Shown piece after piece: positions 1-32,623 of a stretch of DNA of 32,623 nt (within the stretch, counting starts at the first letter, position 1; every line of letters begins with the position of its first letter). Under the pieces are notes generated by a model that was given only the letters and a program-made list of their open reading frames with translations, was not told the DNA's origin and made no database searches. A program made the translations under genes and the position numbers. Source of the stretch: Candidatus Gastranaerophilales bacterium (GTDB taxonomy: Bacteria > Cyanobacteriota > Vampirovibrionia > Gastranaerophilales > Gastranaerophilaceae); assembly GCA_944323435.1 (NCBI GenBank), contig CALUSN010000007.1, positions 1 through 32,623 of the forward strand, written 5' to 3'.

Positions 1-50
1 AAAATTCCTTCCTTTTTCCTTTAGTTATATTTATTCTAGTCGAATATGAA

Positions 51-82
51 TCGAGAGCCCCGACGAGGGGCTCTCGATTTTT
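51..82 (+). terminator. Rho-independent terminator
   Basis: An 11-bp perfect GC-rich stem (51-61 with 67-77, arm TCGAGAGCCCC) has a 5-base loop and is followed by five T. It would end transcription of a plus-strand gene lying to the left of the window. The run of bases before it (1-50) shows no coding sequence. Confidence 0.8.
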
Positions 83-822
83 ATGTTAAATATTACAGCC
101 CCTCGCCCTAACCCCGTCTTGGATTTGCTCCACGCTCACGGAGTTTCGCCATCGGAGCAAAGCTCCTGTAGGCTCAATCCGTTCGCTATCCGGACTAACT
201 CTCTTACGTTCGTGTCGTCCGTCCGCAAATCCGCTCTCCCCAAAGGGGCGAGGGGACGCGCGCTGATGTTCAACTATTGTCGCGATAATTGCGTTCAACT
301 CTTCGATTTTAGAGGGAACACGCGTTGTCACTCGATTCATGTCACGCCCAATGAGCGCCGTAGTATCTGCCCCCCTTTGCGGGGGAAGTGACCGGAGGTC
401 GAAGGGGGGGTAAAACATGAAAACCTCACCCATCCGAACCTGCTTGGTTGCCGGCAATAAACGAGCTTACGGACTTTGCTCCCGCAAAGCTCCTTCGCTC
501 TCTGCCGACAATCCGCTTCACTCAAATGAGAATGAGATTGCAAAACCTCCGGTTATTCTGAACCCGATAGCCATTCGAGGGTGAAGAATCCCTAAAACAA
601 AATATTACCCCCTGACAATTGACCCCTCACCCGAATTTCTAAGTTTCGCCCAGGCTCAACTTGAAATTCCACCCTCTCCCGCAAGGGGCGAGGGAATGCG
701 CGTTGATGTTCTATTAACGCAATTACTCTTGACTAAAAGAGATAAACTTGTTGTCTTACATCAAAACAAATCATTTACCCCTATATTTACCCCTATATTT
801 TCCCCACTCTTCTTAATATTTC
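83..822. repeat. Gene-free tract of dispersed GC-rich repeats
   Basis: About 740 bases carry no credible gene and are visibly richer in G and C than the flanking genes. The tract is a mosaic of short palindromic pieces. Examples are a 38-bp unit at 234-271 that recurs at 674-711 with 33 of 38 bases identical; a palindrome-rich piece at 370-409 with C and G runs; a TTGCCGGCAA palindrome at 448-457; and a perfect 12-bp tandem duplication (ATTTACCCCTAT) at 773-784 and 785-796. The segment 96-114 recurs inverted at 32424-32442 (18 of 19 bases), and 623-639 recurs exactly at 32607-32623. These look like non-coding genome-wide interspersed repeats. Open frames inside them are repeat-derived and not genes. 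Confidence 0.7.
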
Positions 823-851
823 TTGCGCAAACCTTATTTTTAAGTTACAAT
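823..851 (+). promoter_or_regulatory. Sigma70-like promoter of the seven-gene operon
   Basis: A -35 element TTGCGC at 823-828 and a -10 element TACAAT at 846-851 are separated by 17 bases. The predicted start lies near 858, only about 17 bases before the first gene of the operon at 875. The -10 is 5 of 6 to consensus and the -35 is weak. This is the only good match between the repeats and the gene. Confidence 0.45.
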
Positions 852-874
852 CAGAAAATAAAGAGGAGAGGTTT

Positions 875-1147
875 ATGTCAGACGATAAAGTCATAAAATT
901 AGGTAAAAGAAGCAGAACTAAAAAGACCGAGTCTGTTGAGCATCATCACGAAGGAATTCAGGAGCCTGTATATTGCAGTTTCTGCGGCAGACCTAATACG
1001 CAGGTTATTAAGATGGTAAAAGGTCCGGGGGTAAATATTTGCTCCGAGTGCACAATGATTGCGGTTCAATACCTGATTCTTAATGACAGAATGCTTTCGG
1101 CTGACGCCCAGCAAATTCTTGACGCATTCTGGGGCAAATGTAAATAG
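875..1147 (+). CDS. Free-standing ClpX-type zinc-binding domain protein
   Basis: The 90-residue protein contains one recognisable domain, the C4 zinc finger found at the N-terminus of ClpX (zf-C4_ClpX). Cysteines are at 34, 37, 56 and 59 in the arrangement YCSFCGRP...NICSECT. A basic/histidine-rich leader (residues 8-25) precedes it and a short helix follows. There is no AAA+ domain, so it is not a truncated clpX: the stop is followed at once by the next gene and no ATPase sequence lies downstream. In ClpX this domain dimerises and binds adaptors and some substrates; an isolated copy may be an adaptor, a competitor or a docking factor (inference). The start is ATG 875, with a purine-rich site AGAGGAGAGG about five bases upstream. 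It heads the operon that ends in tilS-hpt. Confidence 0.85.
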   Translation: MSDDKVIKLGKRSRTKKTESVEHHHEGIQEPVYCSFCGRPNTQVIKMVKGPGVNICSECTMIAVQYLILNDRMLSADAQQILDAFWGKCK

Positions 1148-1189
1148 AAACCCTTTATGCAGAAATATTAAGTCCGTTTGAGAGGTTTT

Positions 1190-2785
1190 ATGAACAAAAT
1201 CCAAATAAAAGCAGAAATTCTGGCGACTTTGACAGCTTTAATGACTTCAAGCCAGCCGCAGGCATTCCTTATTACTGATTTGAAAAATATTGAGGACAAA
1301 AAGACCGTTCTTGAAGTCTTAATCCGGGAGCTTGTCTGCGCAAATGAACAAAAAGCCGTCTTAATATGCTGGCTTTTAATGGAGCTTATCGACAAAGATA
1401 CTCTGAACGACGAATTATGGAATGTAATCAAGGCGCCGGAATACAATGACCATGTTAAAATGATTGCGTTTAATATGCTCAAGGATTTAGGGAATAAAAT
1501 CGACTACGATGTAATAAGCGGATACTTTGAGCAGTTTAATGAGCTTATAAATAAAGAAACCAAGCAGCTTCTGGAAACTGCTATTATGAATCCGGAAGCG
1601 CAGATTGATTTTATGGACTTTTTAAACGCCATAAATGACAATGATAAAATAATCCTGATAAAGTCGCTTGAAGAAGATTATGCTAATGATGCGCTTGCAA
1701 ATATTCTTATTCCGGTATTTTTATACTATATGGATTCCGAGGTCGGGTATACAGCGCTTGATATTCTCGGCAGAACAAAATCTCAGCTTGCTTATCATGC
1801 GTTGGAAAATGCTAAAACCTTTGCTCCTGATGAATTAAAGAATAAAATTAACAAAGCCATATCAGAGCTTAAGATGTCCGGCATAAGAGTTGATAATACA
1901 GAGGAATTCTACAGAAATATCCTAAAAGAGTCAAAACCTTACAAAGTATATACTTCTTTTCCGGACGGACACGGAAATATGGCGATAATATTTTCCAGAA
2001 TCAGAGGAAACAGGACGCTGCAATTTTTAGCAATTGTAATTAATCCAAGATACGGAATACTTGATTCATTTGGATTTAATTTAATGACAGAACAGGATTT
2101 TTATAAAATTGTAGATAAATTCTACAACTATCAGGAAAAATACGAGATTAACGCCGGAGTTGCAAAGTATTTGCTTGAACAGGCAGAGGAAAATTCGCAT
2201 CTGAACGGAGAGCAAATACCTTATGAATACATATGCTGGCAGAGTATTCTCCTTGATATTGAGTCGGAAAAGCCTGCAATATATTTAGAGAAAAAAGAAT
2301 TGAACCAGAAAGATATTGATAAATTATGTTTGAGCGAGTATGTTCAGAACTGGTTCTTTGACGAGATTACCTCCGAAGAATTTAAAGCCTTTATTGATAA
2401 GCTTTCTGCTGAATTCAGGGCAAATAATTTTAACGTGGATCTGGATAAATTCATTGCTGACAATTTTGACAGTATTTATAACGCTCAGGAACTTGCGTAT
2501 AAGCTGATAACTTTTAACATTGCGGCATATTTGAGAATGCTTAAAGGGGATAAAGATTTAGCACAAATACTATATTCTTTAGGCTCAAATTACAGCTTTT
2601 TAACCAATATTCTAAGAAAAAGTATTTATGAATACTATGTCGGAAAGCGCTATATACTCAAAAATCAGAGAAAAGCTTCAAGTATTTTTGAGAAAAAAAC
2701 TCAGGGAAGTGCTGATGATTTTAAACTTTTGCAGCTTGATATGATAATATCAAGTATAGAAGCAAGGTGGGTTGATAATGCATAA
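1190..2785 (+). CDS. HEAT-like helical repeat protein, function unknown
   Basis: The product has 531 residues. I chose ATG 1190 because GAGAGG lies five bases upstream; an in-frame TTG at 1178 would put that site inside the gene. Residues 1-230 are a chain of amphipathic helices like HEAT/armadillo repeats. A likely alpha/beta segment follows at about 245-330 with the pattern SFPDGHGNMAIIFSRI and later NPRYGILDSFGF. The C-terminal 150 residues are again helical. No signal peptide, membrane segment or catalytic motif is visible. The gene overlaps ruvX by 8 bases, so the two are almost certainly co-translated. HEAT arrays usually act as protein-binding scaffolds. Its position between two Clp-domain genes suggests, but does not show, a part in protein quality control or RNA processing. 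Confidence 0.75.
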   Translation: MNKIQIKAEILATLTALMTSSQPQAFLITDLKNIEDKKTVLEVLIRELVCANEQKAVLICWLLMELIDKDTLNDELWNVIKAPEYNDHVKMIAFNMLKDLGNKIDYDVISGYFEQFNELINKETKQLLETAIMNPEAQIDFMDFLNAINDNDKIILIKSLEEDYANDALANILIPVFLYYMDSEVGYTALDILGRTKSQLAYHALENAKTFAPDELKNKINKAISELKMSGIRVDNTEEFYRNILKESKPYKVYTSFPDGHGNMAIIFSRIRGNRTLQFLAIVINPRYGILDSFGFNLMTEQDFYKIVDKFYNYQEKYEINAGVAKYLLEQAEENSHLNGEQIPYEYICWQSILLDIESEKPAIYLEKKELNQKDIDKLCLSEYVQNWFFDEITSEEFKAFIDKLSAEFRANNFNVDLDKFIADNFDSIYNAQELAYKLITFNIAAYLRMLKGDKDLAQILYSLGSNYSFLTNILRKSIYEYYVGKRYILKNQRKASSIFEKKTQGSADDFKLLQLDMIISSIEARWVDNA

Positions 2786-3176
2786 AGTTATGGCGCTTGA
2801 TGTCGGAAAAAAACGTATAGGAGTTGCTTTAAGCGACTATTTACAGGTAATTGCGACTCCGTGTGTTTGTATTGACAGAGAGCCGGAAGCAAAAGCGCTT
2901 GAAGAAATTAATAAAATTGCCAAAGAAAACCGTGTAGAAAAAATTGTTGTGGGAGTTCCTATCAATATGGACGGGTCGTATGGCGCTCAGGCAAAGGATT
3001 GTATAGATTTTTCACAAAAATTAACCGGTTTTGATATAATATTAGAAGATGAACGTCTGACTTCCGAAGAAGCGGAAGAAAGGCTAAGGGAAAGAAAAGT
3101 TAATTTCAGGAAAAACAAAGGGCTTGTGGATATAGAAAGCGCCTGTATAATATTAGAACAGTATTTAGGGAAATGA
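2778..3176 (+). CDS. ruvX: RuvX/YqgF pre-16S rRNA nuclease family
   Basis: The 132-residue protein is a typical-length member of the YqgF/RuvX RNase H-fold family, known for processing the 5' end of 16S rRNA and once proposed as a Holliday junction resolvase. The family motifs are all present: ALDVGKKRIGVALSD at 6-20 with the catalytic Asp8, VGVPINMDGSYG in the middle, DERLTSEEAEERL, and the C-terminal VDIESACIILEQYL carrying the last acidic residue. It starts at ATG 2778, overlapping the stop of the HEAT-like gene, with AAGGTGG upstream; an in-frame TTG at 2772 is less likely. The next gene begins at its stop codon. The pair ruvX-DUF1292 is also found together in Firmicutes (yrrK-yrzB), so the neighbourhood is anciently conserved. 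Confidence 0.93.
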   Translation: MHKVMALDVGKKRIGVALSDYLQVIATPCVCIDREPEAKALEEINKIAKENRVEKIVVGVPINMDGSYGAQAKDCIDFSQKLTGFDIILEDERLTSEEAEERLRERKVNFRKNKGLVDIESACIILEQYLGK

Positions 3177-3178
3177 TT

Positions 3179-3463
3179 ATGAGTGATGAAATTCAGGAAA
3201 CAGAACAGCAATACGTTGAAATTTTCGGAGAAGACGGACAGATTATTAAGTGTGAAATCTATGATATTGTAGATTTTGAGGATAAAACTTATGCTATGCT
3301 TCTGCCGCTTTCAGAGGATGAAAACGACGAGAATTCCGAAGTTATCGTTATGGAATATGTAGAAGACGGTGACGACGGGTATTTTCAGAATATAGAGGAT
3401 GATAATGAATTCCGGCGGGTTTGCGAATATATTGAATCATTAGATGATGAAGAGGAAGAATAA
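3179..3463 (+). CDS. DUF1292 family acidic small protein
   Basis: The 94-residue, very acidic protein matches the DUF1292 (YrzB-like) pattern: an opening segment of the type VEIFGEDGQIIKCEI, a central YAMLLPLSED and the later VIVMEYVEDGDD, ending in a poly-Asp/Glu tail. Function is unknown in the family. Two starts are possible. ATG 3173 overlaps the ruvX stop in an ATGA junction; ATG 3179 has the AGGG site at 3167-3170 at a proper eight-base distance, so I prefer 3179. The gene lies between ruvX and the Clp N-domain gene with 2 bases to the latter, so translation is likely coupled. Confidence 0.85.
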   Translation: MSDEIQETEQQYVEIFGEDGQIIKCEIYDIVDFEDKTYAMLLPLSEDENDENSEVIVMEYVEDGDDGYFQNIEDDNEFRRVCEYIESLDDEEEE

Positions 3464-3465
3464 GT

Positions 3466-4815
3466 TTGTTTGAACGATTTACTGAAAAAGCGGTTAATGT
3501 AGTTTCGGAAGCGCAAAATCTTGCAAAAGATATGGGCTGCAGTGAAGTTATGCCCGAGCATTTGTTTCTTGCGCTTATTAAGGATGCAAAAGGAGTTTCT
3601 TTAAAACTGTTTAGGATGTATAATGTTACATTTGATGCAGCTTTAGATGAAGTAAAAAAATATGTAAAAGAATCCCCGAAATGTATAGAAAATATTCCGT
3701 TCAGCCATTCGTTTAAAGATATATTAAAACATACGCTGGATTTAGCTGCAAAATCAGGAAATACAAATATTTTGTTTGAGCATATTTTCCTGACGGTTAT
3801 AAGCGAGAAAAATTCTAATATTCAAGAAATTCTGAATAACTTCGGGTTTGATATCTATAATGCGCGTGATATTCTGACTAAACTCGTTCAGAAAAAAATT
3901 AAACGTCTTGAACATCCTGAAGCGGAAGAAGATGACGAGAAAAGCTCTTTTGAATCTGTATATGAAGGCGAAGCTTTGTCGGATGTTTTTGACAGAGCTG
4001 TTTCAAAGCTTTCTGCTGCAGGTTATGAAATTTTAGGAACAGAGCAGATTATGGCTTCTATTCTGGAATCCGGTGATACAGAGCTTGTTAACACTATTCA
4101 CAAATACGGCTTGGATTCCGAAGTCTTTGAAAAGAAGCTTGCCGAGCAGAGTTCACGTTCTGCTGAATATGCGGATAAGAAGATTATATTTACTCCGAAT
4201 GCTTTTCTGGTTATGAATTCAGCCCTGCAGATCGCAAAAGAGCTTGGCTCTTCTGTAATTACACCTGAACATATTGTTTTAAGCATACTAAAAATCAAGC
4301 GCGGGCTGGCTTATGATATTATTAAGTCACTGGGAATTAATAGTGAAAAGATGTCTGAGGATATTTTGAGACCGATAGAAAAGCAGATGCCTGAGACGCT
4401 TACAATAATGAAGCTTGCTAAAGAAGAAGCAAGAAGAATCGGGCGCAATATTGTAGGTACCGAGATGTTTCTCTTAGGAATTATTGCAGAAGGAACCAGT
4501 GTTGCGTTTGAAGTTCTTAATGATCTTGAAATTACTCTAAAAGACGCGCGTATAGTAGTTGAAAATCTTGTCGGATATGGAAATGAGTATTTTGACAGGG
4601 AAATTACATTCACAAAACGTGCAAAAAAAGTTCTGGAAAAAGCCTGGTTGTCCGCGAAAAAATCTAACAAGCAAAAAATTGAAGCAGTTGATTTATTGCT
4701 GGCAATTATTGATGTGCCGGATTCTCTTGCGATGAAAGCTTTAGACCAGCTGGGCGTTGATGCTGTAGAAATCAGGCATGGAATACAAAGCCGGAGTAAA
4801 AATTTAAGCAATTAG
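3466..4815 (+). CDS. Clp N-domain-only protein: six Clp repeats, no ATPase
   Basis: The 449-residue protein opens with MFERFTEKA, the hallmark start of ClpC/ClpB-type unfoldases, and consists only of Clp_N repeats. Six repeat units can be read at about residues 4-66, 79-143, 165-228, 240-303, 309-370 and 379-440, each of the type x-LGxxxxxxEHxxLxII (MPEHLFLALI, LFEHIFLTVI, GTEQIMASIL, TPEHIVLSIL, GTEMFLLGII, AVDLLLAII). That is three two-repeat Clp_N domains with an acidic linker at 150-162. No Walker A or B motif, AAA+ module or ClpP-binding loop is present, whereas full ClpC is about 820 residues with one Clp_N domain. It uses a TTG start at 3466, with GAGG nine bases upstream in the acidic tail codons of DUF1292. 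Known relatives without an ATPase are the plant plastid ClpT proteins. An adaptor-binding or ClpP-associated role is inferred. Confidence 0.88.
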   Translation: MFERFTEKAVNVVSEAQNLAKDMGCSEVMPEHLFLALIKDAKGVSLKLFRMYNVTFDAALDEVKKYVKESPKCIENIPFSHSFKDILKHTLDLAAKSGNTNILFEHIFLTVISEKNSNIQEILNNFGFDIYNARDILTKLVQKKIKRLEHPEAEEDDEKSSFESVYEGEALSDVFDRAVSKLSAAGYEILGTEQIMASILESGDTELVNTIHKYGLDSEVFEKKLAEQSSRSAEYADKKIIFTPNAFLVMNSALQIAKELGSSVITPEHIVLSILKIKRGLAYDIIKSLGINSEKMSEDILRPIEKQMPETLTIMKLAKEEARRIGRNIVGTEMFLLGIIAEGTSVAFEVLNDLEITLKDARIVVENLVGYGNEYFDREITFTKRAKKVLEKAWLSAKKSNKQKIEAVDLLLAIIDVPDSLAMKALDQLGVDAVEIRHGIQSRSKNLSN

Positions 4816-4823
4816 AGTGCAGA

Positions 4824-6185
4824 ATGCAGAATATTGTTTCAAAAGTCATTGATTTTCTAAAAAAATACGATTTGCAGGATAAGACCATTGTGGTGGGTTT
4901 TTCCGGCGGGTACGATTCAATGTGTCTTCTGGATGCTCTTTCTGAAATTAAGAATCAGCCGGAATTTTATGACTTAAATGTTATTGCGGCTCATTTTAAC
5001 CACAACTGGCGCGGGGAAGAGGCGCTTAGAGAGCAGGAAGTCTGCAGGCTTTTTGCCGGTGCTAAAGGGTTTGAGTTTTTCACAAAAACAGCTAAGAATA
5101 ATATTAAAAAGACTGAAAACGATGCCAGAATAGCACGGTACGAGTTTTTTGAAGAAGCATTTGATGAATACGATGCTGACGCAGTGTTTACGGCGCATAA
5201 TTATGATGATAATGCGGAAACTGTCTTATATAGAATTATTAAAGGAACGGGTATTTTAGGTCTAAAAGGTATTGCGGAAAAGCGCGGGTATTTTTACCGT
5301 CCGCTTCTTTATATAAGGCGTTCTGAAATTTTGGAATACTGCAATGACAACAACCTTTCTCCGAACAACGATTCGTCAAATGCCGATATTCAGTACAAAA
5401 GAAACTATCTAAGGCTTAATGTTATTCCGTCTTTAGAGAAAATCAATTTGAATGTAAAGGAGGCAATTAATACGCTTTCAGACATAGCAAAAAGTGATAA
5501 CGAGATAATTGAAGAGTATTTGAAGCCTTTGAGAGAAAAAGTTTTGTTAAGTGACGGGAAAATTTGTCCTAAAACATACAGGGAGTTATCTAAACCTGTA
5601 AAAATGCGGCTTTTACACGAATTTATCCAGAGTCTGGATTTAGATTATGATTACAGAAAAGTTTGTGAGATATATGATTTTATAGAGGCTAATATAACTC
5701 AAAGAAACGGTTCTACCAAGTCGCTTGCAACCGCAAAATGGCTTTATGCAGACGAAAAAACAATAGAGGTAATCCCGCCTAAAAAAGATGTTCGGGAAGA
5801 AATCAGGAAAATGATTGAAGTCGAAGTAGGGGGAGAAGGCAGGTACGCTTTTGGCGACAAAGTATTTTCTCTTAAAAAATTTGTAGAAAAAGATTTGTTT
5901 GTTTTTCCTGAATCAACCTCAAAATTTGCTTATGTAGATTTTTCGCGGGTAAAATTCCCTTTAACATTAAGAACAAGAAGAGACGGAGATGTAATTAGCC
6001 CGTTTGGAATGACAGGCAGCATGAAATTAAAGAAATATTTAAACGCCAGGGGTGTTCCGCGGCATTCGAGAGACAATCTGCTTCTCTTATGCTCGGATAA
6101 TGAAGTTTTGTGGGTAGTAGGAGTCGGCTTGAGTAACAAAATATCTGTTAAAGATAAGCCTACGCACGTGATAGAAGTCGTGTAA
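4824..6185 (+). CDS. tilS: tRNA(Ile)-lysidine synthase TilS
   Basis: TilS uses ATP to attach lysine to C34 of the tRNA(Ile) CAU anticodon, converting it to lysidine so that it reads AUA. The 453-residue length is normal for the long form. The N-terminal PP-loop ATPase shows SGGYDS at 27-32, followed by HFNHNWRGEEA and the AHNYDDNAETVLYR motif with the catalytic Asp residues. The C-terminal TilS_C domain is clear in LRTRRDGDVISPFG, MKLKKYLNARGVPRHSRD and the final WVVGVGLS. The ATG at 4824 is 8 bases after the Clp N-domain gene and has only a weak ribosome site (GAG), suggesting coupling. The downstream hpt gene follows in the common tilS-hpt order, but ftsH, which often comes next, is absent here. 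Confidence 0.96.
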   Translation: MQNIVSKVIDFLKKYDLQDKTIVVGFSGGYDSMCLLDALSEIKNQPEFYDLNVIAAHFNHNWRGEEALREQEVCRLFAGAKGFEFFTKTAKNNIKKTENDARIARYEFFEEAFDEYDADAVFTAHNYDDNAETVLYRIIKGTGILGLKGIAEKRGYFYRPLLYIRRSEILEYCNDNNLSPNNDSSNADIQYKRNYLRLNVIPSLEKINLNVKEAINTLSDIAKSDNEIIEEYLKPLREKVLLSDGKICPKTYRELSKPVKMRLLHEFIQSLDLDYDYRKVCEIYDFIEANITQRNGSTKSLATAKWLYADEKTIEVIPPKKDVREEIRKMIEVEVGGEGRYAFGDKVFSLKKFVEKDLFVFPESTSKFAYVDFSRVKFPLTLRTRRDGDVISPFGMTGSMKLKKYLNARGVPRHSRDNLLLLCSDNEVLWVVGVGLSNKISVKDKPTHVIEVV

Positions 6186-6206
6186 ACCTCAAAAACGGAG
6201 GATATT

Positions 6207-6737
6207 ATGATAACAGAGAATGATTTAAAAATACTTTTTTCAAAAGAGCAGATTCAAGAAGCTATCAAGATTCTTGGAGATAGAATTAATAAAGATTATG
6301 CGGGGGAAGAACTGTTTTTAATATGCGTTTTAAAGGGTGCTGTAATGTTTATGACGGATTTGTCAAAGCATTTAAAAATGCCTGTTGATATGGAATTTAT
6401 AAGACTTTCAAGTTACGGCTCAGGATTTACTTCATCAGGCAAAGTTAATGCGGTTGACATATCTCTTCCGGATTTGAACGGCAAAAATGTTCTGATTATA
6501 GAAGATATAATTGATACAGGGCATACTGCAAGATTTTTGGTAGATTTTATTAACCACAATTTTAAGACAAAGTCGTTGAAATTCTGTTCGCTTCTGGATA
6601 AGAAGATTAAGCGGGAAGTCGATATTGACCCTGATTATTACGGGCTTGAAGTGGACGATAAGTTTCTTGTAGGCTACGGTCTTGACTACGACGGATTTTA
6701 CAGGAACCTGCCTTATATCGGGTATGTGGAAGTATAA
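6207..6737 (+). CDS. hpt: Hypoxanthine phosphoribosyltransferase
   Basis: This 176-residue enzyme transfers phosphoribose from PRPP to hypoxanthine or guanine in purine salvage. The PRPP-binding motif VLIIEDIIDTGHT is at 95-107, the substrate-adjacent LVGYGLDYDGFYRNLPYIG near the C-terminus is typical of HPRT, and LKGAVMF (42-48) is the conserved phosphate-contacting loop. The start ATG 6207 follows a strong GGAGG site. It is the last gene of the operon; the next gene, trmL, is convergent and ends 26 bases away. The 26-base gap contains only a weak AT hairpin (GTTTAT/ATAAAC), with no convincing terminator. Confidence 0.95.
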   Translation: MITENDLKILFSKEQIQEAIKILGDRINKDYAGEELFLICVLKGAVMFMTDLSKHLKMPVDMEFIRLSSYGSGFTSSGKVNAVDISLPDLNGKNVLIIEDIIDTGHTARFLVDFINHNFKTKSLKFCSLLDKKIKREVDIDPDYYGLEVDDKFLVGYGLDYDGFYRNLPYIGYVEV

Positions 6738-6763
6738 AGCGATAGTTTATAATATAATAAACA

Positions 6764-7216
6764 TTACAAAATTTTAAGTTGTCTTATAACTTCATAAGTT
6801 ACTATAGCAACCGAGTTCGATAAATTCAGGCTCCTTTCGCCTTTAACCATCGGGATTGTAATTGCGCTGTCTCTTGTAACGTATTCTTGCGGCAGTCCTC
6901 TGGATTCCGGACCGAATACCAGAAAGACTTCATCTTCAAATTGAATATCCGTATATTTTTTCTTCGATTTTGTTGTGAGGTAATAAAATTTGCCGTCAGG
7001 AAATTGTTCGAACAATTTGTCCATAGAATTAATCCTGTGCAAATCAACGTGCTGCCAGTAATCCATTCCCGCGCGCTTTGTGTATTTGTCAGTAAGCGCA
7101 AACCCTAATTTACCCACAAGGTATAAAGAAGAGCCGGTACACACACATAATCTCGCGATATTTCCCGTGTTCTGCGGAATTTCCGGCTCATATAAAACAA
7201 TATTAATTTTTGCCAT
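6764..7216 (-). CDS. trmL: tRNA (cytidine/uridine-34 2'-O)-methyltransferase TrmL
   Basis: TrmL (YibK) is a minimal SPOUT enzyme that uses SAM to methylate the ribose of wobble base 34 in leucine tRNAs. The 150-residue length fits a stand-alone SPOUT domain. The three SPOUT motifs are present: PQNTGNIARL (14-23), FGPESRGLP (101-109) and RSLNLSNSVAIV (128-139), which form the trefoil knot and SAM site. It starts at ATG 7216, five bases after the stop of the upstream phosphatidyltransferase, with AAGGAAG in front. It is therefore the second gene of a two-gene minus-strand operon. Confidence 0.94.
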   Translation of the reverse strand: MAKINIVLYEPEIPQNTGNIARLCVCTGSSLYLVGKLGFALTDKYTKRAGMDYWQHVDLHRINSMDKLFEQFPDGKFYYLTTKSKKKYTDIQFEDEVFLVFGPESRGLPQEYVTRDSAITIPMVKGERSLNLSNSVAIVTYEVIRQLKIL

Positions 7217-7221
7217 TTTAT

Positions 7222-7815
7222 TTAGTTTTCTTCCTTTTTGAATAAATATTTTGCTTCAATTATAACAGGAAGTCCTCTTATAACGCAAAATACGATTGCA
7301 AACACTGCAGCCCAGAACCCAATTGTCCAGATGATTTCCCGGTTAGGGCATACAGGAATTTTTGCGGCGATAATTAAAACAAATGCAAGAACTTTTGCAA
7401 CCGCGTAGCTGATTCTCATAAACTTTGAGCCTGTAATAAATTTGCAAACCGGATTAACCTGCATTCCAAAAGGGGTTAGCCCTTTTTCCATAGCTGCACT
7501 TCTTATTGTATCTGTGATAAATCCTCTTGTGATTGCAATAAGCGGAAATAAGATATTCAGCCAGCCCATAACTGCAAATAAAATCCAGTAAGTGTTTTCA
7601 ACGATTCTGTCGCCCATAATATCAAGAAGCGCACCGAATTTTGATTCTTCGTGGAATTTTCTTGCAACATAACCGTCAAGTCCGTCGAGAGCAAATGCGA
7701 TTATTGTAAGCGCAAGCGCCCACACATAAGCCTGAGTGTTTCCCTGATAGCTGTAAATCAGATACACTGCATAAAACATTACAAAAATTCTGAAAATTGA
7801 TATAAAGTTAGCCAT
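7222..7815 (-). CDS. CDP-alcohol phosphatidyltransferase family membrane protein
   Basis: The 197-residue integral membrane enzyme carries the CDP-alcohol phosphatidyltransferase signature D(x2)DG(x2)AR(x8)G(x3)D(x3)D, with Asp44, Asp47, Arg52, Gly61, Asp65 and Asp69 all in place. About five or six hydrophobic segments are visible. Such enzymes make phosphatidylglycerol phosphate, phosphatidylinositol-type or cardiolipin-related lipids at the inner membrane. PgsA is the likeliest identity from size, but the substrate cannot be fixed from sequence alone, so I give no symbol. The start ATG 7815 has GAGGAAA in front. It is followed directly by trmL. An unusual repeat hairpin lies upstream of the gene at 7833-7945. 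Confidence 0.88.
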   Translation of the reverse strand: MANFISIFRIFVMFYAVYLIYSYQGNTQAYVWALALTIIAFALDGLDGYVARKFHEESKFGALLDIMGDRIVENTYWILFAVMGWLNILFPLIAITRGFITDTIRSAAMEKGLTPFGMQVNPVCKFITGSKFMRISYAVAKVLAFVLIIAAKIPVCPNREIIWTIGFWAAVFAIVFCVIRGLPVIIEAKYLFKKEEN

Positions 7816-7832
7816 TTTATTTCCTCAATTTT

Positions 7833-7945
7833 AGTTTAGCAGTTTAGGAGTTGAGAAGAAGTTATTAATTATGTTATGAGCGTAAGCGAATTTAAATCCT
7901 TCTAAACTTCTAAACTTATTCCCTTCTAAACTTTCCTAAACTTTC
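7833..7945. repeat. Tandem and inverted AGTTTAG repeat cluster
   Basis: Two copies of AGTTTAGnAG at 7833-7850 face an inverted pair at 7899-7916, giving 16 of 18 pairable bases and a loop of about 48 bases. Two further inverted copies (7923-7945) run into and include the stop codon of the dehydrogenase gene at 7936-7938. It could act as a minus-strand terminator/attenuator between the dehydrogenase and the phosphatidyltransferase, or be a small repeat element. There is no T run after the stem. Confidence 0.55.
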
Positions 7946-8934
7946 ATTCTTGAAAGCGCAAAGTCTTTTTTGTTCAGATCCTCGACTTTTGAACCCAGCA
8001 TAATTTTTTCTGCTTCTTCTAAAATGCTTACAACTTCATACCCGTTAGCGCCGTCAGAGCGAGCTTTTTGACCGGAAGCGCAACAGTTTACAAAGTGCTG
8101 GCATGCAAGTTTTAAAGGCTCTATTTCAAGATAATCAAGCGCATAATTCTGGGTATTTGCCGGTTTAAAGTTATCATAAACTTTTAACTTATCTGTAGGC
8201 GCGGTATCATCAAAGATTGCAGTTGCTTTTGTTCCGCGAACAAGCAACATAACATGTTTTTGCGGAGTAATCCAGCTGTCTGAAATGTGTGCAACAAGAC
8301 CGTCCTCAAATTCAATTCCGAGATGAGTGATATCCATAATGTTATTTTTCTCGGAAGAACATCCGATTGCGGAAATTATCTTGACCGGATTTTTGCCTGT
8401 AACATAAGCAATCATAGAAACATCGTGCGGTGCTAAATCCCACATAACACTTCTGTCATTTTTATGATAATTTACATTCAATCTGTCACTTTGTGCGTAA
8501 ACTAAATCGCCTAAAACACCTTCTTCAATAAGCATTTTGAGCCTGTTTACGGCAGGATGATATAAAAGCAGATGGTCGACCATTAAAACAAGTCCTTTTG
8601 ATTCGGCAAGTTCGGTGAGAACTTTTGCTTCTTCAGCGACCGTTGAAATCGGTTTTTCTACATAAACATTTTTACCCGCTTCTAACATAGCTTTAACTAT
8701 TTTGAAGTGGGTATGGCTCGGTGTAACAACCGCAACACCTGTAATATCAGGGTTGTTAATTATATCATTGAAATCTTTTGTAACTTTTACCCCCGGAAAC
8801 TGTTCTTTTACTGTTTTTAAAGATTCATCGTCTAAATCACAAACAGTATCAAGCACATTGAGGTTGTAAAAATTGCGGACAATATTGCGTCCCCACATTC
8901 CGTAACCGATAACAGCGACTCTTTGTTCTTTCAT
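7936..8934 (-). CDS. Gfo/Idh/MocA family NAD(P)-dependent sugar dehydrogenase
   Basis: The 332-residue protein has the family's N-terminal Rossmann fold, with VIGYGMWGRN at 8-17, the NAD-contacting VYVEKPIS at 90-97, and the catalytic region WDLAPHDVSM (Asp166, His170). The rest matches the alpha/beta substrate domain. The overall pattern resembles WlbA/WbpB-type UDP-N-acetylglucosamine(uronate) 3-dehydrogenases of cell-surface sugar pathways, but no other sugar nucleotide gene is adjacent, so the substrate is open. The start ATG 8934 has AGGGAGA about five bases upstream. It has its own strong promoter and is probably monocistronic. Confidence 0.85.
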   Translation of the reverse strand: MKEQRVAVIGYGMWGRNIVRNFYNLNVLDTVCDLDDESLKTVKEQFPGVKVTKDFNDIINNPDITGVAVVTPSHTHFKIVKAMLEAGKNVYVEKPISTVAEEAKVLTELAESKGLVLMVDHLLLYHPAVNRLKMLIEEGVLGDLVYAQSDRLNVNYHKNDRSVMWDLAPHDVSMIAYVTGKNPVKIISAIGCSSEKNNIMDITHLGIEFEDGLVAHISDSWITPQKHVMLLVRGTKATAIFDDTAPTDKLKVYDNFKPANTQNYALDYLEIEPLKLACQHFVNCCASGQKARSDGANGYEVVSILEEAEKIMLGSKVEDLNKKDFALSRMKV

Positions 8935-8957
8935 ACTTTCTCCCTTTGTTTAAAAAT

Positions 8958-8986
8958 ATTATATTACAACCGATTATTAACGTAAA
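8958..8986 (-). promoter_or_regulatory. Promoter of the Gfo/Idh/MocA dehydrogenase gene
   Basis: Reading the minus strand, a TTTACG -35 element (8981-8986) is followed after exactly 17 bases by a perfect TATAAT -10 (8958-8963). The transcript would start near 8951, leaving a leader of about 16 bases. Confidence 0.7.
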
Positions 8987-9041
8987 GATATTACAGATTA
9001 AAAATAGATAAAGAGATTTGTTTCATGCTAATATTATTGAT

Positions 9042-9272
9042 ATGATAAAGAATTTTATATTAGCTCTAATAAATTTTTATCAAAAGATATCTGCACATAC
9101 ACCTGCACGCTGCAGGTTTTATCCGACATGTTCAGAATATACCCGCGTTGCAATAATTCGATTTGGTATAATAAAAGGTTCATGGCTGGGAATAAAAAGA
9201 ATTTGTCGCTGCCATCCTTTAAATCAAGGCGGGTATGATCCTGTACCGGAACTTACAGATAAAAAGCGTTGA
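9042..9272 (+). CDS. yidD: YidD membrane protein insertion efficiency factor
   Basis: The 76-residue protein is a standard YidD: an amphipathic N-terminal helix ([14 protein letters not shown]), then [10 protein letters not shown] at 24-33 with the conserved cysteines, [14 protein letters not shown] and the ending GGYDPVP. YidD associates with the inner membrane and aids YidC-dependent insertion. I chose ATG 9042 because the family normally starts just before the IKxF helix; an in-frame TTG at 9018 has a slightly better upstream AAAGAG and would add eight residues. In many bacteria yidD lies with rpmH-rnpA-yidC; here it is alone, between a divergent dehydrogenase and a PLP enzyme. Confidence 0.93.
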
Positions 9273-9298
9273 CTTTGAAATAATTTTATTTTTATAAT
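9269..9298 (+). promoter_or_regulatory. Promoter of the Alum_res/PLP enzyme gene
   Basis: TTGACT (9269-9274) overlaps the yidD stop codon and is followed after 18 bases by a perfect TATAAT (9293-9298). The ATG at 9318 lies about 12 bases beyond the predicted start point, with GGAGGAAA between them. Confidence 0.7.
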
Positions 9299-9317
9299 TT
9301 GTCGGAGGAAATCCATT

Positions 9318-10547
9318 ATGTATTACGATTTTAAACTAGCCGAAAAAACATTGGAAAAAGAATTTGAAAAAGTAAATGATATTCGTGACTATAATCAAAG
9401 AAAAGTACTAAAAGCCTTTTTTGACAATCGTGTAGCTCCGGAGCATTTTTATACAGTATCCGGATATGGACATGACGATTTAGGCAGAGAAGTTTTGGAC
9501 AAAGTTTTTGCGCAGGTTTTTTGCGCCGAGAAAGCTCTTGTAAGAATACATTTTGCGTCTGGTACGCATACACTTGCCTGTGCGTTATTTGGAAATCTTA
9601 AATACGGTGACAAGCTTATCTCTGTTGCCGGAACTCCATATGATACAATGCAGGAAGTTATCGGCACGGCAGGAGATGAAGAAACAAAACGTTCATCTCT
9701 TATTGGCAGCGGCATTTTATATGAAGAAGTTCCACTAAAAAACAATACAGATTTAGATTTGGAAAAGCTGGAAGAGGTGGTTGATAATAAAACGACAATG
9801 GTTCTAATTCAGCGCTCAAAAGGTTATTCAACCAGAAAATCTCTCTCTATAAATACAATAAGTGAAATTTGCCGGATTGTAAAATCAAAAAATCCTGAAT
9901 GTATTTGTTTTGTTGATAATTGTTACGGCGAATTTGTTGAAAATCGGGAACCGTTGGAAGCCGGAGCAGATTTGATAGCAGGTTCTCTTATAAAAAATCC
10001 CGGCGGAGGAATCGTAGAAGCAGGGGGATATATTGCGGGAAAAGAACTTTATGTCCAAAGAGCTGCAAACAGGCTTACCGCGCCCGGTATCGGTTCGGAA
10101 GGAGGAGCTATGTTTAATCAGCACAGGCTCATATTTCAGGGTCTTTTTATGGCGCCGTCAGTAGTTGCTGACGCGGTAAAAGGCGCAATTCTTGCTGCAA
10201 AAGTTTTTGATGACATAGGATTTAATACTGCTCCGGCCTATAACGAGCACAGGACAGATATTATACAAAATATTATTTTCTGGAAGCAAGAATTTCTGGA
10301 AGAATTCTGTAAAACAATACAATCTTTGTCTCCGATAAACGGATATGTCACCCCGATTCCGGAATATATTCCCGGGTATGAGGATAAAGTAATTATGGCC
10401 GGCGGTACATTTATTGAAGGTTCTACCATAGAACTATCAGCGGATGGTCCTATTCGTCCGCCTTATGCAGCATATATGCAAGGCGGACTAAATTATGCAC
10501 ATGTAAAAATTTGTCTGGAAGAAATTGTAAAAAAGCTTAATGTTTAG
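9318..10547 (+). CDS. PLP-dependent enzyme, Alum_res / methionine gamma-lyase-like family
   Basis: The 409-residue protein belongs to the fold-type I PLP family annotated as aluminium resistance or methionine gamma-lyase-like (Met_gamma_lyase, YnbB-like). It shows HFASGTHTLACALFG at 78-92 (cofactor phosphate loop), CFVDNCYGEF at 197-206 with the pyridine-binding Asp200, and SLIKNPGGGI with the Schiff-base Lys226. The C-terminal RPPYAAYMQGGLNYAHVK is also characteristic. The precise reaction is not established; family members are often suggested to act on sulfur amino acids. The start ATG 9318 follows GGAGGAAA. It is probably monocistronic with the promoter at 9269-9298. Confidence 0.88.
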   Translation: MYYDFKLAEKTLEKEFEKVNDIRDYNQRKVLKAFFDNRVAPEHFYTVSGYGHDDLGREVLDKVFAQVFCAEKALVRIHFASGTHTLACALFGNLKYGDKLISVAGTPYDTMQEVIGTAGDEETKRSSLIGSGILYEEVPLKNNTDLDLEKLEEVVDNKTTMVLIQRSKGYSTRKSLSINTISEICRIVKSKNPECICFVDNCYGEFVENREPLEAGADLIAGSLIKNPGGGIVEAGGYIAGKELYVQRAANRLTAPGIGSEGGAMFNQHRLIFQGLFMAPSVVADAVKGAILAAKVFDDIGFNTAPAYNEHRTDIIQNIIFWKQEFLEEFCKTIQSLSPINGYVTPIPEYIPGYEDKVIMAGGTFIEGSTIELSADGPIRPPYAAYMQGGLNYAHVKICLEEIVKKLNV

Positions 10548-10581
10548 ATAGATAAAAGAATTAACAAAACATAACATTTTA

Positions 10582-10610
10582 TTGGACTTTTAGCATGTTT
10601 AAAATATAAT
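10582..10610 (+). promoter_or_regulatory. Promoter of the coiled-coil gene at 10643
   Basis: A weak -35 TTGGAC (10582-10587), 17 bases, then a perfect TATAAT (10605-10610). The leader to the ATG is about 26 bases and contains AGGGAG. Confidence 0.6.
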
Positions 10611-10642
10611 AACTTAAGTAAACCTATGAGGGAGTATAGAAT

Positions 10643-11233
10643 ATGCCTAATAATGAAAGTGTTGGAAAGAAAATTGTAGAAGCTCTGAAAAAACAGGCTG
10701 AAAACATGGATTTACAAGAAAATCAAGACATAAGTTTTGATTCGTCTCCTGTAACCAGTCCGATGAATGATGATATTTTTAGTTCATCATCAGATGAGAT
10801 TTTTGCAGAACCGGTAAAAACCAAGAAGAATACAAACTTTTTTGATGATGTAGAAGATAAAGATCCGTTTTTTACAGAACAAAAGCCTGTCCAGGCAGCA
10901 GTTTCCGAAACTATGAGCGAGACCTTTGAAATGCCTGCCAATATAACGGTTCTGAAAAAATTAATTTCACAATTACCAAGCGGTGTTTCAAGACATACCG
11001 GTGCACAAATAATCAAGCAAACTATGGAAGCTCTTGGTATTTCAATGAAAAGTGTACTTCAAGATGCTCAACAGGTACAAGAAAATTTAAAAGTATCGGC
11101 AAGGGAATGTCAAGCTTCAATTCAGGAATACAAAAAACAAATTCTGGCATTGGAAAAACAATCCCAAAGCTACCAAAAACAGTATTCAGCATTAAATGAT
11201 TTGATTAGTTTATTTATTCAAACAACAAAATAA
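10643..11233 (+). CDS. Unknown protein with disordered acidic N-half and C-terminal coiled coil
   Basis: I do not recognise this 196-residue protein. Residues 1-95 are low-complexity, rich in Ser, Asp, Phe and Pro (runs such as DDIFSSSSDEIF and FFDDVEDKDPFF), and probably disordered. Residues 98-196 form an ordered helical part: LKKLISQLPSGVSRHTGAQIIK, then EALGISMKSVLQDAQQVQEN, and a Gln/Lys-rich coiled coil to the end. No signal peptide or membrane segment is present. The helical half looks like a conserved domain, while the first half looks like a binding tail with repeated Phe-Asp motifs. It has its own promoter and terminator, so it is a single-gene transcript. A cytoskeletal or division-scaffold role would fit the layout, but nothing proves it. 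Confidence 0.75.
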   Translation: MPNNESVGKKIVEALKKQAENMDLQENQDISFDSSPVTSPMNDDIFSSSSDEIFAEPVKTKKNTNFFDDVEDKDPFFTEQKPVQAAVSETMSETFEMPANITVLKKLISQLPSGVSRHTGAQIIKQTMEALGISMKSVLQDAQQVQENLKVSARECQASIQEYKKQILALEKQSQSYQKQYSALNDLISLFIQTTK

Positions 11234-11246
11234 TTTTTACACTAAA

Positions 11247-11276
11247 AAGAACGGACATAATGTCCGTTCTTTTTTT
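11247..11276 (+). terminator. Rho-independent terminator of the gene at 10643
   Basis: An 11-bp perfect stem (AAGAACGGACA at 11247-11257 with 11261-11271) and a 3-base loop run straight into seven T (11270-11276). It lies 13 bases after the stop codon. Confidence 0.9.
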
Positions 11277-11368
11277 GTTTAAACTTACTATATAATTTAT
11301 ATAATTATATATACCTAATACTAAAGAATAATTTTTGTCAATCAGCCTTACATTTCTTCACATACTAA

Positions 11369-11397
11369 TTGCGAAATGTCTTTTTTTATGATACAAT
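11369..11397 (+). promoter_or_regulatory. Extended -10 promoter of the 50-residue microprotein
   Basis: TTGCGA (11369-11374), 17 bases, TACAAT (11392-11397), preceded by TG at 11389-11390 to give an extended -10 (TGATACAAT). The leader to ATG 11467 is about 63 bases and includes a small CTGAT/ATCAG hairpin (11420-11432). Confidence 0.65.
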
Positions 11398-11466
11398 AGG
11401 GCACATAGATTTGTGTATACTGATGGTATCAGATTTGGTGTGTTACTAAAAATAGGAGAAAGAAAG

Positions 11467-11619
11467 ATGAAACTGATTTCTAAAGAGACAAAACCAGTTA
11501 AATCTGCATTCAATGATGAATTCGAAAACTATCTCAAGAAACAGCAGATTAAAACAACTTTCAACGGTTATGAAATTGAATCATTTTCTTGGTACAGAAA
11601 GGCTTTGGGATTAGCATAG
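11467..11619 (+). CDS. 50-residue microprotein, function unknown
   Basis: The peptide starts at ATG 11467, with AGGAGAA six bases upstream; the longer reading from 11413 uses a start with no ribosome site. The sequence begins MKLISKETKPVKSAFNDEF, continues with a charged helix (ENYLKKQQIK), then TTFNGYEIESFSWYRKALGLA. It is soluble, mixed in charge and aromatic-rich at the C-terminus, with no cysteine or membrane segment. A strong extended -10 promoter, a good ribosome site and a hairpin just downstream all argue that it is a real and well expressed gene. I know no family for it. Possible roles are a small regulator or a ribosome/protein-binding factor; these are guesses. Confidence 0.7.
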   Translation: MKLISKETKPVKSAFNDEFENYLKKQQIKTTFNGYEIESFSWYRKALGLA

Positions 11620-11662
11620 GAGTTATTTACAAGGGATTTCGGGAGTATGAAAGAATTATGAT

Positions 11663-11700
11663 AAGGACAAAACTATGCCGGTATTGCTAGTTTTGTCCTT
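11663..11700. terminator. Hairpin between convergent genes
   Basis: A 13-bp perfect stem (AAGGACAAAACTA at 11663-11675 with 11688-11700) has a 12-base loop and sits between the microprotein gene and the convergent gene ending at 11704. The downstream T runs are short on both strands, so it may be a weak bidirectional terminator. Confidence 0.6.
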
Positions 11701-11703
11701 TAA

Positions 11704-12405
11704 CTAATGAATTTTTTGTGTTTGAGGAGCTTTTCTGGTTCCGACTTCCACTCCGGGAAGTACAAGTATAGCCGGTACTAACCGTGCTATATTGTGTACC
11801 CAATTCGCGCTTGATATATATGAAGCACCCGCAAGCAAATCATCAAGGTGAGCGGAGAAGTCTATCAACTTGACTCCGCGTTCATTTTTACTGTTAAACA
11901 GGAAGTTACCGAGTTTATTCATTAAAAAATTAGCCAAATAAACTCCTGCAAAAATTCCTGCCAGAGAACCGACTGATTGAGCGAGTTTTCCGTGTTTGCG
12001 ACATAACTTATTAAAAACGGCAACTGTTGAAATCGGGATGGTAATGTTTCCTATTTGCATTACTGCCTCACGCATTTTTGCTTTGCGGTCATTTTTATCC
12101 TGATCAATTATAAAGCCCCCTGCAAGTCCGCCAAGACAGGTACCTACACCCATAGAACAAATTTCTTTTGCCAGAAAAGGTGTGGTTGCAATATAAGACT
12201 TTTTAAAATTCTTGAACATCTTTGCCGGATTAAGCGAATACCCTGATGTTTTAGCCAATACCGCAAGACTTGCCGCAACACCGGCAGCAGAAGTTGCTGC
12301 AACAATAGCTCTTTCCTGCGGAGTGCATTTCTGTTTATCACCTGATGAGTGATGTCCAAAAGCTGTCTTCTGTAAATTATTATAACTTATGGGACTTATA
12401 TTCAT
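11704..12405 (-). CDS. Unknown glycine-rich membrane protein with TAFG motif near N-terminus
   Basis: The 233-residue protein is not one I can name. It begins MNISPISYNNLQKTAFGHH, matching the MxIxPI...xF(K/G) pattern of several proteins in this window. Hydrophobic, Ala/Gly-rich segments lie at about 34-52, 83-102, 118-133, 143-162 and 207-222, suggesting several membrane passes or glycine-zipper insertions. Basic linkers such as KMFKNFKKS and DQDKNDRKAKMREA separate them. There is no enzyme motif and no classical signal peptide. The start ATG 12405 has a purine-rich GGAAGGTAG upstream. It lies 64 bases behind the 158-residue gene and may be co-transcribed with it. Confidence 0.7.
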   Translation of the reverse strand: MNISPISYNNLQKTAFGHHSSGDKQKCTPQERAIVAATSAAGVAASLAVLAKTSGYSLNPAKMFKNFKKSYIATTPFLAKEICSMGVGTCLGGLAGGFIIDQDKNDRKAKMREAVMQIGNITIPISTVAVFNKLCRKHGKLAQSVGSLAGIFAGVYLANFLMNKLGNFLFNSKNERGVKLIDFSAHLDDLLAGASYISSANWVHNIARLVPAILVLPGVEVGTRKAPQTQKIH

Positions 12406-12469
12406 AATACTACCTTCCGGATATTCTAAAACTCCTGAAGAAATAATTTTGCCCCATTATTAAAAAATA

Positions 12470-12946
12470 TTAAGAAACAGGTGAATAAAATTTTGAAATT
12501 TCTTCAAAATATTTCTCTAAAGCCTTGTATCCGTTATATATTTCGTTAGTGACTGTTGAATATCTGCTTGCAACAATATATTTCAACTCTTTAGAGCGGA
12601 TTTGAAGCAAATTGTCAGCATCTTTTCTCAAAAGCTCATTACTTGATGTTGACCATTTTTTCAAATATGATAACTCTTCATTAATCTGTTTAATTGTAGA
12701 AAATTCAAGAGTGTTAAAATCATATTTTTTAAGAAGCTGCAGCTCCGCGTTTGAAATTCGGCTCTGAACAGCTTGAAACTTGTAAACTTTTTTTATGATT
12801 ACATAATTATCTGCAATTCGTCTATGCGAATACGGAACTGCACTTTTTGCAAGCAATGCAGAAGTAGATAATGCCGTAAACGAATCATCATCTCTCGACA
12901 AAGTACTCTGTATCGGATTTACAGTCTCAATCTTCCTATTAATCAC
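12470..12946 (-). CDS. Unknown 158-residue helical protein
   Basis: The gene begins with GTG at 12946, with AGGAG about nine bases upstream. The product starts MINRKIETVNPIQSTLSRDD and has a polar, probably flexible first 40 residues. An all-helical domain follows from about 45 to 155, with heptad-like stretches (FQAVQSRISNAELQLLKKY, INEELSYLKKW, LLRKDADNLLQIR). There is no cysteine, membrane segment or catalytic motif. I do not recognise a family. The promoter at 12980-13008 and the metK terminator just beyond it indicate an independent transcript, probably including the membrane protein gene downstream. The N-terminal NPIQST resembles the SPIS and QPIL starts of neighbouring lineage-specific proteins. 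Confidence 0.65.
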   Translation of the reverse strand: MINRKIETVNPIQSTLSRDDDSFTALSTSALLAKSAVPYSHRRIADNYVIIKKVYKFQAVQSRISNAELQLLKKYDFNTLEFSTIKQINEELSYLKKWSTSSNELLRKDADNLLQIRSKELKYIVASRYSTVTNEIYNGYKALEKYFEEISKFYSPVS

Positions 12947-12979
12947 GAGCCCAAACTCCTTTCCCCTCTATACTATTTA

Positions 12980-13008
12980 ATCATATCCGAATCAGAAAAA
13001 AATGTCAC
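12980..13008 (-). promoter_or_regulatory. Promoter of the 158-residue protein gene
   Basis: On the minus strand GTGACA (13003-13008), 17 bases, TATGAT (12980-12985). Both elements match 5 of 6 consensus bases. The leader is about 28 bases. Confidence 0.65.
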
Positions 13009-13042
13009 TACTCGTTAAGATAATATTTACAATATTAAACAC

Positions 13043-13072
13043 AAAAAGAGGAAATCTAAGATTTCCTCTTTT
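13043..13072 (-). terminator. Rho-independent terminator of metK
   Basis: A 14-bp inverted repeat (13044-13057 with 13059-13072; arm AAAAGAGGAAATCT) is followed on the minus strand by five T. It lies 21 bases past the metK stop codon. Confidence 0.85.
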
Positions 13073-13092
13073 AAATTATTGATTAACTGATA

Positions 13093-14364
13093 CTAGCAAA
13101 GAGCACAAGAATTAGACAAAGACTTTTTTAAAGCATCAACCTTGTCTAATTGTTCCCAAGGTATATTCATATCAGTTCTTCCGACATGACCGTATGCAGC
13201 AAGCTTTTGATAGAACTTACCGCCGTTTTTAGCCGGAAGATTTCTTAAATCAAAGTTAGAAATAATTGCAGCCGGACGGAGGTCAAAGTTTTTGCGAACC
13301 AATTCAGAAATCTCATCGTCAGAAATTCTGCCTGTACCAAATGTATCAACAAAAATTGATACAGGTTCAGCAACTCCGATTGCGTAAGCAAGCTCTATCT
13401 CACATTTATCGGCAAGCCCTGCTGCTACAATGTTTTTAGCAACATATCTTGCTGCGTAAGCAGCTGATCTGTCAACTTTCGTAGGATCTTTGCCGGAGAA
13501 TGCACCGCCGCCGTGACGGGAATATCCGCCATATGTATCTACGATAATCTTTCTTCCCGTTAAGCCTGAATCACCCTGAGGTCCACCAACAACAAATCTT
13601 CCTGACGGGTTGATAAGAATTTTAGTCTCAGAATCAGGTTTTATAGATTCAGTTTCAAATACATAATCAATAACGCATTCCTTCAAATCTTCACTTATAA
13701 TTTGCTGGATTTTTGCATTATCGCTTACGCCGTTAATTTCTGCAGCGTGCTGGGTTGAAAGAAGAATTGTATGTATTCTTGAAGGTTTGCCGTCAACATA
13801 CTCTACTGTTACCTGAGATTTACCGTCAGGTCTCAAGTAGGTCAAAATACCTTCTTTTCTTACCTGAGCAAGCCTGTAAGCAAGTTTATGCGCCAGACTT
13901 ATAGGAAGCGGCATTAATTCAGGGGTTTCATTGCAGGCATAACCGAACATAATACCCTGATCGCCTGCACCTATATCAGAAGTTTCCGTGGTTGATGTAT
14001 CTGAATTTTCGCTTCTGCTTTCGAGTGCTTTATTTACACCGCCTGCAATATCAACAGACTGTTCGTCAATACTTGTAAGAACAGCACAGGTATCACAATC
14101 AAAGCCGCCGCCGGAAGTACCTACATAACCGATATCTCTTATTTTATTTCTTACAACCTGCGGGATATCAACATAACAATTAGATGTAATTTCACCGCAA
14201 ACAAGCACCATGCCTGTAGTTGCAGTAGTTTCTGCCGCAACACGCGAATGAACATCCTTTGTTAAGAATTCATCTAAAATAGCGTCAGAAATCTGATCGC
14301 AAACTTTGTCGGGGTGTCCTTCCGTAACTGATTCGGAAGTAAACAAAAATCTTTTTGATGTCAT
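13093..14364 (-). CDS. metK: S-adenosylmethionine synthetase
   Basis: MetK makes SAM from methionine and ATP, releasing phosphate and diphosphate. The 423-residue product is slightly longer than the usual 385-400. It shows [12 protein letters not shown] at 9-20, the ATP-binding [13 protein letters not shown] at 132-144, [18 protein letters not shown], and [19 protein letters not shown] at 285-303, so all active-site blocks are intact. The extra length is partly a Ser/Thr/Glu-rich insertion at 115-130 and a short Cys-containing tail (SCALC). The start ATG 14364 has AAGGAG upstream. It has its own promoter and terminator and so is monocistronic. SAM from MetK would serve the TrmL methyltransferase among others. 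Confidence 0.97.
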
Positions 14365-14433
14365 AATAATTTTCTCCTTAATTTATATTACTCCGGTAAG
14401 GTTTTTAATTCCGACCCGGTACACATTAGCAAC

Positions 14434-14462
14434 ATTTTAGTATGAATCATTTTAAAATGCAA
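14434..14462 (-). promoter_or_regulatory. Promoter of metK
   Basis: On the minus strand TTGCAT (14457-14462), 17 bases, TAAAAT (14434-14439). The leader of about 63 bases contains short CCGG repeats but no SAM riboswitch pattern that I can recognise. The same TTGCAT element occurs in front of clpP. Confidence 0.5.
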
Positions 14463-14493
14463 CAAAAAACGGGAATAATATTTTATTCCCGTT
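14463..14493 (-). terminator. Rho-independent terminator of clpP
   Basis: A 10-bp perfect stem (14484-14493 with 14468-14477, arm AACGGGAATA) with a 6-base loop is followed on the minus strand by a run of T. It sits 21 bases after the clpP stop and abuts the metK promoter. Confidence 0.85.
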
Positions 14494-14514
14494 ACATTTG
14501 CAATATTTTACTGT

Positions 14515-15129
14515 TTATTCTGCAGAAGCAGAAGTCACAACTTTGTCAATTAAACCGTACTCTACAGCTTCTGCAGCAGAAAGATAATGGTCTCTTTCGC
14601 AATCTTCTTTTACTTTTTCAAAAGGCTGACCTGAATTTTCTGCCATAATCCCGATTAACATATCTTTCATTCTTAAGATTTCTTTGGCTTCTAATTCTAT
14701 ATCAGTAGCCTGACCTTTTGCGCCGCCCAGAGGCTGGTGAATCATAATTCTTGCACTCGGAAGAGCCATTCTCTTGCCTTTTGCGCCGGCTGATAACAGA
14801 AAAGCTCCCATAGAAGCAGCCTCGCCGAGACAAATTGTCTGAACATCAGCCTTAATAAGGTTCATTGTATCATATATTGCCATGCCGGAAGTTATTACAC
14901 CACCCGGAGAATTGATATAGAGCATAATATCTTTTTCCGGATTTTCGCTATCCAGAAGCAAAAGCTGGGCAACAACAGAATTTGCTACATCATCGTCTAT
15001 TTCTGTACCTAAGAAAATAATACGTTCCCTGAGAAGTCTTGAAAAAATATCAAAAGACCTTTCGCCTCTTGATGAAGCCTCAATAACTGTCGGAACGTAA
15101 CTCAAAATCTTTTTATAGTCTGTTGCCAT
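14515..15129 (-). CDS. clpP: ATP-dependent Clp protease proteolytic subunit ClpP
   Basis: The 204-residue serine protease forms the two-ring, 14-subunit ClpP barrel that degrades proteins unfolded by ClpX, ClpA or ClpC. The catalytic triad is complete: Ser106 in [11 protein letters not shown], His131 in IMIHQP and Asp180 in [27 protein letters not shown] gives the oxyanion-hole region. The N-terminal [22 protein letters not shown] is the usual axial-loop sequence. GEAAS replaces the commoner GQAAS, which is conservative. No clpX or clpC partner is adjacent; here clpP is monocistronic with its own promoter and terminator. The two ATPase-less Clp-domain proteins of the first operon are the obvious functional relatives in this window. 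Confidence 0.97.
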
Positions 15130-15167
15130 ACATCTCTTCCTTATACTAAATTACTCTTGCTGAAATT

Positions 15168-15196
15168 ATTCTATAATAAAGTCAAGATGTATGCAA
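15168..15196 (-). promoter_or_regulatory. Promoter of clpP
   Basis: On the minus strand TTGCAT (15191-15196), 17 bases, TAGAAT (15168-15173). The leader to ATG 15129 is about 30 bases with AAGGAAGAG just before the start. Confidence 0.5.
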
Positions 15197-15213
15197 TAAA
15201 CCGTACAGACGAA

Positions 15214-15528
15214 TTATCTGTCTTTTTTATCATTGTCTTTTTTCTTGAAATCCCCTTCTTTATTGATTGCATCTTCTGCAACATCACCGCCTACCAGCCC
15301 TACAATAAGACCGGCACCTGCAAGACATGCCGCCGCCGGAGCTGCTACAAAGGACGCTACCAGTACAGCTCCGGCACCTATTGTTCCGCCTACTATTTGA
15401 CCGAATTTGCCTTTAAAATTAACATTAGGCGAATTTTCCGTGACTGTTGTATTAGATTCTTTATTTTTTACTACCGCCTTCCGGCAATGGGGACAATAAG
15501 ACACACCGGATACAGAACCAACTCTCAT
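15214..15528 (-). CDS. Small zinc-ribbon-like, glycine-zipper membrane protein with NFKG motif
   Basis: The 104-residue reading starts at ATG 15528, preceded by GGAGG four bases away; the longer frame reaching back to 15666 would run deep into the AAA+ gene and has no such site. Residues 11-15 (YCPHC) form a single CxxC knuckle. VNFKGKFG at 36-43 is the short F-K-G motif also seen in neighbouring genes. Residues 44-85 are a Gly/Ala-rich hydrophobic stretch (GAGAVLVASFVAAPAA) like a glycine zipper able to insert in membranes. The tail is highly charged (KKKDNDKKDR). It is the gene behind the AAA+ ATPase, with a gap of 79 bases. Function unknown. Confidence 0.7.
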   Translation of the reverse strand: MRVGSVSGVSYCPHCRKAVVKNKESNTTVTENSPNVNFKGKFGQIVGGTIGAGAVLVASFVAAPAAACLAGAGLIVGLVGGDVAEDAINKEGDFKKKDNDKKDR

Positions 15529-15607
15529 CACACACCTCCAATTTAAATTCATGTTAAAACAGAAGATTGTTGTTTGCAATAATACTTTATAACTATTTTT
15601 TATATAT

Positions 15608-16747
15608 TTATACAGTTCCTGACATTTCACCATCCGTAACATCAATAGTTTTTTGTGCTTTTTCAAGATAATCTATTGTAAATTTTGTATTTTTATCATT
15701 TACATAATCTTTCAGGTAGAAACTTTTTGACGCATTAGCAATGTTGTTTAAATCTCTGTATGAGCACCCGCGTTTTTCCATTAATGCTGCAAAATCTTCT
15801 AATTTTTCCTTATTTTTTTCAATAAACTCTTTGCCTTCGCCCATAGCCAATAAGTGCTCTTTTAAAGCTTCATTCAAGCATCTTTTATCCGGATAAGAGA
15901 CTTCCATAATGTTTTTAAAACGGCTCATGGCAGCTCCGTCAAGCCCACGGTTTTTGGGAGAAATATTAGTCGTCCCGATAATTGTTACATTCGGAGCATT
16001 ATGGGCAACCTCATCCAGATAATTCAAAAATACAGAGCGCTCTTCTACTTTAAACGCCGAATGACCGCCGTCACCTCTTGAAACACGCTCTACCGGAAGC
16101 ACCATTGAATCAATTTCATTTAAAACAACTACATACTTTTTGTTTTTATCTTTCTGTGCTGTTGATATTATGTTTTCAAAGCTTTTTTTAATATTATCCA
16201 AATGTTCTCCAGCCCATACAGAATTTAAATCTGAATACTTAACTTCCTTATATTCTGCATCAAGAGTCTTTGCATAAACCTTTGCGAAAAAAGATTTGCC
16301 TGAGCCCGGAGCACCGTAGAGTAAAAGCCTTTTGGCGTCATTGGGGTTTCCTGCATGTGCCAAATCTTCAGGTTTGGCTTTTGCAAACTCAACCTGCTGC
16401 TGCAAAAAATCTTTTAACTTGCTATTTATACTGTTACAATTTTGCAGGATTGGAATATCGGTATCATTCTTTAATGATTTAAATCCGCTTATCTCCTCTA
16501 GCTTTCCTTTTGGAACTCTTGCACTCTTTTTATTATGGGCATATAAAAAAGCTAAAGTCCCTGCCGTAAGTAACAGAGACAATCCGCTTAATAGTATTTG
16601 ATTTTGTTTTTCATTCTTCTCTTTAGATTCCAAATACAGCAGTAAGTCTGATTTTTCTGCCGGCAGGGAATTCTTAGTGTGTGCAGCCGTATTTTTGAAT
16701 GTAATATTGGAATTTCTGTAAACTGCCGGTAAAATAGGTTGAATCAT
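15608..16747 (-). CDS. Membrane-anchored AAA+ ATPase with Asn in Walker B
   Basis: The 379-residue protein starts MIQPILPAVYRNSNITFKN, the short lineage motif, followed by a charged linker and one membrane segment at about 50-70. The AAA+ domain runs from about 85 to 340. Walker A is GAPGSGKS (145-152). Walker B reads VVVLNEID (206-213), with Asn210 where most AAA+ proteins have Asp, while the catalytic Glu211 is kept. Sensor 1 is IIGTTN (256-261), and RF at 276-277 is the likely arginine finger. The overall pattern is like FtsH or other classical AAA modules, but no peptidase domain follows; the protein ends after the lid helices. Start ATG 16747 follows GGAGG. Substrate and partner are unknown; a membrane-tethered remodelling role is inferred. 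Confidence 0.85.
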   Translation of the reverse strand: MIQPILPAVYRNSNITFKNTAAHTKNSLPAEKSDLLLYLESKEKNEKQNQILLSGLSLLLTAGTLAFLYAHNKKSARVPKGKLEEISGFKSLKNDTDIPILQNCNSINSKLKDFLQQQVEFAKAKPEDLAHAGNPNDAKRLLLYGAPGSGKSFFAKVYAKTLDAEYKEVKYSDLNSVWAGEHLDNIKKSFENIISTAQKDKNKKYVVVLNEIDSMVLPVERVSRGDGGHSAFKVEERSVFLNYLDEVAHNAPNVTIIGTTNISPKNRGLDGAAMSRFKNIMEVSYPDKRCLNEALKEHLLAMGEGKEFIEKNKEKLEDFAALMEKRGCSYRDLNNIANASKSFYLKDYVNDKNTKFTIDYLEKAQKTIDVTDGEMSGTV

Positions 16748-16777
16748 TATATCCTCCGTTTAGTTGGTTTGATATCG

Positions 16778-16842
16778 CGGCAGATTATTTATCAAAACTA
16801 AATAAGAACACTTTCGTGCTGCTGGAACAAAATAATCTGTCG
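16778..16842 (-). other. Inverted repeat in the leader of the AAA+ gene
   Basis: Thirteen bases at 16778-16790 (CGGCAGATTATTT) pair with 16830-16842 with one G-U-type mismatch, enclosing 39 bases. It lies in the roughly 140-base untranslated leader between the promoter at 16897-16924 and ATG 16747, so it could fold in the mRNA or bind a dimeric regulator. Confidence 0.45.
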
Positions 16843-16896
16843 TTTTATTACAATTAACTCTCAAATTACAAGTCCGATTTTCTCTTACACGATTAT

Positions 16897-16924
16897 CGTA
16901 TAATATGCGGTCAATTTGTGTCAA
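16897..16924 (-). promoter_or_regulatory. Promoter of the AAA+ ATPase gene
   Basis: A perfect TTGACA (16919-16924) is followed after 16 bases by TATACG (16897-16902) on the minus strand. It lies in the gap after the LapA-like gene and implies a leader of about 140 bases. Confidence 0.5.
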
Positions 16925-16967
16925 GAATGTTAAAAATAATTAGTAATAATTGTTTACATTACACCTG

Positions 16968-17261
16968 TCATTTTTTTAAAGCATTTTCCAGTGCCTTTTC
17001 CAAAACTTCGATTTTTGATTCCAAAACTCTTACTCTGGAAGAACTTTCAGAAGATATTACAGATTCTTTTTCCAGTTCTCTTGCATAGGAGTTGATTTTT
17101 TTATTTTTTGAATAAATAAATATATTCATTAAAAATATGCCGGATAGAGCACCGCACAAAAATGCAAAACAAAAAGCCATTTTGCCGGATAAATAAAAAT
17201 AAGAAGCACCTGCCGCTGCTGAAGATAATATTGTCAATAATATGAAGAAAAGCTTTTTCAT
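16968..17261 (-). CDS. Small two-helix membrane protein with coiled-coil tail (LapA-like)
   Basis: The 97-residue protein has two membrane segments, about residues 3-24 and 28-50, joined by a short turn, then a basic stretch (YSKNKKINSY) and a cytoplasmic coiled coil from about 58 to 97 with heptads in VRVLESKIEVLEKALENALKK. This layout resembles the LapA/DUF1049 domain proteins of Gram-negative envelopes, but the sequence match is only by pattern. The start ATG 17261 has AAGGGG upstream. It is separated from the AAA+ gene by that gene's promoter, so it may be its own transcript. Confidence 0.7.
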   Translation of the reverse strand: MKKLFFILLTILSSAAAGASYFYLSGKMAFCFAFLCGALSGIFLMNIFIYSKNKKINSYARELEKESVISSESSSRVRVLESKIEVLEKALENALKK

Positions 17262-17299
17262 TAAATTAAACCCCTTACTTATATTAGATTGTACTATAA

Positions 17300-17328
17300 A
17301 TTATAATTTTATGATAGATTTGTATTAA
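17300..17328 (-). promoter_or_regulatory. Possible promoter of the LapA-like gene
   Basis: On the minus strand TTAATA (17323-17328), 17 bases, perfect TATAAT (17300-17305). The -35 is poor and the region is AT-rich, so this is tentative. Confidence 0.4.
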
Positions 17329-17388
17329 AGTAAATTAGCAAATTTTCTATTTTCAAGTTTTAATAAGGTATGTAAATCAGGAGGTTAT

Positions 17389-17652
17389 ATGAAAATACTA
17401 ACTCTCAATTTTAGCACTTCGCATTTTAAATTTTCTGCAAATACACTGGCACAGGAAGAGCGCGCAATAGAAAATCAAAAACGCGACTTAGATAATGAAA
17501 CCAGTAAGATTAAAGATGAAAAAAGAGAACTCAATAATGAACTCAACAGAATTAGAAATCAGGTTAGAGAGCTTGATATTGATTTACAAGATATCAAAAA
17601 TCAAAAAAGAGAACTTGATAATGAATTAAATAAAATTAAACGTAGAATGTAA
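17389..17652 (+). CDS. 87-residue coiled-coil protein of 14-residue repeats
   Basis: The ATG at 17389 has an ideal AGGAGG site. After a 30-residue start with the lineage-type motif (LNFSTSHFKFSAN), residues 31-87 are four consecutive 14-residue units of the form K/V-R-E-L-x-x-E-L-x-x-I-K-x-x (KRDLDNETSKIKDE, KRELNNELNRIRNQ, VRELDIDLQDIKNQ, KRELDNELNKIKRR). Two heptads per unit make a continuous, highly charged coiled coil that probably dimerises or trimerises. No membrane segment or cysteine. It is a lone plus-strand gene among minus-strand ones, and its stop codon directly abuts the stop codon of nadC with no base between. No family or function is recognised. Confidence 0.75.
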   Translation: MKILTLNFSTSHFKFSANTLAQEERAIENQKRDLDNETSKIKDEKRELNNELNRIRNQVRELDIDLQDIKNQKRELDNELNKIKRRM

Positions 17653-18483
17653 TTACATATCAAGACCTAAATCCATAGTAGGAGCCTTTGCAACTATTGC
17701 ACTTGAAGATATAATATCAACACCTGTTGCCGCAATATCGTGTATTGTTTCTATTTTTACATTTCCGCTTGCTTCTACAACGGCTCTGCCGGCTATTAAT
17801 TTAACACCTTCCCGCATTGTTTCTAAATCCATGTTATCAAGCATTATAATATCAACTCCGCAAGATACAGCTTCTTTAACCTGTTCTAAACTATCGCACT
17901 CCACTTCTATTTTATGCGCATGTGATATATTTTGTTTTAATTTGTTTACGGCAGATGTTAATGAACCTGCAAATTTTATATGATTATCTTTAATCATTGC
18001 ACAATCTGAAAGATTATATCTGTGCAAGCTGCCGCCTCCTGTTTTTACCGCATATTTTTCAAAAGCTCTGAAGCCAGGAGTTGTTTTTCTTGTATCAACA
18101 ATTTTGGCCTTATAATCTCCGATTGCTTTTTGATATTTATTTGTTTCTGTAGCTATACCGCTCATTCTTTGAATGTAATTTAGTGCAGTTCTTTCACCCA
18201 TTAAAATGTATCTGGCAGAACCTTTTATTTCAGCTATCTTATCTCCTTTTTTTATATGATCACCATCATTATAATAAAATTTTATCTCTATTTTTGGAGA
18301 AAGTATTTTAAATACAGTTTCAAAAACATCCTTTCCGCAAAATATACCATCTTCTCTTGTATTTAATGTACAACATAGTACATCAGACTCACCTGTTAAA
18401 TAATCTGTAGTTATATCTCCGAAGCCGATGTCCTCATTCAAAGCATTTTTTACATGTTCTTCTATAAAAAATCTATTCAACAT
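17653..18483 (-). CDS. nadC: Nicotinate-nucleotide pyrophosphorylase (quinolinate phosphoribosyltransferase)
   Basis: NadC converts quinolinate and PRPP to nicotinate mononucleotide, CO2 and diphosphate in NAD synthesis. The 276-residue length is normal. Motifs: NEDIGFGDITTDYL (16-29), GERTALNYIQRMSGIAT, DTRKTTPGFR (130-139), KTGGGSLHRYNLSD (147-160), KDNHIK, and near the end VEASGNV and VDIISSSA. I place the start at ATG 18483, which fits the family; a longer frame to 18600 only reads through the end of nadB in another frame. It overlaps nadB by 11 bases, so the two are translationally coupled. The quinolinate synthase gene nadA is not in this window. Confidence 0.96.
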   Translation of the reverse strand: MLNRFFIEEHVKNALNEDIGFGDITTDYLTGESDVLCCTLNTREDGIFCGKDVFETVFKILSPKIEIKFYYNDGDHIKKGDKIAEIKGSARYILMGERTALNYIQRMSGIATETNKYQKAIGDYKAKIVDTRKTTPGFRAFEKYAVKTGGGSLHRYNLSDCAMIKDNHIKFAGSLTSAVNKLKQNISHAHKIEVECDSLEQVKEAVSCGVDIIMLDNMDLETMREGVKLIAGRAVVEASGNVKIETIHDIAATGVDIISSSAIVAKAPTMDLGLDM

Positions 18484-20095
18484 ATAAACTTTCCCTTTCA
18501 TGTTTTTTGATAATATTTGAATGTACAGCTTCTGTATTTTTTTGAGGATAATCCGAGCGGCAATGCGCGCCGCGGGATTCTTTTCGCTGCAATGCCGCAT
18601 CTGCGATTATACCGGCTGTTGTAAGCATATTTCTGTATTCATACTCTTCTCTATTCAAACATTTTCTGTTTCGATTAAAATTCTTTTTTAATTTTTCAAT
18701 TTCTGTTTTTGCTTGTTTTAGCGCTGTCTCATTGCGTATAATTCCAACCTTGCTCCACATAAGATTTTTTAGTTCTGATTTTAAAGCCGAAATATCATAA
18801 TCTGTTTCATTTAGCGGGCTGGAGTATAAATCTATAATTCCTCGAATATTTTCATCTATTTTTTTAGGAGTTTTAAGATTTGCAAAAGATAAATAATCTG
18901 CCAGTTCATACGCACTGACTACGCATTCCAGCAAAGAATTACTTGCCAGCCTGTTTGCGCCGTGCAGTCCTGTTGAGGCACATTCTCCTATAGCGTAAAG
19001 TCCTCGTATTGATGTCCGACCTTCAACAGTAGCTCTTATTCCGCCCATACAATAGTGGGCTGCAGGGGCAACCGGAATCGGATTTTTTGAAATATCTATC
19101 CCCTTTTCGCCGCATCTTTTGGAAATAGTCGGAAATCTGTGAAAGAGTTTTATAGAATCAAGCATTGATGCGTTCAGGAAAACATTAAATTTATTTTCGT
19201 GCTGCATTTCTTTGTAAATAGCTCTCGTTACAATATCACGCGGGGCAAGTTCTCTTTTATCGTGATATTTTTTCATAAACTCTTCTCCGTGATTATTGAT
19301 AAGCTTTGCCCCTTCTCCACGTACGGCTTCTGATATAAGAAATCTGTCTTTGCTTTCAGGGCTTAAGGCTAATGCTGTCGGATGAAACTGGATAAACTCC
19401 ATATCCTGAATAATAGCTCCGGCATTATAGGCCAAATCTATACCATCACCGGTAGCCCCTTCAGGATTGGTTGTATATTTGTATAACTGTCCGACCCCTC
19501 CTGTTGCAAGTACTAATGCTGAGGTATACACGATTTCATGCTCACCGGTTAATTCATTGTATAAAATAACACCTTTGCATTCATTATCACTATCAACTAG
19601 AAGTTCAACAGCTATAGCGTTTTCCATAACAAATATATTATCATCACTGCGGACATCATTACAAAGTGCCTGAGTGATTCCTCTGCCTGTTGCGTCACCG
19701 CCGGAATGCAATATTCTCTTTATACTATGAGCTGCTTCCAGTGTAAATAAAAGATTCCCGTCTGAATCGCGATCAAATTCTACTCCGTTATTCATTAAAT
19801 CATTTATTACTTCATCAGAAGCCTGTGATATATATTCAACGGCACTTCTTTCACTTAATCCCGCGCCGGCTTTTAGGGTATCATTTATATGTTTTTCTAC
19901 ACTATCATTCGGATTTTGGTGTAATACACCTACAATACCGCCTTGTGCGTACATTGAATTGCTATTACCCAATTCTGATTTTGTAATTAATAAAAGACTA
20001 TCCGGTAAAGTTATTTGTTCTGAAATTTTTAATGCTGCATAAAGCCCGGCTGCGCCGCTTCCAACAATTACTACCGAGTATTCAGAATATTTCAT
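18473..20095 (-). CDS. nadB: L-aspartate oxidase
   Basis: NadB is a flavoenzyme oxidising L-aspartate to iminoaspartate, the first step of de novo NAD synthesis. The 540-residue product shows the FAD dinucleotide fold VIVGSGAAGLYAAL (9-22), SMYAQGGIVGVL (47-58), EFIQFHPTALAL, EAVRGEGAKLIN, and the C-terminal flavin loop CASTGLHGANRLASNSLLEC. The end SRGAHCRSDYP is typical of the fumarate reductase/NadB C-terminal domain. The start ATG 20095 has GGAG seven bases upstream. It is directly coupled to nadC downstream, and the gap of 75 bases to the upstream TPR gene holds an extended -10 sequence. Confidence 0.97.
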   Translation of the reverse strand: MKYSEYSVVIVGSGAAGLYAALKISEQITLPDSLLLITKSELGNSNSMYAQGGIVGVLHQNPNDSVEKHINDTLKAGAGLSERSAVEYISQASDEVINDLMNNGVEFDRDSDGNLLFTLEAAHSIKRILHSGGDATGRGITQALCNDVRSDDNIFVMENAIAVELLVDSDNECKGVILYNELTGEHEIVYTSALVLATGGVGQLYKYTTNPEGATGDGIDLAYNAGAIIQDMEFIQFHPTALALSPESKDRFLISEAVRGEGAKLINNHGEEFMKKYHDKRELAPRDIVTRAIYKEMQHENKFNVFLNASMLDSIKLFHRFPTISKRCGEKGIDISKNPIPVAPAAHYCMGGIRATVEGRTSIRGLYAIGECASTGLHGANRLASNSLLECVVSAYELADYLSFANLKTPKKIDENIRGIIDLYSSPLNETDYDISALKSELKNLMWSKVGIIRNETALKQAKTEIEKLKKNFNRNRKCLNREEYEYRNMLTTAGIIADAALQRKESRGAHCRSDYPQKNTEAVHSNIIKKHERESLYVE

Positions 20096-20116
20096 GCCTC
20101 CGCTCCAAAATTATCT

Positions 20117-20125
20117 ATAATACCA
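20117..20125 (-). promoter_or_regulatory. Possible extended -10 promoter of nadBC
   Basis: On the minus strand TGGTATTAT, an extended -10 with TATTAT at 20117-20122, lies just upstream of nadB. No good -35 stands 17 bases away, so nadBC may also rely on read-through from the TPR gene. Confidence 0.35.
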
Positions 20126-20170
20126 TTCTAGAACAAACATAGGAACAATGCATAAAATAATTATTAAGAT

Positions 20171-20947
20171 TTATCTGATATTAAGAGTAAGCATTTTTGG
20201 ATGCAATGTATCTTCTATAATAGACGCGTTTAAATCAACTGTCGGAGAATATTGCTTGGCAAGTTTTATATCTGAATCATATCCGGTTAAATCACCCATA
20301 GATTTTTTTAGCAGCGCTCTGTCTACATAAGCCCGCGGCATATTTTTATTCATATCCAGAGCCAAATCCCAGACTCGTAATGCTACATCCGGACGATTTG
20401 CAGATTTATAAACATCGGCAATGCAGGCAAAACCTGCGTATGCAGAATTATCTTTGTTGAGAATATTATTACAATATGACAATGCCTGATTATAATTGCC
20501 ATTAACTTTAAATAGCAGTGCAACTTTCAAACTGTCATTAAAAGTAATTAAATCTGATTTTACAAAATCATTTAAAGCACCTTTATAATCACCCAGAAAA
20601 AGCTTTATTTCTGCTCTGTCTTTATATAAAGTTTTAAGCTCACTCTCCGAAGCGGCTCTTGGCAGAGCTTTTATTGACTTATCCATCTCTGATATCGCGG
20701 TTTTTCTGTTAGGGTACATTTTTGCTAAATATATCGCATTGTTTCTATGAAAGAGATATGCAGTTGCATTACTGTCACCCATCATTTTGGCTATCATAAA
20801 TTTTGTATTATTGCCCCAAAAGCATAATTGAGAAAGTTTATCTCTTGGCGGAACTGCAAAAAATACAACAATAAAAAATACAATAACTATTCCTGTTAAA
20901 AGGCTCTTGTTATCTACACGGTTTCGTTTTTTAAAATCTGTAATCAT
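20171..20947 (-). CDS. TPR-repeat protein with N-terminal membrane anchor
   Basis: The 258-residue protein begins with a basic segment and one membrane helix (LLTGIVIVFFIVVFFAV, about residues 16-32), so its bulk should lie outside the cytoplasm or be membrane-tethered. The rest is helical with tetratricopeptide-type pairs, for example LFLGDYKGALNDFVKSDL, FKVNGNYNQALSYCNNIL and YVDRALLKKSMGDLTGYDSDI. TPR arrays bind proteins; the partner is unknown. The start ATG 20947 follows GAGGAAGA. A TATAAT-like sequence (20965-20970) sits upstream, but a -35 is not convincing. It lies between the HExxH peptidase and nadB in a same-strand run and may be co-transcribed. Confidence 0.75.
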   Translation of the reverse strand: MITDFKKRNRVDNKSLLTGIVIVFFIVVFFAVPPRDKLSQLCFWGNNTKFMIAKMMGDSNATAYLFHRNNAIYLAKMYPNRKTAISEMDKSIKALPRAASESELKTLYKDRAEIKLFLGDYKGALNDFVKSDLITFNDSLKVALLFKVNGNYNQALSYCNNILNKDNSAYAGFACIADVYKSANRPDVALRVWDLALDMNKNMPRAYVDRALLKKSMGDLTGYDSDIKLAKQYSPTVDLNASIIEDTLHPKMLTLNIR

Positions 20948-21002
20948 AGCTCTCTTCTTCCTCTATTATATAGTATATACTACATTGCAAAAAAATAAAG
21001 TG

Positions 21003-21803
21003 TTAGTTAATAAATTGTAATATTTTTTTTATATTGGTTATCTCTTTTATTTTATCATTTTTCAAAATTATATCAAATTTTTTGCATATCATCGGTGCTG
21101 TTTTTCTGGTTAACTCTTCATTTGTAAAAAATAATTCAAAAAATCTTGCCCATAGCTCAGAGTGATTATTATAATACTTATTTAATTTATTTATTTTTGC
21201 ATTTAATCTTGATAATTGCCGCTGTTTAGATTTAAGCAATATATAATCGTACTGTAATTTTGTTAAATCAGGGATGTCTGTCATTAGGCTGTTTACTGAA
21301 TATATTTTGTTGTTAAAAATTATCCTGTCATATTTTAGCAGATATTTTACAGGGCCTGACAATGTTCGTTCTATAGTTTTTAACGGAATGGTCTTTCTAA
21401 AATCCGGTAAAAAGTTTTTTATGGAAGAAGTTAATATTTTAATTTCGTTATTTAATTCGTTTTTTGTGGAATAAAATGCCAAAGCATACTCTTTTGGAAT
21501 TTTTAACACTGTTAATTTCATTAATTCTTCTGTTTCTGCAGCCGTTAAATCTTCAAATACAAAGTTTAATGATTCGAGCTTTTTATCATGACAATAATGG
21601 ATATAATGAGCAAATTCATGTAACAGTACTGATAAAGTTTCATCCCCGGCGGATTTTGCTATATCAATTCTGTAATGCTTGCCGCCCTTCGACAGGAATA
21701 CACCTTTATTCCCCCTTGCCTTATTTTTACCAATATTGATTTCTATTCCCAATGACTCTAAATATTCCGCTAAAGCTATGAGCCCGTTTCTTTTATCATC
21801 CAT
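21003..21803 (-). CDS. HExxH metallopeptidase-like protein
   Basis: The 266-residue protein has a clear zincin motif LLHEFAHYIHY at 60-70 with His62, Glu63 and His66. A second conserved-looking block ELWARFFELFF (216-226) supplies a candidate third zinc ligand, Glu216 or Glu223, in the arrangement of gluzincins related to ImmA/IrrE-type and phage-associated peptidases. No signal peptide or membrane helix is visible, so it should act in the cytoplasm. The N-terminal GNKGVFLSKGGKHYRIDIAK looks like a small beta-sheet preceding the active site. ATG 21803 overlaps the end of cutA by 28 bases, and there is no strong ribosome site, which points to translational coupling. Substrate unknown. Confidence 0.75.
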   Translation of the reverse strand: MDDKRNGLIALAEYLESLGIEINIGKNKARGNKGVFLSKGGKHYRIDIAKSAGDETLSVLLHEFAHYIHYCHDKKLESLNFVFEDLTAAETEELMKLTVLKIPKEYALAFYSTKNELNNEIKILTSSIKNFLPDFRKTIPLKTIERTLSGPVKYLLKYDRIIFNNKIYSVNSLMTDIPDLTKLQYDYILLKSKQRQLSRLNAKINKLNKYYNNHSELWARFFELFFTNEELTRKTAPMICKKFDIILKNDKIKEITNIKKILQFIN

Positions 21804-22093
21804 TTTAAATAATCTTCGCTGCAGTCTACAATTGGTAATGCAATTACTTCCGGCACTGTGTAAGGATGTAAATCCTCTATAACAAGTTTAATTTTTCCAT
21901 AGTTAGCTCGTCTTGTTTTTATCATTAGCAAAATTTCTTTTTCTTCACAAATTTCTCCATCCCAGGAAAAAACAGAATGAACCTTGTCTACCATGCTTAC
22001 GCAGGCTGCTAATTTATGTTTCATTAAAATTTTAGTAATCTTTTTGGCAATATTTTTATCTGGTACAGTGCAGTAAATTACTATTATATCCAT
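21776..22093 (-). CDS. cutA: CutA1 divalent-cation tolerance family protein
   Basis: The 105-residue protein is a normal-length CutA1, a very stable ferredoxin-like trimer found in nearly all lineages. Visible family blocks are VIYCTVPDKNIAKKI, LAACVSMVDKVHSVFSWDGEI, EILLMIKTRR and LHPYTVPEVIALPI. Its role in metal tolerance is debated; signalling and protein-stability roles have been proposed. The start ATG 22093 has AGGAG upstream, and it lies 9 bases after the glcD-like gene. Its 3' end overlaps the HExxH peptidase gene. Confidence 0.95.
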   Translation of the reverse strand: MDIIVIYCTVPDKNIAKKITKILMKHKLAACVSMVDKVHSVFSWDGEICEEKEILLMIKTRRANYGKIKLVIEDLHPYTVPEVIALPIVDCSEDYLKWMIKETGS

Positions 22094-22102
22094 AGCTACT
22101 CC

Positions 22103-23491
22103 TTATATTTTAAATACTTTTCCCGGATTTAATATGTTATTTGGATCAAAAATGCGTTTTATTTTTTTCATATATTCAATAGCTGTATTATCAATAATAT
22201 TACCCAGATAAGAAATTTTTTCAATCCCTACTCCGTGTTCGGCAGAAATAGTACCGCCCAGTGATACTGCCAGATTATAGATTTCTGATTTGGCCTGAAA
22301 GTATCTTTTAAATTCTGTTTCATTATCCAGATTTAATGCTATTTGCGGGTGCAAATTACCATCACCGAGATGCCCTACCATGCAAACCTTTAAATCATAC
22401 TTATCGGAGATCTTTTTACATCCGTTTATCATACTGCTAATAGCTGAACGCGGGACTATTATATCATCAGAAAGAACATCCGGCGCGAGTTTTGCTGTTG
22501 CCGCAAAGCTAGCTCTCCTTGCTGTCCAAACCCTGTCTATTTCGTCTGGTGTGACTGCGGTTATAATATCACCTGCTCCGGCTTCAGTTAAAGCTTCTTT
22601 TACAGTATGTTCCTGATATTGCATTGATGATTCAAAACCATCTATATTAATTAAAAGCATTGCCGCTTTGTCAGTTTTCAAGCCGCAGGGATAAAATTGT
22701 TCTACTGTTTTTATGGAATTGTTATCCATGAAATCAATTGATGATGGAAATATTCTGTTTTTAAAAATATTATTTACCCCTTCCGAAACAGAGTCCAATG
22801 AATCAAAATAACCTATAATTGTTCTCTGCGCTTCGGGTTTTGGTATTAATTTTAGCTCTGCTTCAACTACAACGGCCAGTGTGCCTTCACTGCCTATTAT
22901 CAATTGATTAAGATGATATCCGACAGCATCTTTTATTGTTTTTGCGCCCAACTGAACCAGTGTCCCATCAGCAAGTACTACGGTTAAACTTAAAATATAA
23001 TCTTTTGTTGTACCATACTTAAAACCGCATGCTCCGCCCGATGACTGTGCAATACTTCCGCCTATTGTAGAGACTTTATAATTTGACGGATCCGGCGGGT
23101 AGTAAAGACCTTCACTTTCTGCCAATTCTTTTATATCACCAAGAACAACCCCGGGTTGAACAGTCATTGTCATATCATCGGGATTAAACCTAAGAATTTT
23201 ATTCATTTTTGAAAAATTAAGGACAATTCCGCCTTCCGGACAGGTGCAAGCACCAACCATATTAGTACCTGCCCCGCGGCATATAACAGGAATCTTATTT
23301 GAATTTGCGTAACGTAATATTTTTTGTACGTCTTGTATACTTTCAACAAATACCACTGCATCAGGAATTTTCAGATTCTCTGATATACAGGCAGAATCCT
23401 CCGCATAGCAATATAACTCAGCCGCGTCAGTTAAGACATTTGATTCATTTAAGATATTTTTTAAATTACCTATTTTACTTTTCAACAACAT
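22103..23491 (-). CDS. FAD-linked oxidase, GlcD/D-lactate dehydrogenase family
   Basis: The 462-residue protein is a member of the VAO/GlcD family that oxidises 2-hydroxy acids such as glycolate or D-lactate. The FAD-binding PCMH domain shows RGAGTNMVGACT (72-83), PSNYKVSTIGGSIAQSSGG and GSEGTLAVVVEAEL. The C-terminal domain shows MVGHLGDGNLHP and SAEHGVG with the active-site histidines. FeS-containing GlcF and GlcE partners are not adjacent, so the substrate is uncertain and I give no symbol. ATG 23491 overlaps the last codons of the giant coiled-coil gene by 17 bases with no clear ribosome site, so translation is probably coupled to it. Confidence 0.9.
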   Translation of the reverse strand: MLLKSKIGNLKNILNESNVLTDAAELYCYAEDSACISENLKIPDAVVFVESIQDVQKILRYANSNKIPVICRGAGTNMVGACTCPEGGIVLNFSKMNKILRFNPDDMTMTVQPGVVLGDIKELAESEGLYYPPDPSNYKVSTIGGSIAQSSGGACGFKYGTTKDYILSLTVVLADGTLVQLGAKTIKDAVGYHLNQLIIGSEGTLAVVVEAELKLIPKPEAQRTIIGYFDSLDSVSEGVNNIFKNRIFPSSIDFMDNNSIKTVEQFYPCGLKTDKAAMLLINIDGFESSMQYQEHTVKEALTEAGAGDIITAVTPDEIDRVWTARRASFAATAKLAPDVLSDDIIVPRSAISSMINGCKKISDKYDLKVCMVGHLGDGNLHPQIALNLDNETEFKRYFQAKSEIYNLAVSLGGTISAEHGVGIEKISYLGNIIDNTAIEYMKKIKRIFDPNNILNPGKVFKI

Positions 23492-26400
23492 GTGAAGCTA
23501 TTTTTTCAATACTTTTATTCAACTTTGCAATTTGTCTGTCCATACCGCCGACTTTTTTTGTAAGCTGTGCTGTGTCTTTTGGGTTCATCATAGACATAAC
23601 ATCTTCAAGTTTTGTCTCCAGAGAATTAATTTTAGCCTGCTGTGACACCATTTTATCATCAATTGCAACTAAAAATCTATTCAGAGTATCTTCAAACGGC
23701 GACATATCAATTTTATTATTCTTATTATTTATTGTAGTTTCAACAATAACTCTGTCAAGTTTAGCTTCCAGAGAAGCTATTCTTTTTGCCTGTTTATCAA
23801 ATACATTACTTAATGCTTCTATCAATTCCGTACTTTCAGTATTGTCGGCAGCTTCAGCTTTTAAATCTTCAAGCATGACTTTGATTTGTCCGATGTCATC
23901 TAAGGATTCAACTTTATCGGAAATTGAAGTTATTTGAGCTCCTGCATTATCGACCCATTCCGCAAGGTATTCAAAAATTTGATTGAATACCTGATTTGTT
24001 TTCGCTCCGCTTTGTATCATTTTATTGATGGTGCAAAGTTTATTGTCTATTTTGTCTAATCCTGATTCATGAGCGAAATTTTTGGTTCTTTCATCCAAAT
24101 CATTAATAACGAGCTTAAAGTCCTGCAAATTCTCTTGTAAAGTCTTATAAGATTCATCGGAAGCCAGTATAAGCTTATTGGTTCTTGTACTAATACTTAC
24201 GATATCTTCATTTAAGGACTCAAAGTCCCGTTTAAATTCTTCAGTATCAAATTTTGGTAATTCGGTTTTGATTGAATCTACCAGATTATAAATATTATTT
24301 GTAGAGACAATTAAGTCCTGAAGTTCCTTAGAATTATTGTTTTCCTTTAATTCATTTAATGTTAATCTTAGTTTTGCAATATCAGACTCTAAATCTTGCA
24401 AACTATATACATAATCGATATCTCCTGATGAAGAAATAATTGATGTGATTTTTTCATTTATTAAATCAATATCTTCTTTAATATCATCAACTTTTGTATC
24501 AACAACAGCCAGATTATCTTTTATATTAATGACATCTTCTGTTGTTGTAACTATATGGCTTAATACAGTTATCAGCTCGGAATGCTTTTCCTGAATAAAG
24601 TCCAAAATTTCTTCTTGTTCCGTAACAAAAGAAATTTGGTTAAAAATATTTAAAAATTGGGTAATAATATCCGTCTTTAATGTCTGCAAATCTTCCCGGA
24701 CATTTGTTCCTTGACTTTCTAGTTTTGAATTAACATCAGCCAGGCTTTGTAAAATATTATATTTTACAAGGGCATTCATCTCTGTTAATTCAGGCAAATT
24801 ATTACAGCATAGTTCACTGATATCTTCTAAATACCCGAATTGTTTTTGTATTAGCTCCTGAATTCCGCTTATCTGCGTATTTATTGACGCCTGAAATGCT
24901 TCATCAAATGATTTATTTAAAATATGAGCTTTTAAGTCCGCAAAGCTTAAGTTTAATTCATCAATTTCTCCATTTATACCATTTAAAACAGAAAGCAGTG
25001 TTCTGTAGATTTCCTCCTTGGATTCAGTAAATCTTGCGAGTAAATCCTTTGTAGTTGCTTCTATGGTATCAAATGCCTTATTATACCGGGTTGAAATTAG
25101 TTTTAACTCTTCATATTTATCAACAACAGTGTCTACAAATTTTTTGTCAAATAGATTAAATCTAGTTTCAAAATTTTGTGCAATATCCGTCTGTATAAAG
25201 TTTTGTATCTGTTTATTTAAATTATCTGCCATAGACGATATTAAAACATTATTAGCAGCTTTCATATCCTCTATACTATTTTCAAAAACACTTGCTTCAA
25301 GCAATTTACCCGATGCTGTCAGCATATTTTCTGCAGTACGACTCAATTCACTGCCAATATTATCCAGCTTGCTGTTGATAATAGACGAGTCACTTTTTAC
25401 ATCAATATATGATTTTAGTTCATTTATGTTATTGAAAATGTGATCACTAATTGCATTTTCCAGAGTTATTGCAAATTTTGAAAGTTCATCTTTCTGAGAG
25501 TCTTTAAGGATTCCAATTTGTTCTATCAAATCATTTACAATGACATCTGTTTCTTTTTCAATGTTTGTTGATAAAACTTCCACCTCATTTTTTACAAAAC
25601 CTGTTATAAAATCACGACAAGCAATGACTGTATCTTTACTTATATTTACCTGCTCAAGTATTTTATTAACAAAGCTTTCCATCGCTTGAAGTTCACCTGC
25701 CGATATATCAGCGTTTACAGCAAGTATTGAATTAACTTTATCATCAACGGAATGTTCAACTTCTTGCAAAGTTTCTCTGTTATTCGCTAATAATGTCTCA
25801 ATTACAGATGATATTTCTGATTTTGTAATATTTTTTGTCTCTTCTATCAAATCGTTAAAATTAAGACTCAAAGTCTTTAACTGTTCCTGAAAAACAGTTA
25901 TTTGAGACAATTCTTCGTGTTCTAATTTTTCATTCAGACCCTGTAGTGCAGAAATAAAATCCTGCATTTTGGTATTTAATACTTCTGCTAAATTTGAATT
26001 ATTTGCATTATATTCAGTCAGAAGATTTGCCGATTGTTCTTTAAACAATGAACTAACATTATCTGATAAACTCTTCAAGTCTGCAGAAATGTCGCCGGAC
26101 AATGTCTGTTTTATATGTAAAATTGTATCTTCAGTATCCTTATTAAGGTTCTTGATTTCTTCCATAACTCCGGTAATTTGGGAAGAAAGATTGTTTTGCT
26201 GGACTTCTGTTAAATTCGCAAATTGTTCTTTTAGCTCAGAAAGACCGCTGTTAAGAATGCCTGAATAACTGCCGATAGTCTTATTAAGATTGTCGTTTAC
26301 GGCATTTCCTGATTCTGAAATTGCAACGGCAATTCCTGTGTGTAACTTGTTGTATTCAGTGTAAAGTTCATCTAAAATTAAATCCATTTTACTCATAACC

Positions 26401-29400
26401 GAGCCGGCACTATCCACTAAAACAGCAGAAAAATCTCCTTTTAAAACATCCAACTTATTATCAAAGTCTGCGCTTAGGCTCTTCTTAATATCTGCAGCAG
26501 AATTTAACACATATTCACTTTGTTTTGCAGAGGTCTCTGCAAAGTTTGCACTCAAGCTCTTCTTAATATCTGCAGCTGAATTTAATATAGATTCATTTTG
26601 TTTTGCAGCGGTTTCTGCAAAGTTTGCACTCAGGCTCTTCTTAATATCTGCAGTTGAATTTAATATAGATTCGTTTTGTTTTACCGATATCTCTGCAAAA
26701 TTTACAAGAATATCTTCTAATTTATTTGCAATCTGAGCTGAATTTTCGCCTAATGCCATTGATAACGCTGATTTTAAACTGTTAAATTCAGCTGAAAGAT
26801 TTTCAATTAAAGCATCTTTCGTCTCTGAGACAGTTTTTACAGACGCTTCAGATAATTGATTATATCCATCAGTCAGTCTTGTGATAAAGTGATCCAGTTT
26901 GTTAATTAAAATATCTGAACTTTCTCCAAGAAGCGTTGTTATATCAGTTTTTAGATTATTAATTTCTCCGGAAATATTTTCTATTATACTTTCTCTTGTT
27001 TCAGCAGTTGATTTAAGCGAGAGGTCAGATAACTGATTATATTCATCTGACAATTGAACCAAAATAAGTTCAAGCTTGCTTATTATCAAGTCGGAGTTAT
27101 CACCAAGCGCTTCTGATAAAGCTGTCTTTAAACTGTTAATTTCACCGGATAATTTAGATACCCGATTTGTTATTTCAATGTTTAATCCAGCTGCTGCTCT
27201 TGCGATTTCACTTACTTCAAGTGTTATATCATTAAACTTTTCGCTTATAGCCTGTGATTGAACATTCAGACCTGTATCAATAAACTTTGCTATATCTCCG
27301 AGTTTGGTTTTTAAATATTCGGCAATAGAAGAATTTTGGTCTTCCATGTTTCTTGCAAAGTTATTCAAACCTTCTTTTAGTGATTTATAATCTGACAGTG
27401 AGATTTCAAGATTATCTGAGAGAATTTTCTTCAAGTTCTCTGCTAACTCAGCTAATTTATTTGCAGATTTTAAATTCTGTTCATCCATTGTTTGTTGAAG
27501 TATATTGTTCAATTCCAGAACTTTTGACTCTATTAATTTAGCCTGCTCATCATTTCTTCCGGAAATATTATTAAACAAACCTTCAACCTGCACCTTGTAT
27601 TGTTCCAGACTATTTGTAACAGACTCTCTTACAGAAGCAGATATATTTATCAGACCGTTATTTATTCTGTCCTCAAGTTTTTCGCCGGATTGCTCAAAAA
27701 GGGCTGTTATATTTTTATTTAAATCTTCAAAATTGGTTTCTATTATAGATAATTGACGTGTTAAATCTTCATCTATATTAGAATCAACAGTTTCTATTGT
27801 ATTTCTTAACTTTTCAAAATCCTTAATTATATAGTCGGCACTTTGTTGTAAATCTCCGGCTGTTTTTTCATTTAAGTTTCCTATTAGAGTCTTTAATGAT
27901 ACAAAATTATCCAATATTTTGGCTAAAGAAGAAGTCAAGGCAGAAGTAGTTGCTGTTGAAATATTATTTACAGAAGTTTCTACGTCACTGAATTTTGTTA
28001 TAATTTCATCAGCTTTAGTATTAATTCCTGAAGAGAAATCCTGTAATTGGGAATTGAATTCTGTCATAGAATTATCAATTTTTGTTACAAAATCATTCCT
28101 TACGCAATCTACAATGTCATGATTTGCACTTTCTAATTTTAATGAGGTTCCTGCAAGCTGCTCTGTTAATTCTTCAATATTAAGTTTAAGCGTACCGATT
28201 AGCTGGGCAATTTCACCTTTTAATTCATTTTTTATATTTTCTGAAACCTGCATGCTTTTTGTATGCATAGTTTCTGTTGTGAATTTTATTTCACTTATTT
28301 TATCGGCATTTTCGCAGGTAAATTCTTTTTGAAAGTCTGCAACTTTATCTAAAATTGCGTTCTTTAAGGTAATAAGTTTATTATCAAAATCTTCTTTTAA
28401 AGTTGCTGCAGTAGAAATTACGCTGCTGATATTTTCATTTACAGCCGTATTGTTAAAATTTAAAGTATCCTTCAATTCATCAAAACGCTGCTGAACTTCT
28501 ATTAGTTTATTATATGAATTTTTAATATCTTCTCTTATTGCTTCACTGTTGAGATTTAATACGGAATTGATAGTCTCTTTATGCTTTCCGAGTTCATCCT
28601 GCAGGGTTTGTATATTATTTTCAACCTGTTTTCTTGTTAAATCAATTATATCTCTTATATTTTCTATGTAACTTATGCTATTATCACTTATAGCTTTGGC
28701 AATATCATCAACTTTAGCTTCTACAGTCTCTATATTTACTTCTTTGACAGAGCTTACGTATGACAATATGTCAATAAGAGAAGATGAAATATTGTCAAGA
28801 TTGGTTTTAAAGCTGCCAAGAGCATCTGATTGCGACTGTTTAATCTCTTCTTCAACATTGTCTAACTTACTTATTAAAAGTTCATATTTGCGGAATAAAT
28901 CATCTGTAAATTTTTCGGAAAAATCATTTGAAGAACTTTCTAATGCTGCAGTTATTTCTTGTTTTGCTGCATATAAGTCAACTTTAAAATCACTTACCTT
29001 GTTTACGAAATCAAGAGCCAATACATCATTAATAGCTTGTTTTAGTCCTGAAAATTCTGTTTTTGCATTATTGATTTCAATAACAGAGGAATCAAGTTTA
29101 TAATCAAGAATTCCTGATAAGTCTTTTATGTTATTAATTTGTTCAGAAATCTGGGCAGAAGAGCTTGAAACATAGTTCTCCTGTTTTCCAAGAGATTCTT
29201 TAAGCCCTGATTCAAACATAGCCAGTCTGTCTGTTATGTTTGAAAAAATTGCATTGTTTGCAGATACACTGTTTTCATCTATTTGAGAAACCATAGATTT
29301 CAGATTTGCAATATTTTCTTCCATTTCAGAAAAACTCTTTTCGCAAAGCCCTGAAATTAGGGTTTGGGCTTGATGCAATTTTTCGCTGAGAGAATCGGCA

Positions 29401-30632
29401 TTAGAAGATAGTTCATTTAACGTCCTCGTAGCGTTTACATCAACAAGTTGAATAATTTTATCAGCCTGAATGTTAACCTGTTCTTTTATATTTTGCTCTG
29501 ATTTTGTCAAATCGGCTGCAAGAGTTTTAAAGTTAACATTGATATCGAGTGAGGATATTGCCTGGTTAATTTTTTGAATTTCTCCGTTTGAATCATTAAA
29601 AACAGTTTGTATATCGGAAAAATTATTATAAAGATTATTTAAAGCTGATTCCAGAGAATATTTAAACTCTTCAAAAGCCTTGTTTGAAGAAATCGAAACA
29701 ACAGATTCTTCCAATTGATTTAACTTATCTATTATTGCAGCTGAGACCTGTTCGTCTTTATCAGCAATAATAGTTTTCAGTCCTGCTATGATTTCGACAG
29801 AAGCATCTATTTTATCAGCCAGATTATCTATTTTGTAATACTTATCTGCCAGATTGTCTATAGATTGTGTCAGTAGCTGTTCCTGAGAAGCCAGGTCACT
29901 TATCCACTTCTTTGTGCTTATTAAATCATCACGTGTCGCAAGTTCTTTTATGGCATTTTCTATTTGAATATTTTTCTTATCTAAAACCTGCAAAGCTGAC
30001 AAAATAGTATTTGAGGAATTTACAATATCAGTCAGTTCTTTGCCGAAATGTTCTATTGACTCTGCAGGATTCAGCCCTGATATAGTTTTTATTATTGTTT
30101 TAAAATTTTCATTCAGGTTAAGAACGATTGAATCAAATCCGTTTGTAAGATGTTCTATATCATTTTTCAGGAAAGAAACGCTTTTTACTATTTCTTTTTT
30201 CTGTGAATCATCAGTTCTTATTGCATCTAAGCGCATGATAATATCAGAGAGTGTTTCTTTTTGAGAAACGACTTCTCTCGAAAATACAGAAAGATTTGTG
30301 GCGACAATATCAAATAATTCTTTTACTTCACTTGTTTTTAAAGTTTCTGAACTGTTTTTTAATAAATTAGAAAATAATGACTCTATTGCTCCAAATTTAG
30401 ATATAAGCACGCTGTGACGTTCATCCAGATTCTGTTTCAATTCGGACAGGAATATTTTTATAAGTTCAATATCTTCATCGGTATTTATTTTTTCCAGTTT
30501 TGAATTTATGCCGGATAATAGTTTATCTACATCCGATGTATTTAATATACCCTGAGCCCGTATGGAATTAAGCAGGGTTTTTATTGTATCAAAATTTTCT
30601 GTTATCTCCGTAAAATTATTTATATCTGCCAT
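23475..30632 (-). CDS. Giant 2385-residue coiled-coil/apolipoprotein-like helical protein
   Basis: This single uninterrupted reading frame covers 22% of the window. It has no signal peptide, membrane segment, catalytic motif or adhesin-type domain. It is almost all amphipathic helix, rich in Leu, Ile, Ser, Asn, Asp, Glu and Lys, very poor in Pro and aromatics, with many short conserved patterns such as ISSxLxxI and SKLExIL. Repeats are visible inside it: two 59-residue units at residues 1163-1280 plus a partial third, and three 26-residue units at 1318-1395. The last 120 residues (RIASLEAKLDRV, KINSLETKLEDV, KLNKSIEKIASH) are a more regular coiled coil. Such proteins usually form cytoplasmic filaments, scaffolds or chromosome-associated machines. 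The start ATG 30632 has only a weak GAG site but a strong promoter (30668-30696). The homology remains unrecognised. Confidence 0.85.
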   Translation of the reverse strand: MADINNFTEITENFDTIKTLLNSIRAQGILNTSDVDKLLSGINSKLEKINTDEDIELIKIFLSELKQNLDERHSVLISKFGAIESLFSNLLKNSSETLKTSEVKELFDIVATNLSVFSREVVSQKETLSDIIMRLDAIRTDDSQKKEIVKSVSFLKNDIEHLTNGFDSIVLNLNENFKTIIKTISGLNPAESIEHFGKELTDIVNSSNTILSALQVLDKKNIQIENAIKELATRDDLISTKKWISDLASQEQLLTQSIDNLADKYYKIDNLADKIDASVEIIAGLKTIIADKDEQVSAAIIDKLNQLEESVVSISSNKAFEEFKYSLESALNNLYNNFSDIQTVFNDSNGEIQKINQAISSLDINVNFKTLAADLTKSEQNIKEQVNIQADKIIQLVDVNATRTLNELSSNADSLSEKLHQAQTLISGLCEKSFSEMEENIANLKSMVSQIDENSVSANNAIFSNITDRLAMFESGLKESLGKQENYVSSSSAQISEQINNIKDLSGILDYKLDSSVIEINNAKTEFSGLKQAINDVLALDFVNKVSDFKVDLYAAKQEITAALESSSNDFSEKFTDDLFRKYELLISKLDNVEEEIKQSQSDALGSFKTNLDNISSSLIDILSYVSSVKEVNIETVEAKVDDIAKAISDNSISYIENIRDIIDLTRKQVENNIQTLQDELGKHKETINSVLNLNSEAIREDIKNSYNKLIEVQQRFDELKDTLNFNNTAVNENISSVISTAATLKEDFDNKLITLKNAILDKVADFQKEFTCENADKISEIKFTTETMHTKSMQVSENIKNELKGEIAQLIGTLKLNIEELTEQLAGTSLKLESANHDIVDCVRNDFVTKIDNSMTEFNSQLQDFSSGINTKADEIITKFSDVETSVNNISTATTSALTSSLAKILDNFVSLKTLIGNLNEKTAGDLQQSADYIIKDFEKLRNTIETVDSNIDEDLTRQLSIIETNFEDLNKNITALFEQSGEKLEDRINNGLINISASVRESVTNSLEQYKVQVEGLFNNISGRNDEQAKLIESKVLELNNILQQTMDEQNLKSANKLAELAENLKKILSDNLEISLSDYKSLKEGLNNFARNMEDQNSSIAEYLKTKLGDIAKFIDTGLNVQSQAISEKFNDITLEVSEIARAAAGLNIEITNRVSKLSGEINSLKTALSEALGDNSDLIISKLELILVQLSDEYNQLSDLSLKSTAETRESIIENISGEINNLKTDITTLLGESSDILINKLDHFITRLTDGYNQLSEASVKTVSETKDALIENLSAEFNSLKSALSMALGENSAQIANKLEDILVNFAEISVKQNESILNSTADIKKSLSANFAETAAKQNESILNSAADIKKSLSANFAETSAKQSEYVLNSAADIKKSLSADFDNKLDVLKGDFSAVLVDSAGSVMSKMDLILDELYTEYNKLHTGIAVAISESGNAVNDNLNKTIGSYSGILNSGLSELKEQFANLTEVQQNNLSSQITGVMEEIKNLNKDTEDTILHIKQTLSGDISADLKSLSDNVSSLFKEQSANLLTEYNANNSNLAEVLNTKMQDFISALQGLNEKLEHEELSQITVFQEQLKTLSLNFNDLIEETKNITKSEISSVIETLLANNRETLQEVEHSVDDKVNSILAVNADISAGELQAMESFVNKILEQVNISKDTVIACRDFITGFVKNEVEVLSTNIEKETDVIVNDLIEQIGILKDSQKDELSKFAITLENAISDHIFNNINELKSYIDVKSDSSIINSKLDNIGSELSRTAENMLTASGKLLEASVFENSIEDMKAANNVLISSMADNLNKQIQNFIQTDIAQNFETRFNLFDKKFVDTVVDKYEELKLISTRYNKAFDTIEATTKDLLARFTESKEEIYRTLLSVLNGINGEIDELNLSFADLKAHILNKSFDEAFQASINTQISGIQELIQKQFGYLEDISELCCNNLPELTEMNALVKYNILQSLADVNSKLESQGTNVREDLQTLKTDIITQFLNIFNQISFVTEQEEILDFIQEKHSELITVLSHIVTTTEDVINIKDNLAVVDTKVDDIKEDIDLINEKITSIISSSGDIDYVYSLQDLESDIAKLRLTLNELKENNNSKELQDLIVSTNNIYNLVDSIKTELPKFDTEEFKRDFESLNEDIVSISTRTNKLILASDESYKTLQENLQDFKLVINDLDERTKNFAHESGLDKIDNKLCTINKMIQSGAKTNQVFNQIFEYLAEWVDNAGAQITSISDKVESLDDIGQIKVMLEDLKAEAADNTESTELIEALSNVFDKQAKRIASLEAKLDRVIVETTINNKNNKIDMSPFEDTLNRFLVAIDDKMVSQQAKINSLETKLEDVMSMMNPKDTAQLTKKVGGMDRQIAKLNKSIEKIASHVVEK
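26448..26681 (-). repeat. Three 78-bp tandem repeats in the giant gene
   Basis: Three in-frame 78-bp copies (26604-26681, 26526-26603, 26448-26525) encode 26-residue units of the type KQNESILNSTADIKKSLSAN plus FAETAA, at residues 1318-1395. The copies are nearly identical in DNA (the marker CTTCTTAATATCTGCAG recurs at 26481, 26559 and 26637), which points to recent duplication or ongoing homogenisation. Confidence 0.85.
26793..27146 (-). repeat. Two 177-bp repeats (59 residues) in the giant gene
   Basis: Units at 26970-27146 and 26793-26969 encode 59-residue copies that begin GEINxLKT and end ExxxxAL/SIIENxS, each with YNQLS in the middle (residues 1163-1221 and 1222-1280). A partial third copy (AEFNSLKSALSMALGEN) runs on to about residue 1310, directly before the 26-residue repeats. 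Confidence 0.8.
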
Positions 30633-30667
30633 AAACTTACTCTATCCCACATTCTACATCATAACTT

Positions 30668-30696
30668 ATTATATACTAATATAAAAATAGTGACAA
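30668..30696 (-). promoter_or_regulatory. Strong promoter of the giant coiled-coil gene cluster
   Basis: On the minus strand TTGTCA (30691-30696), 17 bases, perfect TATAAT (30668-30673). The leader is about 28 bases. From here the genes down to nadC all run in the same direction with overlaps or short gaps. Confidence 0.7.
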
Positions 30697-30724
30697 ATAC
30701 CAATTTTTTTTTTAAGATTAATGT

Positions 30725-31309
30725 ATGAATTATATATTTTTTATTCTTATTACGGCATCTATACTTGCAGGAATTTATAACCATACGCTTGATAAAGTTG
30801 TTAATTCCATGCTCGGGGCATGCAATACGGCAGTAGAAGTTTCCTTTTCTTTAATAGGTATAATGGCTTTTTGGCTGGGTATTATGCGCATTGCCGAGAA
30901 AAGCGGGCTTGTGCGCATGCTATCAAAAGTTCTGTATCCGGCAACAAAATATTTATTTAAAAACGTAAAAAATGACAGTCCGGCTATTGGTGACATTACA
31001 ATGAGTGTTACCGCAAACGCACTCGGTTTAACGAATGCAGCAACTCCTATCGGATTAAAGGTTATGAAAGAATTACAGGAAGATAATCCGGATAAAACAA
31101 AAGCTACCGATGCAATGTGCATGTTTTTAGGGATGAATACTGCCGGCTTTCAAATCATTCCTGCAACTGTGATAGCTATTCTAGTCGGGTTCGGGGCTGC
31201 GAATCCGACAGATATAATTATCCCGACTTTTATTGTAACCTCACTCTCATTTATTACGGCAATTATAACTGCATTAATCCTTCAAAAAGTTTGGAGGAAA
31301 TATGATTGA
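30725..31309 (+). CDS. spmA: Spore maturation protein A-like (nucleoside recognition/Gate domain)
   Basis: The 194-residue membrane protein is an SpmA: about five hydrophobic helices with the Gate/nucleoside-recognition pattern FWLGIMRIAEKSGLVRMLSK, TMSVTANALGLTNAATPIG and MFLGMNTAGFQIIPATVIA. In Bacillus, spmA and spmB affect spore core dehydration. Homologues are also found in many bacteria that do not sporulate, where a transport role is suspected. ATG 30725 has no obvious ribosome site; a nearby alternative ATG at 30721 is in another frame. It overlaps spmB by 8 bases and is divergent from the giant gene. Confidence 0.93.
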   Translation: MNYIFFILITASILAGIYNHTLDKVVNSMLGACNTAVEVSFSLIGIMAFWLGIMRIAEKSGLVRMLSKVLYPATKYLFKNVKNDSPAIGDITMSVTANALGLTNAATPIGLKVMKELQEDNPDKTKATDAMCMFLGMNTAGFQIIPATVIAILVGFGAANPTDIIIPTFIVTSLSFITAIITALILQKVWRKYD

Positions 31310-31826
31310 AAAGTTTTCATTACTTCTTTTACCATTTATGATTTTGATTATTTTATCTGTCGGACTCATAAAAAAGGTTCCTGTATATGAAGAATTTATA
31401 GAAGGAGCAAAGGACGGGTTTAAAGTTGCTGTTTCAATAATTCCGTATCTTGTTGCTATAATAGTTGCGGTTTCAATGTTTAGAGCCTCGGGTATACTTG
31501 ATATTTTTAAAACTTTTGCAAATAATTTTGTACCGCCCGATATTATACCTCTGATATTTACAAGACCCCTGTCCGGCTCTGCGGCGCTCGGCTTATTTTC
31601 GGATATAGTAAAAGAATTTGGTGCAGATTCTTATATTGCTAAATTAGCAGCAATTATGACAGGCAGTTCTGAAACAACCTTCTATGTTTTAGCCGTTTAC
31701 TTTGGCTCTGTTGGTATAAAAAAATACAGATATGCTCTTCTGACAGGTTTGATTGCCGATTTTATCAATATTGTACTGTCAATTTGGGTGGCTCGTATGT
31801 TTTTTCTTGCCAGCAACGTGTTGTAG
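31302..31826 (+). CDS. spmB: Spore maturation protein B-like (nucleoside recognition/Gate domain)
   Basis: The 174-residue membrane protein pairs with SpmA. It shows FIEGAKDGFKVAVSIIPYLVAI, MFRASGILDIF, RPLSGSAALGLFSDIVKEFG and MTGSSETTFYVLAVYFGSVGIKK, all standard for SpmB. The start ATG 31302 has a strong GGAGG. The two genes are coupled by an 8-base overlap. No other sporulation gene is present in the window. The last 62 bases overlap a convergent zinc-ribbon gene. Confidence 0.94.
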   Translation: MIEKFSLLLLPFMILIILSVGLIKKVPVYEEFIEGAKDGFKVAVSIIPYLVAIIVAVSMFRASGILDIFKTFANNFVPPDIIPLIFTRPLSGSAALGLFSDIVKEFGADSYIAKLAAIMTGSSETTFYVLAVYFGSVGIKKYRYALLTGLIADFINIVLSIWVARMFFLASNVL

Positions 31827-32139
31827 AGCAGATTATTTCATTATTTTCAACAATACGTTTTATCAGAACCGCAAAATTAATATCAATGAAATTAATTTGT
31901 TCAACTTTTTCAACACAAAAACTTTCTCCTCCGCAGTTTGAACAATATCTATGCTGCGGCAAAATTTCTCCGTTTTTAATAATTGTTTTAAGCTTAACTC
32001 CACAGCATTTGCAACGGGTTATATACCATTCATTTCTTATGAATTTTCCGCAATCCGGACAATAGCCGCAGTTTTTGTCGGGAGTTACATGGTCATGGCG
32101 GCATTTGCGATTTAATTTTAATAAATTTGATAAAAACAT
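31765..32139 (-). CDS. Zinc-ribbon protein with repeated CxxC knuckles
   Basis: The 124-residue product has many paired cysteines: CGYCPDC (24-30), CKCC (43-46), CSNC (66-69) and Cys75, plus Cys13. These could form two or three zinc ribbons in the first 80 residues; the rest is a short helix and a Cys-containing tail. No enzyme domain is visible. The start ATG 32139 has GAGGTT upstream, and the zinc pattern would be hard to obtain by chance, so I take the gene as real even though it overlaps the convergent spmB by 62 bases. No function is known; RNA or protein binding is the usual role of such ribbons. Confidence 0.7.
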   Translation of the reverse strand: MFLSNLLKLNRKCRHDHVTPDKNCGYCPDCGKFIRNEWYITRCKCCGVKLKTIIKNGEILPQHRYCSNCGGESFCVEKVEQINFIDINFAVLIKRIVENNEIICSTTRCWQEKTYEPPKLTVQY

Positions 32140-32623
32140 TAGTTAACCTCACTGTTATTTATTTAATTAATAAAATTAATAAGTCAATGAGTGTATTTAA
32201 TAATATAGCTTGTAATTAATTTATTACCCGTCCCCCTCTCTCTCATTTGTTAAAAAAACTATGTTAAAAGCTGAACTATAAAATTGTTTTGTATTTAAAT
32301 CTAAATAAAAATGTTTGAAAATATCGAATTTTTTTCCCGCGCATTCTTGCGGGCAAGGTTTTCAATTTTTTTTCGTTTTTCAGGGAGAGGGTTTCAAATG
32401 GTTCCCTCTCCCCTTTGGGGAGAGGGTTAGGGAGAGGGGCTGTTAAATAAAATAATTGCGCGCCAGCGCGTGTTCCTTCCCTCTGCAAATACATCCTGCT
32501 TGTAGAATTAAATACCAAACCAATACATTTACCCCGGAATGTTGGAATGGGTAAGATTATCCCCCTCTCTAACAAAGGACGAGGGGGTAATTTTTTGTTG
32601 TCTGAGCCCCTCACCCGAATTTC
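32140..32623. repeat. Gene-free right end with dispersed GC-rich repeats
   Basis: Bases 32140-32335 are AT-rich with nothing recognisable. From 32336 come short palindromes: CCCGC/GCGGG at 32336-32353, and a perfect 10-bp stem CCCTCTCCCC/GGGGAGAGGG at 32404-32413 and 32417-32426. Segment 32424-32442 is an inverted near-copy (18 of 19) of 96-114 at the left end. CGCGTGTTCC at 32467-32476 is the complement of 315-324. The last 17 bases, 32607-32623, equal 623-639 exactly. The open frame on the minus strand here is repeat-derived. Confidence 0.65.

Follow-up and report, generated by a model that had tools for sequence, protein, structure and literature searches.

A conserved giant coiled-coil-rich protein of the Gastranaerophilales as a candidate cytoplasmic filament or scaffold

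Among the cytoskeletal proteins of bacteria, those of the HMW2 type in Mycoplasma are very large, nearly all-helical and cytoplasmic, and thereby analogous to the protein described here. For dimers of the actinobacterial DivIVA-like hendecad proteins Scy and FilP, alanine-rich hendecad cores are reported, and Scy, with more than 1000 residues, consists almost entirely of hendecads (PMC9858780). Crescentin forms filaments that are built of parallel coiled coils (PMC10873595) and is thought to act together with MreB (PMC7766704). Coiled-coil content alone is no proof of filaments, since HmpF of Synechocystis is rich in coiled coils but formed no such polymers (PMC7766704).

Here we analyse a stretch of 32,623 nucleotides from a Candidatus Gastranaerophilales bacterium (contig CALUSN010000007.1), referred to as the window. 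Its longest open reading frame by far encodes a protein of 2385 residues, the runner-up having 540. A preliminary description of the window had pointed to this gene as the largest, with a strong promoter, and had read its product as a helical cytoplasmic filament or scaffold encoded at the head of a metabolic cluster. The size was correct, and the gene lies on the minus strand, which had not been mentioned. The features of the locus are collected in Table 1.

Table 1. Positions of the giant gene, its parts and its neighbours in the window
Feature	Position	Strand	Basis or remark
Giant coiled-coil protein gene	23475..30632	minus	2385 aa + stop; ATG at 30632, stop at 23475; homologues and purifying selection
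N-terminal helical cap, aa 1-300	29733..30632	minus	conservation; AlphaFold2 model all-helical
Hendecad (11/3) rod, about aa 330-1716 (about 1390 residues)	25485..29645	minus	hydrophobic periodicity; phase-preserving indels
Length-variable part of rod, aa 1150-1550	25983..27185	minus	alignment gaps up to 87%
78-bp (26-aa) tandem repeat within rod, 3.1 copies	26462..26703	minus	
C-terminal cap, aa 1902-2385	23478..24929	minus	order-wide signature; all-helical low-confidence model
Promoter TTGTCA-17-TATAAT of the giant	30668..30696	minus	11/12 consensus; conserved across genus
Overlap of giant stop with glcD start, 17 nt	23475..23491	minus	glcD ATG lies within the codons xAT-GTN of an [H/N/Y]-V pair
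GlcD-like FAD-linked oxidase, 462 aa	22103..23491	minus	PF01565, PF02913; TIGR00387 448 bits, below 568-bit cut-off
Presumed CutA-like protein, 105 aa	21776..22093	minus	homologue in nearly every same-genus locus reaching that far
Putative metalloprotease with HEFAH motif (HExxH), 266 aa	21003..21803	minus	motif seen in the sequence; adjacent in most loci
TPR-like protein, 258 aa, variable follower	20171..20947	minus	weak TPR matches
Presumed NadB-like protein, variable follower	18473..20095	minus	conservation across loci
Presumed NadC-like protein, variable follower	17653..18600	minus	conservation across loci
Divergent Gate-domain (SpmA-like) membrane protein	30725..31309	plus	PF07670; genus-constant upstream neighbour
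Divergent Gate-domain (SpmB-like) membrane protein	31302..31826	plus	PF07670; genus-constant upstream neighbour

Conservation and distribution of the giant gene

A search of 34 genomes of the genus, including the window's own, revealed a homologue of the giant in all 33 others, some copies being cut by contig ends. The matched segments of the gene are free of stops, with the exception of a single in-frame TAG in one segment of genome G001. Pairwise dN/dS ratios, which are rough with dS near saturation, are about 0.05-0.13 when the entire gene is taken and about 0.03-0.08 for the caps alone. An open reading frame by chance is excluded by these homologues together with the low ratios, which indicate strong purifying selection on the gene. 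In one locus (L094:1100-5662) the frame is shortened to 1520 residues though the C-terminal cap follows, due to either a frameshift or an assembly error.

The preliminary description had proposed a search for length variants in related genomes, and these were indeed found: full-length giants of the genus, as measured in the fetched loci, comprise 1889-2550 residues, and members of the family across the order roughly 0.7-2.9 thousand. Likewise, the claim of a strong promoter proved sound. In a scan of 14.5 kb, no site has a higher sigma-70-like score than the promoter and a single one, within the gene, equals it; the same element recurs upstream of the giant throughout the genus.

With a profile of the C-terminal region made from the own genus, relatives were detected in 330 of 383 sampled genomes of the order, representing 37 of 52 genera. 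The own-genus profile A1 missed the diverged members G128, G131, G141, G147, G181 and G185, which were found by the cross-genus profile A4. The latter matched 193 of 289 sampled genomes of the class, and all but six of these belong to the order. The six matches outside are weak (E 4.5e-6 to 9.4e-4), as is the one match outside the order in a sample of the phylum (E 3.9e-4). Judged by these profiles, nothing convincing was found outside the Gastranaerophilales among the samples searched, and the protein family appears to be confined to this order. It is present across nearly the whole taxonomic family f1 and also in f6 and f7, whose members are shorter (748, 812 and 1453 aa). In a few members of the taxonomic family no copy was detected, so that the giant is not essential everywhere. 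By sequence the protein family appears nameless in the libraries searched; it may have been listed before as a hendecad protein, for example in the 2023 survey by Martinez-Goikoetxea and Lupas.

Conserved caps, a hendecad rod and its changes in length

The giant is all-helical, with two conserved ends. In comparison with 26 relatives from the genus, identity is about 82% over residues 1-150 and 95% over the final 35 residues, and the C-terminal cap carries an order-wide signature (Y[ST]LxDhExDhAKhR ... SISxRTNKLxLxSDE ... hhEWhD). Structure prediction in segments, a check proposed earlier, yielded AlphaFold2 monomer models that are all-helical for both caps but of low confidence (pLDDT 70 and pTM 0.40 for the N-terminal cap, pLDDT 64 for the C-terminal cap).

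The hydrophobic residues form a continuous helical stripe. Their periodicity peaks at 3.66 residues with a power of 6.0 versus 1.0 in shuffled sequences and is strongest in the rod. All 27 giants of the genus that were examined peak at 3.62-3.66, and members from other genera have a related peak between 3.54 and 3.66. The centre of the stripe is composed of I, L, V, M or F at 82% and of Ala at 1%, Lys is enriched at its flanks and Asp and Glu are found opposite. The whole protein contains 5 Pro among its 2385 residues and has a pI of 4.5. Coiled-coil-type hydrophobic periodicity over an extended helical region, as observed here, is a characteristic of bacterial intermediate filament (IF)-like proteins.

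Residues 1200-1450 of the giant are mostly gaps in its relatives. Were the rod a single helix whose stripe is oriented, insertions and deletions would be expected to comprise near-integer numbers of turns. For the 44 gaps of at least 4 residues in 11 species pairs, which are not fully independent events, the cosine averaged 0.62 when 3.636 residues per turn were assumed (expected standard deviation 0.11) and -0.07 with 3.5 residues per turn. As a control, random deletions were simulated and recovered by the same aligner, and after subtraction of the natural gaps their cosine was 0.08. The alignments indicate that length changes of the rod between species preserve the helical phase. Such phase-keeping indels would preserve a natural trace of how selection acts on a very long helix.

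Two separately conserved caps flanking a rod of variable length would also be in agreement with a protein that does not polymerise but, as a long tether or spacer, bridges by its length the distance between two partners, such as pole and nucleoid or envelope and cytoplasmic machine. At full extension, the protein would reach about 350 nm (2385 x 0.1485 nm), which is comparable to cell dimensions. However, a pure ruler would hold its length, whereas that of the giants varies widely both within the genus and within the order, and apart from glcD, cutA and the HExxH gene there is no conserved adjoining gene that could encode a partner. We consider a tether unlikely.

Hydropathy analysis gave no signal peptide and no membrane segment (maximum Kyte-Doolittle mean over 19 residues 1.1), and no enzyme domain was found with Pfam. 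Profile searches of both caps against the PDB delivered weak, mostly coiled-coil matches only, and the giant has no close match among solved structures. The earlier statement that signal peptide, membrane segment and anchor are absent is in line with the hydropathy, and the two observations that it had named as counter-evidence, a secretion or anchoring signal and a clear enzymatic domain, were looked for by the methods mentioned and not found. The terms helical and cytoplasmic are supported by the sequence. A phage tape measure was discarded as a candidate, there being no PHROGs match. FliG, searched in 65 genomes, occurs in the own genus and several others and is missing from g18-g29, so that flagella are patchy in the family; a flagellar role was rejected because g18-g29 carry giants.

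The Pfam family Apolipoprotein A1/A4/E (PF01442) matches the giant narrowly above its cut-off (91.3 versus 90 bits). Together with the 11/3 stripe, its lysine-enriched flanks and the acidic residues opposite, and with a stripe centre poor in alanine, unlike the cores of Scy and FilP (PMC9858780), this match would suit an apolipoprotein-like amphipathic protein that lies on a lipid surface such as the inner membrane. However, the rod is strongly acidic (-1.3 per 18 residues), and lipid-binding character was not found in it: the mean D factor is -0.08 and 2-6% of the windows exceed the lipid-binding threshold of 0.68, the D factor being a discriminant and no assay. Other coiled-coil families also match the giant in a generic manner. 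SpiroCoCo_C (NF047515) does so at aa 70-334 with 19.3 bits, far below the cut-off of 125, which reflects generic coiled-coil similarity. The PF01442 match is likely to represent generic 11-mer similarity, and a location of the giant on lipid surfaces is accordingly given a low probability by us.

The overlap with glcD and the neighbouring genes

The overlap of the giant's stop with the start of a glcD-like gene, noted before, is exact and conserved: it comprises 17 nt in all 30 loci of the genus in which both genes are readable. Among 20 loci from other genera, 16 have an overlap of 11, 14 or 17 nt, three have the two genes side by side with a gap between them, and at the remaining locus, L167, the giant has no glcD neighbour. 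Since stop and start overlap in such a conserved manner, translational coupling of glcD to the giant is plausible, and translation of the giant might set the level of GlcD, as the preliminary description had proposed. No AGGAGG-like site was seen directly upstream of the glcD ATG, which is compatible with coupling but no proof of it. A role for the giant in regulating or chaperoning the GlcD-like oxidase, for example as a scaffold of a metabolic complex, would agree with the conserved overlap but is highly improbable, because some lineages (G110, G141, G181, f6 and f7) encode the family member away from glcD, so that its role is not tied to the enzyme, and glcD also occurs without a giant neighbour in related families. 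Outside family f1 (L217, L218; G036, G045), the gene after glcD encodes about 410-430 aa. Its product has Fe-S/CCG domains in L218 and is GlcF-like there; the gene was not seen beside glcD in giant-bearing loci.

The designation as head of a metabolic cluster holds in part. Constant followers of the giant are glcD, cutA and the HExxH gene, whereas the TPR-nadB-nadC genes come next in no more than about half of the genus. The SpmA- and SpmB-like genes diverge upstream. The cutA gene, absent from the preliminary description, follows in all loci of the genus that reach that far, with the single exception of L055. We take its product to be CutA-like from recognition of the sequence, and the NadB-like and NadC-like proteins are presumably named correctly by recognition of their sequences. 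A Pfam scan of the 266-aa HEFAH protein gave no match. The CutA-like and HExxH genes overlap by 28 nt (21776-21803), and in several further loci these two genes overlap as well.

Cytoskeletal context and comparison with known systems

MreB (TIGR00904) was found over cut-off in none of the 48 Gastranaerophilales genomes tested, versus all seven genomes sampled from outside the order. This model and its curated cut-off were chosen because the matches to Pfam PF06723 looked like DnaK; these were mostly open reading frames of ~610-640 aa scoring 60-85 bits and were rejected as DnaK cross-hits. An mreB gene has been reported for Vampirovibrio, which does not belong to the order (PMC4451040). Bactofilin (PF04519) exceeded its cut-off in one of 55 genomes, and there marginally. 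Another very large protein of the order, an open frame of 4146 aa around 30421-34116 of G119:C1, has weak bactofilin-like matches.

In our analysis, the cytoplasmic filament or scaffold of the preliminary description remains the best reading of the giant. It is reasonably probable that the protein has a structural role in the cytoplasm, as a coiled-coil-rich rod whose caps serve docking or assembly, and that it founds an order-specific family. This is suggested by the hendecad peak, the phase-keeping indels, the contrast of conserved caps and variable rod, the lack of a membrane segment or signal and of matches to catalytic families or solved structures, the wide presence in f1, f6 and f7, and the low lipid-binding discriminant. 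The hendecad rod would form a nearly straight alpha-helical spacer of changeable length between the caps and might self-associate through its bulky hydrophobic stripe, and the two conserved helical caps would mediate assembly or docking to partners. In this way the giant could function as Scy/FilP, crescentin and other IF-like or scaffold proteins of bacteria do. That glcD is co-transcribed with it and translated by coupling across the overlap would be secondary.

A more far-reaching proposal is that the giant family provides the main load-bearing cytoskeletal element in an order without MreB and essentially without bactofilin, namely a hendecad filament that has no relation to the bacterial cytoskeletons known so far and in which phase-keeping indels drive the evolution of rod length. 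We regard this as quite unlikely. MreB was not found in families f2-f5 either, yet these are mostly without a giant-family protein, and a replacement of MreB by the giant is therefore not implied by the distribution alone. Being conserved and specific to an order of widespread, barely studied gut bacteria in which MreB was not found, this structural candidate turns the organisation of cell shape and interior without MreB and bactofilin into a testable question with one target gene.

Like Scy and FilP, the giant has a long hendecad rod, is predicted to be cytoplasmic and contains no enzyme domain. Unlike them, its stripe centre consists of I, L, V and F instead of an alanine-rich core, a Pfam scan of the whole giant gave no match to DivIVA, the N-terminal motif of Scy and FilP, and its caps are unrelated by sequence search in a protein from a different phylum. 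Two defining features of Scy/FilP, the nearest hendecad family, thus seem to be missing. With crescentin and other bacterial IF-like proteins the giant shares a coiled-coil rod with terminal regions and the probable cytoplasmic location, but it is far longer, mainly hendecad and a candidate for filament assembly only, and in contrast to the setting of crescentin, its order is one in which MreB was not found. By description, it can also be likened to the cyanobacterial coiled-coil-rich proteins HmpF, Slr7083, Syc2039 and Fm7001 (PMC7766704), with which it shares both the richness in coiled coils and the phylum.
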